Shown: piece after piece, positions 1-64,000 of the stretch | Position numbering within the stretch: the stretch's first letter is position 1 | How the letters are laid out: the number at the start of each line of letters is the position of its first letter | Assembly (NCBI RefSeq): GCF_040907265.1 | Contig: NZ_JBFOHP010000002.1 | Span: forward strand, 5,456,001 to 5,520,000 | Length of the DNA stretch: 64,000 nt | Origin: Streptomyces sclerotialus | GTDB taxonomy: Bacteria; Actinomycetota; Actinomycetes; Streptomycetales; Streptomycetaceae | Reading direction: 5' to 3' | The notes under the pieces: generated by a model | Told to the model about the DNA's origin: nothing | Seen by the model: only the letters and a program-made list of their open reading frames with translations | Database searches by the model: none | Made by a program: the position numbers and the translations under genes

Positions 1-15
1 GAGGGCGCGAACGAG

Positions 16-1011
16 ATGGCAGCCATGTCAGTACAGAGCAGACGCACCGCGGACCCGCCCGGGACCGCCCGCAAGCGGGGGAACGGCGGCCCGCCCAGGA
101 CATCGCAGCGGCCACGCCGGCGAACGGCCGGCCGGGCGCCGTACCTCCTGCTGCTCCCCGCCCTCGCCGTCACCGTGGTCCTCCTCGGCTATCCGATGGT
201 CACCAACGGCGTGCTGTCCTTCCAGAACCTCAACATGGGGCAGCTCATCCAGCACGTCACGGAGTGGAACGGCGGCGACAACTACCGCCAGATCCTCGGC
301 AGCGCCGAATTCTGGCGGGTCACCGTCCGCTCCCTCCTCTTCACCGCCGCCAACGTCCTCCTCATCATGGTCGTCGGCACCCTCACCGGCCTGCTCCTCG
401 CCCGGCTCGGTCCCCGGATGCGGCTCACGCTCCTCTTCGGCCTCGTCCTCGCCTGGGCCATGCCGCCCATCGCCGCCACCACCGTCTACCAGTGGCTCTT
501 CGCCCAGCGGTTCGGTGTCGTCAACTGGGTACTGGACCGCCTCGGCTGGCACTCCATGGCGGACTTCAACTGGACCGGCAGCCAGTTCTCCACCTTCTTC
601 GTCGTCATCGTCCTGATCGTCTGGCAGTCCGTCCCCTTCGTCGCGATCAACCTCTACGCCGCGACCACCACCATCCCCAAGGAGCTCTACGAAGCCGCCG
701 CCCTCGACGGCGCCGGCGTGTGGAAGAGCTTCAGCTCCGTCACGCTGCCGTTCATCAGGCCGTTCCTCTACGCGACGACGTTCCTCGAAGTCATCTGGGT
801 CTTCAAAGCCTTCACGCAGGTGTTCGCCATCAACGAGGGCGGCCCCGAGCGGCTCACCGAGATCCTCCCCGTCTACGCCTTCATCGAGGGCATGGGCAAC
901 CAGCACTACGGCATGGGCGCGGCGATCTCCCTGCTGACCATCGTCATCCTGCTCGCGCTCACCTCGTACTACCTCCGCATCGTGCTCCGACAAGAGGAGG
1001 ACGAGCGATGA
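16..1011 (+). CDS. dasB: ABC transporter permease, DasB-like (chitobiose/aminosugar importer)
   Basis: Inner-membrane subunit of a carbohydrate importer of the MalF type; with the next gene it forms the channel, and a binding protein (DasA) would be expected just left of the window. An arginine-rich cytoplasmic N-terminus of about 40 residues precedes the first membrane helix at about 43-63; about six helices follow. The EAA loop that contacts the ATPase is visible near residue 230 (EAAALDGAG). The 331-residue length is normal. Start ATG 16 has GAGG at bases 1-4; ATG 25 is an alternative. It overlaps the next gene by ATGA. The DasB assignment rests on the following permease, the GH3 hexosaminidase and the downstream PdtaS-wblE-sigH order known in Streptomyces. 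Confidence 0.8.
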   Translation: MAAMSVQSRRTADPPGTARKRGNGGPPRTSQRPRRRTAGRAPYLLLLPALAVTVVLLGYPMVTNGVLSFQNLNMGQLIQHVTEWNGGDNYRQILGSAEFWRVTVRSLLFTAANVLLIMVVGTLTGLLLARLGPRMRLTLLFGLVLAWAMPPIAATTVYQWLFAQRFGVVNWVLDRLGWHSMADFNWTGSQFSTFFVVIVLIVWQSVPFVAINLYAATTTIPKELYEAAALDGAGVWKSFSSVTLPFIRPFLYATTFLEVIWVFKAFTQVFAINEGGPERLTEILPVYAFIEGMGNQHYGMGAAISLLTIVILLALTSYYLRIVLRQEEDER

Positions 1012-1838
1012 AGCGCACCCTCTTCGGCCGCATCTGGCCCAACGCCACGGCCCTGTTCCTGACCGCCGGCTTCCTCTTCCCCGTCTACTGGATGTTCAGC
1101 ACGGCGCTGAAGCCCACCGGTGACATCATCAGCGAGGACCCGGTGTGGTTCCCGCTCGCCCCGACCCTCGAACACTTCCGGACCGCCGTCAGCGCCCCGA
1201 ACTTCTGGGGTTACGTCGGCAACTCCGTCACCGTCACCGTCCTCGCCGTCGGCATGTCCCTCGTCATCGCCCTGCTCGCGTCCTTCGCGATCGCCCGGAT
1301 GCGCTTCAAGGGACGCCGCGGCATCATCGTCACCTTCATGATCGCCCAGATGGCGCCCTGGGAGGTCATGGTCATCGCGATCTACATGATCGTCCGGGAC
1401 GGCGCCATGCTGAACAGTCTGGTCCCGCTCACCCTCTTCTACATGGTGATGGTGCTGCCCTTCACGATCCTCACCCTCCGCGGCTACATCGCGGCCGTCC
1501 CCAAGGAGCTGGAGGAGTCCGCCATGGTCGACGGCTGCTCCCGCCCCCAGGCCTTCGTGAAGGTCATCCTGCCGCTGCTCGCCCCCGGGCTGATGGCGAC
1601 CTCGCTCTTCGGCTTCATCACCGCCTGGAACGAGTTCCCCCTCGTCCTCGTCCTCAACAAGCAGACCGAGGCCCAGACCCTGCCCCTCTGGCTCTCCGGC
1701 TTCCAGACCAACTTCGGCGACGACTGGGGGGCCACCATGGCCGCCGCCTCCCTCTTCGCCCTTCCCATCCTGCTCCTCTTCCTCTTCCTCCAGCGCAAGG
1801 CGGTCGGCGGACTGACGGCGGGGGCGGTGAAGGGGTGA
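1008..1838 (+). CDS. dasC: ABC transporter permease, DasC-like
   Basis: Second channel subunit (MalG type), 276 residues, six predicted membrane helices, with the EAA loop ELEESAMVDGCS at about 166-177. The start is fixed by a strong GAGGAGG at 994-1000 and by the ATGA overlap with dasB, so the two are translationally coupled. In Streptomyces the matching transporter imports chitobiose and uses the shared ATPase MsiK encoded elsewhere (family knowledge); no ATPase gene is present here, which fits. The gene ends 217 bases before dasD. Confidence 0.8.
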   Translation: MKRTLFGRIWPNATALFLTAGFLFPVYWMFSTALKPTGDIISEDPVWFPLAPTLEHFRTAVSAPNFWGYVGNSVTVTVLAVGMSLVIALLASFAIARMRFKGRRGIIVTFMIAQMAPWEVMVIAIYMIVRDGAMLNSLVPLTLFYMVMVLPFTILTLRGYIAAVPKELEESAMVDGCSRPQAFVKVILPLLAPGLMATSLFGFITAWNEFPLVLVLNKQTEAQTLPLWLSGFQTNFGDDWGATMAAASLFALPILLLFLFLQRKAVGGLTAGAVKG

Positions 1839-1879
1839 CGGGGACGACCCTGCCGTACCGCGACACCGCCACGAGCACG

Positions 1880-1896
1880 GGCACCCGTGGGGTGCC
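1880..1896 (+). other. Small hairpin between dasC and dasD
   Basis: GGCACCC (1880-1886) and GGGTGCC (1890-1896) form a perfect 7-bp stem with a GTG loop 41 bases after the dasC stop. It could lower read-through into dasD. The rest of the 217-base gap is C/G-rich with repeated CCCCCGGCC strings and no recognised promoter. Confidence 0.35.
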
Positions 1897-2055
1897 GACC
1901 CCGCCGTTCCGCGACCGGATCCCGCCTGCCTCCGGTCCGGTGCCGCCGGAATGCGGTCTGATGAGGTCCGCCCCCGGCCCCGTACGGCCCGCCCCCGGCC
2001 GTACCGCCGCCCGCCCGCCTGCCCGCTCCTGCGCAGCGAAGGGACACGCAGCTCC

Positions 2056-3630
2056 ATGACGACGCTCGCCCGCTCCGCCGACACCCTCACCCGCGACGCG
2101 CTGGCCGTGCTCCAGCCCGGCTTCACCGGGACCGACGCGCCGGACTGGCTGCTGCGCCGACTCGGCGAGGGCCTCACGTCCGTCGGCCTGTTCGGCCGCA
2201 ACGTCCACAGCCCCGAACAGCTCGCCGGCCTCAGCTCCCGCCTCCGCGCCGAGACCGACGGCATCCTCATCGCCATCGACGAGGAAGGCGGCGACGTCAC
2301 CCGCCTCGAAGTACGCGGCGGCTCCTCCTTCCCCGGCAACCTCGCCCTCGGCGCCGTCGACGACCCCGCCCTCACCCACGCCGTCGCCCGCGAACTCGGC
2401 CGCCGCCTCGCCGACTGCGGCATCAACCTGAACTGGGCCCCCAGCGCCGACGTCAACTCCAACCCGGACAACCCCGTCATCGGCGTACGCTCCTTCGGCT
2501 CCGACCCGGACCTCGTCGCCCGTCACACCGCCGCCTACGTCCAGGGCCTGCAGGCCGCCGGCGTCGCCGCCTGCACCAAGCACTTCCCCGGCCACGGCGA
2601 CACCGCCGTCGACTCCCACCACGACCTCCCCCGCATCGACGCCGCCCTCGACACGCTGCACACCCGCGAACTCGTCCCCTTCCAGGCCGCCGTCACGGCC
2701 GGCACCAAAGCCGTCATGAGCGCCCACATCCTCGTACCGGCCCTGGACGACGACCTGCCCGCCACCCTCAGCCCGGCCGCCCTGCACGGACTGCTCCGCG
2801 CGCCCGTCGCGGCCGGCGGCCTCGGCTTCGACGGCCTGATCGTCACCGACGCCGTGGAGATGCAGGCCATCGCCGCCACCTACGGCATCGAACGCGGCAG
2901 CGTGCTCGCCATCGCCGCCGGCGCCGACGCCATCTGCGTCGGCGGGGGCCTCGCCGACGAGCACACCGTCCTCCGCCTCCGCGACGCCCTCGTACGCGCC
3001 GTCCGCTCCGGCGCCCTCCCCGAGGAACGCCTCGCCGAGGCCGCCGCCCGGGTCCGCACCCTCTCGCAGTGGACCCGGCAGGCCGCACCGGGCACGGACA
3101 CGGCAGCGCCGTACCTGACGGCCGCGGCCGCCCGGACGGCCGCCGACCCCGAGGTCGGGCTGCGGGCCGCCCGCCGGGCGCTGCGGACGACCGCGGGCAG
3201 CGCACCCTACGAGCCGCTGCGCACGCCGGCCTACGTGGCGGCCTTCACGCCGGTCGCCAACATCGCCGTGGGCGACGAGACCCCCTGGGGCGTGGCCGCC
3301 GAACTCACCCGGCTGCTCCCCGGGACCGACACCGGCGGCTTCAGCGCAGCTCAGGCCGCCGAGACCGGTACGCCCGCAATAATCTCAAATGTGCTCCGCG
3401 AGGCGGCGGATCGTAGGATCGTCGCAGTGGTACGCGACGTTCACCGGCACCCCTGGATGGCCGACGCCCTGGCCGCTCTCATCGCCGCCCGGCCCGACAC
3501 CGTCGTGGTCGAGATGGGAGTACCGCAGGCGCCGCCCACCGGAGCGCTGCACATCGCGACTCATGGGGCCGCCCGCGTCTGCGGACGGGCCGCCGCGGAG
3601 GTCATCACCGGCACCCACGCCGGACGCTGA
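2056..3630 (+). CDS. dasD: GH3 beta-N-acetylglucosaminidase, DasD/NagZ-like
   Basis: Glycoside hydrolase family 3 enzyme expected to cleave imported chitobiose to GlcNAc. The NagZ signature KHFPGHGDT is at 175-183, followed by the His dyad region (H188/H189); the likely nucleophile Asp is D265 in VTDAVEM. It has 524 residues, longer than bacterial NagZ (about 340), because of a C-terminal extension of about 180 residues. There is no signal peptide, so it is probably cytoplasmic. The start ATG 2056 is preceded by GAAGGGA at 2038-2044. Bases 3375-3400 form a low-GC pocket inside the coding region (PAIISNVL), but the frame is intact. S. coelicolor dasD occupies the same place after dasC. Confidence 0.82.
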   Translation: MTTLARSADTLTRDALAVLQPGFTGTDAPDWLLRRLGEGLTSVGLFGRNVHSPEQLAGLSSRLRAETDGILIAIDEEGGDVTRLEVRGGSSFPGNLALGAVDDPALTHAVARELGRRLADCGINLNWAPSADVNSNPDNPVIGVRSFGSDPDLVARHTAAYVQGLQAAGVAACTKHFPGHGDTAVDSHHDLPRIDAALDTLHTRELVPFQAAVTAGTKAVMSAHILVPALDDDLPATLSPAALHGLLRAPVAAGGLGFDGLIVTDAVEMQAIAATYGIERGSVLAIAAGADAICVGGGLADEHTVLRLRDALVRAVRSGALPEERLAEAAARVRTLSQWTRQAAPGTDTAAPYLTAAAARTAADPEVGLRAARRALRTTAGSAPYEPLRTPAYVAAFTPVANIAVGDETPWGVAAELTRLLPGTDTGGFSAAQAAETGTPAIISNVLREAADRRIVAVVRDVHRHPWMADALAALIAARPDTVVVEMGVPQAPPTGALHIATHGAARVCGRAAAEVITGTHAGR

Positions 3631-3635
3631 CGCCC

Positions 3636-3653
3636 GCGGTTCACACGAACCGC
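3636..3653 (+). other. Intercistronic hairpin between dasD and the SIS gene
   Basis: GCGGTTC (3636-3642), loop ACAC, GAACCGC (3647-3653): a perfect 7-bp stem 6 bases after the dasD stop and 28 bases before the next start. There is no U-tract. It may be an mRNA-processing or stability element, or a weak terminator. Confidence 0.4.
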
Positions 3654-3681
3654 ATAGAACTGCCACCTGGAGGCACCCAGC

Positions 3682-4752
3682 ATGTCCGCCACGACGTCGG
3701 CCCAGCACAGCGAGCAGCCGGGCCGGATCATGTCCGGCGAGATGGCCGAACAGCCCGCCGTGCTGCGCCGCATCCTCACCGAGGGTGCTCCCAAGATCCG
3801 CGAGGTCGCCGAGCAGATCGCCGCGCGCAACCCGCGCTTCGTCCTGCTCACCGCCCGCGGTACCTCCGACAACGCGGCGCTGTACGCCAAGTACCTGCTC
3901 GAGGTGCAGCTCGGCAAGCCCTGCGGCCTCACCTCCATGTCCACCACCACCGCCTACGGCGCCCAGCCCGACCTCACCGACTGCCTGGTCATCACCGTCA
4001 GCCAGTCCGGTGGCTCCCCGGACCTCGTCGCCTCCACCAAGGCCGCCCGCGCGGCCGGCGCGATCACCCTCGCGGTGACCAACAACGCCGACTCCCCGCT
4101 CGCCGAGGTCAGCGAGTTCCACATCGACGTACTGGCCGGGCCCGAGAAGGCCCTGCCCGCCACGAAGACGTACACCGCCGAGCTGCTGGCCCTCTACCTC
4201 TTTGTCGAGGGTCTGCGCGGCGGCGACGGCGCGGCCGCCAAGGTCCTACCCGAGCTCGCCGACTCCGTCCTGGCCCGCCAGGACGAGGTCAAGGCGCTCG
4301 CCGCCCGCTACCGCTTCGCGGAGCGCATGGTCCTCACCTCCCGTGGTTACGGCTACCCCACCGCCAAGGAAGCCGCGCTGAAGCTGATGGAGACCAGCTA
4401 CATCCCGGCGCTGTCCTACTCCGGGGCCGACCTGCTGCACGGCCCGCTGGCCATGGTCGACAACATCTCGCCGGTCATCGCGATCGTCACCGAGGGCAAG
4501 GGCGGCGAGGCCCTGCAGCCGGTGCTGGAGCGCCTGCGCGGGCGCGGCGCCGACCTGGTCGTCGTCGGCAGCCAGGCCGAGGTGGACAAGGCCGCCGCGG
4601 GCTTCGCCCTGCCGACCGACGGGGTCGCCGAGGAGGTCCAGCCGATCCTCGAGATCCTGCCGCTGCAGATGCTCGCCTACGAGGTGACCATCGCCCGCGG
4701 CCAGGACCCGGACGCCCCCCGCTCCCTGGCCAAGGTCACCGAAACCCGCTGA
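3682..4752 (+). CDS. Double-SIS-domain aminosugar-phosphate deaminase/isomerase-like protein
   Basis: 356 residues with two sugar-isomerase (SIS) folds, like the isomerase half of GlmS but lacking the glutaminase domain. First SIS region at about 48-175 with the sugar-phosphate motif SQSGGSPD; second at about 205-340. Such proteins (AgaS/NagS-like) act on glucosamine-6-phosphate or related aminosugar phosphates. Its position after dasD suggests the deamination step of GlcNAc catabolism, where S. coelicolor has nagB (from memory). GGAG at 3668-3671 supports ATG 3682. An alternative is a GlmS-like isomerase using ammonia; the exact substrate cannot be read from sequence. Confidence 0.8.
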   Translation: MSATTSAQHSEQPGRIMSGEMAEQPAVLRRILTEGAPKIREVAEQIAARNPRFVLLTARGTSDNAALYAKYLLEVQLGKPCGLTSMSTTTAYGAQPDLTDCLVITVSQSGGSPDLVASTKAARAAGAITLAVTNNADSPLAEVSEFHIDVLAGPEKALPATKTYTAELLALYLFVEGLRGGDGAAAKVLPELADSVLARQDEVKALAARYRFAERMVLTSRGYGYPTAKEAALKLMETSYIPALSYSGADLLHGPLAMVDNISPVIAIVTEGKGGEALQPVLERLRGRGADLVVVGSQAEVDKAAAGFALPTDGVAEEVQPILEILPLQMLAYEVTIARGQDPDAPRSLAKVTETR

Positions 4753-4846
4753 GAGACGACGGGACCCGGCGGCCGGGACCGGCCCGGGCCCCACGGCGGC
4801 CCCGTCCCAGGCAGTCCCGTCTCAGGCGGCGCCCCTCGCTTTTCGG

Positions 4847-4880
4847 CACGGCCCCTGTTCCTCACGGAGCGGGGGCCGTG
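4847..4880. terminator. Bidirectional terminator between the SIS gene and the SDR gene
   Basis: CACGGCCCC (4847-4855) pairs with GGGGCCGTG (4872-4880) across a 16-base loop, with CTTTT at 4839-4843. It lies in the 147-base gap of two convergent genes. Confidence 0.6.
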
Positions 4881-4899
4881 GCGTTTCCGGGGGGCGGGG

Positions 4900-5661
4900 T
4901 CAGAGCAGGGCGCCGCCCGTGGCGTCGATCCACTGGCCCGTTATCCAGCGGCTGTCGTCCGAGGCGAGGAACGACACGATGTCGGCGATGTCCGTGGCGT
5001 CGGCCATCCGGGCCAGGGGCGAGGCGGAGCGCACCCCTTCGCGGGCCGCGGCGTTCTCCGGTCCGCGGAGCCAGCCGGCGTTCATGTCCGTGTCGACCAC
5101 GCCGGGAGCCACGGCGTTGACCGTGATGCCCCGGGCGCCCACCTCCTTGGCCAGGGTGGAGGTGAAGACGTCGACGGCGCCCTTGGTCATGGCGTACGCG
5201 ATCAGCTCGGGCATGGCCGCACCGCGGGTCAGATTCGTGGAGGTGTTGATGATGCGGCCGCCGTCGCGCAGCCGCTCCAGGCCGAGCTGGGTGACGAAGA
5301 ACGGGGCCTTGGTGTTGACCGCGAAGAGCCGGTCGAAGTCCTCCTCCGAGACGCCGGCGAGCGGCTCGCGGACGCCGGCGATGCCGGCGTTGTTCACCAG
5401 GATGTCCAGGCCGTCCGCCTGGGTGTCGAACGCGGACCACAGGGCCTCGGCGCTGCCCGGCCGCCCCAACTCCGCCTGCAGGGCGGACGCCTGGCCGCCC
5501 GCGGCCTCGATGGCGGCCACCGTGTCCTTCGCCGCGGCTTCGTCCCGGCCGTAGTGCACGACGACGCGCGCGCCGTCCGCCGCCAGCCGCTCCGAGATGG
5601 CCCGGCCGATGCCCCTGCTGCCACCCGTCACCAGCGCGGTCCTGCCTGCGAGCCTGCTCAT
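4900..5661 (-). CDS. SDR-family oxidoreductase (3-oxoacyl reductase-like)
   Basis: 253-residue classical short-chain dehydrogenase. N-terminal NAD(P) motif TGGSRGIGR at about 12-20, NNAG near 87-90, and a C-terminal ITGQWIDATGG, the usual end of the family. At the catalytic position the protein reads ...AYAMTKGAVD, i.e. Y-x-x-x-K (YAMTK). The start ATG 5661 has GGGAGGGG just upstream. It is transcribed away from a TetR gene, with two palindromes in the shared promoter, so it is probably a TetR target. Substrate unknown. Confidence 0.85.
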   Translation of the reverse strand: MSRLAGRTALVTGGSRGIGRAISERLAADGARVVVHYGRDEAAAKDTVAAIEAAGGQASALQAELGRPGSAEALWSAFDTQADGLDILVNNAGIAGVREPLAGVSEEDFDRLFAVNTKAPFFVTQLGLERLRDGGRIINTSTNLTRGAAMPELIAYAMTKGAVDVFTSTLAKEVGARGITVNAVAPGVVDTDMNAGWLRGPENAAAREGVRSASPLARMADATDIADIVSFLASDDSRWITGQWIDATGGALL

Positions 5662-5683
5662 GGAAGCCCCTCCCTTATTTCTG

Positions 5684-5695
5684 TAGCGGTCGCTA
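5684..5695. promoter_or_regulatory. TetR-type operator, copy 1
   Basis: TAGCGGTCGCTA is a perfect inverted repeat (TAGCG/CGCTA) with a two-base centre, 22 bases upstream of the SDR start. The same motif recurs 37 bases away. The position between divergent SDR and TetR genes is typical for autoregulation. Confidence 0.6.
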
Positions 5696-5720
5696 TGGAA
5701 AGAACCTAACAGAGTTTTGC

Positions 5721-5732
5721 TAGCGGGCGCTA
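5721..5732. promoter_or_regulatory. TetR-type operator, copy 2
   Basis: TAGCGGGCGCTA repeats the TAGCGNNCGCTA palindrome; the shared context extends to TAGCGGKCGCTATRG. It lies 34 bases upstream of the TetR start at 5767. Confidence 0.6.
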
Positions 5733-5766
5733 TAGAATTCTCGAACGAGGGATGAGGGAGGCGACG

Positions 5767-6491
5767 ATGGTTGACGGCGAGCGGTCGCGGCAGGCGGCCG
5801 ACCAGCCCGGAACGGTTCACGCGCGCCGCGCGGCCGGCGCGTCGGGGACGGCGGAGTCCGCCCCCGCCCCCGCCCCCCGCCCCCCGCCCCCGCCAAGCGG
5901 CGTGGCCGGCCGCGGGCCTTCGACCGGGAGACGGCTCTGGAGCAAGCCATGCGCTCCTTCTGGGAGCAGGGCTACGACGCGACCTCGATCTCCGACCTGA
6001 CCCGCGTGATGGGCATCAGCGCGCCCAGCCTGTACGCCGCCTTCGGGGACAAGAAGGCCCTGTTCGGCGAGGTGGTGGCGGAGTACGGGCGGCTGTACGG
6101 CAACTTCATCGGCCGGGCCGTGGCCGAGGAACCGACCGCCCGGCGGGCCGTGGAGCGCGCGCTGCGCGAGGCCGCGGTGGAGTACACCGCGCCCGGCCGG
6201 CCGCACGGCTGCCTCATCATCAGCGCGGCGCTCAACACCACGCCCGCCTCCGCGGAAGTCGCCGAGTCGCTGCGGGAGATACGGCAGTCCAACATCGCGG
6301 AGATCGAGCGGAAGATCCGCGCGGACGTGGCGGCGGGCGAGCTGCCGGCCGGTACGGACGCCGCGGCCCTCGCGCACTACACGGGAGCCGTCCTCCAGGG
6401 GATGTCGCAGCAGTCACGGGACGGCGCCGACCAGGAGACGCTGGAGCGGATCGCGGGTACGGCGATGCGGGCCTGGCCCGGCACACCCTGA
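5767..6491 (+). CDS. TetR-family transcriptional regulator, apparent frameshift near the N-terminus
   Basis: The body is a clear TetR protein: the leading segment KRRGRPRAFDRETALEQA, HTH with SISDLTRVMGISAPSLYAAF, then a ligand domain ending at 6491. This frame has no start codon between a TGA at 5772 and ATG 5949, which is inside the HTH. A good ribosome site (AGGGAGG 5755-5761) serves ATG 5767, but in another frame. The two frames meet in the poly-C tract at about 5862-5894; one extra base there would restore an intact protein of about 241 residues. So it is either a sequencing undercall, a natural inactivation or a -1 slippage site. It is divergent from the SDR gene, with paired operators between them. 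Confidence 0.7.
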
Positions 6492-6867
6492 CACGTGCGG
6501 CGACGGCCGGCCGCGTCACCCGTACGGGGGAGCGGCCGACGGCCGGGAGCGGGGGAGAGGGCCCTGAAAACACCCGCGGGCCGCGGCGCCGGGACAGGAC
6601 CCTCAACCTGTCCGGCACCGCAGCCCGGAGCTGACATCGGCCGGTGCACGCCGTGAGGTGTGCGGTTCCTCGCGGCGCCCGGTCCGGCCGATCGGAGGCC
6701 GCGGCGCAGTCAGGGCAGAGAGCGCCTCGGTCCTCTATCCGCCTTCCTGTGCGGGGAAGGCGGAGGCCTTTACCGAATCATTGTGGACTAGACCATGCTC
6801 ATCAGTCCATGCCTGTGCACGGTCAACGCTTACACCGTACGCCGGTAGGCTCGCATGTGTGCCCTCC
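6492..6867. other. Non-coding leader/promoter region of the PdtaS-like kinase
   Basis: 376 bases without a convincing gene. It contains a relatively AT-rich stretch at 6765-6850 that probably holds the kinase promoter, and a DasR-like palindrome at 6784-6795 (separate entry). Confidence 0.5.
6784..6795. promoter_or_regulatory. DasR-responsive-element-like site
   Basis: TGGACTAGACCA differs at one base from the core of the Streptomyces DasR site, TGGTCTAGACCA. It is 73 bases upstream of the kinase start and 2 kb from the aminosugar genes. The flanking bases do not match the full 16-bp consensus. Confidence 0.4.
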
Positions 6868-8337
6868 ATGAACGATCTCGTCCGCCAGCACACCGCTCTG
6901 AGCGACTCCGACCTCGAGTGGCTCCACATGCTGGTCTCCGAATGGCAGCTGCTGTCCGACCTGTCCTTCGCCGACCTCGTCCTGTGGGTGCCCACCCTGG
7001 ACGGCACCCGCTACGTGTCGGTCGCGCAGATGCGCCCGAACACCGGTCCGACGTCGTACCAGGACGACATGGTCGGCCACCTGGTGCCGCGCGGCCGCCG
7101 CCCCATGCTCGATTCCGCGTTGGACGAGGGCCGCATCGTACGCGAGGGCGACCCCGAGTGGCGCGAGGAGGTGCCCGTACGGGTCGAGTCCATCCCCGTA
7201 CGCCGTGAGGGCCGGGTCCTCGGTGTCATCGCCCGGAACACCAACCTGCTGACCGTACGGACCCCCAGCCGGCTGGAGCTCACCTACCTGCAGAGCGCCT
7301 CCGACCTGGCGCAGATGATTGCCGCAGGATCGTTTCCCTTCCCCGGCCAGCAGGTCGACATGGACGCCTCGCCGCGGGCCGGTGACGGGCTCATCCGGCT
7401 CGACGCCGACGGCGTCGTCCAGTACGCCAGCCCGAACGCGCTCTCCGCTTACCACCGCCTCGGACTCGCCGCCGACCTCGTGGGCCACCACCTCGGCCGG
7501 GCCACCGCCGAACTGGCGCCCGCCCGCGGCCCCGTGGACGAGGCACTGGTGAAGCTCGCCAGCGGCTGGGCACCGCGTGAATTCGAGGTCGAGGGGAACG
7601 ACGGCGTCATTCAACTGCGCGCCATCCCGCTCAAACCGAAGGGCACGCACATCGGTTCACTCGTGCTGCTGCGCGACGTCACCGAATTGCGACGCCGAGA
7701 GCGCGAATTGATTACGAAGGACGCGACCATCCGGGAAATCCACCACCGGGTGAAGAACAACCTGCAGACCGTAGCCGCCCTGCTGCGGCTGCAGGCCCGC
7801 CGGATGGATTCGCCGCAGGGGCGCGAGGCGCTCAACGAGGCGGTCCGCAGGGTCGGTTCGATCGCGATCGTCCATGAGACGCTGTCCCAGACGCTGGACG
7901 AGCGGGTGGAGTTCGACGAGATCGCCGACCGGGTGCTGGCCATGGTGGCGGAGATCTCGCCCGGAAAGGTGACCGGACGGCGCAGCGGCCGCTTCGGGAT
8001 TCTGGACGCCGAGGTCGCGACCCCGCTGTCGATGGTGCTCACCGAAGTCCTGCAGAACGCCCTGGAGCACGCCTTCGCGCCGGGGGAGCTCGGCACGGTC
8101 CAGGTGGGCGCGGTACGCGGCGGCAGCTCCACGGAGCCGCGGCTGCGGGTCACCGTCCAGGACGACGGGCGCGGGCTGCCCGAGGGGTTCGACCCGCAGC
8201 GTGCGGGCAACCTCGGCCTGCAGATCGTCCGCACGCTGGTCGAGGGCGAGATGGGCGGCACGTTCGACATGCTGCCGGCGCCGGAGCGCGGCACCCAGGT
8301 GGTGCTGGACATCCCGGTGCGGGCCGAGAAGCACTGA
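6868..8337 (+). CDS. PdtaS-type sensor histidine kinase
   Basis: 489-residue soluble two-component kinase of the HWE/HisKA_2 class. It has an N-terminal GAF-like sensor (about 1-150), a PAS domain (about 165-280) and the phosphoacceptor motif EIHHRVKNNLQ with H293 the likely phosphorylated residue. The HATPase domain has its N box near QNALEHAF, and DDGRGLP and GNLGLQIV further on. It corresponds to the kinase that phosphorylates an ANTAR response regulator (PdtaR) encoded elsewhere. GTG 6859 gives MPSMNDLV; ATG 6868 was chosen because MNDLVRQ is the usual start in the family. It lies directly upstream of convergent wblE, as in other Streptomyces. Confidence 0.85.
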   Translation: MNDLVRQHTALSDSDLEWLHMLVSEWQLLSDLSFADLVLWVPTLDGTRYVSVAQMRPNTGPTSYQDDMVGHLVPRGRRPMLDSALDEGRIVREGDPEWREEVPVRVESIPVRREGRVLGVIARNTNLLTVRTPSRLELTYLQSASDLAQMIAAGSFPFPGQQVDMDASPRAGDGLIRLDADGVVQYASPNALSAYHRLGLAADLVGHHLGRATAELAPARGPVDEALVKLASGWAPREFEVEGNDGVIQLRAIPLKPKGTHIGSLVLLRDVTELRRRERELITKDATIREIHHRVKNNLQTVAALLRLQARRMDSPQGREALNEAVRRVGSIAIVHETLSQTLDERVEFDEIADRVLAMVAEISPGKVTGRRSGRFGILDAEVATPLSMVLTEVLQNALEHAFAPGELGTVQVGAVRGGSSTEPRLRVTVQDDGRGLPEGFDPQRAGNLGLQIVRTLVEGEMGGTFDMLPAPERGTQVVLDIPVRAEKH

Positions 8338-8352
8338 GGTACCGCGGCTGAA

Positions 8353-8514
8353 CGGTCCGGTACTCGGGCGCGGTTCAGTACTCGGGCACGGTCCGGTACT
8401 CGGGCACGGTCCGGTGCTCGGGCACGGTCCGGTGCTCGGGCACGGTCCGGTACTCGGGCGCGGTCCGGTGCTCGGGCGCGGTTCAGTACTCGGGCTCGGT
8501 CCGGTACTCGGGCG
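8353..8514. repeat. Nine-copy 18-bp tandem repeat (minisatellite)
   Basis: Nine head-to-tail units of CGGTCCGGTACTCGGGCA with a few substitutions (CCGG/TCAG, A/G at positions 10 and 18), beginning 15 bases after the kinase stop. No spacers, so not a CRISPR. The unit length keeps frame, but no plausible gene contains it. It lies between convergent genes. Confidence 0.85.
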
Positions 8515-8669
8515 CCGCGTCCGAGGGCCGGATGCGCGGGCGTACGCACGGGCGCCCCCCCGCCGTGCACACGCCGCATGTGCCCCGGGCGCTCCCGGCA
8601 CGCGTCGCCCGGACGGTGGACGGCTGACGGGCAGCAGCAGCGGCTCCGGCCCGGCCCCGGACAGCAGTA

Positions 8670-8698
8670 AGCCCCGGACCGAGTTACGGTCCGGGGCT
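8670..8698. terminator. Terminator between the kinase and wblE
   Basis: AGCCCCGGACC (8670-8680), loop GAGTTAC, GGTCCGGGGCT (8688-8698): a perfect 11-bp stem. It is followed by AAAG on the + side and preceded by a short A/T run on the other side, so it can serve both convergent genes. It is 70 bases past the wblE stop. Confidence 0.75.
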
Positions 8699-8767
8699 CA
8701 AAGCTCACGTTGCTTAGCGCATCGGGGGTACTGCGCGCTGCGGCTCGGATGCCACGGGGCGTCTGGT

Positions 8768-9025
8768 TCAGGCGCTGGCGTTGCGCGCCCGGTTACGAGC
8801 CGCACGGCGCTTCATTGCGCGGCGCTCGTCCTCGCTCAGACCACCCCAGACGCCGGAGTCCTGGCCGGACTCGAGCGCCCACTGCAGGCACTGCTCCATG
8901 ACGGGGCAGCGGCGGCAGACGGCCTTGGCTTCCTCGATCTGCAGCAGCGCAGGACCGGTGTTGCCGATGGGGAAGAAGAGCTCGGGGTCTTCCTCGCGGC
9001 AAACGGCGCGGTGACGCCAGTCCAT
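8768..9025 (-). CDS. wblE: WhiB-family iron-sulfur regulator WblE
   Basis: 85-residue Wbl protein. Four cysteines in the usual C-x29-C-x2-C-x5-C order (C9 in AVCREED; then AVCRRCPVMEQC) bind a [4Fe-4S] cluster; the GVWGG turn and a basic C-terminal tail (RRAMKRRAARNRAR) follow. It probably interacts with the principal sigma factor and responds to redox stress (family knowledge). The start MDWRHRAV is conserved among WblE/WhiB1-like proteins and is preceded by GGAG; longer upstream extensions are not credible. Confidence 0.9.
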   Translation of the reverse strand: MDWRHRAVCREEDPELFFPIGNTGPALLQIEEAKAVCRRCPVMEQCLQWALESGQDSGVWGGLSEDERRAMKRRAARNRARNASA

Positions 9026-9343
9026 GGCTGCTCCATCTCCTCGTATTACGGGAAAGTTGCTTGTGAATGTGAACGCTTTCACGAATCCCTCCGCAAGGGA
9101 AGGGCCGAACGCCCGCAAGGGGCTGGTGCGGTCCTGGGAAAGAGGAGGGGATTCGGGCTCTCAAGGGGGCCGGTAGAGCGGCCGTCCCGATCGCCATGAA
9201 GAGACTCGCAAACCTCGGCGACGGATACAACCCCTTCCGGAAACTTTTTTTTGATTCCTTGGTGTCGCCTAGGTCACAGCCGTACTTCTAGGGGGTGGAA
9301 GTCAGCCTAAACGTTCGACTGAAAGGACTTTAGGCCCTACTGC
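9026..9343. other. wblE promoter region
   Basis: 318 bases without a gene, notably AT-richer than the surroundings, with a run of nine T at about 9245-9253. It must hold the wblE promoter (minus strand) and the 3' end of the lipid kinase transcript. I could not assign -10/-35 boxes with confidence. Confidence 0.5.
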
Positions 9344-10327
9344 TCACACAATCACACGCAGTGCACGGCGTACGCCTGTGAACGTCACGCTGGAACGCAG
9401 TCCCAGGTGGTCGCCGTCCATCTGAAAGGGCAGTGGAACCTGTGAATGCAAGGTGAAGTCTGTCTGATCATGGAGCGATACGGCGTGCTTTCCCTGTGGC
9501 CCGCGGTCGGGGGTTGACGCCAGCAGCTGGGTGGCGTAGCGCGCGACCGCCGGGGTGGACAGTCTGGTCAGCGCGAACACGTCCAGAGCGGTGTCGAAGG
9601 ACGCCTTCGGAGCCGGGTACACCGGACGGTTGCCCAGGTAGGTCCAGGGTGCGGTGTTGCAGATTATGGACAGGACGAGATCCTCGATCACCTCCGTCGT
9701 GCCTGGTTCGGCGCCCGGGCGCTCCAGCGTGATCGTGCCGTGCCGGCGGTGCGGGTCGCCCATGAACTGGCGCATCACCTGCCGCACGTACAGCGCGTGC
9801 GTCGAACGCTTGCCGCGTTCGCGCTGCTGTTCGACTCGGCCCACGACTCCGGCGTCGAAGCCGAACCCCGCGCAGAAGGTGAACCAGCGCTCGGGAATCA
9901 TTTCGTCCTGGGTGTCCGCTGTGCCGGCGGCCAAACCCAGTCCGACCGTCCGTTCGCTGCCGTCGCGCAGCGCGTCCAGCAGGGCGCCGGTGGCCTCCAC
10001 GGCGTCGTTCGGCAGGCCGAGGGCGCGGGCGAAGACGTTGGTGGAGCCGCCGGGGACCACGGCGAGGCGCGGCAGCGCCTCCGGATCCGGGCCGTGCGTC
10101 AGCAGACCGTTGACGACCTCGTTGACCGTGCCGTCGCCGCCGAGCGCGACCACCAGCTCCGTCTCGCCGCTCTCCGCGGCCCGGCGGGCCAGGTCCCGCG
10201 CGTGACCTCTGTACTCGGTCTGCGCGACCTCCAGCTTCAGGTCACTGGCCAGCGCGTGGGCCAGTACGTCACGGGTGCGCGCACTGGTGGTGGTTGCCGC
10301 GGGGTTGACCACAAGTAGTGCACGCAT
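9344..10327 (-). CDS. Diacylglycerol kinase-family lipid kinase (YegS/DgkB-like)
   Basis: 327 residues with the catalytic-domain motif GGDGTVNEVVNG (63-74) of the DAGK family and the glycine-rich PGGSTNVFARALGLP segment. It phosphorylates diacylglycerol or a related lipid at the cytoplasmic face, feeding lipid recycling. It starts at ATG 10327, 82 bases from the divergent membrane-protein gene. The location between wblE and sigH is conserved in Streptomyces. Confidence 0.85.
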   Translation of the reverse strand: MRALLVVNPAATTTSARTRDVLAHALASDLKLEVAQTEYRGHARDLARRAAESGETELVVALGGDGTVNEVVNGLLTHGPDPEALPRLAVVPGGSTNVFARALGLPNDAVEATGALLDALRDGSERTVGLGLAAGTADTQDEMIPERWFTFCAGFGFDAGVVGRVEQQRERGKRSTHALYVRQVMRQFMGDPHRRHGTITLERPGAEPGTTEVIEDLVLSIICNTAPWTYLGNRPVYPAPKASFDTALDVFALTRLSTPAVARYATQLLASTPDRGPQGKHAVSLHDQTDFTLHSQVPLPFQMDGDHLGLRSSVTFTGVRRALRVIV

Positions 10328-10409
10328 GGGATGCAGGGTACCTACCTGCTGGTACGAGGGCCCAGCCCTGCCCGTCAGGTGGACCGGGCTCCGGCGCTAC
10401 CCTGCTGGG

Positions 10410-10865
10410 GTGAGCAGCAGCAAGCAGAACCGGACCGCAGCCGCCCCCACGCCCGCCCCCGAGCCGGCCGGGCCACGGCCGCGCAGGCTGACCGCGGCGG
10501 CGGCGCTCACGGGCCTGGAAGGGCTCGCGCTGGCGGCGCTGGGCGTCTACATGCTGGTCGACGGGCTCACCGGTTCGCCGGACAGCCCGCGTCAGGCCGA
10601 GATGGGCGGGATCACCCTCATCGTGCTGGCACTGCTGCCGCTGATCGCCGCGCGCGGGCTGTGGCTGCGGCGCCGCTGGAGCCGCGGGCCCTCGCTGATC
10701 ACCCAGATCGTGGCGCTGCCGGTGGCCTGGACGCTGATCAACGGCGGCGGCGCGCTGCTCGCGGGCGGCATCGTCCTGGGCGTGGTGGCGCTCGTCGTGC
10801 TCGGCCTGCTGGTCAACCCGACGGCCACCGAGGCGCTGGGCATCGGCCCGCGCGAGGACGGCTAG
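10410..10865 (+). CDS. Small integral membrane protein
   Basis: 151 residues starting at GTG 10410 (VSSSKQNRTAAA), with a proline-rich cytoplasmic N-terminus followed by about four hydrophobic helices (about 35-55, 68-85, 100-130). No enzymatic motif. An equivalent membrane protein sits at this position beside sigH in related genomes. Its TAG stop lies inside the left arm of a MITE-like inverted repeat. Confidence 0.75.
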   Translation: MSSSKQNRTAAAPTPAPEPAGPRPRRLTAAAALTGLEGLALAALGVYMLVDGLTGSPDSPRQAEMGGITLIVLALLPLIAARGLWLRRRWSRGPSLITQIVALPVAWTLINGGGALLAGGIVLGVVALVVLGLLVNPTATEALGIGPREDG

Positions 10866-11006
10866 GTCGTTTCTGACGGCTCTTGGCCGACTGCCGGGGA
10901 GATCATCCGCGCAACGCGAATTGCCTCGTGAGGCGCCTGCCACCCAGCCGGCCACACCCATGGCAGCCATCGGATGGGTTCAAGAGCCGTCAGAAGGGCT
11001 CTAGCC
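10860..11006. mobile_element. MITE-like element with long terminal inverted repeats
   Basis: TTCTGACGGCTCTTG (10871-10885) and its exact complement at 10981-10995 are flanked outward by GGCTAG (10860-10865) and CTAGCC (11001-11006), giving imperfect arms of about 26 bp around a 95-bp centre. Total 147 bp, no transposase. Its left end overlaps the stop codon of the membrane-protein gene. Confidence 0.45.
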
Positions 11007-11189
11007 GTACACGGGCGCGCCGGCGAGCGCCCCCGGAAGCCGGGGCGGCCGGTCGTACGCGAAGGGCGCGGGCGCACCGTCCGGGAGGCTCGCTGTGCCT
11101 CCCGGGCCGTCCGGTGCGGACCGCGCCCAGGGGTGCTGTCGCCGGGAGTCGGCAGGTCCGGCGGTCTCCCGCCCCGCCGGAGCGTCGCC
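11007..11189. other. Intergenic remainder before sigH 3' end
   Basis: With the element above this fills the 324-base gap between the membrane gene and sigH. No gene or clear terminator seen. Confidence 0.4.
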
Positions 11190-12149
11190 CTACTCCTCGA
11201 CCAGCAGCTTGTCGCGGAGCTGGGCCAGGGTGCGGGCCAGCAGCCGGGAGACGTGCATCTGCGAGATGCCGACCTCCTGGGCGATCTGCGACTGGGTCAT
11301 GTTGCCGAAGAAGCGCAGCAGCAGGATCTTCTTCTCGCGCGGCGGCAGGTCCTCCAGCAGCGGCTTGAGGGATTCGCGGTACTCCACACCCTCCAGCGCC
11401 TCGTCCTCGGCGCCCAGGGTGTCGGCGACCGCGGGGGACTCGTCGTCGGTGTCGGGAACGTCCAGCGAGAGGGTGCTGTAGGCATTGGCCGATTCCAGCC
11501 CCTCCAGCACCTCTTCCTCGGAGATGCGCAGGTGCTCGGCCAGCTCGTGGACCGTGGGCGCACGGCCGTGCCGCTGGGAGAGCTCAGCGGTCGCCGTGGT
11601 CAGCGACAGCCGCAGCTCCTGCAGCCGGCGCGGCACCCGGACCGCCCAGCCCTTGTCGCGGAAGTGCCGCTTGATCTCGCCGACGACGGTCGGGGTGGCG
11701 TACGTGGAGAACTCCACGCCGCGCTCCGGGTCGAACCGGTCCACCGACTTGATCAGGCCGATCGTGGCGACCTGGGTCAGGTCGTCCAGCGGCTCGCCGC
11801 GGTTACGGAAGCGCCGGGCGAGATGCTCCACCAGGGGCAGGTGCATCCGGACCAGGGTGTTGCGCAGCTCCGCGCGCTCGTCGGAGCCCTCCGGAAGCTT
11901 GCGCAGCTCGTAGAACATCGCGCGGGCACCGCTGCGGTCGTGCGGATCCTGCGCATCATGGGGGTGATGCTGCGGATCCTGCTGCTGCCGCTGCTGCTCG
12001 CTGTGGTCCATGTGGTCCGCCCGCTCTGCCTGCTCCGCCGCGTTCAACCGGCCGCTGAGGTCGTCCGAGCCCATCGGGTGCGGCCGGGCCTGCTGCTCGG
12101 GGATGGCCAGTCTCGGCTCCATCCGCGCGCCGCGCTCCAGATCCTTCAC
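11190..12149 (-). CDS. sigH: Stress-response RNA polymerase sigma factor SigH (SigB/SigF family)
   Basis: 319 residues, with a glutamine/histidine-rich N-terminal extension of about 75 residues before sigma region 2. Region 2 contains LVEHLARRF, DLTQVATIGLIKSVDRFD and STYATPTVVGEIKRH; region 3 is at about 165-215; region 4 has the HTH MTQSQIAQEVGISQMHVSRLLARTL. This is the group 3 SigB/SigF type lacking region 1.1. It starts at GTG 12149 with GAGGGGG upstream, 16 bases after the anti-sigma stop, so the two form an operon. In Streptomyces SigH governs osmotic and developmental stress responses and has several translation starts (family knowledge); internal starts after the long N-terminus are possible here. 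Confidence 0.88.
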   Translation of the reverse strand: MKDLERGARMEPRLAIPEQQARPHPMGSDDLSGRLNAAEQAERADHMDHSEQQRQQQDPQHHPHDAQDPHDRSGARAMFYELRKLPEGSDERAELRNTLVRMHLPLVEHLARRFRNRGEPLDDLTQVATIGLIKSVDRFDPERGVEFSTYATPTVVGEIKRHFRDKGWAVRVPRRLQELRLSLTTATAELSQRHGRAPTVHELAEHLRISEEEVLEGLESANAYSTLSLDVPDTDDESPAVADTLGAEDEALEGVEYRESLKPLLEDLPPREKKILLLRFFGNMTQSQIAQEVGISQMHVSRLLARTLAQLRDKLLVEE

Positions 12150-12165
12150 AGGGCCCCCTCTTCGG

Positions 12166-12582
12166 TCATGGCGCTCCGGGAGCGGCGCCGCGCTTCTTGT
12201 GCAGACTGATGGAGACCGTCCGGTCCTCGGCGACGGTGGAGTCGACCTCGCCGGCCAGTGCGGAGAGCACCGTCCAGGCGAAGGTGTCGCGCTCGGGGGC
12301 GCGGCCGTCGGTGGTGGGGGCCGACACGGTCACTCGCAGCGCGTCGCCGACCAGCCGGAAGACGCAGCTCAGCACACTGCCGGGGACGGCTTGCTGCAGG
12401 AGGATCGCGCACGCCTCGTCGACGGCGATACGCAGATCCTCGATCTCGTCGAGGGTGAAGTCCAGACGGGCTGCCAGTCCGGCCGTGGCCGTACGCAGCA
12501 CCGAAAGGTAGGCACCCGCGGCGGGCAGCCGGACTTCCACGAAGTCCTGAGTAGTCCCGGGCTCGCCTGCGATAGGGGACAC
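12166..12582 (-). CDS. Anti-sigma factor of SigH, RsbW-like (UshX/RshA)
   Basis: 138-residue GHKL ATPase-fold protein that should bind and hold SigH. The N box region reads DLRIAVDEACAILLQ at about 58-72; the ATP-lid and later boxes are weak, as is usual for short RsbW proteins. Start GTG 12582 was chosen because GGAGG sits five bases upstream; TTG 12594 would place the ribosome site inside the gene. It is immediately upstream of sigH, the classic regulator-sigma operon. Confidence 0.85.
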   Translation of the reverse strand: MSPIAGEPGTTQDFVEVRLPAAGAYLSVLRTATAGLAARLDFTLDEIEDLRIAVDEACAILLQQAVPGSVLSCVFRLVGDALRVTVSAPTTDGRAPERDTFAWTVLSALAGEVDSTVAEDRTVSISLHKKRGAAPGAP

Positions 12583-12847
12583 CCTCACCTCCAAGGTGAC
12601 ACAAGCTGATTGAGCTGATATTCATGCCGGACCGGCTTCTCCCGGCGGGAGAAGCGGCCACCGGCACAGCGCATGCGCTGTGTGACGCTATCGCGATCTG
12701 CGGTGCAATGTCGCCCGGGATCGGCGTGGCTGCCTGCCTGGCACGACAGTGGGACTCGCGGTGTCCCGCAAACCTACGAGTGTCACTCATTGTAAGCCTA
12801 CGGGTACGGACAGTGGCTAGGGGTCTGCACTGCCAAATCGGCGCCGG
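12583..12847 (-). promoter_or_regulatory. sigH operon promoter region
   Basis: 265 bases upstream of the anti-sigma gene, AT-richer than average, including TACAAT on the minus strand at 12794-12789. No matching -35 box found. Multiple promoters are expected from the family. Confidence 0.35.
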
Positions 12848-13336
12848 TTACGCTGCGTTGGCATCTGCAGTTGCCGCGAGCTCGTGCAGTGCCTCTCCAG
12901 TGAGCCGGAAGACGGTCCATTCGTCCATGGGCTGAGCACCGATCGACTTGTATATACCGATGGACGGTTCATTCCAATCCAGGACTGACCATTCAAAACG
13001 TCCGTATCCACGGTGGACGCATATCTGCGCCAAGGTCGAGAGCAGTGCCTTGCCGTGGCCGCCGCCGCGGTACTCGGGGCGAACGTACAGGTCCTCCAGA
13101 TAGACACCGTGCGTGCCCGTCCAGGTGGAGAAGTTCCGGAACCACAGGGCAAAGCCCACGGGCGCCCCGGACTCCTCCGCGATCAGTCCGAAGACGGCCG
13201 GATGGTCGCCGAACAGGGCGTCGCGCAGCTGCTCTTCGGTGGCCTTCGCGGACTCCGGCTCGCGCTCGTACTCCGCGAGCTCGCGGATCATGGCGTGGAT
13301 GGCGGGGACGTCGTCGGGCGTCGCGTTGCGGATCAT
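12848..13336 (-). CDS. GNAT-family N-acetyltransferase
   Basis: 162 residues with the full GNAT fold: N-terminal IRNATPDDVPAIHAMI, the acetyl-CoA motif VRPEYRGGGHGKALLS at about 84-99, and the closing motif W-x-V-LDWNEPSIGIYKSIGA. It resembles diamine/spermidine-type acetyltransferases in the ELAEYERE and LDWN motifs. Start ATG 13336 was preferred over the GTG eight codons upstream because MIRNATPDD begins the domain. Substrate unknown. Confidence 0.85.
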   Translation of the reverse strand: MIRNATPDDVPAIHAMIRELAEYEREPESAKATEEQLRDALFGDHPAVFGLIAEESGAPVGFALWFRNFSTWTGTHGVYLEDLYVRPEYRGGGHGKALLSTLAQICVHRGYGRFEWSVLDWNEPSIGIYKSIGAQPMDEWTVFRLTGEALHELAATADANAA

Positions 13337-13433
13337 GCCGTGAAGGCTAGCCGTACCCACTGACAGCCGGCCGCGGCGAAGGGCCCCGGCGGGCGGGCCG
13401 CAGGTCCCGTCCGCGCGTACCGCCGGGCGCGGC

Positions 13434-13694
13434 TCACACCAGGGACTTGTCGGCGAAGCACCAGCGCCAGTCCTCGCCCGCCCCGAAGGAGCGCATCACC
13501 GGGTGCCCGGTCTGCTCGAAGTGTGCCGTGGCGTGCCGGTACGGCGAGGAGTCGCAGCAGCCGACGTGTCCGCAGACCAGGCAGAGCCGCAGCTGCACGG
13601 GGTGGCTGCCGGCGGCGAGGCACTCGGGACAGGTGTCGCTCAGTGCGGCCGGTTCGGGGCGCGGCAGTTCGAGAACGTGCGGACACTCGCTCAT
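13434..13694 (-). CDS. UBP-type zinc finger protein
   Basis: 86 residues containing a ubiquitin-hydrolase-type zinc finger: C22-x2-C25, C38-x2-C41-x-H43, C46/C47 and His residues at 54, 58 and 64 (HATAHFEQTGH). Bacterial stand-alone UBP fingers are common in actinomycetes, with no settled function. It ends with WRWCFADKSLV, typical for the family. It is divergent from the antiporter gene with 39 bases between start codons. Confidence 0.85.
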   Translation of the reverse strand: MSECPHVLELPRPEPAALSDTCPECLAAGSHPVQLRLCLVCGHVGCCDSSPYRHATAHFEQTGHPVMRSFGAGEDWRWCFADKSLV

Positions 13695-13733
13695 GATTGC
13701 CAGATTAGCCGGAACACGGGGACGGGTCGTGCC

Positions 13734-15341
13734 ATGGACGTGATGCCACTGTTGTCGCTGGTCGCCGGGAGTGCGGCGGTCGCGGGACTCGCGCGGCGCA
13801 CCCCGCTGCCCGCGCCCCTGCTGCTCGTCGCGGCGGGGCTCGGGGCCGCGTACCTGCCCGGGGTCCCCGACTACCCGCTCGACCCGCACATCGTGCTGCC
13901 GCTGCTGCTGCCGCCCCTGCTGCACACCGCGGCGCTGGACAGCTCCTACCTGGACCTGCGGGCCAATGTGCGCCCCGTGGCGCTGCTGTCGGTCGGCTAC
14001 GTGCTCTTCGCGTCGCTCGTCGTGGGGTACGCCGCGTACCTCGTGATCCCGGACCTGCCGCTGACCGCGGCGCTCGTGCTCGGTGCCGTGGTCGCGCCCC
14101 CGGACGCGGTGGCGGCCACCGCCATCGCCCGCCGGCTGCGGCTGCCCGGCCGGATCACGACCATCCTGCAGGGTGAGTCGCTGGTCAACGACGCCACCGC
14201 CATCACCGCGTACAAGGTGGCGCTCGCCGCGGCCGTCGGTGAGGGCGCGACCTGGGCCGGCGGCCTGAAGGAATTCCTGATCGCGTCGGTCGGCGGTATC
14301 GGGATCGGGCTGGTCCTCATGGGGCCGCTGCACTGGCTGCGCTGCAAGCTGCGGGACTCCGCGCTGCTGGAGAACACCCTGTCGCTGCTCATCCCGTTCC
14401 TCGCGTACGCGGTGGCCGAGCAGGTCGGCGCCTCCGGAGTGCTCGCCGTCGTGGTGGTCGCGCTGTACCTCGGGCACCGCTCGTGGCAGGTGAACTTCGA
14501 GACGCGGCTCCAGGAGGCCGCGGTGTGGTCGATGGTCTCCTTCGTGCTGGAGTCCGCGGTGTTCGCGCTCATCGGACTGCAGCTCCCGGTCGTGCTGCGG
14601 GGGCTGGGGGAGTTCAGCACCGCGCAGGCGCTCACGTACGCCGCGCTGGTCTTCGTGGTGGTGGTGCTGGCGCGCTTCCTGTGGGTGTTCCCCGCGACCT
14701 ACCTGCCCCGGTGGCTGTCGGCGCGGATCCGGGAGCGCGAGCCCTCGACGACCTGGTCGGCGCCGGTGATCGTGGGCTGGGCCGGGATGCGCGGCGTGGT
14801 CTCCCTGGCGATCGCCTTCTCCATCCCGCAGACGGTGCACGACGGGGAGCCGTTCCCGGCGCGCAACCTGGTGCTCTTCCTGACCTTCAGCACCGTCATC
14901 GGCACCCTTGTGATCCAGGGGCTGACGCTGCCGCCGCTGATCCGCGCCCTGAAGCTGCCCCGCCCGGACCCGCAGGCCGAGACGCTCGCCGAGGCGCAGG
15001 CCCAGAACGACGCGTCGGACGCGGCGGAACGGCGGCTGGGCGAGCTCCTGGAGGACCCGCGCAACGCTCTGCCGGGGCCCCTGGAGGACCGGCTGCGCAC
15101 CGTCCTGGAGCGGCGCCGCAACGCCGTCTGGGAGCGGCTGGGGCCGGCGAACGCGGAGACGGGGGAGTCGGTGGAGGCGACCTATCTGCGGCTGGCCCGG
15201 GAGATGATCGGCGCGGAACGCGAGGTCTTCGTGCAGCTGCGCGACGCGCGGCGGATCGACGACGAGATGCTGCGGACCCTGCTGCGCCGGCTGGACCTGG
15301 AGGAGGCGGCGGCGTACCGGGAGACGGTGAGCCCGGAGTAG
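13734..15341 (+). CDS. Na+/H+ antiporter (CPA1/NhaP family)
   Basis: 535 residues, about 12 membrane helices over the first 410, then a soluble charged tail rich in alanine and arginine (about 420-535) as in NhaP/YjcE. The transport-core region contains VVAPPDAVAATAIARRL (near 120) and GESLVNDATA (near 145), the motifs carrying the ion-binding Asp residues; GWAGMRGVVSLAIAF is the late conserved helix. It exchanges cytoplasmic sodium for protons and supports pH homeostasis. Start ATG 13734 has only a weak GGGGACGGG upstream; GTG 13740 is an alternative. Confidence 0.88.
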   Translation: MDVMPLLSLVAGSAAVAGLARRTPLPAPLLLVAAGLGAAYLPGVPDYPLDPHIVLPLLLPPLLHTAALDSSYLDLRANVRPVALLSVGYVLFASLVVGYAAYLVIPDLPLTAALVLGAVVAPPDAVAATAIARRLRLPGRITTILQGESLVNDATAITAYKVALAAAVGEGATWAGGLKEFLIASVGGIGIGLVLMGPLHWLRCKLRDSALLENTLSLLIPFLAYAVAEQVGASGVLAVVVVALYLGHRSWQVNFETRLQEAAVWSMVSFVLESAVFALIGLQLPVVLRGLGEFSTAQALTYAALVFVVVVLARFLWVFPATYLPRWLSARIREREPSTTWSAPVIVGWAGMRGVVSLAIAFSIPQTVHDGEPFPARNLVLFLTFSTVIGTLVIQGLTLPPLIRALKLPRPDPQAETLAEAQAQNDASDAAERRLGELLEDPRNALPGPLEDRLRTVLERRRNAVWERLGPANAETGESVEATYLRLAREMIGAEREVFVQLRDARRIDDEMLRTLLRRLDLEEAAAYRETVSPE

Positions 15342-15406
15342 GCGGTCCGGCCGCCCCGTACGGCAGCGAGCCGACAAGCGCGCCGCCCCGTACGGCGCGG
15401 CGTGTC

Positions 15407-16324
15407 TCAGGGAGCGCCGGTGATCACCGCGGTCACGGTGGTGCCCGGCGCGAAGGCGCCTTCCTCCGCGCGCGTCACCAGACCCAGCAGCAGCTTCGCC
15501 ACGTAGACCCGCTCCAGGGACAGGCCGTGCCGCGCCTCGAAGTCCGCGGCGAACGCCTCCAGCTCCGGCGTGGTGCGGGCGTACCCGCCGCAGTGGAACG
15601 CGGTGTCCAGCCGCCAGTCGCCGCGCCGGCCCCCGAAGGCGGCCTCCTGGAGGCGGAGCACGTCCGCTCCGAGGAAGTGGCCGGGGCCGGGGCCGCTCTT
15701 CAGTACGGGGAAGCCGAGGGCGCGCTGCCCCGGGGCGAGGCCGGCGGCCAGCCCCGCGAGGGTGCCGCCGGTACCGCACGCCACGGCCGCCACATCGGTG
15801 GTCCCGGCCAGCTCGCGGCCCAGGGACGCGCTGCCGCGGGCGGCGAGCGCGTTGCTTCCGCCCTCGGGGACCAGCCGGTACGGCCCGAAGCGCGCGCGGA
15901 GCGCGTCGAGCAGGCCGGGATCGTCCTTGCGGCGGTAGCGGGCGCGGTCGAGGAAGTGCAGCCGCATGCCGTCGGCGGCACAGCGGGCCAGCGAAGGGTT
16001 CAGCGGCCGGTCCGCCAGCTCCTCGCCCCGTACGACGCCTATGGTGGCCAGGCCCAGCAGACGGCCCGCCGCGGCGGTGGCGCGCAGGTGGTTGGAGTAC
16101 GCGCCGCCGAACGTGAGGAGCGTGTGGTCGCCGGCCTCCGCGGCGGCGCGGAGGTTGGGCTCCAGTTTCCGCCACTTGTTGCCCGGCAGGTCGGGGTGGA
16201 TCAGGTCGTCCCGTTTGAGCAGCAGGCGTACGCCGCGGCGCGCGAACCGGTCGTCCTCGATCTCCTGGACCGGGGAAGGCAGGCGCGGCCGCAGCGTCAT
16301 GGGGTCGGGGACGGTGCCGGTCAC
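15407..16324 (-). CDS. PLP-dependent enzyme, D-cysteine desulfhydrase / ACC deaminase family
   Basis: 305-residue fold-type II PLP enzyme. The cofactor lysine is K50 in LPGNKWRKLE; the phosphate-binding loop is ACGTGGTLAG near 182-191; SNH in GGAYSNHL is typical. Members include 1-aminocyclopropane-1-carboxylate deaminase and D-cysteine desulfhydrase; sequence alone does not separate them. Start is GTG 16324. It is convergent with the antiporter, with a short gap containing two copies of GCCGCCCCGTACGGC. Confidence 0.82.
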   Translation of the reverse strand: MTGTVPDPMTLRPRLPSPVQEIEDDRFARRGVRLLLKRDDLIHPDLPGNKWRKLEPNLRAAAEAGDHTLLTFGGAYSNHLRATAAAGRLLGLATIGVVRGEELADRPLNPSLARCAADGMRLHFLDRARYRRKDDPGLLDALRARFGPYRLVPEGGSNALAARGSASLGRELAGTTDVAAVACGTGGTLAGLAAGLAPGQRALGFPVLKSGPGPGHFLGADVLRLQEAAFGGRRGDWRLDTAFHCGGYARTTPELEAFAADFEARHGLSLERVYVAKLLLGLVTRAEEGAFAPGTTVTAVITGAP

Positions 16325-16427
16325 GCCCCCATTGTCCGTGCGGCACCCGCCGCCGATCGAATCGGTGTACGGACGGCCGCTGTGCCGGGCTCCCGGCCGC
16401 CCGGCGGGCGGCCGCCCCGGCCGGAGG

Positions 16428-17018
16428 TCACCGCAGCCGCTTCCCGATGCGCTCCCGCAGCGCGTCCATCGTGAAGCCGCGCGGGTCGACCTTGCCCGGC
16501 TGCCACTCCAGGTGGCCGAGCACCGAGCGTTCGTTCCAGCCGTGCACCCGGCACACCGCGGCGGCCGCCTTCTCGATGGCCTCCATCTGCGCGTCGGGCC
16601 ACGGGTCCACGCCGTCGCCGAGGTTCTCGCACTCGAAGCCGTAGTAGACGCGGTTGCCGTCGGTGTCGGCCTCGTTGTCCGGCGGCAGCCGCTTCTCGGC
16701 GATCACCGCCTTGAGGACGTCGCCGTCGCCGAGTCCCGCGTGGTTGGCGCGGCCGTGGCCGACCAGATGGACGGTGCCGTCCTTGGTGATCACGCCGTGG
16801 CACAGCGGGCCCGGCAGTTCCGGGTGGCCGTCGTAGCAGAGCTGCACGGTCTCCTCGGCGCCCGAGGTCACGGTGTGGTGGATCATCACGCCGTGCACGC
16901 CGCCCCAGGGGCCCTTGTGGTTGCGGTTGTGGGTGCGCCAGTCGCGGACCTCGACGACGCGCAGCCCTTCGTCCCGCAGCGCTTCGAGGAATCTGTCCGC
17001 CGACATGGGTGCGGCCAT
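16428..17018 (-). CDS. N-acetylmuramoyl-L-alanine amidase (Amidase_2)
   Basis: 196 residues, a single zinc amidase domain. Likely zinc ligands: first His of GVMIHHTVTSG, the His of GRANHAGLGDG, and a C-terminal site near RSVLGHLEWQPGKVDP. It would cleave the lactyl-amide bond of peptidoglycan. There is no signal peptide or cell-wall binding domain, so it resembles phage or cytoplasmic recycling amidases rather than an exported autolysin. ATG 17018 has GGAGG five bases upstream. Confidence 0.85.
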   Translation of the reverse strand: MAAPMSADRFLEALRDEGLRVVEVRDWRTHNRNHKGPWGGVHGVMIHHTVTSGAEETVQLCYDGHPELPGPLCHGVITKDGTVHLVGHGRANHAGLGDGDVLKAVIAEKRLPPDNEADTDGNRVYYGFECENLGDGVDPWPDAQMEAIEKAAAAVCRVHGWNERSVLGHLEWQPGKVDPRGFTMDALRERIGKRLR

Positions 17019-17259
17019 GGGCGCCTCCGTTCCAGGTGCACGACGGCCGCCGATCGCGTACCGCCTCGTAAATCGCTTGTACTGGAACGGGAGGTTCGGG
17101 GTCAGCAGTTCGCCGCCAATGCGAGGCGAACCGGCCACTTCCGGGGCATACGCTGGACATATGTCCCCGCGGGCCGGGTTTCACGCAGGGGCACTCAGGG
17201 AACTCGGAGGCACTTCGCGCGCCGGCGCCCGGGGAGCGCACGGCGCGCGCCCGGAGCCG

Positions 17260-17496
17260 TCAGGCGCCGCGCAGGAAGCTGTCCCCGTGCACCGCGATGT
17301 GCGCTTCGAGCGCCTGCAGGGCCGCCGCGGTGGACTCCGGGGAGCCGCTGCCGCGCCGCTCGGCGTAGTACGCAGCGCCCAGCCGCTTCAGCAGGTCGGA
17401 GCCCGCGCGCTGCTGCTGCACCTCGTCCATCTTCTGCTTGCCCTGTGCCAGGCCGCGCTGTGCCTGCTCCTTGGCACGGTCCAGGAATCCCGCCAT
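17260..17496 (-). CDS. Small conserved actinobacterial protein
   Basis: 78 residues, MAGFLDRAKEQAQRGLAQ at the N-terminus, highly charged and helical, no membrane segment. The first 30 residues form an amphipathic helix with heptad-like spacing. I recognise the pattern as a widespread Streptomyces small protein without known function. The ATG is preceded by GGGAGG on the minus strand. Confidence 0.7.
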   Translation of the reverse strand: MAGFLDRAKEQAQRGLAQGKQKMDEVQQQRAGSDLLKRLGAAYYAERRGSGSPESTAAALQALEAHIAVHGDSFLRGA

Positions 17497-17620
17497 CGTG
17501 CTGCCTCCCGCTCGGTCCTTCGGTCTCGCAGACACCGGCGCCCGCCTTGCCCGGCCCGGTGCGTGCCGTACCCGATCAACGGCCGGGACGCTGCGGCGGT
17601 TCCCGTGCCAGGCTGGAGAG

Positions 17621-18316
17621 GTGTACCGGGAACGGCCCTCCGCACTGCCCGGCGCCGCCGTGTGGACCAAGTCCCCCGAGCCGGCGCCGCGCCCCGTGCT
17701 GCCCGACGGCTGCACGGACCTGATCTGGTACGACGGCAGGCTCCTCGTCGCGGGCCCGGACACCCGCGCCCATCTGCCGCACTCCCCGGAGCGCGCCCCG
17801 GAGGCGCCCGTCGTCGGCCTCCGCTTCGCCCCGGGACAGGGCCCCGCCGTCTTCGGGGTGCCCGCGGACGAACTCCGTGACCTGCGCGTCCCCCTCACCG
17901 ACCTGTGGCCCGCCGCCCAGGTGCGGCGGCTCGCCGACGAGCTCGCCGAGGCCACGGCGCCCGGCCGGGCCCTGGAGGCGGCGGCCGTCGGACGGCTGCG
18001 TACGGGGGCCGCGCCCGACCCGGCCCGCGGCCTGATCGCACGCGCCGCGGCCCGGGGCACGCCGGTCGGGGAGCTGGCCGAAGCGGTGGGCGTGGGCGAG
18101 CGCCAGCTGCGCCGCCGCTGCCTGGCCGCCTTCGGGTACGGTCCCAAGACGCTCGGCCGGGTGCTGCGCCTGGTGCGCGCCCTGGACCTCGCCCGCTCCG
18201 GGATGCCGTACGCACAGGTCGCCGCGGCCGCCGGGTACGCCGACCAGGCCCACCTGGCGCGCGAGGTGAAGGCGCTGGCGGGTGCTCCGCTGGGGACGGT
18301 CCTCGCGCCGGGATAG
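17621..18316 (+). CDS. AraC-family transcriptional regulator
   Basis: 231 residues. The N-terminal half (about 1-120) resembles the DUF6597 effector region seen in AraC proteins (PDGCTDLIWYDGRLLVAGPDT); the C-terminal half has two HTH motifs, GELAEAVGVGERQLRRRCLAAFG and AQVAAAAGYADQAHLAREVKAL. GTG 17621 follows GGAGAG directly; longer starts would run into the divergent gene. It is ten bases upstream of glutaminase, so the pair may be co-transcribed. Confidence 0.8.
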   Translation: MYRERPSALPGAAVWTKSPEPAPRPVLPDGCTDLIWYDGRLLVAGPDTRAHLPHSPERAPEAPVVGLRFAPGQGPAVFGVPADELRDLRVPLTDLWPAAQVRRLADELAEATAPGRALEAAAVGRLRTGAAPDPARGLIARAAARGTPVGELAEAVGVGERQLRRRCLAAFGYGPKTLGRVLRLVRALDLARSGMPYAQVAAAAGYADQAHLAREVKALAGAPLGTVLAPG

Positions 18317-18326
18317 CGTGTGCCCC

Positions 18327-19238
18327 ATGGACTACCAGGCCGTTCTCGAGGAGGTGGCGGCGCACGCGCGCCCGCTGGTACGGCAGGGGAAGGTCGCCGA
18401 CTACATCCCCGCGCTGGAGCAGGTCTCGCCGGACCGCTTCGGGATCGCGCTCGCCGACATCCACGGGGACGTGTACGGGGTGGGGGACTGGGAGGTCCCG
18501 TTCTCCGTGCAGTCCATCTCCAAGGCCTTCTCCCTCGCCCTCGTACTGGCGCAGGAGGACCAGCGCATCTGGGAGCGGGTGGGGCGCGAGCCTTCGGGTA
18601 CGGCCTTCAACTCCCTGGTGCAGCTGGAGTGGGAGCAGGGCATCCCGCGCAATCCTTTCCTCAACTCGGGGGCGCTGGTGGTCACCGACCGGCTGCAGAC
18701 CCTCACCGGTGACGCCAGCACCGCCATGCTGGACTTCCTCCGTGAGGAGAGCGGCAATCCCGGACTCTCCTTCGACCAGGTCGTGGCCGGTTCGGAGGCC
18801 GAGCACGGGGACCGCAACTCCGCGCTGGCCCACTTCATGGCGAGCTTCGGCAACCTGGAGAACCCGGTACCCAGCGTCATCGAGCACTACTTCTGGCAGT
18901 GCTCCATCGAGATGAGCTGCCGGGACCTGGCCACGGCCGGCGGCTTCCTCGCCCGCCACGGGCTGCGCGCCGACGGCACCCGGCTGCTGGAGGCCCGCGA
19001 CGCCAAGCGGATCAACGCGGTGATGCTGACCTGCGGTACGTACGACGCCGCCGGCGAGTTCGCCTACCGGGTGGGGCTGCCCGCGAAGAGCGGTGTGGGC
19101 GGCGGCATCGTGGCGGTCGTCCCCGGACGCTGCACGCTGTGCGTATGGAGTCCGGGGCTGGACGCGCGCGGCAACTCGGTCGCCGGGGCGGCGGCGCTGG
19201 ACCACTTCACGACGCTCACCGGGTGGTCGGTGTTCTGA
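18327..19238 (+). CDS. glsA: Glutaminase A
   Basis: 303 residues, a complete serine-dependent beta-lactamase-like glutaminase that hydrolyses L-glutamine to glutamate and ammonia. The catalytic S63-x-x-K66 is in FSVQSISKAF; NPFLNSGAL, NHAxx-like and SGVGGGIVAVVPG are all present. The length matches the family (300-310). ATG 18327 lies 10 bases after the AraC stop. Confidence 0.92.
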   Translation: MDYQAVLEEVAAHARPLVRQGKVADYIPALEQVSPDRFGIALADIHGDVYGVGDWEVPFSVQSISKAFSLALVLAQEDQRIWERVGREPSGTAFNSLVQLEWEQGIPRNPFLNSGALVVTDRLQTLTGDASTAMLDFLREESGNPGLSFDQVVAGSEAEHGDRNSALAHFMASFGNLENPVPSVIEHYFWQCSIEMSCRDLATAGGFLARHGLRADGTRLLEARDAKRINAVMLTCGTYDAAGEFAYRVGLPAKSGVGGGIVAVVPGRCTLCVWSPGLDARGNSVAGAAALDHFTTLTGWSVF

Positions 19239-19260
19239 GCGCCGGTGCCCGTCCCGCGTG

Positions 19261-19707
19261 TCAGGGCAGGGGCGCGAAGAGGTCGACGCCGTGGCCGTCC
19301 GGGTCGAGGACGACGGCGTAGCGCTGGCCCCAGACGGCGTCCCACGGCTTCTTCCCGCCGCGGTACCCGGCGTCGACCAGCTCGGCGTAGAGGGCGTCGA
19401 CCGCCTCCGGCCCCGGGCATTCGAAGGCGAGGTGGGGCGTGTTCCCGGTGGACAGTTCCCAGTCGGGGTCGAGGGCGCGCAGCGTCTCGTGGCTGTCCCA
19501 CATCAGCCGCAGTCCGCCCGGCAGCTGTGCCTCCGCGTGCGGGGCGGTGTCGGCCTCCGCCGGGATGTCCAGGCCGAGGCGCCGGTAGAAGGCGAGCGAG
19601 GCCGCCATGTCCGCGGCGGCCAGGCCGAGCGCGGCGAACCGGGGCGCGGGTACGGCCCGGCCGGTGGCGTTCTCGGACGTGTGCTTCGAGGTGTTCCGCT
19701 CAGTCAT
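19261..19707 (-). CDS. VOC-family (glyoxalase/bleomycin-resistance-like) protein
   Basis: 148 residues, two beta-alpha-beta-beta-beta units: FAALGLAAADMAASLAFYRRLGL near the start and TPHLAFEC ... VVLDPDGHGVDLFAPLP at the end. Candidate metal or ligand residues are His in TPHLAF and the C-terminal acidic residues. The role may be detoxification or antibiotic binding; nothing nearby specifies it. The start ATG 19707 gives MTERNTSKH. It is convergent with glutaminase, 22 bases apart. Confidence 0.8.
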   Translation of the reverse strand: MTERNTSKHTSENATGRAVPAPRFAALGLAAADMAASLAFYRRLGLDIPAEADTAPHAEAQLPGGLRLMWDSHETLRALDPDWELSTGNTPHLAFECPGPEAVDALYAELVDAGYRGGKKPWDAVWGQRYAVVLDPDGHGVDLFAPLP

Positions 19708-19885
19708 GGGCCGAGCGTACGAAGGCGCCGCCCTGGCCGTCTTGAAGGAATCGGACATCGTCCGGCTGCGCCACTGAGGCCGGCGTCGCGTCTTCGAGGG
19801 CGGGGCCGCGCCGCACCACTGAGGCCGCCGCCGCGTCTACAGGGCCGGCCCGCCGCCCGCCTTCGGGGCCGGCGCGGCGCAGCGC

Positions 19886-20824
19886 TCACGGGCAGCGGAC
19901 GATCTGCCCCGCATAGGAGAGGTTGCCGCCGAACCCGAAGAGGAGGACCGGCGCGCCCGAAGGGATCTCGCGCCGTTCGACCAGCTTCGAGAAGGCGAGC
20001 GGCACCGACGCCGCCGAGGTGTTGCCGGACTCCACGACGTCCCGGGCGATCACCGCGTTGACCGCCCCGATGCGCTCCGCGACCGGTTCGATGATCCGCA
20101 GGTTGGCCTGGTGCAGCACCACGCCGGCCAGCTCCTCGGGCCGTACTCCGGAGCGCTCGCACACCTGGCGGGCGACGGCCGGCAGCTGCGTGGTGGCCCA
20201 GCGGTAGACCGCCTGGCCCTCCTGGGAGAAGCGGGCGGGCTCCCCCTCGATGCGCACCGCGTCGCCCATCTCGGGGACCGAGCCCCACAGCACCGGGCCG
20301 ATCTCCGGCTCCGCCGCCGCCGTCACCACCGCGGCGCCCGCGCCGTCGCCCACCAGGACGCAGGTCGAGCGGTCCGTCCAGTCCACGACGTCGGTGAACT
20401 TCTCCGCGCCGATCACCAGCGCGTTGCGTGCCGAGCCGGCCCGGACGGCGTGGTCGGCGGTGGCCAGCGCGTGGGTGAAGCCCGCGCACACCACGTTGAC
20501 GTCCATCGCGGCGGGCGCCGCCAGGCCGAGCCGGGCGGCCACCCGGGCGGCCGTGTTCGGCGAACGGTCCGTGGCCGTGCAGGTGGCGACGAGGACGAGG
20601 TCGATGTCGGCGGCGGCCAGGCCGCTCGCCGCGAGCGCCTTCGCCGCTGCGGCCGCCGCCATCGCGTCCACGGTCTCGTCGGGCGCGGCGATGTGCCGCG
20701 TACGGATGCCGACCCGGCTGGTGATCCAGGCGTCGTCGGTGTCGACGAGCTCGGCCAGGTCGTCGTTGGTGAGCACCTTGGCGGGCTGGTAGTGGCCCAG
20801 CGCAAGGATGCGCGACCCGGTCAT
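19886..20824 (-). CDS. Beta-ketoacyl-ACP synthase III (FabH-like)
   Basis: 312-residue thiolase-fold condensing enzyme. The catalytic triad is intact: Cys in NVVCAGFTHAL (near 112), His in LHQANLRI (near 241) and Asn in SGNTSAAS (near 271). The C-terminal GFGGNLSYAG matches FabH. It would condense an acyl-CoA starter with malonyl-ACP. It stands alone, without fabD/acpP/fabF neighbours, so it may provide special starters or quinolone/lipid-like products rather than bulk fatty acids. Start is ATG 20824. Confidence 0.87.
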   Translation of the reverse strand: MTGSRILALGHYQPAKVLTNDDLAELVDTDDAWITSRVGIRTRHIAAPDETVDAMAAAAAAKALAASGLAAADIDLVLVATCTATDRSPNTAARVAARLGLAAPAAMDVNVVCAGFTHALATADHAVRAGSARNALVIGAEKFTDVVDWTDRSTCVLVGDGAGAAVVTAAAEPEIGPVLWGSVPEMGDAVRIEGEPARFSQEGQAVYRWATTQLPAVARQVCERSGVRPEELAGVVLHQANLRIIEPVAERIGAVNAVIARDVVESGNTSAASVPLAFSKLVERREIPSGAPVLLFGFGGNLSYAGQIVRCP

Positions 20825-20996
20825 CTCTCCCCCTGTGGGTGAATGGAAGCGGTGTGAAACGGAAACGGAATCCCGACCTCACCAGTGTTGGCGGTGGGCC
20901 GGTGGTGAAGGGTGCGAGTCCGTACAGTCTTCGAGGCACGGTTCTGGAGACTTCCGACCGTCACCCGGCGATTCCGCTGAGAGCGAGGCGCGGTGC

Positions 20997-21016
20997 GCCC
21001 GTACGTCCGTACGGGC
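20997..21016. promoter_or_regulatory. 20-bp palindrome upstream of the epimerase gene
   Basis: GCCCGTACG-TC-CGTACGGGC, perfect 9-bp arms, 12 bases upstream of ATG 21029. Either an operator or an mRNA hairpin affecting initiation; no good ribosome site is seen between it and the start. Confidence 0.45.
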
Positions 21017-21028
21017 AGAGTCGGCGCC

Positions 21029-22027
21029 ATGAGACTGCTGATGCTGGGTGGCACGGAGTTCGTCGGACGGGCCGTGACCGAGGCGGCCCTCGCGCGGGGA
21101 TGGCAGGTCACGGTGTTCCACCGGGGCCGCCACGAGGCACCGCCGGGCGCGGCGGTGCTGCACGGTGACCGCACGGCCCCTGAGGGCCTCGCCGCGCTGC
21201 GTACGGGGGAGTGGGACGCGGTCGTGGACACCTGGTCCTGGGCGCCGTCGGCGGTGCGGGACACGGCCCGGCTGCTGGCCGGCAGGGCCGGGCGCTACGT
21301 GTACGTGTCCAGCGGTTCGGTGTACGCGTTCCCCCGGGCGGCCGGGCTGGGCGAGGAGGCCCCGCTGGTGCCGGGCGCGCCGGACGCCGGTGAGGTGGCG
21401 TACGCGGAGGACAAACGGGGCGGCGAGCTGGCGGTCACGGAGGCCTTCGGGGCCGGCCGGTCGGTGCTGGCGCGGGCCGGGCTGCTCCTCGGGCCGTACG
21501 AGAACATCGGGCGGCTGCCGTGGTGGCTGAACAGGATCGCCCGCGGCGGCCCCGTCCTGGCGCCGGGCCCGCACGGCCTCCCGATCCAGTACCTCGACGT
21601 CCGCGACCTCGCCGACTGGCTCCTGCACGCCGTCGGAGCGGGGCTGTCCGGCCCGTACAACCTGGTCAGCCGGAGCGGCCACGCCACCATGGGCAGCCTG
21701 CTGGAGGCGTGCGCGGCGGTCACGGGGTCCGCGGCGGAGCTCCGCTGGACCGCGCCCGAGGACGTGCTCGCCGCGGGCATCGAGCCGTGGACGGAGCTGC
21801 CGGTCTGGGTGCCGCCGGGAACGGAGTACCACGACACCCTGCACCGCACGGGGGTGGAGAAGGCGTACGCCGCGGGGCTGCGCTGCCGCCCGGTGGCGGA
21901 GACGGTGGCCGGCACCTGGGACTGGCTGCGGTCGGTGGGCGGCCGGGCGCCGCAGCGGCCGGACCGCCCGCCGGTCGGCCTGTCCCCGGAGAAGGAGGCG
22001 AAGGCGCTGGGCGCGGCCGGCAGCTGA
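21029..22027 (+). CDS. NAD-dependent epimerase/dehydratase-family (extended SDR) protein
   Basis: 332 residues. The N-terminal nucleotide motif GGTEFVGRAV (about 7-16) is the atypical GGTxFxG form of plant CSP41-like and isoflavone-reductase-like SDRs; YVSSGSVYAF supplies the Ser/Tyr area, and AYAEDKRGGE carries a Y-x-x-x-K-like arrangement (YAEDK). It probably reduces or epimerises a sugar nucleotide or acts on RNA/sugars as in related folds; unknown. It is divergent from the KASIII gene. Confidence 0.75.
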   Translation: MRLLMLGGTEFVGRAVTEAALARGWQVTVFHRGRHEAPPGAAVLHGDRTAPEGLAALRTGEWDAVVDTWSWAPSAVRDTARLLAGRAGRYVYVSSGSVYAFPRAAGLGEEAPLVPGAPDAGEVAYAEDKRGGELAVTEAFGAGRSVLARAGLLLGPYENIGRLPWWLNRIARGGPVLAPGPHGLPIQYLDVRDLADWLLHAVGAGLSGPYNLVSRSGHATMGSLLEACAAVTGSAAELRWTAPEDVLAAGIEPWTELPVWVPPGTEYHDTLHRTGVEKAYAAGLRCRPVAETVAGTWDWLRSVGGRAPQRPDRPPVGLSPEKEAKALGAAGS

Positions 22028-22031
22028 GCGC

Positions 22032-22073
22032 CGCGGGCCGGGCCGGCGCGCACCCGGTACGGCCCGGCCCGCG
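22032..22073. terminator. Bidirectional terminator between the epimerase and corA
   Basis: CGCGGGCCGGGCC (22032-22044) pairs perfectly with GGCCCGGCCCGCG (22061-22073), 13-bp stem, 16-base loop, between convergent stops at 22027 and 22087. Confidence 0.7.
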
Positions 22074-22086
22074 TGGCCTCGTGCCG

Positions 22087-23181
22087 CTACAGCCAGCCGT
22101 TGCGCCGGAAGCCCCGGTGGATCACCGCGCAGGCCGCCACGATCACGACCATGGTCACCGGATAGCCGTAGACCCAGTCCTTGCCCCACAGGTGCTCGAA
22201 GTTCATGCCGTACACCCCGCACACCATCGTCGGGACGGCCAGGATGGCGACCCATGCGCTGATCCGGCGCATGTCCTCGTTCTGCGCGATGGTGACCTGC
22301 GCGAGGTGTGCCTGGAGTATGGAGTTCAGCAGCTCGTCGAAGGCGGTGATGCGCTCGGTGACCCGGGCCAGGTGGTCGGCGACGTCCCGGAAGTAGGTCC
22401 GGATGCGCGGGTCGACCTGGGTCAGCGCCTCGGTGGAGAGCCGGTGCAGCGGGCGGTCCAGCGGGGCCACGGCCCGCTTCAGCTCCAGCAGCTCGCGCTT
22501 GAGCTGGTAGATCCGCCCGGCGTCCGCGTTCCGCCCGCCCTCGGCGAAGACCTCGCTCTCCACCGCGTCGATGTCGTCCTGGACGGCCGCTGTGGCCTCC
22601 AGGTAGTCGTCGACGACGTGGTCGGCGATGGCGTGCAGGACGGCGGAGGGGCCGAGCGCGAGCTGTTCCGGTACGGCCTCCAGGGACTCGCGCAGCGGGC
22701 CGAGCGAGCCGTGGCCGCCGTGCCGGACGGTGATCACGAAGTCCTCGCCGGTGAACACCATGATCTCGCCGGTGTCCACCACCTCGCTGGTCGCGGTGAG
22801 CCGGTCGTGTTCGACGTAGCAGGCGGTCTTGAAGACGGTGAAGAGGTTGGTCTCGTACTGCTCCAGCTTGGGGCGCTGGTGGGCGAGGACGGCGTCCTCC
22901 ACGGCCAGCGGGTGCAGCCCGAACAGTTCGACGATCCCGGCGAACTCCGCCTCGGACGGCTCGTGCAGTCCGATCCACACGAAACCGTCCCCCGAGGCGC
23001 GGACCTTGCGCACCGCCTCCTCGACCTGGTGGTCGCCGTCGAGCCGCACCCCGTCCGCGTAGACCGCGCAGTTGACGACCGCGGTGCCGAGCGGCGAGCG
23101 CGCCGGGTGGGCGAGGTCGACCCCGCGGCTGCGCTGCTGGGGCAGACGTACGGCCCGGCGGAGGTGGCGGATCATCGACAT
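22087..23181 (-). CDS. corA: CorA-family magnesium/cobalt transporter
   Basis: 364 residues: a large cytoplasmic funnel domain, then two C-terminal membrane helices joined by the selectivity motif YGMNFEH (GMN). The second helix is followed by a basic tail (RRNGWL). It forms a homopentameric Mg2+ channel. ATG 23181 (MSMIRHLRR) is supported by the conserved N-terminal region; a start two codons later is possible. Confidence 0.88.
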   Translation of the reverse strand: MSMIRHLRRAVRLPQQRSRGVDLAHPARSPLGTAVVNCAVYADGVRLDGDHQVEEAVRKVRASGDGFVWIGLHEPSEAEFAGIVELFGLHPLAVEDAVLAHQRPKLEQYETNLFTVFKTACYVEHDRLTATSEVVDTGEIMVFTGEDFVITVRHGGHGSLGPLRESLEAVPEQLALGPSAVLHAIADHVVDDYLEATAAVQDDIDAVESEVFAEGGRNADAGRIYQLKRELLELKRAVAPLDRPLHRLSTEALTQVDPRIRTYFRDVADHLARVTERITAFDELLNSILQAHLAQVTIAQNEDMRRISAWVAILAVPTMVCGVYGMNFEHLWGKDWVYGYPVTMVVIVAACAVIHRGFRRNGWL

Positions 23182-23242
23182 GGGCGGCTCCGGGGCGACT
23201 ACGGTCGGGCGCCGTCCAGTATGCCGATCACGGCGTTCCGGT

Positions 23243-24556
23243 TCACCCCGCGCCCGTGACGTGCCGGTTCCGCGCGGCCCCGAGGCCCGTCAGGACCTGG
23301 GGGACCAGCAGCACCAGCAGGACGACGACCGGGACCGTCCAGGTACCGGAGGCGTCGTGCACGGCACCCAGGACGGCCGGGCCGGTCGCGGCCAGGACGT
23401 ACCCGAAGCACTGCGCCATGCTGGACAGCTGCGACGCGTGCCTCGTGTCCGGCGCGCGCTGCACGATGAAGAGCAGCGCGAGGCTGATCGCGGCCCCTTG
23501 GCCGAGGCCGAGCAGCGTCATCCAGACGTACGCGCCGGACACCGGTGCGGCCAGCATCCCCGCCAGGCCGGCGGCGCACAGCACCGCGCCCAGCGCGGCC
23601 AGGGGGCCGGGGCGCAGCCTGCGGCCCGCGATCACCGGGGCGAGGAAGGAGCCCGCGATGCCCAGCAGCGAGGAGAAGGACAGCATCCAGCCCGCGTCGC
23701 CCGCGCTCGTCCCGGCGTCGGTGAGCATGGTCGGCAGCCAGGCGGCCGCCGCGTAGTAGCTGAGCGACTGCAGGCCCATGTAGCCGGTGACCTGCCAGGC
23801 CAGCGGGGACCGCCACAGGCCGCGCACCGGGTGCGCCGCCTGCCGCGCCGCGTCCGCCGGCAGTCGCGTACGGGACCGGGTCTGCGGCAGCCAGACCAGC
23901 AGCGCGACGACCGCGAGCGAGCCCCAGCAGGCCAGCGTGGCCTGCCAGCTGAGCCCGGTGGCGGTGCGCAGCGGTACGGTCACGCCCGCGGCGAGGGCCG
24001 CGCCGCCGAACAGCGACATGGAGTACAGCCCGGTCATCAGGCCCGCCCGGGCGGGGAAGTCCCGCTTGATCAGGCCGGGCAGCAGCACGTTGGCGACCGC
24101 GATCCCGGCGCCGATGACGACCGTGCCGGCGAACAGCGCGGCCACCTGGTCGGCCAGCCGCAGCGCGGTACCGGCGCAGATCAGCGCCATCGTGCCGAGC
24201 AGCGTCCGCTCCAGGCCGAAGCGGCGGCCGAGCCGCGGCGCGACGGGCGCGAGCAGGCCGAAGCAGAGCAGCGGGAGCGCGGTCAGCAGGCTGGTGGCGG
24301 CGGCCGACATGCCGCTGTCGGTGCGGATGGTGTCCGCCAGCGGGGAGACGGCGACGAGCGCCGGGCGCAGGTTCAGGGCCAGCAGGATGACGCCCGCCGC
24401 CAGATAGAGCGTGCCGCGCGCGGTACTCGGGGAGACGGACGCGGGCTCTCTCGTAGGGGCGGCGGCCGCGGGCCCTTCTGTACGTGCCACGGGCCCTTCC
24501 GTACGTGTCCCGGCCCCTTCCGTACGTATCGCCGTCCCGGTGTGTTCCGCTGTCAT
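23243..24556 (-). CDS. MFS transporter, CynX/NimT family
   Basis: 437 residues, 12 membrane helices after a proline/threonine-rich N-terminal tail of about 45 residues with repeated RTEGP units. LALNLRPALVAVSPL is the characteristic first helix of the CynX/NimT (cyanate/2-nitroimidazole) family. The A-loop is visible as LGRRFGLERTL. Its start overlaps the stop of the FadR-type regulator by ATGA, so the two are co-expressed and the exporter is probably regulated by it. Substrate unknown. Confidence 0.82.
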   Translation of the reverse strand: MTAEHTGTAIRTEGAGTRTEGPVARTEGPAAAAPTREPASVSPSTARGTLYLAAGVILLALNLRPALVAVSPLADTIRTDSGMSAAATSLLTALPLLCFGLLAPVAPRLGRRFGLERTLLGTMALICAGTALRLADQVAALFAGTVVIGAGIAVANVLLPGLIKRDFPARAGLMTGLYSMSLFGGAALAAGVTVPLRTATGLSWQATLACWGSLAVVALLVWLPQTRSRTRLPADAARQAAHPVRGLWRSPLAWQVTGYMGLQSLSYYAAAAWLPTMLTDAGTSAGDAGWMLSFSSLLGIAGSFLAPVIAGRRLRPGPLAALGAVLCAAGLAGMLAAPVSGAYVWMTLLGLGQGAAISLALLFIVQRAPDTRHASQLSSMAQCFGYVLAATGPAVLGAVHDASGTWTVPVVVLLVLLVPQVLTGLGAARNRHVTGAG

Positions 24557-25245
24557 GCCTGCTCCCGAAGGGCCGTGGCCGCCTCGCCGAGGTGTGCCAG
24601 CGCGGCCTGTTCCGCGGCGTCCGCGTCCCCGGCCTCGATGGCGTCGACGATCGCGGCGTGCGCGTCGAACTGGTGGCGTACCGCGTCGGGCACGGGCGCC
24701 GCGACGACGGACCGCAGCGTGGCGCGCAGCGCGTCGGTGAGGTGCCCGTAGAGGTCGGCCAGGACGCTGTTGTGCGCGGCTGCGGCGACGGTGCGGTGGA
24801 AGGCGATGTCGGCCTCGATGAAGGCCGCGGTGTCGCCCGCCCGCCAGGCGTCGTCGCGGTCGGCGAGGGCGGCGCGCAGTGCGGCGACGTCCTCCTGGGT
24901 GCGGCGCTGCGCCGCGTACCGTGCCGCGTCCCGCTCCAGGGAGGCGCGGACCTCGTAGGCCTCCAGGTCGCAGGAGCGGCGCAGCCTGCGCTGCACGGCG
25001 GCCCCGAAGTCGCTGCCGGCGCGCACGTACGTGCCGTCGCCCTGGCGCGGCTCCAGCATGCCGGTGTGCACGAGGGCCCGGACGGCCTCGCGGACGGTGT
25101 TGCGGCCGACGTCGAGCTGCTCGACGAGCACGGGCTCCGCCGGGATCTTCGTGCCGACCGCCCACTCACCGGCCGCGATCAGGCCCTCCATCTGGTCGAT
25201 GACCAGGTCCACCAGGCTGGTCCGGGTGGTGCTGCGCAACGGCAT
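24553..25245 (-). CDS. FadR-subfamily GntR transcriptional regulator
   Basis: 230 residues. The winged HTH at about 10-75 has GTKIPAEPVLVEQLDVGRNTVREAVRALVHTGML; the C-terminal FCD domain (about 90-220) keeps the metal-ligand pattern of D/H residues (EADIAFHRTV; HAAIVDAIEAGD). FCD domains sense carboxylates. AGGGGA precedes ATG 25245. It forms an operon with the MFS gene downstream, suggesting local control of transport. Confidence 0.85.
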   Translation of the reverse strand: MPLRSTTRTSLVDLVIDQMEGLIAAGEWAVGTKIPAEPVLVEQLDVGRNTVREAVRALVHTGMLEPRQGDGTYVRAGSDFGAAVQRRLRRSCDLEAYEVRASLERDAARYAAQRRTQEDVAALRAALADRDDAWRAGDTAAFIEADIAFHRTVAAAAHNSVLADLYGHLTDALRATLRSVVAAPVPDAVRHQFDAHAAIVDAIEAGDADAAEQAALAHLGEAATALREQA

Positions 25246-25638
25246 CGGCTGCCGTCCCCTTTCGGTGTCCGGACCCCGACGAGCCCGGTATCGATGAGAT
25301 GACACGAGTACACCGGTGATAGGAACATCCCATGTTTGGACGTGTCAAAAAGCCCCGGGGCCGCACGGGGCCGGGGCGGGAACGGGGAGGCGGAGCGGCG
25401 AGGCGGAGCGGGCGGGTCCGGGGCGGTGCACTGAAACGCGCGGTGGAGCGCCGCGGGGGGGGGGGAAGCCACCGCGCATGGCGGGGGGTGAAACGCGCGG
25501 CCGCGGGCGGGCGCGCTGTGGGGGGATGCACGCGCGGTGGGGTTCGCGGGTCCCACCGCGCGTTCCAGTGCCGGCCTGGTGGCCGGCCGTCGGCCCATGG
25601 TCATCGGCAGTCGGCCGACGGCCGACGGTCCCGGTGGG
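25246..25638. other. Intergenic region between FadR and snpA
   Basis: 393 bases. The right half is very GC-rich with a G10 run near 25456-25465 and two copies of TGAAACGCGCGG (near 25432 and 25489); a strong hairpin follows at 25531-25562. Further inverted GTCGGC/GCCGAC strings lie at 25588-25626. No gene detected. Confidence 0.5.
25531..25562 (-). terminator. Terminator of snpA
   Basis: CGCGCGGTGGG (25531-25541) and CCCACCGCGCG (25552-25562) form an 11-bp stem with a 10-base loop, 77 bases past the snpA stop on the minus strand. Confidence 0.6.
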
Positions 25639-26292
25639 TCAGGACGCCTCGCCGGAGCGGGCGCCCTTCAGGCCGTTCGCCCAGAGCTGGTCGACCTTCG
25701 CGCGCTCGTTGGCGTCCGGCTGGGAGTTGGTGCAGGACGGGCCGGGGCCGCCGCCGGACATCAGCTCGCTGCACGGGCCCTCGTAGTGGTCCGGCAGGCC
25801 GAGGACGTGGCCGGTCTCGTGCGCGGTCACGCGGGTGGAGTCGTACTCCTGGTTCTGCTGGTAGTCCAGGAAGATGTAGCCGCGGCCGTGGCCGTCGGTG
25901 CTGGCGTAGGAGCCGCGCGGGTCGTTGCCCTCGCGGTACTGGAAGTCCCCGCCGCTGCCCGCCTGGAGCTTGACGTTGGAGACGGCGCTGTTCCAGATCT
26001 GCGCGCTCGCGGATATCTGCTGCGCGAAGGTGGGCGCGGCGCTCGCGTCGTACGTCACCGTCACCGAAGCGGCGCCGGTCTTCTTCTGCTTGGCGAGCGC
26101 CGACTTCAGCACGGCCTCGAAGAACCGCTTGGTGTCGGCCTTCTCGGCGGCCGAGCCGACGTACTGCGCCGCGGTGACCCGGTTGTCCGCCGGGGCGGCC
26201 GAGGGGGTGGCCGCGGCGGGCACGGCGGCGGCGAGGCTCGCGGCCAGGCCCAGGCCGAGGGCAGCGGACAGCACCGTCTTAGGAGATCTCAT
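25639..26292 (-). CDS. snpA: Snapalysin-type secreted zinc metalloprotease (M7)
   Basis: 217 residues. Signal peptide about 1-28 (ends VPAAATP), short propeptide, then the catalytic domain. Zinc site [11 protein letters not shown] with H158, E159, H162 and D168, the HExxHxxGxxD form unique to snapalysin; Met-turn [10 protein letters not shown] follows. Two Cys (in GPCSEL and PSCTN) can form the known disulfide. It is a milk-clotting neutral protease exported to the medium. The divergent LysR gene is the usual activator SnpR. Confidence 0.9.
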
Positions 26293-26418
26293 GTGGGGGG
26301 CTCCTTAGTGTCCGGGGGCCCGGCCGAGGTGTGGGGCAACGGCCGGGGCCCGCGGATGAACTGTGGTGCCGCTGAGTCTGCGCGAGATGTTCACGGCCGC
26401 GGAGATTTCATGTGGCGA

Positions 26419-26431
26419 TAGGACAGTCCAA
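26419..26431. promoter_or_regulatory. LysR-type T-N11-A site between snpA and snpR
   Basis: TAGGACAGTCCAA contains the partial palindrome GGACaGTCC inside a T-N11-A frame, within the 215-base divergent promoter. Candidate SnpR box. Confidence 0.35.
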
Positions 26432-26507
26432 TAACCCGTGGGGAATGTGTGGTTCGCGGGGTTTGGGTGGCTGGTGCGACACGTAAGGACGTCGTTATGC
26501 TCCGCGC

Positions 26508-27467
26508 GTGGAGCTTGAGGTGAGGCACCTACGCGCACTGTGCGCCATCGCCGACACCGGCAGCGTACGCAAGGCCGCCCGGCAACTGGGCATGACCCAG
26601 CCCTCCCTGACCACACAGCTGCGGCGCATCGAGAACGCCCTGGGCGGCCAGCTCTTCTTCCGTGAGCGCTCCGGCAGCCGGCCGACCCCGCTCGGCCACA
26701 CCGTTCTGCACCGCGCCCGGCCGATCGTCGCAGAGATGACCGCGCTGGTCGACGAGACGAGGTCGGCGGTGGTGCGCGAGCAGGGCACCCGGCTGCGCGT
26801 GGGCAGTACGGGGAGCCGCGCGGTGGCCGGCTGGCTGCGCAGGCTGCGGGCCCGGCTGCCCGAGACCGACACGACGATACGGATCGACCTCTCCGGCAAC
26901 ACCCTGCTCCAGATGGTCGCGGCCGGTCAGCTCGACGCGGCCTTCGTGCACGAGGTCGAGGGGGCGCCGCTGCGCGTCCCCGACGGCCTGGCCGAACGCG
27001 AACTCCTCGCCCGGGAGCCGCAGTTCATGGCGCTCCCGGCGACGCACCCGGCGGCCGCGCTGGAGTGCGTCACGCTGGCCGACCTCGCCGACGACCAGTG
27101 GATGGTCGACCCGTCGGTGGACGGCGAGTGGGCCGGACTGCGGCGGATCTTCACCGCGGCCGGGATGGACCCGCGCGTGGTGCACGGCGACTACCTCGCG
27201 GCGGCCGACCTGGTCGCGGCAGGCGAGGTCGTCACGCCCTGCCAGCCGACCTCCCGGCCCCGGCACGGGATGGTGGTCCGCCCGCTGTGCGGCGACCCGC
27301 TGGCCGTCCGGCTGTTCCTGGCGTACCGGGGCGGTGGCCGGGACACCGAGTGGGTCGACGCGCTCTTCGCCGACCTGCGGGCCGCATACATGGAAGTGGC
27401 CTGGTCGAGCACGGCCTACCGCAAGTGGCTGGTGCGCAACGAGAGCCTGCTGCCGGTGGGGTCCTAG
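26508..27467 (+). CDS. snpR: LysR-family regulator of the protease gene
   Basis: 319 residues with N-terminal HTH (SVRKAARQLGMTQPSLTTQLRRIE, about 20-43) and a periplasmic-binding-like effector domain at about 95-300. It is divergent from snpA, the arrangement known in Streptomyces where the LysR product activates the protease. The start may be GTG 26508 or GTG 26520; GGAG at 26510-26513 favours the latter by spacing. Confidence 0.85.
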   Translation: MELEVRHLRALCAIADTGSVRKAARQLGMTQPSLTTQLRRIENALGGQLFFRERSGSRPTPLGHTVLHRARPIVAEMTALVDETRSAVVREQGTRLRVGSTGSRAVAGWLRRLRARLPETDTTIRIDLSGNTLLQMVAAGQLDAAFVHEVEGAPLRVPDGLAERELLAREPQFMALPATHPAAALECVTLADLADDQWMVDPSVDGEWAGLRRIFTAAGMDPRVVHGDYLAAADLVAAGEVVTPCQPTSRPRHGMVVRPLCGDPLAVRLFLAYRGGGRDTEWVDALFADLRAAYMEVAWSSTAYRKWLVRNESLLPVGS

Positions 27468-27607
27468 CCATCTTCGGGGGCACGGGCGCCGCGTCTCCTG
27501 TATGCCGTGCGAGGGGCATCCGGGGTGAGGAGAATCCGTACCGGAGGCTCGTGCGCGGAAGGGCGGCAGGGCGGCCCGGAAAAATCTCGGGAATTCCTCC
27601 CGGCTTC

Positions 27608-27633
27608 TGTCGTGGTCCGGCCGCCGGCTCCGA
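27608..27633 (+). promoter_or_regulatory. Candidate ECF42-type promoter of the DGPF-sigma operon
   Basis: TGTCGT (27608-27613), 17 bases, CGA (27631-27633), 57 bases before the DGPF start. ECF42 promoters are reported to have TGTCGA at -35 and CGA near -10, so this fits autoregulation with one mismatch. Confidence 0.35.
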
Positions 27634-27690
27634 CGTCTCCGGCGAGAGGCGCCCAGCGGGGACGCCGAAGCTCCCGAAGGAGTGAGCGAC

Positions 27691-28104
27691 GTGAAGTACA
27701 TGCTGATGATCCAGGCGAGCCAGGCCGACTACGACGCCATGAACGGCAAGGACACCGGCAAGGCGCGGTGGACCGAGGCCGACCTGAAGGCGATGTTCCA
27801 GTTCATGGCGGCGCTCAACAACGACCTCGCCGAGAGCGGCGAGATGATCGACGGGCAGGGTCTGAGCGAGCCCGCCCAGGCCCGCGTCGTGTCCCCCGGC
27901 GAGGGCGGCGTGCCGGTCGTCGCCGACGGCCCGTACGGCGAGACCAAGGAGGTGCTCTGCGGCTACTGGCTGCTGGAGTGCGCCTCCCTGGACCGGGCCA
28001 CCGAGATCGCCAAGCGCATCCTGGAGTGCCCGGTCCCCGAGGGCGCCGGGAACGGCCCCGTCACGATCCGGGCCGTCCCCGACAGCCCGCCCTGCGACAT
28101 CTGA
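27691..28104 (+). CDS. YCII/DGPF-domain protein
   Basis: 137 residues, starting MKYMLMIQASQADYD, with the motif DGPYGETKE (about 75-83), which gives the DGPF family its name. These small proteins are genetically linked to ECF42 sigma factors and are thought to be their targets or modulators. GAAGGAG at 27676-27682 points to GTG 27691; an earlier in-frame GTG 27682 overlaps that site. The sigma gene starts 15 bases downstream. Confidence 0.85.
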   Translation: MKYMLMIQASQADYDAMNGKDTGKARWTEADLKAMFQFMAALNNDLAESGEMIDGQGLSEPAQARVVSPGEGGVPVVADGPYGETKEVLCGYWLLECASLDRATEIAKRILECPVPEGAGNGPVTIRAVPDSPPCDI

Positions 28105-28119
28105 GCCGGCCACCGGGCC

Positions 28120-29373
28120 GTGGGCGCACCGGAACGGACCGAGGACCTGCTGCGCAGTCTGGCGCCGCAGGTCATCGGCGCGCTCGTCCGGCGGTACGGT
28201 CACTTCGACCTCGCCGAGGACGCCGTGCAGGAAGCGCTGCTGGCCGCCGCCCTCCAGTGGCCGGCGGCCGGCCGCCCGGACAACCCGCGCGGCTGGCTGA
28301 TCAAGGTCGGTGCCCGCCGGCTGACGGACCTGCTGCGCAGCGAGGAGGCGCGCCGGCGACGCGAGGAGAAGGCATACGCGCTGACGCCGCGCGACGAGTT
28401 CCACGCTCCCGCGCCGGGGGAGAGCCGCGCCCCCGGTGCGGACGACACGCTCACCCTGCTGTTCCTGTGCTGCCACCCCGCGCTCACCCCGGCCGCGCAG
28501 ACCGCGCTGACGCTGCGCGCGGTCGGCGGCCTCACCACGGCCGAGATCGCCCGCGCCTACCTGGTGCCGGAGCCTACGATGGCGCAGCGCATCACCCGCG
28601 CCAAGCAACGGGTCAGGGAGGCGGGCGGGCGCTTCCGGCAGCCGGCCCCCGAGGACCGCGCCGCGCGGCTCGACGCGGTCCTGCAGGTCCTCTATCTGAT
28701 CTTCAACGAGGGGTACACCGCGACCTCCGGCAGCCGGCTGCACCGCGTCGAGCTGTCCCAGGAGGCCGTCCGGCTGACCCGCGCGCTGCACGCGCTGCTC
28801 CCCGAGGACGGCGAGGTCGCCGGACTGCTGGCCCTGATGCTGCTGACCGACGCCCGGCGCGCCGCGCGCACGGCACCCGACGGGACGCTCGTCCCGCTCG
28901 CCGAACAGGACCGCGGCGCGTGGGACCGGAAGGCGATCGCCGAGGGTGTGGCGCTGGTCAGCGACGCGCTCCGCCGCGCCCCGCTCGGGCCGTACCAGCT
29001 GCAGGCCGCCATCGCCGCGGTGCACGACGAGGCGGAGCGCCCCGAGGACACCGACTGGCGCGAGATCCTCGGCCTGTACCGGCTGCTGCACCGGATCGCC
29101 CCCAGCCCGGTGGTCACCCTCAACGAGGCGGTCGCCCTCGCCATGGTCAGCGGACCCCGGGCCGGGCTGGACCTCCTCGCCACCCTCGCCGGCGATCCGC
29201 ACCTGGCGGGCCACCACCGCCTCGAAGCGACCCGTGCGCACCTCCTGGAGCAGGCCGGGGAGACCGAGGAGGCCCGTGCGGCGTACGGACGCGCCGCCGA
29301 GCGGGCACTCGGCCTGCCGGAGAAGCGGTACCTCCAGACCCGGGCGGCGCGGCTGCGGGAAGGAACCGGCTGA
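28120..29373 (+). CDS. ECF42-family RNA polymerase sigma factor
   Basis: 417 residues: sigma region 2 (FDLAEDAVQEALLAAALQWP), region 4 (LTTAEIARAYLVPEPTMAQRITRAK), then a C-terminal extension of about 200 residues with TPR-like helices (LGLYRLLHRIAPSPVVTLNEAVALAM) and the LIFNEGY motif. The extension is diagnostic for ECF42, which has no anti-sigma partner and is regulated through that domain. Start GTG 28120. It forms an operon with the DGPF gene. Confidence 0.88.
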   Translation: MGAPERTEDLLRSLAPQVIGALVRRYGHFDLAEDAVQEALLAAALQWPAAGRPDNPRGWLIKVGARRLTDLLRSEEARRRREEKAYALTPRDEFHAPAPGESRAPGADDTLTLLFLCCHPALTPAAQTALTLRAVGGLTTAEIARAYLVPEPTMAQRITRAKQRVREAGGRFRQPAPEDRAARLDAVLQVLYLIFNEGYTATSGSRLHRVELSQEAVRLTRALHALLPEDGEVAGLLALMLLTDARRAARTAPDGTLVPLAEQDRGAWDRKAIAEGVALVSDALRRAPLGPYQLQAAIAAVHDEAERPEDTDWREILGLYRLLHRIAPSPVVTLNEAVALAMVSGPRAGLDLLATLAGDPHLAGHHRLEATRAHLLEQAGETEEARAAYGRAAERALGLPEKRYLQTRAARLREGTG

Positions 29374-29379
29374 CCGCGG

Positions 29380-29799
29380 TCAGAGCCGGCGTATCCGCGC
29401 GGAAATGCCGTGCCCGACAAAGGCGTAGATGATTGCCGGCAGGCCGAAGTTGAGGAACACGCGAAGGCCTTCGGTGTCCATGGTGAAAATGTCCTGCGAC
29501 CACCACGCGAGACCGTTCGCGACGCTTTCCACGAAATCGACGAAGACGTTCGCCTGATTCGCGCCGAGCAGGTACAGCAGGATCCACAGCACGAGGAAAC
29601 CCGCGGCGATGTCGGCGATCGTGTGGACGATCAGTGCCGTCCGGGCCGTGCCCGCGCCGTCACGGGGGCGCCGGTACCGCTCGCGGCTCCGGTCGTCGTA
29701 GGCCGGCCGCCCCTGGGCGTACGGGGCGTACCCGGCGTCGTAGGGGCCCTGCGGGGGGTGCGGCCCGGGCGTCGGCACGGAGCCGTGGGGGTGGGTCAC
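29380..29799 (-). CDS. Small membrane protein
   Basis: 139 residues from GTG 29799 (MTHPHGSVP). The first 50 residues are proline/tyrosine-rich and cytoplasmic, followed by helices at about 52-76 (TALIVHTIADIAAGFLVLWI) and 108-128. No catalytic motif. It is convergent with the sigma gene, stop codons 7 bases apart. The start codon is uncertain because the ribosome site is weak. Confidence 0.65.
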   Translation of the reverse strand: MTHPHGSVPTPGPHPPQGPYDAGYAPYAQGRPAYDDRSRERYRRPRDGAGTARTALIVHTIADIAAGFLVLWILLYLLGANQANVFVDFVESVANGLAWWSQDIFTMDTEGLRVFLNFGLPAIIYAFVGHGISARIRRL

Positions 29800-30196
29800 G
29801 GGAATGTCCAATCCGGCGCGGCACGCCTCGGCGGTAAGGAAATGATCACGGCCGGTGGTACGCGCATCCGGCCGGTGGTCCCCGCGGCTGCGCTCGGCAT
29901 CCGCATCTCCGTCTGCGCCGGGCGGCCCCCGTCGCGTTACACCCGCCCGCGATACGCCGCCAAAAGAATCCGTGGGTGAAATGCACCGGGAAATCCGCCC
30001 GGAATTCCCCGCGGCCCGAATCCGCCGAGGGCCGGCCGGCACCGTTCGGGTGCGGCGCGGAAGACGGGATTCCGGTGGGGTCGTCCGCTCGCCGCTGATC
30101 GTGCGGAACCAGCCGATAGGCTGGGGGGTGGGCCCGCTGCGAAATGGCAGGCGGAAAGCGGCGGTGCGGCGAGTACGGGAGAGCGGGTGAACGCCG
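29800..30196. other. Intergenic region before the GAF-ANTAR pair
   Basis: 397 bases with moderately lower GC around 29960-30070. It presumably holds divergent promoters for the membrane protein and the GAF-ANTAR operon. No gene or clear repeat seen. Confidence 0.45.
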
Positions 30197-30931
30197 GTGG
30201 GTACGAGTGCACGGATGGCCGCCGTGCTGCAGGACCTGCATCCCGTCCGCGACGGCAAGGGCGTGATCGGCAGCGACCCGCGTGCCTGCGCCCAGGCGCT
30301 GGGCGTGGACGGCATAGCCCTGTCCCTGCTCTCCAGCGACCAGGCGGCCGAGGTGGTGTGGGTGGCGCCGGGCGCGAGCGGCCCGCTGGAGGACCTCCAG
30401 TTCACGCTGGGCGAGGGCCCCGGCGTCGACGCGATGACCCACGGCGCCGTGCTGATCGAACCGGACCTGACGCGGCTCCCCGCCGACCGCTGGCCCCTGC
30501 TGCTGCCCGAACTGGCGTCGCTCGGCATCGGCGCGGTGTTCTGCTTCCCCTTGCTGGTCGGCCGCGTCTGCCTGGGCGTACTGACCCTCCAGCGGCAGGC
30601 GGCGGGGCCGCTGTCCGACGCCGGCATGGACGACGCGCTGATCCTGACCGGCGCGCTGACCGCCGTGCTCCTGGACGGCGGAGCCGTGAGCGACGCGCTC
30701 CTGGCCCTGGAGCGCCCGTCCGACCTCTACCGTGCGGCCGTCCACCAGGCGACCGGCATGATCAGTGTGCAGGCGGAGATCCCGCTGTCCCAGGCGCTGC
30801 TCCGGCTGCGCGCGTACGCCTACCGGTACGGACGGCCCATCCTGGAGGTCGCCGAGGATGTGGTCGCCAGGCGTCTGGACTTCCGAGATGATGGACCCGA
30901 GCCGGACGTGTCCGGCCGGAAGAGGGGATGA
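30197..30931 (+). CDS. GAF-ANTAR regulatory protein 1
   Basis: 244 residues: a GAF domain (about 15-160; FTLGEGPGVDAM and CFPLLVGRVCLGVL) and a C-terminal ANTAR RNA-binding domain (about 180-230; HQATGMISVQAEIPLSQALLRLRAYA). ANTAR proteins bind paired hexaloop hairpins to prevent termination. GTG 30197 was chosen; ATG 30215 would also give a full GAF. Its stop overlaps the next start by ATGA. Confidence 0.8.
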   Translation: MGTSARMAAVLQDLHPVRDGKGVIGSDPRACAQALGVDGIALSLLSSDQAAEVVWVAPGASGPLEDLQFTLGEGPGVDAMTHGAVLIEPDLTRLPADRWPLLLPELASLGIGAVFCFPLLVGRVCLGVLTLQRQAAGPLSDAGMDDALILTGALTAVLLDGGAVSDALLALERPSDLYRAAVHQATGMISVQAEIPLSQALLRLRAYAYRYGRPILEVAEDVVARRLDFRDDGPEPDVSGRKRG

Positions 30932-31665
30932 TGGCGGTGGCTCCGCAGGAAAGGGCGCTGCAGGCGTTCGGTGAAGCGGTCGGCACGCTGCTCGACGACT
31001 TCGACCTGATCGACGCCCTGCACCGGCTGTGTGTCCGGGGCGTCGAACTCCTCGATGTCACCGCGGTCGGCGTCATGCTCGCCGATCCGCACGGCGGCCT
31101 CCAGGTGGTCGCGGTCTCCGACGAGCGGACCCGGCTGCTGGAGCTGTTCGCGCTGCAGAGCGACAGCGGCCCGTGCGCGGAGAGCCACCACTCGGGCGAG
31201 CCCCGGCTGAACGTGCCCCTCACCACCCCCGCCGGCACCGCCCCGCTCCCGTTCACCGAACGCGCCCGGCAGGCCGGGTACGCCACCGCCCACGCCCTGC
31301 CGCTGCGGCTGCGGCAGCGGCCCATCGGCGCGATAGGGCTGCTGCACGCGGGACCGCACACCCTCGGCCCGTCGGAGGCACGGCTCGGCCGGACCCTCGC
31401 CGACGTGGCGACCATCGCCGTCCTCCAGCAGCAGACCGCCGAGCGCGGCAACGTCGAACGGGCGCAGGTGCAGGCGGCCCTCGTCAGCCGTACCGTCATC
31501 GAGCAGGCCAAGGGCGTCCTCGCGGAACACTGGGCCACCGGCGTCGACGAGGCGTTCGACGTACTGCGCGGCTACGCCCGCGCACACCGCGAGCGGCTGG
31601 CCGACCTCGCCCGCCAGGTCGTCGACGGCACGCTCGACGAGTCGGCCCTCCGCAACGCCGGCTAG
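30928..31665 (+). CDS. GAF-ANTAR regulatory protein 2
   Basis: 245 residues, paralogous to the upstream gene: GAF at about 20-165 (SDSGPCAESHHSGE; GAIGLLHAG) and ANTAR at about 175-235 (SRTVIEQAKGVLAEHWATGVDEAFDVLRGYARAHR). The AKG-L-AE pattern is the best-conserved ANTAR signature. It is translationally coupled to GAF-ANTAR 1 (ATGA), so the two may form heterodimers. Confidence 0.85.
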   Translation: MMAVAPQERALQAFGEAVGTLLDDFDLIDALHRLCVRGVELLDVTAVGVMLADPHGGLQVVAVSDERTRLLELFALQSDSGPCAESHHSGEPRLNVPLTTPAGTAPLPFTERARQAGYATAHALPLRLRQRPIGAIGLLHAGPHTLGPSEARLGRTLADVATIAVLQQQTAERGNVERAQVQAALVSRTVIEQAKGVLAEHWATGVDEAFDVLRGYARAHRERLADLARQVVDGTLDESALRNAG

Positions 31666-31705
31666 GGCGTCCCGGGCGGGGCTGTGGGGCTTCCGTCCGT
31701 ACGCC

Positions 31706-32446
31706 TCACGCGGGCCCCCGGGGGTCGTGACCGTCGCTCGCCCCGCCACCGGCCGCTCCGCCGAGCAGCCGGGTCAGCGTCTCCTCGGCGACGTCGGGCA
31801 GCGGCCGGCCACTGCCGAACGCGTCGGCGCGCAGCCGGGCGAGCGCCTCCCCGACGGGCACGCCCATCCGCTGGGAGAGCACGCCGGCCGCACGGTGCGT
31901 GCGGCCCCAGTGCGCGTCCATCGCCGGTGTCGGTTCCCACGGCAGGGCGCCCGGCGCCGTCAGCAGTGCCACCGTCGCGGCCCGCGTGGCCTCGGCGCAC
32001 TCCTCCAGGGTGGCCTCGTCCGGGTCCCACGCCTCCCGCCGCAGCAGGTCCACCGAGCCGATCGGGTGTTCCGCGTCGTCGTCGGTCATCGGGAAGGCGT
32101 ACACCGCCCCGACCTCCGGGAGCTGCTCGCGCGCCGCGGGGCCGAAGAGCGGCCACTGCGTCAGCCGGCCGTGCAGGTCCGGCACGATCACCGGCTGTCC
32201 GGTCGCAGCGGCCGTCACGCACGGCCCCTCGCCCATCTCGAACTGGACCTGCTCCAGCCGCAGCGCCGCGGTACCGCTCGCGTGCAGGAGCTGCCGGTCG
32301 GGTGTGTCGGTGAGCAGCGAGAGCGTCGCCCCGTCCACCGGCAGCGCCTGGCAGAGGGCGGCACACAGCCGCTCGGGCAGGCTCTGCGAGTCCGCTTCGG
32401 CGGCAGCGGCGAGTACGTGCTCCGCGGCGGCGGACGGCTCCCTCAT
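31706..32446 (-). CDS. GAF-ANTAR regulatory protein 3
   Basis: 246 residues, convergent with the preceding pair and similar in layout: GAF (about 20-165; FEMGEGPCVTAAATGQP; AVYAFPMTDDDAEHPIGSVDLLRRE) and ANTAR (about 180-235; HRAAGVLSQRMGVPVGEALARLRADAFGSGRPL). Start ATG 32446. Three such proteins in 2.3 kb suggest local duplication. Confidence 0.82.
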   Translation of the reverse strand: MREPSAAAEHVLAAAAEADSQSLPERLCAALCQALPVDGATLSLLTDTPDRQLLHASGTAALRLEQVQFEMGEGPCVTAAATGQPVIVPDLHGRLTQWPLFGPAAREQLPEVGAVYAFPMTDDDAEHPIGSVDLLRREAWDPDEATLEECAEATRAATVALLTAPGALPWEPTPAMDAHWGRTHRAAGVLSQRMGVPVGEALARLRADAFGSGRPLPDVAEETLTRLLGGAAGGGASDGHDPRGPA

Positions 32447-33002
32447 ACGATCACACGCTCCGGTCGGAGGTCCGTCGGTACGGCGTACCTCGACGGGTAA
32501 CCCTCCGGCCGCCGCCGCAAACCCGGACGACCGCCGGGGCGGTAGGGACACCGAGGCCGGCCGATGAACCGTACGAGCGAGGTCCCGCAGGTCTCGGCTG
32601 CCGGCCGACGCCCATGCCGTGCGTCTGTCACCGGCTCTGCTGTTGGTGCGGGTCGGGACACGGCATTCAGGGGGCCGTCCCGGTGCGGCGGGATGCGTAG
32701 GGCCTGGCCTGTGCCGGCATCGGATCCGGTCAAACCCATGATCACCAGTCCGGCACCCGTCTCCGCCGGGCCGCGAGCCGTGCGGCCCGTCCCGCCCGGG
32801 CCAGGGCGGTGGCCGTCCCGGAGCACCGGAGATCCCGGCAGCAACGCGGCGCCCCGCGTACGGGTCGGCCGGAGCGTGCTGCGGCGGATTACCGCCCCCG
32901 GCGTTTTGTCTTCCGCCCCGGGGCCGTAAAGGCTGGCGGCCTCCCGAGCCGTACCGCACCGGCTCAGCCCGCCCCCGGGTCTTTCGCCGACGGGGAGAGG
33001 AT
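32447..33002. other. 556-base gap between GAF-ANTAR 3 and the reductase
   Basis: Open reading exists on the minus strand, but the codon pattern and composition look non-coding and no domain is recognisable. It should contain the promoters of the two divergent genes. A run CCCCGGCGTTTTGTCTTCCG at 32890-32909 is the least GC-rich part. Confidence 0.45.
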
Positions 33003-34145
33003 GTGCGCAGTATGGTCCGTCTCTTGCCTCGCAGGGTGCTGACCGAGGGTGCCGTCCGCCTGGTGCTGGGAGCGGCGGGACGGCTCACCACGCCCCTGCT
33101 GCCGGACGACTACCTGGCGCTGGCCGATCCCCTCCTGTCGCGACGGTGGCCGGCCGGGCGGGTGGAGGAGGTACGAGCGGAGACGGCGGAAGCATCGACC
33201 TTGGTGCTCCGTCCCGGCCACGGCTGGCGGCCCGCGCACCGGGCCGGGCAGTACGTTCCACTCGGCGTACGGATCGACGGCGTGCTGCACTGGCGTGCCT
33301 ACTCGCTCACCACGCCGCCCGACGGGCCCGGAGAACCGTTCTCGATCACGGTCAAGGCCCTGCCGGAGGGCCGCGTCTCCCGGTACCTGGCCCACCGCCT
33401 CCGGCCGGGGGACGTGCTGCGCCTCGGCCCGGCCCAGGGCACCTTCCACTTGCCCGCGCCACCACCTCGGCGAGTGCTGCTGCTCACCGCGGGGATCGGC
33501 ATCACCCCGGTCATGGCCATGCTGCGCGCCCTCAGTGATGAGGGGGGCACGGCGGGCACGGACGTGCTGCTGGTGCACTCTTCCCCCGACCCCGGCCGCA
33601 CGGTCTTCGGCCCGGAACTGCGGGCGATGGCCGAGCGCCTGCCCTGGTTCCGGCTGCACGAGCACCACACCCGCGCCGGCGCCCGCCCGGCCGGCCATCT
33701 CACCCCGGCGCGGCTGCCCGCCGTCTGTCCGGACTGGCGCGAGCGCGCCACCTGGGCCTGCGGCCCCGCCGCGCTGCTGGAATCCGCCGAACGGCTCTGG
33801 GCCGCTGCGGGACTGGCCGACCGTCTCCACGTCGAGCGGTTCCGGCCCCTGCCGCCGGGGCCGTCCAGCCCTGCCGGCAGCCTGTCCTCGGACGCGCGGG
33901 TGCGCTTCGCAGCGAGCGGGGTGGAGACCACCGTGGGCGCCGGCACGCCGCTGCTGCAGGCCGGGGAGGCCGCCGGGGTGGCCATGCCGAGCGGCTGCCG
34001 CATGGGCATCTGCTTCGGCTGCGTCACCCCACTGCTGCACGGCCGGGTCCGTGACCTGCGCACCGGCGAGGTGCACGGCGAGCCGGGCGATCTGATCCAG
34101 ACCTGCGTATCGGCCGCCTGCGGCCCTGTCACCCTCGACCTGTGA
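33003..34145 (+). CDS. Ferredoxin reductase-type oxidoreductase with C-terminal [2Fe-2S] domain
   Basis: 380 residues. FAD-binding barrel (about 45-150; HWRAYSLTTPP is the RxYS motif), NAD-binding domain (about 155-275; LLLTAGIGITPVMAML), then a plant-type ferredoxin (about 290-380) with Cys in SGCRMGICFGC and a final Cys in IQTC. It passes electrons from NAD(P)H to the iron-sulfur centre and on to the desaturase encoded next, 69 bases away. The arrangement matches the mycobacterial Rv3230c-DesA3 pair. GGGGAGAGG precedes GTG 33003. Confidence 0.87.
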   Translation: MRSMVRLLPRRVLTEGAVRLVLGAAGRLTTPLLPDDYLALADPLLSRRWPAGRVEEVRAETAEASTLVLRPGHGWRPAHRAGQYVPLGVRIDGVLHWRAYSLTTPPDGPGEPFSITVKALPEGRVSRYLAHRLRPGDVLRLGPAQGTFHLPAPPPRRVLLLTAGIGITPVMAMLRALSDEGGTAGTDVLLVHSSPDPGRTVFGPELRAMAERLPWFRLHEHHTRAGARPAGHLTPARLPAVCPDWRERATWACGPAALLESAERLWAAAGLADRLHVERFRPLPPGPSSPAGSLSSDARVRFAASGVETTVGAGTPLLQAGEAAGVAMPSGCRMGICFGCVTPLLHGRVRDLRTGEVHGEPGDLIQTCVSAACGPVTLDL

Positions 34146-34214
34146 AGCCCCGCATCGCTTCGCGGATCTCTGTCCTGCGTATTCCTGCGCGCCTCACCGG
34201 AGGAGCCGTCCACC

Positions 34215-35351
34215 ATGGTCACAGCTGTTCCGACCGAGCCGGTCCTGCCCGATTCGCCTGACGTGCCCCCGCGGGGCACGGACACCGAAGCTCTGGGCCG
34301 TGCGCTCGACCGTATCCGTGCCGATGTCCTCGCCCGCCGCGGCGCGGAGGACGCCCGCTACATCCACACCGTCGTGGCCGTCCACCGCCGCCTGGAGATC
34401 GGCGGACGCGCCGCGCTGGCGGTCTCCTTGCTGCCCCCGGCCTGGCTCGTCGGCACGGCCGCGCTCACCACCGCCAAGATCCTGGAGAACCTGGAACTCG
34501 GGCACAACATCATGCACGGCCAGTGGGACTGGATGCGCGACCCGGCGATCCACTCCACCACCTGGGAATGGGACAACCCGACCCCTGCCTACGCCTGGAA
34601 GCACACCCACAACCACATCCACCACACGTGGACCAATGTCGTCGGCCGCGACCGCGACCTGGGGTTCACCGTCCTGCGGATGACCAAGGACCAGGCGTGG
34701 CGCCCCGTCCATCTCTTCCAGCCCTTCTACACGGCCCTGGGTGCGCCCTTCTTCGAGTGGCTGGCCGCCCTGTACGACCTGGAGGCCGACGCCGTCCTCC
34801 AACGCCGCAAGTCCCTGCGGGCCTTCCTCCGTGACGCCACCGGCACCGTGCGGAAAGGAGTCCGCCAGGCCGCCAAGGACTACCTGTTCTTCCCCGTGCT
34901 CGCCGGGCCCTCCGCCCTGCCCTGCCTGCTCGGCAACCTCACTGCCAACACCGCGCGCAGCTTGTGGGCCCACACCGTCATCTTCTGCGGCCACTTCCCC
35001 GACGGCGTCCGCTCCTTCACCGTCGAGGAGACCGAGAACGAGACCCGCGGCCAGTGGTACCTGCGCCAGGCTCTCGGATCGGCCGACATCGAGGGCGGCA
35101 CCGTCCTCCACGTCCTCTCCGGCAACCTCAGCCACCAGATCGAACACCATCTCTTCCCGGACCTGCCGAGCAACCGCTACGCCGAGATCGCTCCCCGCGT
35201 CCGCGAAGTCCTCACCGCCCACGGCGTCCCGTACACCACGGGCCCCCTCCTCAAGCAGTACGCCTCCACCTGGGCGCGCATCTGCCGCATGGCGCTGCCG
35301 GACCTCCGCCGGACGACGCGGAGCAGGCCGGAAGGCGACGAGTCCGTCTGA
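34215..35351 (+). CDS. Membrane fatty-acid (acyl-CoA) desaturase, DesA3-like
   Basis: 378 residues with the three histidine boxes of di-iron membrane desaturases: HNIMHGQWD, HTHNHIHHTW and QIEHHLFP. Hydrophobic segments flank the boxes, though with fewer obvious helices than plant enzymes. It inserts a double bond into a stearoyl-type chain using electrons from the adjacent reductase. A GGAGGAG site and ATG 34215 are clear. A hairpin follows the stop. Confidence 0.87.
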   Translation: MVTAVPTEPVLPDSPDVPPRGTDTEALGRALDRIRADVLARRGAEDARYIHTVVAVHRRLEIGGRAALAVSLLPPAWLVGTAALTTAKILENLELGHNIMHGQWDWMRDPAIHSTTWEWDNPTPAYAWKHTHNHIHHTWTNVVGRDRDLGFTVLRMTKDQAWRPVHLFQPFYTALGAPFFEWLAALYDLEADAVLQRRKSLRAFLRDATGTVRKGVRQAAKDYLFFPVLAGPSALPCLLGNLTANTARSLWAHTVIFCGHFPDGVRSFTVEETENETRGQWYLRQALGSADIEGGTVLHVLSGNLSHQIEHHLFPDLPSNRYAEIAPRVREVLTAHGVPYTTGPLLKQYASTWARICRMALPDLRRTTRSRPEGDESV

Positions 35352-35360
35352 GGGGCACAC

Positions 35361-35393
35361 CGGCCGGGGCCCCTGCCCCTTCGGCCCCGGCCG
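35361..35393 (+). terminator. Terminator of the reductase-desaturase operon
   Basis: CGGCCGGGGC (35361-35370) pairs with GCCCCGGCCG (35384-35393), 10 bp, 13-base loop, 9 bases after the stop. Confidence 0.6.
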
Positions 35394-35426
35394 GGGGCCG
35401 GGGCCGGCCGGGGAACAGCCCAGGAC

Positions 35427-35663
35427 CTAACCGACGGTCGGGGCCGGATCCGTGCCCGGGACGGACGCTTGCGCATCCTTGGGGAGGGCAGCTTCGTTCC
35501 CTTCGGAATCCGGGATCTTGAAGGGGTTCGTCGCCGGAGACGGCGATGCTGCGGTGGCACGGCGGGGTGCCCCTTCCGGGGCGGAGAACAACGAGGTCAG
35601 GTCGATGAGACGGCTCCCATTCGTGACAAGGACATAGCGGGATGGCGTGCCGTGACCGGGCAC
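35427..35663 (-). CDS. Possible small hypothetical protein
   Basis: 78 residues from GTG 35663, 7 bases after the stop of the next minus-strand gene. It is rich in Pro, Ala and Ser with the string NPFKIPDSEGNEAALP. Third-position GC is lower than for neighbouring genes and no ribosome site is convincing. It may be non-coding. Confidence 0.3.
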   Translation of the reverse strand: MPGHGTPSRYVLVTNGSRLIDLTSLFSAPEGAPRRATAASPSPATNPFKIPDSEGNEAALPKDAQASVPGTDPAPTVG

Positions 35664-35670
35664 AGAGGTC

Positions 35671-35892
35671 CTACAGCTTGCTCATCTTGGCGTACGGGCT
35701 CGTGATGCGCTTCTGCGCCGAAGTGAAGTCCACGAGCACCGTGAGCCCGTTCTCGATGCCGATCACGCGGCCGAGTCCGTACATGTCGTGTGTGACCCGG
35801 TCGCCCACGGCGAACTGCTCGCACGGCAGAGGGGCCGGGGCCTTGAAGGGGCTGGTAGGCAGATACCGCTTTGAGGCGGCTGGCTTTGTCAT
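35671..35892 (-). CDS. Conserved small Streptomyces protein, CarD/Tudor-like fold segment
   Basis: 73 residues, MTKPAASKRYLPTSP at the N-terminus. The middle part, FAVGDRVTHDMYGLGRVIGIEN, resembles the SH3/Tudor-like start of CarD and PcrA/UvrD C-terminal segments (VGDxVxHxxxGxGxV), a fold that contacts RNA polymerase. No other domain. A GGTGG precedes the ATG. Function unknown, but the motif suggests a nucleic-acid or polymerase-associated role. Confidence 0.75.
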   Translation of the reverse strand: MTKPAASKRYLPTSPFKAPAPLPCEQFAVGDRVTHDMYGLGRVIGIENGLTVLVDFTSAQKRITSPYAKMSKL

Positions 35893-36488
35893 TGCCACCA
35901 GTATGCGGCTGCTTGCCTCTTTCTGCCATGGTTTTCGCGTCCGCCGTCGACTCGGACCCGGACGGCTGGACGGCGAGGACCGCTGCACCAGCTCGACGGG
36001 CGGGGTCTCCTCTGCCCGCGGGCAAGGCCGCCCCACGCCGTTCGGCCTGGAGCACGCCTGTTTCCGCAGTCGTCCGGCGGAGGGCCGGCCGTCTCGGTGA
36101 AGGTCGTCGTGCGGTGTGTCGGCGGTACGGCGGAACTCGGTGTCGATGCGCTGAACTTCTTCGAGCTGGTCTTCGAGGACGACGATGCGGCAAGCTGCCT
36201 CGACGGGGCGCCCTGGTCGATGAGTTCGCGCGCCGGCCGCGATCCGCAGCTGGTGGCGGGAGTGACGCCGGTGCCCGCCCGCGGGCCGGAGCGGGGTGAT
36301 GAGGCGAGCCTCTCCGACGGCGCGGAGGAAGCCGGGAGTGGCGTCGATCAGCTCAGCGGCCCGCCCCGTCGTGCTGCCGAGGCCTCGCCGTCACGGCAGC
36401 CCGGCGACAGACGACGAGGGCCCTCCCGGAGCTTACCGAGAGGGCCCTCGTGGCGGTTCGAGTACGGGCCTTGCTGCCGGCCCGTCGG
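35893..36488. other. 596-base region without a clear gene
   Basis: Open frames on both strands (for example + from 36097) lack a ribosome site, family motif or good codon bias. Composition is patchy and may represent decayed sequence. A terminator hairpin sits at its right end. Confidence 0.4.
36415..36450 (-). terminator. Terminator downstream of the 104-residue gene
   Basis: CGAGGGCCCTC (36415-36425) pairs with GAGGGCCCTCG (36440-36450), 11-bp stem, 14-base loop, 38 bases past the minus-strand stop. Confidence 0.65.
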
Positions 36489-36803
36489 TCAGGCGGGCCC
36501 GGTGGTGCCGAGCATCGCGGAGGCCCACTGCTGGGGAGTGAGGGGGTGCGTGGGAACGGGGCGCTGGGCAAGGCCGCGACAGGTGAAGCCGAGGAGGGTC
36601 ATGGCCCGGACCACCTCGCCGGCGCTGAAGTCGCGGCGGTCCTGGCGGGTGATGACCTGGCCGACCTGTTTGACGGGATACCGGTGGCGGCCGATGATCA
36701 CGGACTCGCCGACCACGACCGGTTCGGGCTCGATGTCCTTCATCGCCGCCAGCACCCCACTCCTGGTCAGGTCGAACGGGAAACGGGCGATGACGCAGCG
36801 CAT
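36489..36803 (-). CDS. Conserved hypothetical protein linked to cold-shock genes
   Basis: 104 residues, MRCVIARFPFDLTRSGV at the start, no membrane segment; a beta-rich first half (VVVGESVIIGRHRYPVKQVGQVIT) and a helical second half. I recognise it as a conserved Streptomyces protein found near DEAD-box helicase and CspA genes, but no function is known. It lies 95 bases downstream of the helicase and in the same direction. Confidence 0.75.
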   Translation of the reverse strand: MRCVIARFPFDLTRSGVLAAMKDIEPEPVVVGESVIIGRHRYPVKQVGQVITRQDRRDFSAGEVVRAMTLLGFTCRGLAQRPVPTHPLTPQQWASAMLGTTGPA

Positions 36804-36898
36804 GATGCCTCACAGGAAGAAGGGGGCTTACCGGGATCAGGTGTCTGTGTCCGGACCATCGTCAGAAGTGCCTGCCGTGGAGGCGGGCCGGTTTCCGC

Positions 36899-38383
36899 TC
36901 AGGTGTTGCCGACTGCCCGGCCGAGGGCGGACCGCCGCACCGGTGTGTGCCGGGCCGTCGAACGGGGGCGGCGCCGGCCTGCGGTTCCGGCACTGCCGCG
37001 CCGGGAGTGTTCGGTTGCCGGGGCGGTGATGACCACGGGAATGCCCGAGGGCGCCTGGGCACCTGTGATGCGGGTCAAGGCCTCTTCGCCCGAGTGGACC
37101 TGGGTGGTCTGCGGGCGGATGCCCGCGTCCGCCATGAGGCGGAGCACCCCACGGCGCTGTTTCGGCATGACCAGGGTGACGACGCTGCCGGTCTCGCCGG
37201 CGCGGGCGGTGCGGCCGCCTCGGTGGAGGTAGTCCTTGTGGTCGGTGGGCGGGTCGACGTTGACGACGAGGTCGAGGCTGTCGATGTGGATGCCGCGCGC
37301 TGCGATGTTCGTCGCCACCAGCACGGTCACCTGCCCGTTCCTGAACTGCGTCAGGGTGCGGGTCCGCTGCGGCTGCGATTTGCCACCGTGCAGGGCCGCG
37401 GCTCGCACCCCACTGCGCAGCAGGTGCTGGGTCAGCCGGTCGACGGCGTGCTTGGTGTCCAGGAACATGAGCACCCGGCCCTCGCGTGCCGCGATCTCGG
37501 TCGTCGTCCGGTGTTTGTCGGCACCGTGCACATGGAGTACGTGGTGTTCCATCGTGCTGATCGCGCCTGCGCACGGATCGACGGAGTGGACCACCGGGTC
37601 GGTCAGGTAGCGCCGGACCAGCAGGTCGACGTTGTGGTCGAGAGTGGCGGAGAACAGCATCCGCTGGCCCTCGGGGTGCACCTCGTCCAGGAGCGCGGTG
37701 ACCTGGGGCAGGAAGCCCATGTCGGTCATCTGGTCCGCTTCGTCGAGGACCGTGATGCCGACCTGGTCCAGCCGGCAGTCACCGCGGTCGACGAGGTCCT
37801 TCAGCCGGCCCGGGGTCGCGACGACGACCTCGGCCCCGGTGCGCAGAGCGCCGGACTGCTTGCCGATCGACACCCCGCCGATCACCGTGGTCAGCCGCAG
37901 TTCCACCGAGCGGGCGTAGGGGGCGAGCGCAATGGTGACCTGCTGCGCCAGTTCGCGGGTGGGCACGAGGACCAGCGCCAGCGGCTGCCGGGGCTCGGCG
38001 CGCCGTCCGGCCGTCCGGGCCAGCAGGGGGAGGCCGAAGGCGAGGGTCTTGCCGGAACCGGTGCGCCCGCGGCCGAGTACGTCACGGCCGGCAAGGGTGT
38101 TCGGCAGGGTCGCGCCCTGGATCGGGAACGGCACGGTCACGCCCTGCGCCCCGAGTGCGGCCAGTAGTTGCCCTGGCATGTCGAGGTCGGCGAAGGCCCC
38201 GACGGCGGGCAGTGCGGGGGTGATCGTGTCGGGGAGGGCGAACTCACCCGGGTCGGCGGTGGTGGTCCGGTGTCCGTAGCCGGCCGAACGGCGCCGGCCC
38301 CCGAAGCGGCTGCGGTCGTCCCCTGAGCCGGAACCGCCCTCACGGAGGCGGGCGGAACGGTCGTTCGTGTACGTGCGGTTCAT
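36899..38383 (-). CDS. DEAD-box RNA helicase
   Basis: 494 residues. Q motif (VTVPFPIQGATLP), motif I GRGRTGSGKT near 110-119, Ia PTRELAQQ, Ib TPGRL, II DEAD (VLDEADQMTDMG), III SAT, IV-VI including ARGIHIDSLDLVVN and HRGGRTARAG. The C-terminal tail is arginine-rich and the N-terminal 30 residues are Gly/Arg/Ser-rich, both RNA-binding in cold-shock helicases such as CsdA/RhlE. Start ATG 38383 has GAGGAAGG. Together with the cold-shock protein it suggests a low-temperature RNA-remodelling cluster. Confidence 0.9.
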   Translation of the reverse strand: MNRTYTNDRSARLREGGSGSGDDRSRFGGRRRSAGYGHRTTTADPGEFALPDTITPALPAVGAFADLDMPGQLLAALGAQGVTVPFPIQGATLPNTLAGRDVLGRGRTGSGKTLAFGLPLLARTAGRRAEPRQPLALVLVPTRELAQQVTIALAPYARSVELRLTTVIGGVSIGKQSGALRTGAEVVVATPGRLKDLVDRGDCRLDQVGITVLDEADQMTDMGFLPQVTALLDEVHPEGQRMLFSATLDHNVDLLVRRYLTDPVVHSVDPCAGAISTMEHHVLHVHGADKHRTTTEIAAREGRVLMFLDTKHAVDRLTQHLLRSGVRAAALHGGKSQPQRTRTLTQFRNGQVTVLVATNIAARGIHIDSLDLVVNVDPPTDHKDYLHRGGRTARAGETGSVVTLVMPKQRRGVLRLMADAGIRPQTTQVHSGEEALTRITGAQAPSGIPVVITAPATEHSRRGSAGTAGRRRPRSTARHTPVRRSALGRAVGNT

Positions 38384-38753
38384 GCGGAACCTTCCTCGAT
38401 GCGGCACGTATCAAGGAATTTCCGCAGCCGTGCGCGGTACGGAGAGTCGCAAGAATGAGCCGATGGAGTGCGAAAGCGAGTCGGCGCGGCGGAGAAATCC
38501 GCATATGCTCTCGCTGAAATGGGGGGCGCGCCTTACCGGGGAAGGTGAAGCGCCGGCCGAAATGGGCCCTGTCGGATATGCGTCCGGAGCCTCTGAAAAA
38601 GAGAATCTGCGTTCGATGAGGCCGGCGGATTCTCTGGGTGATCACGTGGTGCGCGAGATCGTCGCGGAGTGGCGCGGAAGGTCACGCCAGGAGCTGTGAC
38701 GGGTGGAGGCCCGCACCCCAAGGCGCGGGCCCCACACGTACCGCGGGTCGGCG
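38384..38753. other. Leader region between helicase and csp
   Basis: 370 bases, lower GC than average. A + strand open frame from ATG 38463 (78 codons) has poor codon bias and is probably not real. The helicase leader is long, as expected for cold-shock mRNAs. Confidence 0.45.
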
Positions 38754-38957
38754 TCAGGCCAGAACGATGTTCTCGGCCGTCGGGCCCTTCTGGCTCTGCG
38801 CGACGTCGAAGGTCACCTTCTGGCCTTCGACGAGCTCGCGGAAGCCCTGGGCGGCGATGTTCGAGTAGTGGGCGAACACGTCAGGGCCGCCGTCCTCCTG
38901 CGCGATGAAGCCGAAACCCTTCTCGGCGTTGAACCACTTCACGGTGCCGGATGCCAT
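38754..38957 (-). CDS. Cold-shock protein (CspA family)
   Basis: 67 residues, a complete single [20 protein letters not shown] (RNP1 KGFGFI) and DVFAHYS (RNP2-like VFAHY). It binds single-stranded RNA and DNA as an RNA chaperone. GAAGGAG precedes the ATG. The mRNA leader carries a 10-bp stem-loop 25 bases upstream (separate entry). Confidence 0.93.
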
Positions 38958-39476
38958 GTCGATCTCCTTCGGGGCAGTGCCAGGAGTCCGCACTGTGCGG
39001 ACTCCGTGTCGCCGCAATGATTGCCCCGTCCGGAAATTGATCCGGTAGTACAGAAGCGCCCCCACCGGCGCGAAATCTCGGTGAGCCGCTCAAAGTTTTG
39101 GGAACCACAACTGCAACCGATATGGACAGTAGCACGGCGAGGCCGGGCCCGCATGGTGCTTGTTCGGTTCCCTCTGTTGTGCGCGGTGGGCCGGCCGTGC
39201 GTCGCGTTGATTTCTCACTTCGCCGCGACAGATATTCGTCCTGCTGACCCGAGAGGGTTTTTGCTTCCGGAAAATCCCGCCGCACGGTTCCGGCGGGCAC
39301 CGCGGCACCGCAGGCGGCTGAGGGCGGGCGGGCGTCGGACAGGTCGGGTGCGTCCTCGGCCACGCTTCGGGCTCGCGATCGCGCTGCGGGTCCACGCTCA
39401 CCTGCGGCCGGGAAGACGACCGCACCCGGCCGCCGTGCCGCCGTGTGCGGCGGCTGCGGACCGGGTGCGGACAGGT
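38958..39476. other. csp leader and intergenic region up to the sodN terminator
   Basis: 519 bases. The part next to csp contains a 10-bp hairpin; 39020-39260 is unusually AT-rich for this genome and probably includes the csp promoter. No gene found. Confidence 0.5.
38983..39005 (-). promoter_or_regulatory. Stem-loop in the csp 5' leader
   Basis: GGAGTCCGCA (38983-38992), loop CTG, TGCGGACTCC (38996-39005): perfect 10-bp stem, 25 bases upstream of the csp start. It could act in temperature-dependent translation or mRNA stability. Confidence 0.5.
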
Positions 39477-39514
39477 GAGCCGTCCGGCCTGCGCAAGCGC
39501 GGGCCGGACGGCTC
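39477..39514 (-). terminator. Terminator of sodN
   Basis: GAGCCGTCCGGCC (39477-39489) pairs with GGCCGGACGGCTC (39502-39514), 13-bp stem, 12-base loop, 10 bases past the sodN stop. Confidence 0.75.
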
Positions 39515-39524
39515 AGGGCCGGGT

Positions 39525-39920
39525 TCAGCCCTGCTTGGTCTCCCAGAAGATCTTGTCGATCTGGGCGATGTAGTCCAGGGCCTTCTGGCCGGTGGCGGGG
39601 TCGTTCGAGCCCTTGGCGGCCGAGAGGGCCTTGAGGGTGTCGTTGACCAGCTGGTGCAGCTCCGGGTACTTCTCGAAGTGCGGGGGCTTGAAGTAGTCGC
39701 TCCACAGCACCGAGACGTGGTGCTTGGCCAGCTCCGCGCGCTGCTCCTTGATGAGGACGGCGCGGGTGCGGAAGTCCGCATCCTCGTTGGCCTGGTACTT
39801 CTCCTGCACGGCCTTGACCGACTCGGCCTCGATACGGGCCTGGGCCGGGTCGTAGACACCGCAGGGCAGGTCGCAGTGGGCGCTGACCTTCACCTTGGGG
39901 GCGAACAGGCGGGAAAGCAT
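39525..39920 (-). CDS. sodN: Nickel superoxide dismutase precursor
   Basis: 131 residues. A 14-residue leader (MLSRLFAPKVKVSA) is removed before the nickel hook HCDLPCGVY; the new N-terminal His plus the two Cys bind Ni. The four-helix-bundle remainder is complete. It detoxifies cytoplasmic superoxide. In S. coelicolor its mRNA 5' end is targeted by the small RNA s-SodF when nickel is scarce (family knowledge). AGGAAGGA precedes the ATG. It is divergent from sodX. Confidence 0.95.
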   Translation of the reverse strand: MLSRLFAPKVKVSAHCDLPCGVYDPAQARIEAESVKAVQEKYQANEDADFRTRAVLIKEQRAELAKHHVSVLWSDYFKPPHFEKYPELHQLVNDTLKALSAAKGSNDPATGQKALDYIAQIDKIFWETKQG

Positions 39921-40061
39921 GTTCAGTCCTTCCTCGTGATCGTCTTCTCAGGTGCGAGATTACTCGGTACGGGAAGCCTTTTCTCGGGTGCCCCGGGGGT
40001 CTTAGGGCAAAAGTCCAGTGTCAGGCTGGGACTGGTGGAGGAACGGACCGGGAGGTGCCGG

Positions 40062-40529
40062 ATGCCGGAGCAGGTGCATGAGCGCTGGCCCGATCAGGAA
40101 CACGAGCAGGGCCGGGAGGGCAGGGGACCGCTCCGGACGATCGGCCTGGCGGAGGTGTACAACCCCTCGATGGTGCCTACGCTGCACCCCGGCGACCAGC
40201 TGGTGGTCAAGTACGGCGCGGCGGTGCGGCCGGGGGACGTGATCGTGCTGAAGCACCCCTTCCGGCAGGACCTGCTCATCGTCAAACGGGCGGTGGAGCG
40301 GCGTACGGGTGGCTGGTGGGTCCAGGGGGACAACCCCTACGTGGCGAACGACAGCCGGGAGTTCGGCACGGTGCCCGACGAGCTGGTAGTGGCCAGGGCG
40401 TGGCTGCGGGTGCGGCCGCCGCGGGACGTCCGGCGGTCGGTCACCGGCGTGCTGTCCTGGGCGGTGTCGGCGGTCCGTCCCGTCCGGCCGCTGCGTCCGG
40501 CGCGGGGGACCAAGGCCGCCCGGCGTTAG
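40062..40529 (+). CDS. sodX: SodX, signal-peptidase-like processing protease for NiSOD
   Basis: 155 residues, S26-type fold: catalytic Ser in EVYNPSMVPTL and Lys in LLIVKRAVER, with the closing motif GDNPYVANDSREFG. It has no membrane anchor at the N-terminus, consistent with a cytoplasmic maturation role on the SodN leader. GGGAGGTGCCGG precedes ATG 40062. It lies 141 bases from divergent sodN. Its end overlaps the convergent CGNR gene by 4 bases. Confidence 0.9.
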   Translation: MPEQVHERWPDQEHEQGREGRGPLRTIGLAEVYNPSMVPTLHPGDQLVVKYGAAVRPGDVIVLKHPFRQDLLIVKRAVERRTGGWWVQGDNPYVANDSREFGTVPDELVVARAWLRVRPPRDVRRSVTGVLSWAVSAVRPVRPLRPARGTKAARR

Positions 40530-41146
40530 CCGTCCGCGTTCCCCGGCTCCCCGGGGGCCGGGTCCGGCTCCGGGTGGGCGCCGGCGGCCTCCTGGCGCTT
40601 GCGGGCGCGGTAGGCCGCGACGTTGGCGCGGGTAGCGCAGCGGTCGGAGCAGTAGCGCCGGGAGCGGTTGGTGGAGGTGTCGAGGTAGGCGTTGCGGCAC
40701 GGCGCCGCCCGGCAGATGCCGAGCCGGTCCACGCCCAGGTCGGTGAGGTGGACGGCCAGGCCCATGCAGGCCGTGGCCGTGTAGCCGGCGGTGGCGTTGG
40801 CGGCGTGGTCGGCGATGTGCAGGTGCCAGTCGGGGCGCCCGTCGGCGTCCCGCATCTCGTGCCCGGAGATCTGCGGACTGACCGGGTACTCCATCAGCAG
40901 GGCGTTGAGCAGGTCGACGGCGAGCGTCTCGTCCCCGGCGTCGGCCGCCTCGAAGACGGCGCGCAGCCGGCCGCGGACGGCGCGCAGGCGCGTCACGTCG
41001 GCCTCGGTGGCCCGCCGTGCGGTGGTCTGCGCCGCGCCGAACAGGGCCCGTACCGCCTCGACCGAGGTGAGGGTGTCGCCGCCGCGCTCCGGCTGCTCGC
41101 TGTTGATCAGCCGCACGGCATAATCCGAGTAATAGGCCAGTTCCAC
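40526..41146 (-). CDS. CGNR zinc-finger protein (ABATE-domain regulator)
   Basis: 206 residues. N-terminal ABATE-type domain (about 1-140), then a C-terminal CGNR-like zinc finger reading CRAAPCRNAYLDTSTNRSRRYCSDRC, in which the motif itself is CRNA rather than CGNR. Usually a stress-linked DNA-binding regulator. GTG 41146 start. The C-terminal tail is acidic/proline-rich (PEPDPAPGEPG). Confidence 0.85.
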   Translation of the reverse strand: MELAYYSDYAVRLINSEQPERGGDTLTSVEAVRALFGAAQTTARRATEADVTRLRAVRGRLRAVFEAADAGDETLAVDLLNALLMEYPVSPQISGHEMRDADGRPDWHLHIADHAANATAGYTATACMGLAVHLTDLGVDRLGICRAAPCRNAYLDTSTNRSRRYCSDRCATRANVAAYRARKRQEAAGAHPEPDPAPGEPGNADG

Positions 41147-41237
41147 TTGTAGTCCTTACCGGGCGCGGGCTAGTCTGCGTGCAGAGCCCGTAATGGGCAT
41201 TGTCTGTTCGAGGGTATTACAGGCGGGAGGGGTTCCG

Positions 41238-41999
41238 GTGACCGAGGCCGTGACTCAGGCGGACTGGCAGGCCTGGCAGGAGAGTTGGGACCGGCAGCAG
41301 GAGTGGTACCTGCCGGACCGCGAGGAGCGGTTCCGGGTGATGGTGGACATGGTCGAGGCGGTGGCGGGCCCCGAGCCACGGGTCCTCGATCTCGCGTGCG
41401 GTACGGGCAGTATCACCGACCGGCTGTTCAAGCGGCTGCCGGGAGCCGTCAGTACGGGCGTCGACCTGGACCCGGCGCTGCTGGCCATCGCGGAGGGGTA
41501 CTTCGCGGGCGACGAGCGGGTGACCTTCGTCCGCGCCGACCTGAAGGACCCGGAGTGGCCGGCGAAGCTGCCGTACGACTCCTACGACGCGGTGCTCACC
41601 GCCACCGCGCTGCACTGGCTGCACGCCGATGAGCTGACCGTGCTGTACGGGCAGCTCGCGGGCCTGGTCCGGGAGGGCGGCGTCTTCCTGAACGCCGACC
41701 ACATGCCGGACCCGGCGACGCCCCGGCTGAACGCCGCGGACCGGGCGCAGCGGCACGCCCGCATGGACGCGGCCAAGGCGGCCGGCGCGGTGGACTGGAA
41801 GGAATGGTGGGCGCTGGCCGCCGCCGACCCGGTGCTGGCCGGGCCGACCGCCGAACGGTTCGAGATCTACGGCGAGCACGCGGAAGGCGAGACCCCCTCG
41901 GCGGCGTGGCACGCACAGACCCTCCGGGACGCCGGCTTCGCGGAGGCCCGCACGGTCTGGGCGTCGCCGTCGGACGCGATGGTGCTGGGGCTGAAGTAG
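41238..41999 (+). CDS. SAM-dependent class I methyltransferase
   Basis: 253 residues with motif I VLDLACGTGSIT at about 49-60, acidic VDLDPALLAIAE loop and ATALHWLH later. A small-molecule methyltransferase; substrate not evident. GTG 41238 (MTEAVTQAD) with GGGAGG at 41225-41230 is preferred over an earlier in-frame start at 41193. It is divergent from the CGNR gene. Confidence 0.83.
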   Translation: MTEAVTQADWQAWQESWDRQQEWYLPDREERFRVMVDMVEAVAGPEPRVLDLACGTGSITDRLFKRLPGAVSTGVDLDPALLAIAEGYFAGDERVTFVRADLKDPEWPAKLPYDSYDAVLTATALHWLHADELTVLYGQLAGLVREGGVFLNADHMPDPATPRLNAADRAQRHARMDAAKAAGAVDWKEWWALAAADPVLAGPTAERFEIYGEHAEGETPSAAWHAQTLRDAGFAEARTVWASPSDAMVLGLK

Positions 42000-42014
42000 G
42001 CGGGGGGCGGTGAG

Positions 42015-42047
42015 GGGGGTGGTGCGGGATCGTCCCGCACCACCCCC
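42015..42047. terminator. Bidirectional terminator between methyltransferase and ABC operon
   Basis: GGGGGTGGTGCGGGA (42015-42029) pairs with TCCCGCACCACCCCC (42033-42047), a perfect 15-bp stem with a TCG loop. Confidence 0.8.
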
Positions 42048-42066
42048 TCGCCATCGGTCCGTCAGG

Positions 42067-42849
42067 TCAGAGCACCTTCGACAGGAACGACTTCGTGCGT
42101 TCGTGCTGCGGCTTGGTCAGGACGTCGCGCGGGTGGCCGGACTCGACGACCACGCCGTCGTCCATGAAGACCAGCGAGTCGCCGACCTCCCGGGCGAAGC
42201 CCATCTCGTGGGTGACCACGACCATGGTCATACCGTCCGCGGCCAGGTCCTTCATGACGTCCAGCACGTCGCCGACCAGCTCCGGGTCGAGCGCCGAGGT
42301 CGGCTCGTCGAAGAGCATCAGCTTGGGCTCCATGGCCAGCGCGCGGGCGATCGCCACGCGCTGCTGCTGGCCGCCGGAGAGCTGGGAGGGGTAGTTGCCG
42401 GCCTTGTCCTTCAGGCCCACCCGGTCCAGCAGCTTCATGGCGCGCTCGCGGGCCGAGGCCTTGGACTCGCCCTTGACCTGGACCGGCGCCTCCATGACGT
42501 TCTCCGCCGCGGTCAGGTGCGGGAAGAGGTTGAAGCGCTGGAAGACCATGCCGATGTCGCGGCGGCGCGCCGCGACCTCCTTGTCGCGCAGCTCGTACAG
42601 CTTGCCGTGGTGCTCGCGGTAGCCGACCAGCTCGCCGTCGACCGAGAGCCGCCCTGCGTTGATCTTCTCCAGGTGGTTGATGCAGCGCAGGAAGGTCGAC
42701 TTGCCGGAGCCGGACGGGCCGATCAGGCAGAAGACCTCCTTGGGCGCGACCTCCAGGTCGATGCCCTTGAGGATGTGCGCGGCACCGAAGGACTTGTGGA
42801 CGCCCTCGGCCTTCACCATGGGGACGGCCTTGTTGTTCTTGTCCGTCAT
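42067..42849 (-). CDS. Polar amino-acid ABC transporter ATP-binding protein
   Basis: 260 residues: Walker [11 protein letters not shown]-loop [10 protein letters not shown], signature LSGGQQQR, Walker [13 protein letters not shown] and H-switch VVTHEM. GlnQ/GluA type. It is the last gene of a three-gene operon; its ATG overlaps the permease stop (TGATG). It energises import of an amino acid such as glutamate or glutamine; exact ligand unknown. Confidence 0.92.
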
Positions 42850-43793
42850 CAGGCACCTCCAGCAGCAGAACGGTTGAAGCCGCCGGACAGCTTGGCCTTG
42901 GCCTTCTGCAGCGGGGTGAGCGGGAGCTGGCGGCTGGAGCCGCGGGCGTAGTGGCGCTCCAGGTAGTACTGGCCGACGCTGAGCACGCTGGTGGCGACCA
43001 GGTACCAGACGGCGGCGAGGATCAGCATCTCGACGACGACGCCGGAGTCCCGGCCGACGTTCTGTGCGGACTGCAGCAGGTCGTAGTACTGGACCGCGAT
43101 CACCAGCGAGGAGGTCTTCAGCATGTTGATGACCTCGTTGCCGGTCGGCGGCACGATGACGCGCATCGCCTGGGGCACGACGATGCGGCGCAGTGTCTTG
43201 CCGTGGCTCATGCCGAGCGCGTGCGCGGCCTCGGTCTGGCCCTCGTCGACGGCGTTCAGACCGGCGCGGCAGATCTCCGCCATGTACGCGGCCTCGTTCA
43301 GGCCGAGGCCCAGCAGCGCGCACAGGAACGGGGTCATGAAGTCCGCCCACTCGTCCTTGTAGATCGGCATGATGTCGATGTACTGGAACACCAGGCCGAG
43401 GTTGAACCACAGGAAGAGCTGCACGTAGACCGGCGTACCGCGGAAGAACCAGATGTAGAACCACGCGACGGTCGAGGTCACCGGGTTCTTGGACTGGCGC
43501 ATCACGGCGAGGATCACGCCGAGGACCACACCGATCACCATGGACAGCACGGTGATCAGGAGGGTGTTGCGCAGACCGCGCAGGATGTCCGCGTTGAAGA
43601 GGTAGTCGGGGATCGCGCCCCAGTTGACGTTGCCCGAGGCGAACGCCCGGACGAGCAGCGCGAGCAGGCCGATGACCACCAGGGCCGCGACCCAGCGGCC
43701 GTAGTGGCGCACGGGTATCGCCTTGATCGGCTCGGGCAGCGGCGGGGGAGCGTCCTGCGGCGGCCTGGCCGCCTTGTCGACGTCGACAGACAC
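42849..43793 (-). CDS. Polar amino-acid ABC transporter permease
   Basis: 314 residues, a HisM/GltJ-type protein. A proline-rich N-terminal tail of about 35 residues is followed by about six helices; the EAA-like loop [24 protein letters not shown] is clear. A single permease gene suggests a homodimeric channel. Start GTG 43793. Confidence 0.9.
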
Positions 43794-43860
43794 GGGTGTT
43801 GCCTTTCGGGGTTCGGCGGAGTTCGGCGGGCGGGAAGGGACAGCGACTCGAGCGGCCGGC

Positions 43861-44829
43861 TCAGGAGCCGCCGTTGATCTTCACTTCCTTGACCCCGGCG
43901 TCCTTGACCTGCCACTTCTCGAGGACCTTGGCGTAGTCCCCGTTCTTGATGACCGCCTCCAGCGCGGCCTTGAGGGCGTCCCGCAGCTGCGGCTGGCTCT
44001 TCGGCACGGCGATGCCGTACGGAGCCGCCTCCACCTGGTCGCCGACCACCTCGAAGTCCTTGCCGCCGCCGGAGGTCTTCACGGCGTACGCGGCGACCGG
44101 GTAGTCGCTGGAGACCGCGTCCACGCCACCGGTGCGCAGCCGGGTCTGGGCCTCGGAGTCGTTGTCGAAGGCCTCGATGGAGATCTCCTCCTGACCGCCC
44201 TTCTTGCACTTCGCCGACTGGTCCTTGGCGTAGTCGTGCGAGACGGTGCCGCGCTGCACGGCGATGGACTTCCCGCAGAGGCCGTCCCAGTCCGAGACGG
44301 AGCCGCTCTTGCCCTTCTGGACGTAGAGGGAGACACCGGCGTTGAAGTAGTCGACGAAGTCGACGCCCTCGCCGATCTTCTTGCCGGTGGAGGAGTCGAT
44401 GCCCTGCTGGCGTTCCTTGGTGTCCGTCATCGCCGACATCGCGATGTCGTAGCGCTTGGACTTCAGACCGCCCATGAGGGTGTCGAAGGTGGCGTTGTTG
44501 AAATTGAGCTTGACGCCCAGCTGCTTGCTCATGGCCGCGGCGAGGTCGGGGTCGATGCCGACGATCGCGCCGTTCTTACGGAATTCCACCGGCTTGTACG
44601 TCGCGTCCGAACCGACCTGGAGGAAGCCCTTGTCCTGGACGGCCTTGGGGAGCTTCTTGAAGAGCGGGGCGTTCACGTCGCGGGTCTTCGCCGCCTCGCG
44701 GCGGGCTATCGCGGCGTCCGTCTGGTCGCCGCAGCCGCTGAGCAGGAGGGCGGCCACGACCGCTGTCGCTGCGCCGGCGGCCGTGCGTGACCTGCCGGAG
44801 GCCGGGCGACGGGTGGAGCTTGCGGTCAT
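43861..44829 (-). CDS. Amino-acid ABC transporter substrate-binding lipoprotein
   Basis: 322 residues. Lipoprotein signal peptide with lipobox LLLSGC (Cys at about 34), then a type 3 periplasmic binding domain: GFLQVGSDATYKPVEFRKNG, GIDPDLAAAMSKQLGV and PYGIAVPKSQPQLRDA. It captures a polar amino acid outside the membrane. AGGAGG precedes ATG 44829. First gene of the operon, 67 bases before the permease. Confidence 0.9.
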   Translation of the reverse strand: MTASSTRRPASGRSRTAAGAATAVVAALLLSGCGDQTDAAIARREAAKTRDVNAPLFKKLPKAVQDKGFLQVGSDATYKPVEFRKNGAIVGIDPDLAAAMSKQLGVKLNFNNATFDTLMGGLKSKRYDIAMSAMTDTKERQQGIDSSTGKKIGEGVDFVDYFNAGVSLYVQKGKSGSVSDWDGLCGKSIAVQRGTVSHDYAKDQSAKCKKGGQEEISIEAFDNDSEAQTRLRTGGVDAVSSDYPVAAYAVKTSGGGKDFEVVGDQVEAAPYGIAVPKSQPQLRDALKAALEAVIKNGDYAKVLEKWQVKDAGVKEVKINGGS

Positions 44830-45368
44830 GCGTTTCCTCCTGCGGATCGGAATGAGCCGACTGCGGACCGGGGTGTGAAAGCCGGTGGGATGGGGGCCGG
44901 GCGCACACCATCGGGCATCGCGACCTCGTTCGGTCACGGAATCTTGCCATCCGGACTCCGCTATTCGGACTGTCGCTCAGGTCAAAATCGGATAACGGAC
45001 GTGGCGTGGCTGGTCACCGGCGGACGGCGAATCCGTCCGGGCCGGACGAAAGGTGTTTCCGGACTCGAAGTCTCGGTATGTGGACGGCCGCTGGAGTATC
45101 CGTCCAGCATTCCGCGGTATTCGCGGTTATTGTCGGAATCGCGAACGCGAGGGTAACCCATCCGACTCGTCGGGGCGCACGCCCGTCGGGTACAAAGGGT
45201 CGTTACACCCCTCATCCGGGGCTCAGGGCGCGTGTGCGGCGCGCCCGGCGTCCGTACCTCCCCCCGTGCGGCGGTCATCCGCTGTTCAGGGCGCGGACGC
45301 GGTGCCCGCCCACCCCTCATCCAGGGAGTGGCCACCCTCAACTGATTTACGACAAAGGGGTCAGACCA
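44830..45368. other. Divergent promoter region of the ABC operon and malic enzyme
   Basis: 539 bases without a gene. Two copies of CACCCCTCATCC at about 45207 and 45311 are followed by GGG-rich strings. A lower-GC stretch near 44930-45005 probably contains the ABC promoter. The malic enzyme start has AAAGGGG at 45354-45360. Confidence 0.45.
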
Positions 45369-46577
45369 GTGGCAGCGGAGATCGTCAATCCTCGCAGCGA
45401 CAGCGACAGCAGCACGGACGGAGAGCCGTTCGATCCGGCCTTCGCGCTCCACCGCGGCGGCAAGATGGCCGTCCAGGCGACGGTGCCCGTGCGTGACCGG
45501 GACGACCTGTCCCTCGCGTACACGCCCGGCGTGGCCAAGGTGTGCAGCGCCATCGCCGAGCAGCCCGAACTCGTCCACGACTACACCTGGAAGTCCCAGG
45601 TCGTCGCCGTGGTCACGGACGGCACCGCGGTGCTGGGGCTCGGCGACATCGGCCCGGAGGCCTCCCTCCCGGTGATGGAAGGCAAGGCCATCCTCTTCAA
45701 GCAGTTCGGCGGGGTCGACGCGGTGCCGATCGCGCTCGGCACCACGGACACCGACGAGATCATCGACACCGTGGTGCGGCTCGCGCCCTCCTTCGGAGGC
45801 GTGAACCTGGAGGACATCTCCGCGCCGCGCTGCTTCGAGATCGAGCGTCGGCTCCAGGAGAAGCTGGACATCCCGATCTTCCATGACGACCAGCACGGCA
45901 CTGCCGTGGTCACGCTGGCCGCGCTGCGGAACGCCGCCAAGCTCACCGACCGCTCGCTCGGGCAGCTGCGCGCGGTGATCTCCGGCGCCGGTGCGGCCGG
46001 GGTCGCCATCGCCAAGATCCTCATCGAGGCGGGCATCGGCGACGTCGCGGTGTGCGACCGCAAGGGCGTCGTCTCGGCGGACCGCGAGGACCTCACCGAC
46101 GTCAAGCGCGAGGTGGCGGGCTTCACGAACAAGGGCGGACTCACCGGCTCCCTGGAGTCGGCGCTGGAGGGTGCGGACGTGTTCATCGGCGTCTCCGGCG
46201 GCACGGTGCCCGAGGAGGCGGTGGCGAAGATGGCGAAGGACTCGCTGATCTTCGCGATGGCCAACCCGAACCCGGAGATCCACCCGGACGTCGCGCACAA
46301 GTACGCCGCGGTGGTCGCCACCGGGCGCAGCGACTACCCGAACCAGATCAACAACGTGCTCGCCTTCCCGGGCATCTTCGCGGGCGCCCTCCAGGTGCGT
46401 GCCTCGCAGATCACCGAGGGCATGAAGCTCGCCGCCGCGGAGGCGCTGGCCGCCGTGGTCGCCGATGAGCTGAGCGCGGACAAGGTCATCCCCTCGCCGT
46501 TCGACGAGCGGGTCGCCCCGGCGGTGACGGCCGCGGTGGCCGCGGCCGCGCGCGCGGAGGGCGTCGCACGGCGCTGA
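45369..46577 (+). CDS. Malic enzyme (oxidative decarboxylating)
   Basis: 402 residues, short bacterial form without the phosphotransacetylase extension. Malic domain with Tyr in SLAYTPGVAKVC and Lys in PVMEGKAILFKQ; metal ligands near FEIERRLQE and FHDDQHGTA; the nucleotide fold begins ISGAGAAGVAIAKILIEAG. It converts malate to pyruvate, CO2 and NAD(P)H. The counterpart in S. coelicolor at this locus is reported as NADP-dependent. Start GTG 45369 was chosen from the ribosome site. Confidence 0.9.
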   Translation: MAAEIVNPRSDSDSSTDGEPFDPAFALHRGGKMAVQATVPVRDRDDLSLAYTPGVAKVCSAIAEQPELVHDYTWKSQVVAVVTDGTAVLGLGDIGPEASLPVMEGKAILFKQFGGVDAVPIALGTTDTDEIIDTVVRLAPSFGGVNLEDISAPRCFEIERRLQEKLDIPIFHDDQHGTAVVTLAALRNAAKLTDRSLGQLRAVISGAGAAGVAIAKILIEAGIGDVAVCDRKGVVSADREDLTDVKREVAGFTNKGGLTGSLESALEGADVFIGVSGGTVPEEAVAKMAKDSLIFAMANPNPEIHPDVAHKYAAVVATGRSDYPNQINNVLAFPGIFAGALQVRASQITEGMKLAAAEALAAVVADELSADKVIPSPFDERVAPAVTAAVAAAARAEGVARR

Positions 46578-46635
46578 CGCCGCTTGCCGTACGTTTCCGG
46601 GCCCGCTCCCTTCTGGGGGCGGGCCCGGCCCCGTC

Positions 46636-46747
46636 TTCAGGGGCGCGGGGAACTGCGCGGGCAACCCTCGCGGCGGCGCGGCCGGGCGCGGGCGCGTACC
46701 CCTGCGGCGACGTCGTGGCCGGTCGCGCAGTTCCCCGCGCCCCTGAA
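46636..46747. repeat. Large inverted repeat, common Streptomyces intergenic type
   Basis: Perfect 24-bp arms (46636-46659 and 46724-46747) around a 64-base loop, containing the string CGCGGGGAACTGCGCG. The same kind of sequence is dispersed in intergenic regions of Streptomyces genomes (from memory). It may function as a terminator for the malic enzyme gene. Confidence 0.7.
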
Positions 46748-46809
46748 GGGGCGCGTGTCACACCGCGTAGCGGTTCCGCAACGGCGTATCCGACGCCTAC
46801 GTTGGGATC

Positions 46810-47772
46810 ATGTTCGCTGCCTATGCCGCCCGAATCGACCGTGACGATCCGCTCAGCGGCCTGGAGTTGGGCGAGCGCCCGGCTCCCGAGGTCCGCCCCG
46901 GTTGGACGACCGTCAACGTCAAGGCCGCCTCCCTCAACCACCACGACCTCTGGTCGCTGCGCGGTGTGGGGCTCGGCGAAGAAGCCCTCCCGATGATCCT
47001 CGGCTGCGACGCGGCCGGCACCGACGCGGAGGGCAACGAGGTCGTCATCCACTCCGTGATCGGCCAGTCCGGCCACGGCGTCGGCCCGGAGGAGCCGCGC
47101 TCGATCCTCACCGAGCGGTACCAGGGCACCTTCGCCGAGCAGGTCGCCGTCCCGGCCTGGAACGTCCTGCCCAAGCCGAAGGAGCTCAGCTTCGCGGAGG
47201 CGGCCTGCCTGCCGACCGCGTGGCTGACCGCGTACCGGATGCTCTTCACCAACGCCGGCGTACGGCCCGGGGACTCGGTACTGGTCCAGGGCGCGGGCGG
47301 CGGCGTGGCCACCGCGGCGATCGTGCTCGGCGCGGCGGCCGGCCTGCGGGTCTTCGCCACCAGCCGGGACGAGGCCAAGCGCAAGCGGGCGCTGGAGCTG
47401 GGTGCCGAGGGCGCCTTCGCGACCGGCGAGCGGCTGCCGCAGCGGGTCGACGCCGTCATCGAGACCGTCGGCGCCGCCACCTGGTCGCACTCCGTCCGGT
47501 CCCTCAAGCCCGGCGGCACCCTGGTCATCTCCGGCGCCACCAGTGGCTTCAACCCCGAGAAGACCGAGCTGAACCGCATCTTCTTCCTGGAGCTGAAGGT
47601 CGTCGGCTCGACGATGGGCAGCAAGGACGAGCTGGCCGGGCTGCTCAGCTTCTGCGCCGCCAAGGGCGTCAAGCCGGTCATCGACTCGGAACTGCCGCTG
47701 GACCGGGCCCGCGAGGGCTTCGCGAAGATGGCGGAGGGCGACCTCTTCGGCAAGGTCGTGCTGACCGTCTGA
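46810..47772 (+). CDS. MDR-family zinc-type alcohol dehydrogenase/quinone oxidoreductase-like protein
   Basis: 320 residues: N-terminal GroES-like domain (about 1-130) and Rossmann domain with VQGAGGGVATAAIVLGAAAG at about 160-179. The first domain has NHHDLWSLRGVG and LGCDAAGTDA, but the structural-zinc Cys cluster is absent, so it is closer to quinone oxidoreductase-type enzymes. An equivalent follows malic enzyme in related genomes. It is coupled to hutD (TGATG). Confidence 0.85.
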   Translation: MFAAYAARIDRDDPLSGLELGERPAPEVRPGWTTVNVKAASLNHHDLWSLRGVGLGEEALPMILGCDAAGTDAEGNEVVIHSVIGQSGHGVGPEEPRSILTERYQGTFAEQVAVPAWNVLPKPKELSFAEAACLPTAWLTAYRMLFTNAGVRPGDSVLVQGAGGGVATAAIVLGAAAGLRVFATSRDEAKRKRALELGAEGAFATGERLPQRVDAVIETVGAATWSHSVRSLKPGGTLVISGATSGFNPEKTELNRIFFLELKVVGSTMGSKDELAGLLSFCAAKGVKPVIDSELPLDRAREGFAKMAEGDLFGKVVLTV

Positions 47773-48398
47773 TGGACCCGGCACCTCTGATGGACCGCGT
47801 GCAGCTGCTGCCGGCCGCCGGACGCGCCGCCGCCCCCTGGAGCAACGGGGGCGGCGTCACCCGGGAGATCGCCGCCGGGCCGCCCGGCGCCGGCTGGGAC
47901 GCCTTCGACTGGCGGGTGAGCCTGGCGGACGTGGACCGGGACGGTCCGTACTCCCCGCTGCCCGGCGTCCGGCGCGTCCTGACGATGGTGGCCGGGGCCG
48001 GTATGGAGCTGACCGTCGACGGGGAGCGGACCGCTGTCGGCGAGCGGTTCCGGCCGCTGTCGTTCCCCGGTGGCGCCGCCACGGACTGCCGGCTCGCGGC
48101 CGGCCCCGTCGTCAACTTCAACGTCATGGTGCGGGACGGACGGTGCACCGCTGACGTGGTGATGGCCCGCGGCCGGTACGCGGTGCGCCCGGCGGCGGGC
48201 CCGGACGGGGCCGTCCTGGTCGCGGCGGTGGCCGGCGAGGTGGTGCTGACGCCCGCCGCGGCCGGGGAGCCGGTGCGGCTCGGCCGCTACGACGCCGCGC
48301 TGCTGCCCGCCGGGTTCGCCGCCGGACTCGACGCGGGCCCGGACGGCGTCGCCGCAGTGGTCACACTCGTCCCGTCCGCCCCTTCCGTAGGCGGCTGA
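47772..48398 (+). CDS. HutD-family protein
   Basis: 208 residues, bicupin HutD/Ves fold: the opening WSNGGGVTREIAAGP is the family hallmark, with VSLADVDRDGPYSPLPGVRRVL next. HutD proteins are linked to histidine use or formyl-glutamate sensing; no hut genes are nearby. The ATG overlaps the dehydrogenase stop; ATG 47790 is an alternative start. Confidence 0.82.
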   Translation: MDPAPLMDRVQLLPAAGRAAAPWSNGGGVTREIAAGPPGAGWDAFDWRVSLADVDRDGPYSPLPGVRRVLTMVAGAGMELTVDGERTAVGERFRPLSFPGGAATDCRLAAGPVVNFNVMVRDGRCTADVVMARGRYAVRPAAGPDGAVLVAAVAGEVVLTPAAAGEPVRLGRYDAALLPAGFAAGLDAGPDGVAAVVTLVPSAPSVGG

Positions 48399-48509
48399 TT
48401 TCCGCACCTCCGTGCGAACCGTGCGGCAATCATGTGCGCAGGAAGTGGCGCAGGGGCACGGCTGGGGGGAACCGCCGCTCGCCCGCGGGATTTCGGCACA
48501 GAGGCGGAC

Positions 48510-49817
48510 ATGGTCATACGGCGGCGAAGCGCGCCCTTACGCGCGACGGGACGGGCAGCCGGTCGGAGACGCGCGGCCGGGCTGGCGCTGGTGCTGGCGC
48601 TCACGCTCGGCGCGTGCGGCTCCGGCGGCGCGGGGGACGCGGACGTCACCTTGCAGGTGGTGGTGGCCGACTACGGCGAGGACGGCACACAGGCCGGCAC
48701 CGGGTTCTGGAAGGAGCTCGTCGCCGCCTTCGAGAAGCGGCACCCCGGCATCGCGGTGGACGTGGACCGGGTGCCGCACACCCGGCTCGACAAGGTGGTG
48801 GCGGCGCGCGTCGCGGCAGGAAAGGCGCCGGACATCGCGCAGACGGGCGCCTTCGCCTCCTACGCGCGGGCGGAACGGCTCTACAGCGCCGACGACCTGC
48901 TCTCCATCGGCACCCAGGCCGACTTCGTGCCGTCGCTGGCGCGGGCCGGGGAGATCAGCCACGTGCAGTACGGGCTGCCGTTCCGCGCGAGCACGCCGCG
49001 CCTCTTCTACAACAAGAAGCTCTTCGAGAAGGCCGGTCTCGACGGCCCGCCGACGTCCTGGACCGAACTCGCCGCGGACGCCGCCGCGCTGCGCGAAGCG
49101 GGCGTGCGGACGCCGTACGCGCTCCAGCTCGGTCCCGAGGCCGCCGAGGACGAGACGCTCAGCTGGCTGCTCGGCAACGGCGGCGGCTACGTCGGCCTGG
49201 GCGGCAGCTGGATACTGGACTCCCCGCAGAACGTCACGGCGCTCCGCGCCGTCCGCGACCGGCTGGTGGTGCCGGGGCTGACCGGGGCGGAGGGAGCCGG
49301 CCTGAACCGCACCGAGGCCTACCGCGGTTTCGTCACCGGGAAGGTCGGGATGCTGCTCGCCCACCCGGCGCTGATGGCACGGGCCGACCGGGCGCACCTG
49401 GCGTACGGCACGGCCGCCTTCCCGCGGCGGCAGGGCGGCGGTGCCACGCCGACCGGCCGGACGGACTGGCTGGTGGCGTTCCAGCAGCGCGGGCACGCCC
49501 GGGAGGCCGGCGCGTTCCTGGACTTCCTCTACAGCACGCCGAACGTCACCCGGTACGCCGAGCAGGAGGGCACGCTGCCGGTCACCGTGCCGGCGGCCGA
49601 GGTGATGCGCGCGGACGGCCACCACCGCGCGCTGTGGCCCTTCGTCGACCAGCTGGGCGGCGCGCAGTTCCCGCAGCTGGACACGGTGGGCGGGCCACAG
49701 GTGACCGCGGCCCTCCAGGAGCGGATCGCGGGCGCCGTCAGCGAGGACGGGAACCCGGCGGCCGTGCTGTCCGCCATCCAGCACAAGGCGGACAGCGAGA
49801 TGTCGCAGGTGTCCTGA
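48510..49817 (+). CDS. ABC-type sugar-binding lipoprotein (family 1 SBP)
   Basis: 435 residues. Basic N-terminus, then signal peptide with lipobox LTLGAC, then an extracellular sugar-binding domain (WKELVAAFEKRHPGIAVDVDRVPHT; FYNKKLFEKAGLDGPPTSW). No permease or ATPase gene is adjacent, so it must serve a transporter elsewhere or a remnant system. Start ATG 48510 has GAGGCGG; the in-frame extension to 48432 is unlikely. Confidence 0.82.
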   Translation: MVIRRRSAPLRATGRAAGRRRAAGLALVLALTLGACGSGGAGDADVTLQVVVADYGEDGTQAGTGFWKELVAAFEKRHPGIAVDVDRVPHTRLDKVVAARVAAGKAPDIAQTGAFASYARAERLYSADDLLSIGTQADFVPSLARAGEISHVQYGLPFRASTPRLFYNKKLFEKAGLDGPPTSWTELAADAAALREAGVRTPYALQLGPEAAEDETLSWLLGNGGGYVGLGGSWILDSPQNVTALRAVRDRLVVPGLTGAEGAGLNRTEAYRGFVTGKVGMLLAHPALMARADRAHLAYGTAAFPRRQGGGATPTGRTDWLVAFQQRGHAREAGAFLDFLYSTPNVTRYAEQEGTLPVTVPAAEVMRADGHHRALWPFVDQLGGAQFPQLDTVGGPQVTAALQERIAGAVSEDGNPAAVLSAIQHKADSEMSQVS

Positions 49818-49833
49818 GGCGTCCGTCCGGGGC

Positions 49834-49961
49834 GTGCCGTCGGAGCAACGGAAAGCGGTGCAGGTGCGCGGCGCCCGCGCCGGAGGCTGGTCGTGGCAGG
49901 AGACCGCCGACGCGCCGGGGTCGGCCGGCAGGCGGTCCACAAGAAGCACGGGAGGCGCTGA
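49834..49961 (+). pseudogene. Frameshifted HTH protein remnant before the Clp-N gene
   Basis: From GTG 49834 one frame gives VRGARAGGWSWQETADAPG; in the next frame the sequence continues GVGRQAVHKKHGRR and stops with TGA at 49959-49961. Together these make the conserved end of the small HTH proteins that precede Clp-N-domain genes in Streptomyces (WSWQEIAxALGVxRQAVHKKHGRR). One missing G in the GGGG run near 49917-49920 explains the break. The N-terminal part usual for that family is also absent or very short. The stop overlaps the next ATG. Confidence 0.6.
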
Positions 49962-50398
49962 TGTTCGAGACGTTCACGGCGAGCGCCCGGGAGGTCGTAC
50001 GGGGCGCCGCCGCCCGCGCCGACCTCACCGGCAGTGGCACGGTGGGCGAGGAGGAACTGCTCCTGACACTGCTGGACCAGGAAGGCACGGCCGCGGCCGA
50101 GGCACTGGCGGCGCTCGGGGTGCCCGCGCGCCGGGCGGCACTGGAGGAGGCGCTGGCACAGGCGGAGCCGCGGGCGCGGGGGCGCTTGGGGCGGCGCCCC
50201 TTCACCCGCGAGGCGAAGGGCGTACTGGAACGCTCGCTGCGGATCGCCCTCGGCCGCGGCGAGCAGCACATCGGCGACGAGCACCTGCTGCTCGCGCTGA
50301 CCACGGGCGCCGGCGTGGCGACCGCCGTCCTGGCGGACCACGGCGTGACCCGCGCCGGGGTCGAGCGGGTGCTCGCCGAGCCGCCCCGGGCCGCCTGA
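49961..50398 (+). CDS. Clp N-terminal domain protein
   Basis: 145 residues: two copies of the Clp-N repeat (about 1-60 and 75-140; FTASAREVVRGAAARA; FTREAKGVLERSLRIAL), as in ClpA/ClpC N-domains but without an ATPase. It could act as an adaptor or decoy for ClpC-type proteases. GGGAGG precedes the ATG. It overlaps the remnant HTH gene by TGATG, the arrangement typical for the intact pair. Confidence 0.87.
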   Translation: MFETFTASAREVVRGAAARADLTGSGTVGEEELLLTLLDQEGTAAAEALAALGVPARRAALEEALAQAEPRARGRLGRRPFTREAKGVLERSLRIALGRGEQHIGDEHLLLALTTGAGVATAVLADHGVTRAGVERVLAEPPRAA

Positions 50399-50491
50399 AG
50401 GACACCGTACGCGGCAGCCGGCCGGCATCCGCGGCACCCCGGCCACCGCCCGTGGCAGCCGGAGCGGAGACATCCGCGCGCCCCCGGAGCG

Positions 50492-51370
50492 TCAGTACGC
50501 GACCCGGATCCTCCCGATGCCCAGGGTGGTGGTCCTCGGGAGGTGGCCGGACTCGAAGACGGCCGCCAGCAGCGGCTTGATCAGCTGCGCGAAGCGGTCG
50601 GCGCGGGCCCGGCCCAGCGCCCGCCAGGGCCCGGCCGCCAGCCGGTCCGTCATCCGCTCGACCTCCTCCCGGCCCTCGCGCGCCTGGCCGGTGGCCCGGC
50701 CGTCGGGCGCGATCCAGCCGCGTGCGGCGAGCCGGTCGCGGGCCTGGCTCCACTCCTGTGCGGTCCAGCCCCGGCTGCGGAAGTGCTCCTCCGGGGCCGC
50801 GCCCACCGCGGCGAAGGAGACCAGCGACTCGCACGGGTCCAGGCCCGCGGTGAGCAGCGCGGCCAGGTGCCCGTCGCCGCGGTGCTCGCGCAGGATGGTC
50901 AGCGCCTGCCACAGCTCCAGGTGCGGCTCGGCGGGCCAGGGCAGGTCCAGGTTGGCGGCGGCCAGCGGCCGGGCGGCGGGGATCGCGTTCTCCGCCGCCT
51001 GGCGGGCCAGCCGGGCCGCCTCCGCGAGCTGCTCCTTGGTCAGCCGGCCGTCGATCAGCCCGCGCAGCACCCGGTCCATCGCGCGCAGCCGGGCTTCGAG
51101 GACCTTGGCGGGCGCGGCGGTCGACCAGATCAGCGGCACGTACTGCTCGACCATCCGCGGACTGAAGCTGTAGTACGTGGCGGACACCAGCTCCGGCCCC
51201 GCGGCACCCAACGGCGCGGTGCGCCAGGCGAAGTAGCTGGGCCAGCGGGTGCCGACGTCGTACCCGATCGCCGCGGCTTCCTCGAAGGCCTCGGGGGCGA
51301 AGTAGAGAGTGGCGTGCAGCGGTTCGAACTGATGCCACAGCCGACGGGCAACCGCGGGGTATTCCGACAT
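50492..51370 (-). CDS. SCO6745-family protein (SalK-like)
   Basis: 292 residues. MSEYPAVARRLWHQFEPLHATLYFAPEAF at the N-terminus and MVEQYVPLIWSTAAP match the SCO6745 group, helical proteins sometimes annotated SalK or winged-helix. No catalytic motif assigned. Start MSEYPAV at 51370 is preferred over two upstream Met codons. It is convergent with the Clp-N gene. Confidence 0.75.
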   Translation of the reverse strand: MSEYPAVARRLWHQFEPLHATLYFAPEAFEEAAAIGYDVGTRWPSYFAWRTAPLGAAGPELVSATYYSFSPRMVEQYVPLIWSTAAPAKVLEARLRAMDRVLRGLIDGRLTKEQLAEAARLARQAAENAIPAARPLAAANLDLPWPAEPHLELWQALTILREHRGDGHLAALLTAGLDPCESLVSFAAVGAAPEEHFRSRGWTAQEWSQARDRLAARGWIAPDGRATGQAREGREEVERMTDRLAAGPWRALGRARADRFAQLIKPLLAAVFESGHLPRTTTLGIGRIRVAY

Positions 51371-51485
51371 CGCACACCTCATGGCCTTCAAGGTCTCTAT
51401 GAGCGAGAAGAGTTGACTTCCAGCGTCGGCAAGGCCAGGGGGCTACGGAACGCCGTAGTCGGTCCAGGGTGGACGGACGGCCCTG

Positions 51486-51531
51486 CGAAGGGCCGGGTGC
51501 CCCGATTACCCGGGGTGAACCCAGCCCTTCG
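51486..51531 (-). terminator. Terminator of the DUF4097-PadR operon
   Basis: Multi-step hairpin: CGAAGGGC (51486-51493) with GCCCTTCG (51524-51531), GGGT/ACCC and CCCCG/CGGGG inside, 18 bases past the PadR stop. Confidence 0.6.
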
Positions 51532-51548
51532 AAAATGACCGTGAGTGA

Positions 51549-52613
51549 CTACCGTGCGGGGCGGCGCAGCAGCGCGCCGATGTGTGCGGCGGTCGCCGCG
51601 AGTTGCCGGCGGGCCTCCGCCAACTGCTCCTCGTCCACGCCGTGATCGCGCGCGGCGTCCCTGAGGTCGTCGCGGAAGCGGTCCAGCAGCCGGTCCAGGT
51701 CGCGGGCCGGGTCACCGGTGGCCGGTTCCCGCGCCCACGCGGGCGCGGGAGGTGCCGTCGGGCCCCCTTCGGAAGCCGCGTCCTTCCTGAAGTCCGCGGG
51801 GCCGGTGTCCTGAGGGGCGCCGGAGGACCCGGACGGGGCCGTGAGGCCTTCCGTGAAGCGGCCGACCTCCCGCGAGACCTCGGAGAGCGCTTCACGTACC
51901 GCGCCCGGCCAGTCGCCGGACCGCACATGCTCCTGGGCCTTCTCCTGCACCCGGCGGAGGGCCTCCTGGACCTCCTCGCGCGCGGAGTCCTTGGCGGTCC
52001 TGGCCTGCCGCCGGGCGCGCTGCGCCTCCTGCTTGGCGCGCCGGCTCTCCTCCTTGGCGCGCCGGGCCTGCTCCTTCCACTCCTCCTTGGCGCGCCGGAA
52101 CTCCTCCTTGGCCTGCCGCCAGGCCTCGGGGTCGCCGACGGCGCGGTCGAAGAAGTCCGACGGGTCGGGGTAGCCGTACGCCTCGCCCTTGCCGTACTCC
52201 GTGCCGTCCGGACGGCCGCCCTGCCTGCGGGTGGCCTGCGCGGCCTCGCGCATCTCGCGGCGCAGGTCGCGCGCGGAGCCGCTGACGTCCTCGCGGATGT
52301 CGGAGGCGAGCGCGGCGACGGACTCCCTGATCTCCAGCTCCAGTTCGGCCAGTTCACCGCCGCGCGCCGCCAGTTCGGCGCGGCCCGTCTCGGTGATGGA
52401 GTAGACCTTGCGGCCGCCCTCGGTGGCGTGCGTGACCAGGCCTTCGTCGGAGAGCTTGGCGAGGCGGGGGTAGACGGTGCCGGCGGAGGGCGCGTACAGG
52501 CCCTGGAAGCGTTCCTCCAGCAGCCGGATGATCTCGTAACCGTGGCGGGGCGCCTCGTCCAGCAGCTTCAGCAGATACAGACGGAGGCGGCCGTGCGCGA
52601 AGACGGGAGGCAT
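51549..52613 (-). CDS. PadR-family transcriptional regulator with long coiled-coil tail
   Basis: 354 residues. PadR winged helix at about 8-90 (LLDEAPRHGYEIIRLLEERFQGLYAPSAGTVYPRLAKLSDEGLV), then a long charged helical region at about 150-230 made of E/K/R/A repeats (RRAKEESRRAKQEAQRARRQAR), and a final helical segment. PadR proteins are normally 110-180 residues; the coiled-coil extension is unusual. Three bases separate it from the upstream DUF4097 gene, so it is the second gene of an operon under the 53.5-kb operator. Confidence 0.85.
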   Translation of the reverse strand: MPPVFAHGRLRLYLLKLLDEAPRHGYEIIRLLEERFQGLYAPSAGTVYPRLAKLSDEGLVTHATEGGRKVYSITETGRAELAARGGELAELELEIRESVAALASDIREDVSGSARDLRREMREAAQATRRQGGRPDGTEYGKGEAYGYPDPSDFFDRAVGDPEAWRQAKEEFRRAKEEWKEQARRAKEESRRAKQEAQRARRQARTAKDSAREEVQEALRRVQEKAQEHVRSGDWPGAVREALSEVSREVGRFTEGLTAPSGSSGAPQDTGPADFRKDAASEGGPTAPPAPAWAREPATGDPARDLDRLLDRFRDDLRDAARDHGVDEEQLAEARRQLAATAAHIGALLRRPAR

Positions 52614-52616
52614 GGC

Positions 52617-53495
52617 TTACAGCACCTTCTTGTCGGCGGGCGGGTCGGCGGGGGCGTCCTCGGAACGCGGGCGGCGCAGCAGCGCCAGGGAGCCGGAGAC
52701 GGTGGTGACCTTCAGGCGGCCGGTGCCCGCGCCGAGCCGCCCGGTGATGTTCTTGGCCCCCCACTGGCCGCCGACCCGCAGGTCCTCGAAGGCGTTCGCG
52801 ACCCGGCCGCTGGTGGTGTTGGCCTCCACCTCGGCGTCGGCGGGGTCCGGCAGCCGGATGGCGACCTCGCCGGAGACCGTCGTCAGCCGTACGTCGGTGC
52901 CCTTGGCCGCCGGGTCCAGGTCGACCGCCAGGTCGCCGCTGACGGTCTCGGCGCGTACCGCACCGCCGCCGCCCTCGATGACGGTGAGGTCACCGGAGAC
53001 GGACTGGAACCGCAGGTCGCCGCCGACGGCCTGGGCCTCCACCCGGCCCGAGACGGTCTCGGCGCGCACCGGTCCGGCCAGCCGGACGAGCGTGCTGTCG
53101 CCGGAGACGCCGCGCAGCTCCGTACGGCCGGCGATGCCGGAGACCACCGCGCCGGCGCCGACCGTGCCCAGCTCCACCCCGGCGGCGGCCGGCACGGTCA
53201 CCGAGACGACCGCGCTGCGCTGCCAGGACTTGCGCTCCAGGAACTTCAGGAAGTTCTTCCAGGGCAGGTCGTCGTAGCCGACGGTGAGGGTGCCCGCGTC
53301 GTAGGAGACGGTCAGCGGCGGGCCGTGGATCTCGGTGATCTCGACGCGGGTGCGGTCGGTGCCGGTGCTGCCGACGACGTTGACCGTGCCGCCGAAGACG
53401 CGTACCTGCAGCGTGTCCACCGGCGCCTCGATGTCGAGCGTGCGCGGTGCGGTCACCTCGACCGGGCCGTCCGGCCACTCTTTCCGGGCTGACAT
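52617..53495 (-). CDS. DUF4097-family beta-helix protein
   Basis: 292 residues with repeated beta-strand units V-G-G/V-S-G-D (for example AETVSGRVEAQAVGGDLRFQSVSGDLTV) typical of DUF4097, probably a right-handed beta-helix. No signal peptide. It occurs widely in Streptomyces together with PadR regulators. ATG 53495 with GAAGGGGG upstream was chosen over an earlier ATG. Confidence 0.85.
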   Translation of the reverse strand: MSARKEWPDGPVEVTAPRTLDIEAPVDTLQVRVFGGTVNVVGSTGTDRTRVEITEIHGPPLTVSYDAGTLTVGYDDLPWKNFLKFLERKSWQRSAVVSVTVPAAAGVELGTVGAGAVVSGIAGRTELRGVSGDSTLVRLAGPVRAETVSGRVEAQAVGGDLRFQSVSGDLTVIEGGGGAVRAETVSGDLAVDLDPAAKGTDVRLTTVSGEVAIRLPDPADAEVEANTTSGRVANAFEDLRVGGQWGAKNITGRLGAGTGRLKVTTVSGSLALLRRPRSEDAPADPPADKKVL

Positions 53496-53528
53496 TCCGG
53501 ACCCCCTTCGGTAGACGGGCAACGCAAC

Positions 53529-53556
53529 ATATCGCGTTCCCTGTGGAACACGATAT
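53529..53556. promoter_or_regulatory. Putative PadR operator
   Basis: ATATCGCGTTCC (53529-53540) and GGAACACGATAT (53545-53556) form a 12-bp inverted repeat with one mismatch and a CTGT centre, 34 bases upstream of the DUF4097 start; ATATATCG extends to the right. AT-rich palindromes of this kind are typical PadR sites. Confidence 0.55.
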
Positions 53557-53610
53557 ATCGCGGTCTGCGGAAGTCAAGCACCGCGCGGCCGCCCCGCGGA
53601 CGCTCCCCCC

Positions 53611-53790
53611 TTACTCGTCGTCCTCGTCGTCCAGCCGCGCCAGCCACGTCGCCAGCCGCTCCACCGGCACCTCGAAGTCGGGGTTGAGGTCGACGAACGT
53701 GCGCAGCTGCTCGGCGACCCAGCCGAGGGTCACCTCCTCCTCGCCGCGTCGGCTCTCCAGCTCCTCGATGCCTCGGTCGGTGAAATACAC
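53611..53790 (-). CDS. DUF6104-family small protein
   Basis: 59 residues from GTG 53790: MYFTDRGIEELESRRG at the start, then EEVTLGWVAEQLR, DLNPDFEVPVERLATWLARL, ending DDEDDE. It is highly conserved across Streptomyces and acidic at the C-terminus; no function known. Confidence 0.85.
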   Translation of the reverse strand: MYFTDRGIEELESRRGEEEVTLGWVAEQLRTFVDLNPDFEVPVERLATWLARLDDEDDE

Positions 53791-53917
53791 GTGAGCGCTC
53801 CGCTAAAGGGGTAGGGGTAAGGACATTCCAGGTCAGGATAGGCAGCCGCGGTCCGGGACCCCGCATCGGCTCCGGACGCGGGAGCGTCTCCTGGCCCAGC
53901 GGACAACGGGGGGTGGC

Positions 53918-54349
53918 ATGAGCGAGGACGCGACACGTGTCGCACGTATCGAACTGCCGGACGGCACGCCCGTCTGGGCCCGGATATCCGGCGCCGAAGG
54001 ACTCCTGCCGGGGCCGCGGAGCGCGGCGTACGTGGACAGCGGGCGGCGCGGCGGGGGAGAGGGCACCGACTACGCCGACAGCGGCTTCTTCACCGATCGC
54101 GTCGTCGGCCGGGTGGAGAGCCTGGACGGGCTGGTGCACGGCGTCGCCCGGTCGCTCGCCGGAGCACTGCGGGGACTGCGGCCCGACGAGGTCAGCGTGC
54201 AGTTCGGCATCGAACTGAGCGGGAAGTCGGGGACCCTGGTCGGGCTGCTCGCCGACGGCGAGGCCAAGGCCGCCCTCAACGTCACCCTCACCTGGCAGGG
54301 CGACCCGCCCGCCGACCTCGCGGAGGGCGGGACCGGGGGCGGCGCATGA
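53918..54349 (+). CDS. CU044_2847-type trypsin-co-occurring domain protein
   Basis: 143 residues. It opens with ARIELPDGTPVWARI, followed by SLDGLVHGVARSLAGALRGLRPDEVSVQFGIELSGKSG, the motif of the small domain (trypco1-like) found beside trypsin-like proteins in NTP-dependent conflict systems. It probably interacts with the protease. Its stop overlaps the protease start by ATGA, so it is the first cistron of the block. Confidence 0.8.
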   Translation: MSEDATRVARIELPDGTPVWARISGAEGLLPGPRSAAYVDSGRRGGGEGTDYADSGFFTDRVVGRVESLDGLVHGVARSLAGALRGLRPDEVSVQFGIELSGKSGTLVGLLADGEAKAALNVTLTWQGDPPADLAEGGTGGGA

Positions 54350-56370
54350 ACGGGGCGCACGATCCGGACGCGTACTTCTCCCGGCGCTTCGCCCCGCTCG
54401 TCAAGGCCGCCACCGTGCGCATCCACGCCGTCCGCGACGGGTATCCCCACGAAGGGCCGCCGGAGCCGCCCCTGTGGGGCAGCGGCTTCTTCGTCGCCCC
54501 CAACTGGGTGCTCACCTGCGCCCATGTCGCGCTCGAGGGCGAGGGGGGCGAAGTGGGGGTCAGCTTCGAAGGGGGCAGCGCACGCGGCCGCGTCGAGTGG
54601 GCCGAGCCCGCCGTGCGCACCGGCGGTTTCCTGCCCGCGCCCGACCTCGCCCTGATCCGGCTGCTCCAGCCCACCGCACACGCCTGCTGCTGGCTCTCGC
54701 CGCGCACGGTGCGGGCGCACGGCGGCGAGCGCGTCGCCTACTTCGGGTACACCGAGATCGCCGGGACGGTCGGCGCGTTCGACGGACGCTGCACCGTACG
54801 CGGCGAGTTCGGCGGCGAGGGACTGCTGCGGCTGGGCAACGAGGACGAGATGCCGGAGGGGCTGTCCGGTGGCCCGCTGGTCGACGTGGAGCGCGGCGAG
54901 GTGATCGGCGTGCTGAAGGGACGGCGGGGCGGCGCGCGGGACGGCGGGCTCGGCGTCGCGCTGGCCCAGCTGCGCCGCATCGGCGTCCCCGGCGCCCGGA
55001 TCGCCCGCGAGGAGGACGACCCGTACCACCGCGTGCTGCACGCGCACGACCGGTACCACGCCGATCTGCACGCCGACGTCAGCGAGGCCCGGGACACCTG
55101 GACGGAGGCGCAGAGCGGACTGCCCGCCTCGGCCTCCACGGTCGCCGCGCTGACGCCCAAGCGCCGCGTGGTACTGCACGGCCTGCTCGCCCAGCTCCCG
55201 CCGCCGGCCGGCACGCCCGCGCTGGTGGCCCTGGTCGACGAGCTGCTCCCGAGACGCGGCGAGGGGCTGCGGATCGCGCCCCGTGGCTGGCGCGAGGGCC
55301 TGGAGGTCTACCTCGACCGGCTGGAACTCCGCGACGCTCACAGCGAGTTGGAGGCAGTACTGCGGTACGCGGTGTACGCCGCCACCGCCGAGCACCCCTA
55401 CCCGGCCGCACCCGAGGCCGCCGAGGCGGTCTGGGACTGGGTGCGCGACCTGGCGATGACCGAACTGCCGCCGCTGGCCAGGAACCGTCTGGGCGCCGAG
55501 TGGCACGCCAGGGTGCGCGCCCGCGCGATCGGCCGGGCCCGGCGCGCGGAGGACGCCGCGGCCGCTGGACCGCTGCCCTCGGTACTGCTGGAGATCACCG
55601 AACGCGCCTGGGAGCAGGGCCGGTTCGACTGGTACATCACCGCGAGCAGACCCGCCGGCGACCTGCCGCTGGGCGAGGGCCGGCACGGCACCGCGCTGGC
55701 CGACCTGCCCGCCGAGCTGGCCGGGCCGCTGGGCGAGGCGTTCCGCCGCAGCGACGAGCCGGACAGACCCGCCGTCCTCGAAGTCGCCCTCAGACAGGCG
55801 CTGCTGGACCTGGACGTGGACACCTGGCGGATACCGCCCGGATCCCGGCCGATAGGGGAGCTGCGGCCGGTGGTGGTGCGCTGTGCCGACCGGCCCCCGG
55901 GCACCTCGCCGGACGGTACGGAGCCGGGGCCCGGCCCGCAGGAGCGCTGGACGCGGCTGCACGAGGACGGCATGGACCACGCCTGTGTCGACTGCGCCGA
56001 GGGCCGCCCCGAGGACGTGACCCCCGAGGCCCTGCGGGACCTGGGGCCGCGGACCTTCCCGGTGCTGTGCCGGGTTCCCGGGGGCGACGGAGGACGCGAG
56101 ACGGTCCGCCGGATCGTCGGCAGCGGACATCCGGTGGCACTGTGGCGCAGGGAGCGCATGGACCCGGTGTGCGGGGAGTACCACCGCGGCGTCCTGCGCA
56201 CGGTGAAGAGCGGGACGACCGCCCACCGGCTGCCCGCCGCCGTCCGTGAGCTGCGCGCCGGCATCGGCGCGGGAGAGCCGGAAGCATACTGGTCACGCGG
56301 GATCACGCTGTTGTACGACGATCCCGGACGGCCGCTGCCGGGGGACGACGACGTGCTGGAGACACCGTGA
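54346..56370 (+). CDS. Trypsin-like protease fused to a VMAP-type C-terminal region
   Basis: 674 residues. The N-terminal serine protease domain (about 15-215) has an intact triad: H60 in LTCAHVAL, D100 in PDLALIRL and S174 in EGLSGGPLVD. A helical middle part (about 225-320) is followed by a large C-terminal region with DWYITASRPAG, DMDHACVDCAEG-like cysteines (HACVDCAE) and a W-rich end, matching vWA-MoxR-associated proteins (VMAP-C). No signal peptide: a cytoplasmic protease. It probably becomes active on a signal passed by the MoxR/vWA proteins. It is translationally coupled to the preceding gene. Confidence 0.8.
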   Translation: MNGAHDPDAYFSRRFAPLVKAATVRIHAVRDGYPHEGPPEPPLWGSGFFVAPNWVLTCAHVALEGEGGEVGVSFEGGSARGRVEWAEPAVRTGGFLPAPDLALIRLLQPTAHACCWLSPRTVRAHGGERVAYFGYTEIAGTVGAFDGRCTVRGEFGGEGLLRLGNEDEMPEGLSGGPLVDVERGEVIGVLKGRRGGARDGGLGVALAQLRRIGVPGARIAREEDDPYHRVLHAHDRYHADLHADVSEARDTWTEAQSGLPASASTVAALTPKRRVVLHGLLAQLPPPAGTPALVALVDELLPRRGEGLRIAPRGWREGLEVYLDRLELRDAHSELEAVLRYAVYAATAEHPYPAAPEAAEAVWDWVRDLAMTELPPLARNRLGAEWHARVRARAIGRARRAEDAAAAGPLPSVLLEITERAWEQGRFDWYITASRPAGDLPLGEGRHGTALADLPAELAGPLGEAFRRSDEPDRPAVLEVALRQALLDLDVDTWRIPPGSRPIGELRPVVVRCADRPPGTSPDGTEPGPGPQERWTRLHEDGMDHACVDCAEGRPEDVTPEALRDLGPRTFPVLCRVPGGDGGRETVRRIVGSGHPVALWRRERMDPVCGEYHRGVLRTVKSGTTAHRLPAAVRELRAGIGAGEPEAYWSRGITLLYDDPGRPLPGDDDVLETP

Positions 56371-56480
56371 GGGACGCGCGTCTTTCCGTGTGCTCCTACC
56401 GGGCCGCCGCCGGTCCCGATACGGTCGGGACGTGGCCGGTGCGCAACCGCCGATGACCCACCAGTGATGAGGAGTTCGCA

Positions 56481-57503
56481 GTGAGCGGACCGAACGAATG
56501 GCTCATCTACCGCGGCACGGGCGAGCCCCACGACGGCATCGCGGCGCTCCCCGACCCACCGCCCTGGCGGGACTTCGACGGTGCCCCGCTCGTCGCGCCG
56601 GGCCCGGCCACCGACAGCTCCTCCACCCGGCGGCTCGGCGAGCACGTCGCGGAGATGCACCGGCCCAGCGCCGAAGAACTGGAGATCGTCAACGCCGCGC
56701 TGTACCTCCGCCGTCCGCTGCTGGTCACCGGCAATCCGGGCACCGGCAAGAGCACCCTCGCGCACGCCGTCGCACACGAGCTGAAGCTCGGCCGGGTGCT
56801 GCGCTGGCCGATCGTGAGCCGGACGACGCTGGGCGACGGGCTGTACCACTACGACGCCATCGCCCGGCTCCAGGACGTGCAGATCGCCGCGAGCAGCCGG
56901 GCGGCCGGCGGGCCCGGCGCGCAGGCCGCGGCGCCCGGCGGCATCGGCAGCTACATCCGGCTCGGCCCGCTCGGCACGGCCCTGCTGCCCACCGCGCAGC
57001 CGCGCGTCCTGCTCGTCGACGAGCTGGACAAGAGCGACATCGACCTCCCCAACGACCTGCTGAACGTCCTGGAGGAGGGCGAGTTCTCGATCCCGGAGCT
57101 GGAGCGGCTGGCCGAGCGGGAGCCCGAGGTGGAGGTGCTCACCGACGACGGCCAGAAGGTCCGCATCCGCGACGGCCGGGTGCGCTGCCACGCCTTCCCG
57201 TTCGTCATCCTCACCAGCAACGGCGAACGGGACTTCCCCGCGCCGCTGCTGCGCCGCTGCATCCATCTGGAGCTGGGGCAGCCCGACCACAAACGGCTGG
57301 CCACGGTCGTACGGGCACACCTCGGCGAGGAGGCGGCCCGCGCGGGGGACGACCTGATCGCCCGCTTCCTGGAACGTTCCCGCAGCGAACTGCTCGCCGC
57401 CGACCAGCTGCTGAACGCCATCTACCTCACCCACCAGGCGGCTCCGACCACCCGCGACCGGCTCGCCGACCTCCTCATCCAGCGCCTCGACCGGCCGAGG
57501 TGA
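56481..57503 (+). CDS. MoxR-type AAA+ ATPase
   Basis: 340 residues. Walker A GNPGTGKST (84-92), Walker B VLLVDELD (D180, E181), sensor 1 ILTSNGERDF (N247) and Arg residues 258-259 in LLRRC. Family knowledge: MoxR ATPases work with vWA proteins in chaperone-like or signal-transducing assemblies. GTG 56481; it lies 110 bases after the protease and 4 bases before the vWA-like gene. Confidence 0.88.
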   Translation: MSGPNEWLIYRGTGEPHDGIAALPDPPPWRDFDGAPLVAPGPATDSSSTRRLGEHVAEMHRPSAEELEIVNAALYLRRPLLVTGNPGTGKSTLAHAVAHELKLGRVLRWPIVSRTTLGDGLYHYDAIARLQDVQIAASSRAAGGPGAQAAAPGGIGSYIRLGPLGTALLPTAQPRVLLVDELDKSDIDLPNDLLNVLEEGEFSIPELERLAEREPEVEVLTDDGQKVRIRDGRVRCHAFPFVILTSNGERDFPAPLLRRCIHLELGQPDHKRLATVVRAHLGEEAARAGDDLIARFLERSRSELLAADQLLNAIYLTHQAAPTTRDRLADLLIQRLDRPR

Positions 57504-57507
57504 TGGC

Positions 57508-60500
57508 GTGATGCGGGACCGTGCCGGACGCCCCACCGCCCCGCAGAGCTGGGCCGACGTGGTCGCCGCCCTGCGCAGCGCGGGCCTGGACCCGGACGCC
57601 GGGGAGCTCGCCGACGCCCTGTGGCTGGCGCAGTGGTCCCGGCCGCGCGGCGGCGCGGCGGAGCAGGAGAGCGGCGGCGGTACGGCGGCCGCCGGGAGCG
57701 GACCGCCGGGCGGGCAGGCGTCCGCGCCCGCGCGTACCGGCACGCCCCCGGGCGGCACCGGTACCGACCGCGAGCCGCCCGGCGACGCGTCCGCCGGGCC
57801 GCCCGCCGCCTCCCGCGTCGCGCTCTACCCGGACGGCCAGGAGCTGCCCGGCGCCGGTCCGGACGGCACCGGCGCGCCCGCCGGCCCGTACGGCACCGGC
57901 CTGCCCGTGGGCGTGCCCGCCGCGCCCGCGCTGCCCGACCTGCTCGCCCTGCAGCGCGCCCTGCGCCCCCTCCAGCGGTACCGCAGCGCGGCGCCCGCCG
58001 TGCGGCACGTGCTGGACGAGCGGGCGACGGCGGAGCGCAGCGCGCGGTCGGGCGGCCTGGTGATGCCGGTGTTCCGGGCGGTGCCGCGGGCCGAGGCGTC
58101 GCTCCAGCTGGTGATGGACGCCGCCTCCTCGATGTGCGTCTGGGACCGGCTGCTGTACGAACTCCAGCAGGTTTTCGCACAGTTGGGCGCCTTCCGTGAC
58201 GTACAGGTGCACTTCCTGCACCAGGGGCCGGACGGCGCCCCCGCGGTCTCCCGCCGATTCGAGCCGGGCCACGCGCCGTTACGCTCCGCCGACCAGCTCA
58301 GCGACCCCACAGGGCGCCGCGTCACCGTCCTGGTCAGCGACTGCGCGGGTCCCTTGTGGCGCAGCGGCCACGCGCACCGGCTGCTGCACCGGCTCGCCCG
58401 GCAGGGCCCGCTCGCCGTCCTCCAGCCGCTGCCGCAGCGCATGTGGTCCCGCACCCGGCTGCCCGTCTCCTACGGCACGCTGCGCCGCGGCGAAGGCCCG
58501 TCCTACGCCACGGCGCTGCACTTCACGGGCGACACCGCGCAGGCCGCGCCCGGCGCGCTGCCGGTGCCCGTGCTGCCGCCCGCCGCCGGCGCCCTCGCGG
58601 CCTGGGCGAAGCTGCTCTCCGGTACGGGCGCGGGACAGGTGCCCGCCGCCGTCGGCTGGCTCCGTGCCGACCAGCCGCCGGCCCCCGCGCCCCGCCCCCG
58701 CGACCCGCTGCCCGCCGCCGAGGTCGTCGCGCGCTTCCGGCGCGCTGCCTCGCCCGGCGCCGCGCAGCTCGCCGTCTACCTGGCGGCGGCGCCGCTGTGC
58801 CTGCCGGTGATGCAGCTGGTGCAGCGCACGATGCTGCCCGGCACCGGACCTGCGGAGCTGTCCGAGGTGCTGCTCGGGGGGCTGCTGACCCGGACGGACG
58901 GCGAGTCGATGGCCGGCGGCCCCTGGTACGAGTTCGTCAAGGGCGTGCAGGAGGTGCTGCTCGGGCCGCTGGGCAGGGACGAGGCGCTGCTGGTGCTCAA
59001 GCACTGCTCCGCGTACGTGGAGCAACGGTTCGGCAAGGGCGGCCCGAACTTCCCCGCGCTCGCCATCGCCCAGCTCACCGGCGACCGGGCGGCGGACGCC
59101 GTGGAGTCGGTGGCGCGGCTGCGCACCCACCCGCTGCCCGACGGGCCCGGCGTGCGCGCGCCGCAGCCGTTCGCCGAGGTCGCCGCGCACGTACTGGAGC
59201 GGTTCGTCCCGCTGCGCAGCGTCTCGGCCGACGCGCACGAGGGCCCGGGCGGCCCGGCGTCCTCGGAGGCGGTACGCCGCTCGCAGGCCCTGGTGCGGCG
59301 GTTCGCCGCCGACGGCATGGTGCAGAACCTCCTCGACGCGGTGCAGCTGCTGCGGCACGCCACGGAAGGCGAACGGCACCGGGGCTCCGACACGGCGTTG
59401 TGGAGCGAGCTGGCGGAGACCCTGCTGCGGCTGTGGGAACTCCAGGGCGGCCGGGCGCTGCTGCGCGAGGCGCACGAGGCGGCCCGTACGGCCGCGCAGA
59501 ACGGCGGGGCACGGGCTCGCACGGCCCTCGGGCGGGTGCTGCACAGGGAGGCGGGGGAGCGGCGCGCGGCCGGTGACGGGCGCGGCGCGCTGGACCTGCT
59601 GCGCCGTGCGGACCGGGAGTTCACCGCCGTGTGCGCGACCGCGGGGCTGGAGCCGTGGCACGCCCTGGAGATCACCCTGGAGCGGGTGCGGGTCCTGGAG
59701 GAGCAGTGGCGGCTCGGCGGCGACAGCGGGCTGCTCCAGGAGACCGTCGGGATGCTGGAGGCGTTCGCCGACGCCTGGCCGTACGACGAGGCCCAGCCCT
59801 CCGGCCTGCCGCTGGCGCACGGCCGGGCGCTGCTGCGGCTGGCCGGCACGGCCGCCGACCGGGAACAGGCCGAGGCACACGCCCAGCAGGCGGCTGCCTC
59901 GCTGACGCACGCGGCCGACGCGATGGCCGCGGAGGGCGCGCCCGAGGACGCCCGGCTGTGGGCCCGGCTGGACCTGGTGGACGCGCTGCTGACGCTCGGC
60001 GGCGACGCGCTGGACCGGGCGGGCCGGCTGGTCGAGGAGGTGGGGGAGGCAGCGCAGGGACCGGACGAGCGGGCCGCCGTCCTGATGCGCGCCGCCCGGC
60101 TGGCGGTGCGGCGCTTCGAGGCGGACGGCGACGTCTCGCATCTGGCGGAGGCCGACCGGCGGTACGAGGCGGCCTGCCGGGCGGTGCCGCGGGACCGGGA
60201 GGGCTACGGCGACCTGATCGAGGAGTGGGGCGACGCGCTGCTGCGCCGGGCGCGCGAGCCCGGCGGCCGGGCCGTCATCCACCGTACGGTCCGGGTGCTG
60301 CGGGACTGCCGGATGGAGACCGCGGCCGGTGACCCCAGGCTGGCGCGGCGGCTGCTGGCCCTCGGCCGGGCCCTCATGCTGCGCCGGTCCGACGACGACC
60401 GGGTGGACCTGCGGGAGGCCGAGCACCTCTTCGGGCTCGCCGCGCAGTCCGCCCCCGATCCGATGGTCCGCGCCGAGTGCTTCCTGGAGCTGGGCGGCAC

Positions 60501-60801
60501 GCACCGGCTGGCGCACCGCCGCTCCCGCCTGGACGCGCAGCTGGAACAGGCGGCGGACGCCTACCGGCGCGCAGCGGACGCGGCGCGCGCGGCCCAGGAG
60601 GAGGCGGCCGATCCCGCCCCCGCCGTACGGCTGTGCGCCCGCGCGTACCACCTGCGCGGCGAGGTGTACGAGGACGCGCGCCGGCCGCGTGCGGCGCGGG
60701 ACGCCTACCGGCTGGCGCTGGAGGAGTGGCGGCGGCTGCCGGACGGGGGTGGACCGGCGGCCGAGGAGACCTCGCGCCGCATCGTGGACATCGGCAGGTG
60801 A
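57508..60801 (+). CDS. SAV_2336-type large protein: vWA-like domain plus TPR-like tail
   Basis: 1097 residues. The first 45 residues form a small helical domain (SWADVVAALRSAGLD); about 50-140 is Gly/Pro/Ala-rich linker. A vWA-like fold at about 195-345 has LVMDAASSM (D204) where the MIDAS DxSxS is expected, and VLVSDCAG (D278) as the later metal Asp; the motif is degenerate. Residues about 640-1090 are helical TPR-like repeats with many Ala/Arg/Leu. Together with the adjacent MoxR and VMAP it completes a ternary set. GTG 57508 or ATG 57511 start. Confidence 0.8.
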   Translation: MMRDRAGRPTAPQSWADVVAALRSAGLDPDAGELADALWLAQWSRPRGGAAEQESGGGTAAAGSGPPGGQASAPARTGTPPGGTGTDREPPGDASAGPPAASRVALYPDGQELPGAGPDGTGAPAGPYGTGLPVGVPAAPALPDLLALQRALRPLQRYRSAAPAVRHVLDERATAERSARSGGLVMPVFRAVPRAEASLQLVMDAASSMCVWDRLLYELQQVFAQLGAFRDVQVHFLHQGPDGAPAVSRRFEPGHAPLRSADQLSDPTGRRVTVLVSDCAGPLWRSGHAHRLLHRLARQGPLAVLQPLPQRMWSRTRLPVSYGTLRRGEGPSYATALHFTGDTAQAAPGALPVPVLPPAAGALAAWAKLLSGTGAGQVPAAVGWLRADQPPAPAPRPRDPLPAAEVVARFRRAASPGAAQLAVYLAAAPLCLPVMQLVQRTMLPGTGPAELSEVLLGGLLTRTDGESMAGGPWYEFVKGVQEVLLGPLGRDEALLVLKHCSAYVEQRFGKGGPNFPALAIAQLTGDRAADAVESVARLRTHPLPDGPGVRAPQPFAEVAAHVLERFVPLRSVSADAHEGPGGPASSEAVRRSQALVRRFAADGMVQNLLDAVQLLRHATEGERHRGSDTALWSELAETLLRLWELQGGRALLREAHEAARTAAQNGGARARTALGRVLHREAGERRAAGDGRGALDLLRRADREFTAVCATAGLEPWHALEITLERVRVLEEQWRLGGDSGLLQETVGMLEAFADAWPYDEAQPSGLPLAHGRALLRLAGTAADREQAEAHAQQAAASLTHAADAMAAEGAPEDARLWARLDLVDALLTLGGDALDRAGRLVEEVGEAAQGPDERAAVLMRAARLAVRRFEADGDVSHLAEADRRYEAACRAVPRDREGYGDLIEEWGDALLRRAREPGGRAVIHRTVRVLRDCRMETAAGDPRLARRLLALGRALMLRRSDDDRVDLREAEHLFGLAAQSAPDPMVRAECFLELGGTHRLAHRRSRLDAQLEQAADAYRRAADAARAAQEEAADPAPAVRLCARAYHLRGEVYEDARRPRAARDAYRLALEEWRRLPDGGGPAAEETSRRIVDIGR

Positions 60802-60860
60802 CAGACGGCAGGCTCTAACTGGCCGCATGACGGGGGTAGTCGGCGGGAAAGGGGCAAGCG

Positions 60861-61091
60861 ATGAGTACGAGCCGCAAGGAGACGGAGGCGCTGCCGGAGG
60901 GCTGCCCGGAGGCGGCCGGGGCCGCGGTGCCGCCGGCCGGTGAGCTGCCCGAGCTGCCGGACCTGCTCGCCCTGGATCTCGCGGAGCTGCGCACGGTGGA
61001 GCACCCGGTGCTGGCCGAGGTCCTGGAGCGGATACGGATGCGGGTGGACGAACCCACCGAGATGCTGTGGGGATTCAACAGCGCGTTCTGA
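60861..61091 (+). CDS. FxSxx-COOH RiPP precursor peptide
   Basis: 76 residues ending F72-N-S-A-F76, exactly the FxSxx-COOH motif recognised for FxsA peptides. The leader has the conserved segment LPDLLALDLAELRTVEHPVLAEVLERI-like (30-58). The radical SAM enzyme encoded next probably links the Phe side chain to a neighbouring residue (three-residue cyclophane). AAAGGGG precedes the ATG. It lies 59 bases after the vWA-like gene. Confidence 0.85.
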   Translation: MSTSRKETEALPEGCPEAAGAAVPPAGELPELPDLLALDLAELRTVEHPVLAEVLERIRMRVDEPTEMLWGFNSAF

Positions 61092-61275
61092 CGTGAAACA
61101 CCTAGCGCTTTCGGAAGTTGACCGACGGCACCCGATCACTTTCGGTCGTTGGGGCCGACGGAACCGGACACGGCCGATCGCGGCCGGTTTGGCCACGCCG
61201 CCCCGCAGGGATACTCCGCCACGGACCGGCGACGGGGGCCGTCCCTGCGCGGGCCGCGGCTTTGGGGGTGCGGAC
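61092..61275. other. Gap between precursor and maturase
   Basis: 184 bases, containing TTGACC (61121-61126) followed by a less GC-rich stretch, which may be a secondary promoter. No gene seen. Confidence 0.3.
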
Positions 61276-62478
61276 GTGGCGCAGCAGACCGTACGGGACA
61301 CGGGCCCGTCGGCGGCGGACCGGCCGGACGTTCCCTCCTTCCGGCACCCTTTCCGGCAGTTCGTCCTCAAGGCGCACGGTCACTGCAACCTCGCCTGCCG
61401 CTACTGCTACCTCTACGAAGCCGCCGACCACGGCTGGCGCGACCGGCCCGCGCTGATGAGCGACGCGGTGCTGGACCGCACGGCCCGGCGCGTCGCCGAG
61501 CACGCGGCGGCCCACGGCCTCCGGCACGTGGCCCTCGTCCTGCACGGCGGTGAACCCCTGCTGGCCGGCGCCGCGCGCCTCGGTCGCGCCGTCGAACTGC
61601 TGCGCACCCTGCTGCCCCGGGACTGCACCCTGCACCCCACCGTCCAGACCAACGGCACCCTGCTCACCCGCGACCGGCTGCGCACCCTCGCGGGCCACGG
61701 CGTCCGGGTCGGCGTCAGCCTCGACGGCGGGCTGCCCGCACACAACACCGCGCGCGTGGACCACGCGGGGCGCCCGGCCTGGCCGCGTGCCGTACGCGGG
61801 CTGCGGCTGCTCGCCGAGGAGCACCCGGACGCGTACGCCGGCATCCTCGCCGTCGTCGACCCGCGCACCGACCCGGTGGAGATCTGGACCTCGCTCGCCG
61901 CGCTCCGCCCGCCCCGCCTGGACCTGCTGCTCCCGCACGGCAACTGGACGGCCCCGCCACCGGGCCTGACACCCGGCGCCGACGGCCGCACGCCGTACGG
62001 CGACTGGCTGTGCGCGGTCTTCGACACCTGGTGGGACGGCGGCCCGGGACAGCCGCGCGTCCGGCTCTTCGAGGAGTGCCTGGCCCTGCTGATGGGCGCC
62101 CCGGCCGGCGGCGAGTCACTGGGCCTGGCCCCGTTCACCGCCGTCGTCGTGGAGACCGACGGCAGCATCGAGCAGGTGGACTCCCTGAAGTCCGCCTACG
62201 AGGGCGCCGCCGCCACCGGCCTGGACGTCTTCCGGCACTCCTTCGACGAAGCGCTCGCGCACCCCGGGATCGCCGCCCGGCACGCGGGCGCCGCGGCCCT
62301 CGCCCCCGTCTGCCGCGCCTGCCCGCTGGTACGGGTGTGCGGCGGCGGCCAGTACGCGCACCGCTACCGGCACGGCAGCGGCTTCACCAACCCCTCGGTG
62401 TACTGCGCCGACCTCCAGCGCCTGATCCGGCACGCCGCCGGACGGCTGGCCGGCGCGACGCGGGGGCCCGCGCGATGA
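61276..62478 (+). CDS. FxsB-type radical SAM/SPASM peptide maturase
   Basis: 400 residues. The N-terminal radical SAM cluster motif is C37-x3-C41-x2-C44 (HCNLACRYCYLYE). GGEP (LHGGEPLL) and the TNGTLL SAM-binding strands follow. The C-terminal auxiliary Cys-rich part has CRACPLVRVCGGG and a later YC (NPSVYCADL). Such enzymes form aromatic cyclophane cross-links on FxsA peptides. GTG 61276 was chosen from the ribosome site; longer starts overlap the precursor. It overlaps the next gene by ATGA. Confidence 0.87.
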   Translation: MAQQTVRDTGPSAADRPDVPSFRHPFRQFVLKAHGHCNLACRYCYLYEAADHGWRDRPALMSDAVLDRTARRVAEHAAAHGLRHVALVLHGGEPLLAGAARLGRAVELLRTLLPRDCTLHPTVQTNGTLLTRDRLRTLAGHGVRVGVSLDGGLPAHNTARVDHAGRPAWPRAVRGLRLLAEEHPDAYAGILAVVDPRTDPVEIWTSLAALRPPRLDLLLPHGNWTAPPPGLTPGADGRTPYGDWLCAVFDTWWDGGPGQPRVRLFEECLALLMGAPAGGESLGLAPFTAVVVETDGSIEQVDSLKSAYEGAAATGLDVFRHSFDEALAHPGIAARHAGAAALAPVCRACPLVRVCGGGQYAHRYRHGSGFTNPSVYCADLQRLIRHAAGRLAGATRGPAR

Positions 62479-63866
62479 GCAGCCGGATCCCCCTGGACCT
62501 GCTGCGTGAGCTGGGGCGGTCCGAAGGCGGTGCCGAGGCGCTGCGGCTGCTCGTCGACGACCAGCGCGTACGGCGGCTGCTGGCGCTGCGCGCACTGCTG
62601 GACGCGGTGGACACCGCCCGCGCCCCCAGCGTGCCGCGGCGCGCGGCGGCACGCGTCGCCGAGCACTGGGCGCTCCTCGAAGCCGCCGACCACGCCGCCC
62701 GGGACACCACCCGCCAGGTGCTGTACTACCCGCTGCTCGGCCCCTGGGTACGGCGCGCGCTGCGCGGTCTCGCCGCCGCCGTCCCGCCGCCGCACCTCCT
62801 CCCCGACCTGGAACACCTCGGGGCCGTCGCCGCCGCCGCTGCCGCCCGCGCCGGGCTGCCGTTCACGCTCCGGCTGCGCGCCCCCGACGGCACGCTCGCG
62901 CTGCCCACCCTCGGCGCGTACACCCTGCCCGGCACCAGGCGCCAGGGCCCGCCGCGCGACGTGGAGATCACCTGCCGGAACGGGGCGCTGACCCTCCGCC
63001 CCGCCGCGGGCCGGCCCGCCGTGCTGCTCCACCGGCCGGACGGTACCTGGGAGTCGGCCGACCCCGCGTGGCGGCCGCTGCGCCGGCTCACCGGCGGGCC
63101 ACGCGCCGTACTCCTGGACGACCTCGACCCCTTCCGTACCGCCGACAGCGGCCTGGAGCGGCACGGGCTCAAACCCGCCGAGCGGCTCACCACCGCCGAC
63201 CGGGCGGGCTGGCAGGCGGCCTGGGCCGGGGCCTGGCCGCTGCTGGAGCGCGGCGGCCCCACGCGCGCCCTGGAGGCGGAGATCCTGCTGGACTGCATCG
63301 TGCCGCTCGCGCCACCGCCGCAGGCCGGGCCGCACGCCGCGGGCCCCGCGCACTGCAGCGGCACCCGCCGCGAGGCGTTCGGCGCGGTGCTCAGCTCCGC
63401 GCCGCAGACCCCCGCCTTCCTCGCCGCGACGCTCGTCCACGAGCTCCAGCACGCCAAACTGTCCGCGCTCACCGAGCTGACCCCGCTGCACCACGACACC
63501 GGCACCACCCGGCACTGGGCGCCCTGGCGGCCCGACCCGCGTCCCTTCGACGGGCTGCTCCAGGGCACGTACTCGCACCTCGCGCTCGCCGACTACTGGC
63601 AGCGCTTCGCGCTGACCGCCGAGAACGCGCTGGAGCGCCACACCGCCTGGGCCGAGCACTCCCGCTGCCGGGAACAGGTCGGCGCCGCGCTGCCCACGCT
63701 GCTCGGCTCGCGCGCCCTCACCCCGGCCGGCCGCGTGCTGACCGGCGCGATGGCCGACCGGCTCACCCGATTGCGGGAACGGCCGCCCCCGGAGGGCTAC
63801 ATGGCCCGCGCGAGCGCCTACGTGGAGACCTCACGGACGATGTGGCGGCGTCAGCACGCGCGATGA
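62475..63866 (+). CDS. HEXXH-motif protein of the FxSxx locus (putative peptide hydroxylase)
   Basis: 463 residues. HELQH at 322-326 (H322, E323, H326) lies in a C-terminal domain; the first 300 residues are helical then beta-rich. HEXXH proteins next to radical SAM RiPP genes are annotated as 2-oxoglutarate-dependent peptide beta-hydroxylases (family knowledge; not a protease). Overlap with the rSAM gene indicates co-translation, so it probably modifies the same precursor. Confidence 0.8.
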   Translation: MSSRIPLDLLRELGRSEGGAEALRLLVDDQRVRRLLALRALLDAVDTARAPSVPRRAAARVAEHWALLEAADHAARDTTRQVLYYPLLGPWVRRALRGLAAAVPPPHLLPDLEHLGAVAAAAAARAGLPFTLRLRAPDGTLALPTLGAYTLPGTRRQGPPRDVEITCRNGALTLRPAAGRPAVLLHRPDGTWESADPAWRPLRRLTGGPRAVLLDDLDPFRTADSGLERHGLKPAERLTTADRAGWQAAWAGAWPLLERGGPTRALEAEILLDCIVPLAPPPQAGPHAAGPAHCSGTRREAFGAVLSSAPQTPAFLAATLVHELQHAKLSALTELTPLHHDTGTTRHWAPWRPDPRPFDGLLQGTYSHLALADYWQRFALTAENALERHTAWAEHSRCREQVGAALPTLLGSRALTPAGRVLTGAMADRLTRLRERPPPEGYMARASAYVETSRTMWRRQHAR

Positions 63867-63966
63867 CCGCCGACGACCGGTTCGCCGGTGTATGTTCCCC
63901 CCAAGGGCAGCTCTGACGGTCCTTGCCCGGCCGTTCGTTCGTACGCAAGACGAGGGAGTCGTTCGA

Positions 63967-64000
63967 ATGCCCGCAGCGCGCAGGACCATCTCGCACGGAG
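63967..64000 (+). CDS. Next gene of the block, cut by the window edge
   Basis: Only MPAARRTISHG is visible from ATG 63967, preceded by GAGGGAG at a proper distance. Its identity cannot be judged; FxSxx loci often continue with fxsC (TIR-like) or a TPR/NB-ARC gene. Confidence 0.5.
   Translation, partial: MPAARRTISHG

Follow-up and report, generated by a model that had tools for sequence, protein, structure and literature searches.

The VMAP ternary genes and the FxSxx-type peptide genes that adjoin each other in the window (the whole analysed stretch of DNA, 64,000 nucleotides long) almost certainly form one real, joined unit. An association of VMAP ternary systems with FxSxx peptide processing has been published before (Kaur 2020, PMC7159879, as far as the accessible part of that paper goes); the first-pass annotation was right in recognizing the association, but it missed this publication. 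As to the function, we tentatively suggest that the block is a peptide-equipped VMAP ternary conflict system; possibly, the modified FxsA peptide acts in it as an intracellular ligand of the FxsT TPR domain, with the VMAP machine serving as a gate.

Gene content of the locus

The left marker of the site, lying outside the system, is the DUF6104 gene (53614..53790, minus strand; PF19599, 125 bits), present in 149 of the 150 family genomes. It is followed on the plus strand by seven complete co-directional genes at 53918-63866 and by an eighth beginning at 63967, which bears out the eight co-directional genes proposed earlier. The VMAP half starts with Trypco1 (trypsin-co-occurring domain 1; 53918..54349, 143 aa; PF19493, E 1e-17), the end of which overlaps, via ATGA, the start of the gene for trypsin-VMAP-C (54346..56370, 674 aa; PF13365, and PF20028 with 141.6 bits), a protein with His60, Asp100 and Ser174 as the triad. 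Next are a MoxR-type AAA+ ATPase with the N-terminal W and PPWR motifs (56481..57503, 340 aa; PF07728) and a SAV_2336-type vWA protein of about 1096 aa with MIDAS residues Asp203 and Asp277 (57511..60801; NF041121, 490.6 bits). The peptide half consists of the FxsA precursor with the C-terminus LWGFNSAF (60861..61091, 76 aa; TIGR04268, 51.2 bits), the radical SAM/SPASM cyclophane maturase FxsB, 184 bp further on, whose start codon is inferred (61276..62478, 400 aa; TIGR04269, 435.8 bits), a homologue of aKG-HExxH-type peptide hydroxylases (62475..63866, 463 aa; TIGR04267, 170.5 bits at a cut-off of 40), and FxsT.

The eighth gene had been noted earlier, yet left unnamed; it is FxsT1, a TIR-NB-ARC-TPR protein of 998 aa (NF040586; TIR_2, NB-ARC and TPR domains), also on the plus strand, which occupies 63967..64000 of the window and extends to window-equivalent position 66963 (L003:10967-13963). 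Beyond the window lie a second copy, FxsT2 (NF040586), at window-equivalent 67092-69881 (L003:14092-16881), and kgd, which ends near 69965 and is transcribed from the strand opposite to the system. The two FxsT copies score 863.6 and 715.1 bits with NF040586, and FxsA, FxsB, the HExxH protein and FxsT are all above the cut-offs of TIGR04268, TIGR04269, TIGR04267 and NF040586, respectively. With both FxsT copies the system comprises nine genes, of which seven are complete in the window and the eighth begins there.

According to the accessible part of Kaur 2020 (PMC7159879), the systems described there share with this one the VMAP-MoxR-vWA order, a trypsin accompanied by Trypco, an FxSxx-type precursor, an rSAM-SPASM protein, a zincin-like gene and a separate downstream TIR/AP-ATPase with TPRs. 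They differ in that their HExxH gene is considered to be a cleaving metallopeptidase, whereas the HExxH protein here matches aKG hydroxylases, and in the FxSxx label itself, as the linked cores here are mainly W-x-[FWY]; tandem FxsT genes, a weakly recognized TPR in the vWA protein and a single orthologous site are further distinctions of the present system. The words oxoglutarate and ketoglutarate do not occur in the text of Kaur 2020. Literature searches for FxsB or Fxs with (radical SAM) cyclophane, and for SAV_2336, retrieved nothing, and, judging by titles, only Kaur 2020 among the FxSxx papers retrieved concerns such systems.

Conservation of the VMAP core

The order of genes, from the VMAP-C protein through MoxR to vWA, is the one required of VMAP ternary systems. 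The active-site motifs reported as intact in the first-pass annotation are conserved across the aligned rows. In the 42 linked rows for trypsin, His of the triad is retained in 41 (with one gap) and Asp and Ser in all 42, while the Walker A and B residues of MoxR are invariant (43/43). W7 and W29-R30 of MoxR, matching the N-terminal WxhapG and PsWR motifs, are present in 42 of 43 rows, the remaining one having a gap, and both MIDAS Asp residues of the vWA protein are kept in 40 of 41 rows, again with one gap. The predicted model of the vWA protein has a fold match to the midasin MIDAS; near its C-terminus, TPR is recognized only by a weak TPR_12 match (E 0.057), while the peptide-bearing VMAP subtype is defined by TPRs fused directly to vWA.

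Linkage of the two halves

The sample of 150 family genomes contained 114 FxsA matches. Of these, 37 have a co-directional SAV_2336 gene 1.7-2.6 kb upstream, and none is found within 6 kb of a SAV_2336 gene on the opposite strand. The linked FxsB proteins form one side of a single branch of their tree, and the same is true for the linked FxsT in their own tree. The protein distances of vWA and FxsT are strongly correlated (r = 0.987; 0.965 after controlling for the neighbouring kgd), the mean p-distances being 0.53 for trypsin-VMAP, 0.47 for vWA and 0.41 for FxsT, and 0.15 over 400 residues of kgd. All ten VMAP loci at the site that have no TIGR04268 match carry a precursor-like ORF with FxsB or the HExxH gene. 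Hence linkage far above chance, single branches in both trees and correlated distances show that the two halves belong together, as had been claimed, and the chance-level co-occurrence of FxSxx and VMAP genes, which had been named as the outcome speaking against this claim, is not what we observe. In the related genomes, the VMAP and the peptide genes mostly pass on together, at one chromosomal address.

There are four exceptions. In L161 and L211 the genes for FxsA, FxsB, the HExxH protein and FxsT occupy the same site and the VMAP core is absent; in L216 the site holds FxsA, FxsB and HExxH, and the vWA gene is reduced to a C-terminal scrap of 56 positions. Vice versa, in genome G133 (L259) the core from Trypco1 to vWA, with a vWA frame of 2548 residues, lies beside DUF6104, and no match to FxsA, FxsB, HExxH or FxsT was detected within the 18.5 kb fetched, kgd being on another contig. 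Thus, the unit is modular rather than strict.

These exceptions, together with the 184 bp between FxsA and FxsB and the other gaps, which leave room for separate promoters, are what favours two independent operons adjoining by chance or due to a shared insertion site. This is nevertheless extremely improbable, since it is already contradicted by the linkage counts, with their fixed order and strand, and by the trees and distances.

Chromosomal site

All 37 linked loci lie between DUF6104 and kgd. The site is empty in 52 genomes of the 150-genome sample, and presence and absence are cleanly separated. A tblastn search identified no parts of the system in the small inserts at the site (six such loci with listed ORFs), and the sole trace at an unoccupied site is a relic of the HExxH gene in L239 (G139). 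No record of the plasmid set covered 80% of the vWA protein, and no record of the phage set covered 80% of FxsB. We count the single site with its clean empty alleles, along with the linkage, single branches, distance correlations and the precursor-like ORFs of the ten loci, in favour of the reading proposed above. According to the accessible part of Kaur 2020 (PMC7159879), VMAP systems peak at 33% of the chromosome, which is ascribed there to recombination affecting the chromosome arms; in large part, this peak may reflect orthology at the kgd site.

Many defence systems reside in mobile islands, whereas this one has a fixed chromosomal site, and this counts against the proposed reading. One vertical-looking address beside a TCA-cycle gene, clean presence and absence, and the plasmid and phage results would rather suit a block that serves development or self/non-self control in multinucleate hyphae and not phage defence. 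We consider this unlikely, given the fast evolution of the system (p-distances of 0.41-0.53, compared to 0.15 for the kgd part), its TIR-NB-ARC effector, and the variable extra FxsT copies, which at this site are not confined to the G000 clade, but also occur in G213 and G254.

The precursor and the modifying enzymes

Strict FxSxx is found in seven of the 40 linked cores. The core W-x-[FY] is present in 32 of 40 linked and none of 60 unlinked precursors. Among 79 named cores, a set picked by FxsB similarity, 73 end with W-x-[FWY]-x-[NSTAR]-x-[FMLIVC]; the full heptapeptide pattern is fitted by only 22 of the 40 linked cores in the family sample, which counts against the proposed reading. Two residues past the second aromatic, Asn or Ser occurs in 76 of 78 named cores. 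This position fits the cyclophanes Phe-Asn and Phe-Ser reported in the accessible part of PMC11002830, and is counted for the proposed reading.

Stand-alone FxSxx systems of the same genome family resemble the linked ones in that FxsA, FxsB and FxsT are present in most of them, but they have no co-directional VMAP core upstream. In the two loci that were tested, their FxsT has a MinD/ParA domain at the N-terminus; the TIR domain of their FxsT lacks the Glu, and their cores are mostly AAF[NQ]S or TFNSAL, with Trp absent.

FxsB matches ChlB, the nearest rSAM protein (9gm3, E 1.5e-76), and its CxxxCxxC motif is retained in 41 of 41 linked rows. This match and the TIGR04269 score above the cut-off relate it to the triceptide maturases of the FxsB family; a distinction is that the substrate core here has two aromatics two residues apart (W-G-F). 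Judging by its letters, the core is compatible with a triceptide C-C cross-link from an aromatic to the residue two further on.

The HExxH protein matches 22nu (E 5.8e-29) and ChlH (8s5f, E 5.4e-6), and the HExxH motif and His368 are present in 39 of 39 linked rows. The TIGR04267 match, HExxH, the conserved His, Arg and Tyr positions and the ChlH match liken it to the aKG-HExxH peptide beta-hydroxylases (ChlH, PflC/PosC), but the ChlH-type enzyme as described has HExxH fused to rSAM, whereas here it is a separate protein. In the accessible part of PMC12636437, HExxH relatives are described as hydroxylases that depend on aKG or as enzymes of oxidative cleavage. With the rows L078, L101, L259 and L261 left out, loci with the HExxH gene have 33 cores with Trp and four without, and loci lacking it have none and 11, respectively (Fisher 6e-8); as the MoxR tree implies one HExxH change, two Trp changes and one independent pair, this association is not independent evidence.

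The aromatic-x-aromatic-x-x-x-hydrophobic end, seen in 73 of 79 named and 22 of 40 linked cores, resembles darobactin-type precursors, whose core, in the accessible part of PMC9055067, is WNWxKxF and, in one cluster, mostly has no follower. This likeness, C-terminal aromatic-x-aromatic-x-X-x-F, is one of letters only, and darobactin-type rSAM proteins belong to a family different from FxsB. An exported antibiotic or hyphal signal, with the VMAP genes providing self-protection or regulation, would fit such an end, but is quite unlikely: among the nine genes that were named from DUF6104 to kgd in the genome of the window, none encodes a transporter, FxsA has no signal peptide evident on reading its sequence, and the rSAM protein is nearest to ChlB, matching the DarE model at only 7e-13.

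An Arg or Lys is found 4-24 residues ahead of the core aromatic in all scorable precursors, both linked (38/38, with two of 40 unscorable) and unlinked (56/56, four of 60 unscorable). We looked for a protease site in FxsA and rejected this candidate, as the upstream Arg or Lys is no more common with a linked trypsin than without. The first-pass annotation suggested, among other roles and close to Kaur 2020, that the peptide is a protease substrate; in this reading, the VMAP trypsin would cut FxsA and free the modified C-terminus, which would act as a toxin or signal. The conserved triad, the basic residue ahead of every scorable core and the fact that no other protease was recognized in the block agree with this idea. 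However, its probability is low: the equal occurrence of the basic residue in unlinked precursors, upstream of which we found no VMAP core in the same direction, lends it no support, and L161 and L211 retain FxsA without any VMAP gene.

FxsT as the candidate effector

FxsT is the likeliest effector of the system. In the fetched stretches, a co-directional FxsT accompanies FxsA in 37 of the 40 linked rows and in 57 of the 60 unlinked ones. A glutamate of the TIR domain, a candidate for the catalytic one, is conserved in 39 of 42 linked and in none of 46 unlinked FxsT; the count used only the part of FxsT that precedes Walker A of NB-ARC, leaving out nine of 97 rows in which this Walker A was not recognized, and counting on whole unlinked rows gave a result of the same kind. 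A PDB profile search with the FxsT TIR yielded weak matches, and those printed stop before this Glu; PADLOC, similarly, gave weak domain-level matches only. These weak TIR and PADLOC matches, and the loci with the halves apart (L161, L211, L216 and G133), are counted against the proposed reading.

The FxsT model (pLDDT 85.9) has an ordered C-terminal coil. Its top fold neighbours include peptide-binding TPR proteins (APPBP2 with degron, Rap/NprR with pheromones, KLC1 with C-terminal peptides), and APC/C subunits and MalT rank likewise high; since TPR superhelices match many TPR proteins, the neighbours are weak evidence on the ligand. The chemistry of the HExxH relatives, the split in the TIR Glu, the presence of FxsT, and its model and fold neighbours are counted in favour of the proposed reading.

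Of the 42 linked rows of FxsT, 38 have W-x-F in the tail, as against none of the 60 unlinked rows. This tail, W-D-F-E, is similar to W-G-F-[D/N] of the core, each of the two being specific to the linked clade. Mimicry detectable as covariation was rejected: within this clade the core lacks Trp in several loci in which the tail keeps it (L054, L058 and L087), thus the core and the tail do not covary.

Proposed mechanism

In the mechanism that we tentatively propose, FxsB would form a three-residue cyclophane between the core aromatic and the Asn or Ser two residues on (F-N-S here), with a possible second cyclophane at W-G-F, and the HExxH enzyme would act on the core as an aKG/Fe oxygenase, instead of being a metallopeptidase, as was proposed in 2020. 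Once modified, the C-terminal peptide would stay in the cell and be read by the TPR superhelix of FxsT. The MoxR-vWA machine and the trypsin would constitute the gate, which on a trigger may expose or cut a component; its opening would lead to assembly of FxsT and depletion of NAD+ by the TIR domain in an abortive, NLR-like response.

A broader joint scenario is improbable as a whole. In it, FxsT would be NLR-like, and a ribosomal peptide, both cross-linked by the radical SAM enzyme and oxidized by the HExxH oxygenase, would be its dedicated intracellular ligand; FxsT would be held off by its own W-D-F-E tail imitating W-G-F-[D/N]; the VMAP-MoxR-vWA gate would have been added once; and the device would sit, throughout the family, in one orthologous kgd-side slot, where the cassette is kept, lost or trimmed.

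With occupied and empty alleles at one orthologous site, the question of what the peptide does in VMAP systems becomes testable, and further handles are given by the three enzyme/core types at one site, by loci that naturally lack the VMAP core, and by a defined candidate for the receptor.

Relation to the published FxSxx-type systems

The block at 53918-63866 on the plus strand, which is followed by FxsT from 63967, is a real and conserved system of a published kind. According to the part of Kaur et al. 2020 (PMC7159879) consulted, about 20% of actinobacterial VMAP systems are accompanied by peptide-processing genes, and the FxSxx-type VMAP comprises a radical SAM-SPASM gene, a vWA protein bearing TPRs only and, downstream, a separate AP-ATPase with a TIR domain at its N-terminus; the window locus agrees with this description, except that the TPR part of its vWA protein is recognised weakly (TPR_12, E 0.057). 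The same part proposes that the precursor is cleaved by a zincin-like enzyme, the peptide being a toxin or a signal. The last peptide gene of the block matches the aKG-HExxH family (TIGR04267 profile, 22nu and ChlH). Later work (PMC12636437, part consulted) shows that enzymes of this family carry out aKG-dependent hydroxylation or cut the peptide backbone oxidatively; one is additionally proteolytic when the leader is missing.

Linkage of the peptide genes to the VMAP core

A profile search of 150 family genomes listed 114 FxsA (TIGR04268) matches in 93 genomes and SAV_2336 matches in 112 genomes, at at least 150 places, these being the ones listed, with weaker places not among them. In 37 genomes, a SAV_2336 match is followed on the same strand, 1.7-2.6 kb further downstream, by an FxsA match (37 such matches); among the SAV_2336 matches listed, none lies on the opposite strand within 6 kb of any of the 114 FxsA matches. 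The FxSxx and VMAP genes, which the first-pass annotation described as physically joined, are thus linked beyond chance and on a fixed strand. For the remaining 77 FxsA matches, an upstream SAV_2336 was not among the matches listed; three of these (in G219, G240 and G243) are part of fragmented or contig-edge VMAP loci, hence the 100 rows read comprise 40 linked and 60 unlinked (stand-alone) ones. The 14 FxsA matches outside these rows were all below the cut-off. In the class, FxsA was found in 16 of 118 genomes (presence only).

In G228, a VMAP-type system lies approximately 6.7 kb from an FxsA locus (L102), on the opposite strand. Unlinked loci L092, L093 and L112-L117 contain two FxsA/FxsB sets approximately 8.5 kb apart, and L092 additionally encodes the TIR-like FxsC. 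The second strong VMAP/SAV_2336 system of the window genome (G000:C2:6473290-6476595) has no FxsA match nearby, the sole FxsA match of this genome being the window locus; a third, weak VMAP-C match is at 7883267.

A single chromosomal address

Of the 37 linked loci, 36 sit on a single contig with DUF6104 on one side and kgd on the other, the two markers being 12.6-22.5 kb apart; the 37th (G238) likewise falls inside this interval, with one marker inverted. In 10 further genomes SAV_2336 occupies the site without a TIGR04268 match, and all ten loci have a precursor-like ORF plus FxsB or HExxH; G219 has a broken copy there. The gap was measured in the 133 genomes with both markers on the same contig and strand (17 of 150 are not measurable that way): the site is empty (gap ≤400 bp) in 52 of them, the gap is 0.6-5.7 kb in 33, and in G178 it reaches 22.6 kb, SAV_2336 being absent among the matches listed. 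Among the family loci fetched, 57 gave no MoxR match, and in none of these is DUF6104 or kgd nearby. The sharpest exception is G133: its VMAP core (L259:4830-17519), in which the vWA frame is 2548 residues long, adjoins DUF6104, kgd sits on a different contig, and the peptide genes were not found in the 18.5 kb fetched.

The otherwise unoccupied site of G139 (L239) retains an HExxH relic (197 aligned residues, 36.5% identity), which suggests loss. The kgd product (L003:16965 onward, in the window locus) consumes 2-oxoglutarate, which the HExxH enzyme of the adjoining system should also require; this nearness is possibly a coincidence. Palindromic CGATATATCG-like repeats, read by eye at 53530-53570 of the window, lie 5' of the divergent left-hand gene, by a PadR-like regulator, and are a possible operator.

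In the consulted part of PMC7159879, the preferred position of VMAP in 141 Streptomycetales, approximately 33% from either chromosome end, is explained by recombination acting on the chromosome arms. In hand-picked genomes of few contigs, with sizes partly rounded, the folded position of at-site loci has a median of 0.337 (sd 0.05, n = 18), with 8 loci oriented one way and 10 the other; VMAP loci elsewhere range from 0.004 to 0.49 (median 0.245, n = 29). The kgd gene is at 0.30-0.39 in 16 of 18 genomes outside the occupied count, and G089, one of the two outliers, carries the system with an inverted flank. We infer that much of the 33% peak is orthology at one site.

Co-inheritance of the two halves

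Linked rows form one side of a single branch both in the FxsB tree (101 rows: 41 linked, 60 unlinked, L102 omitted; SH-aLRT 99) and in the FxsT tree (95 rows: 42 linked, 53 unlinked; SH-aLRT 100), both being quick trees without bootstraps, the latter with a long-branch warning. Over 31 linked loci, the vWA protein distances correlate with those of FxsT (r = 0.987; 0.965 holding kgd constant) and FxsB (r = 0.959; 0.892 holding kgd constant), whereas for the system and kgd r = 0.76-0.82. Thus, the VMAP and peptide halves are coupled more closely to each other than to the neighbouring kgd.

Precursor cores and FxsT

The strict FxSxx-COOH end is present in only 7 of the 40 linked precursors, compared to 41 of the 60 unlinked ones; vice versa, a W-x-[FY] core occurs in 32/40 and 0/60, and W-x-[FWY]-x-[NSTAR]-x-[FMLIVC]-COOH in 22/40 and 0/60, respectively. 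The latter pattern is also seen in 73 of the 79 precursors read from a named set of 80 loci, which, being picked via FxsB similarity, is no test of linkage. In this set Asn or Ser stands at +2 from the second aromatic residue in 76 of 78 cases, and enzymes of this cyclophane-forming class are reported to link Phe with an Asn or Ser at the same spacing (PMC11002830, part consulted). Loci at the site fall into three core types. Where FxsB and HExxH occur together, the cores are mostly of the W-G-F type; where FxsB occurs alone, they are mostly Y-[H/Y]-[E/D]-D-like; where HExxH occurs alone, the core is a W core. The MoxR tree implies one change for HExxH and one for FxsB.

A co-directional FxsT was present within the fetched stretch in 37/40 linked and 57/60 unlinked rows. 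Glu87, the putative catalytic Glu of the TIR domain, is kept in 39 of 42 linked FxsT rows versus none of 46 unlinked ones. The tail of linked FxsT, R-P-[Y/F/H]-W-D-F-E-P, is near invariant and is predicted to be an ordered coil (pLDDT about 89-90). W-acidic motifs are read by KLC TPRs. The best fold matches of the FxsT TPRs include APPBP2 with a degron, Rap and NprR with pheromones, and KLC1 with C-terminal peptides, as well as APC/C subunits and MalT, TPR folds giving matches readily. FxsT is likely both receptor and effector. A second, tandem FxsT of the window locus (L003:14092-16881, window-equivalent 67092-69881) has diverged fast (branch 0.84 versus 0.23) and lacks the Trp of the tail; extra copies at the site also occur in G213 and G254.

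The chromosomal address, the precursor core pattern and the difference between linked and unlinked TIR domains are absent from the consulted part of the published account and, within that scope, are regarded as new; the mechanism of the block we infer.

Modularity

At L161 and L211, FxsA-FxsB-HExxH-FxsT adjoin DUF6104, and the VMAP core was not found at either locus. L216 has FxsA-FxsB-HExxH inside the DUF6104-kgd interval, without FxsT; the 56-position scrap of the vWA C-terminus immediately upstream is a deletion scar. That these three loci retain the peptide genes argues for a peptide pathway independent of the VMAP core, and the three strains are good material for testing.
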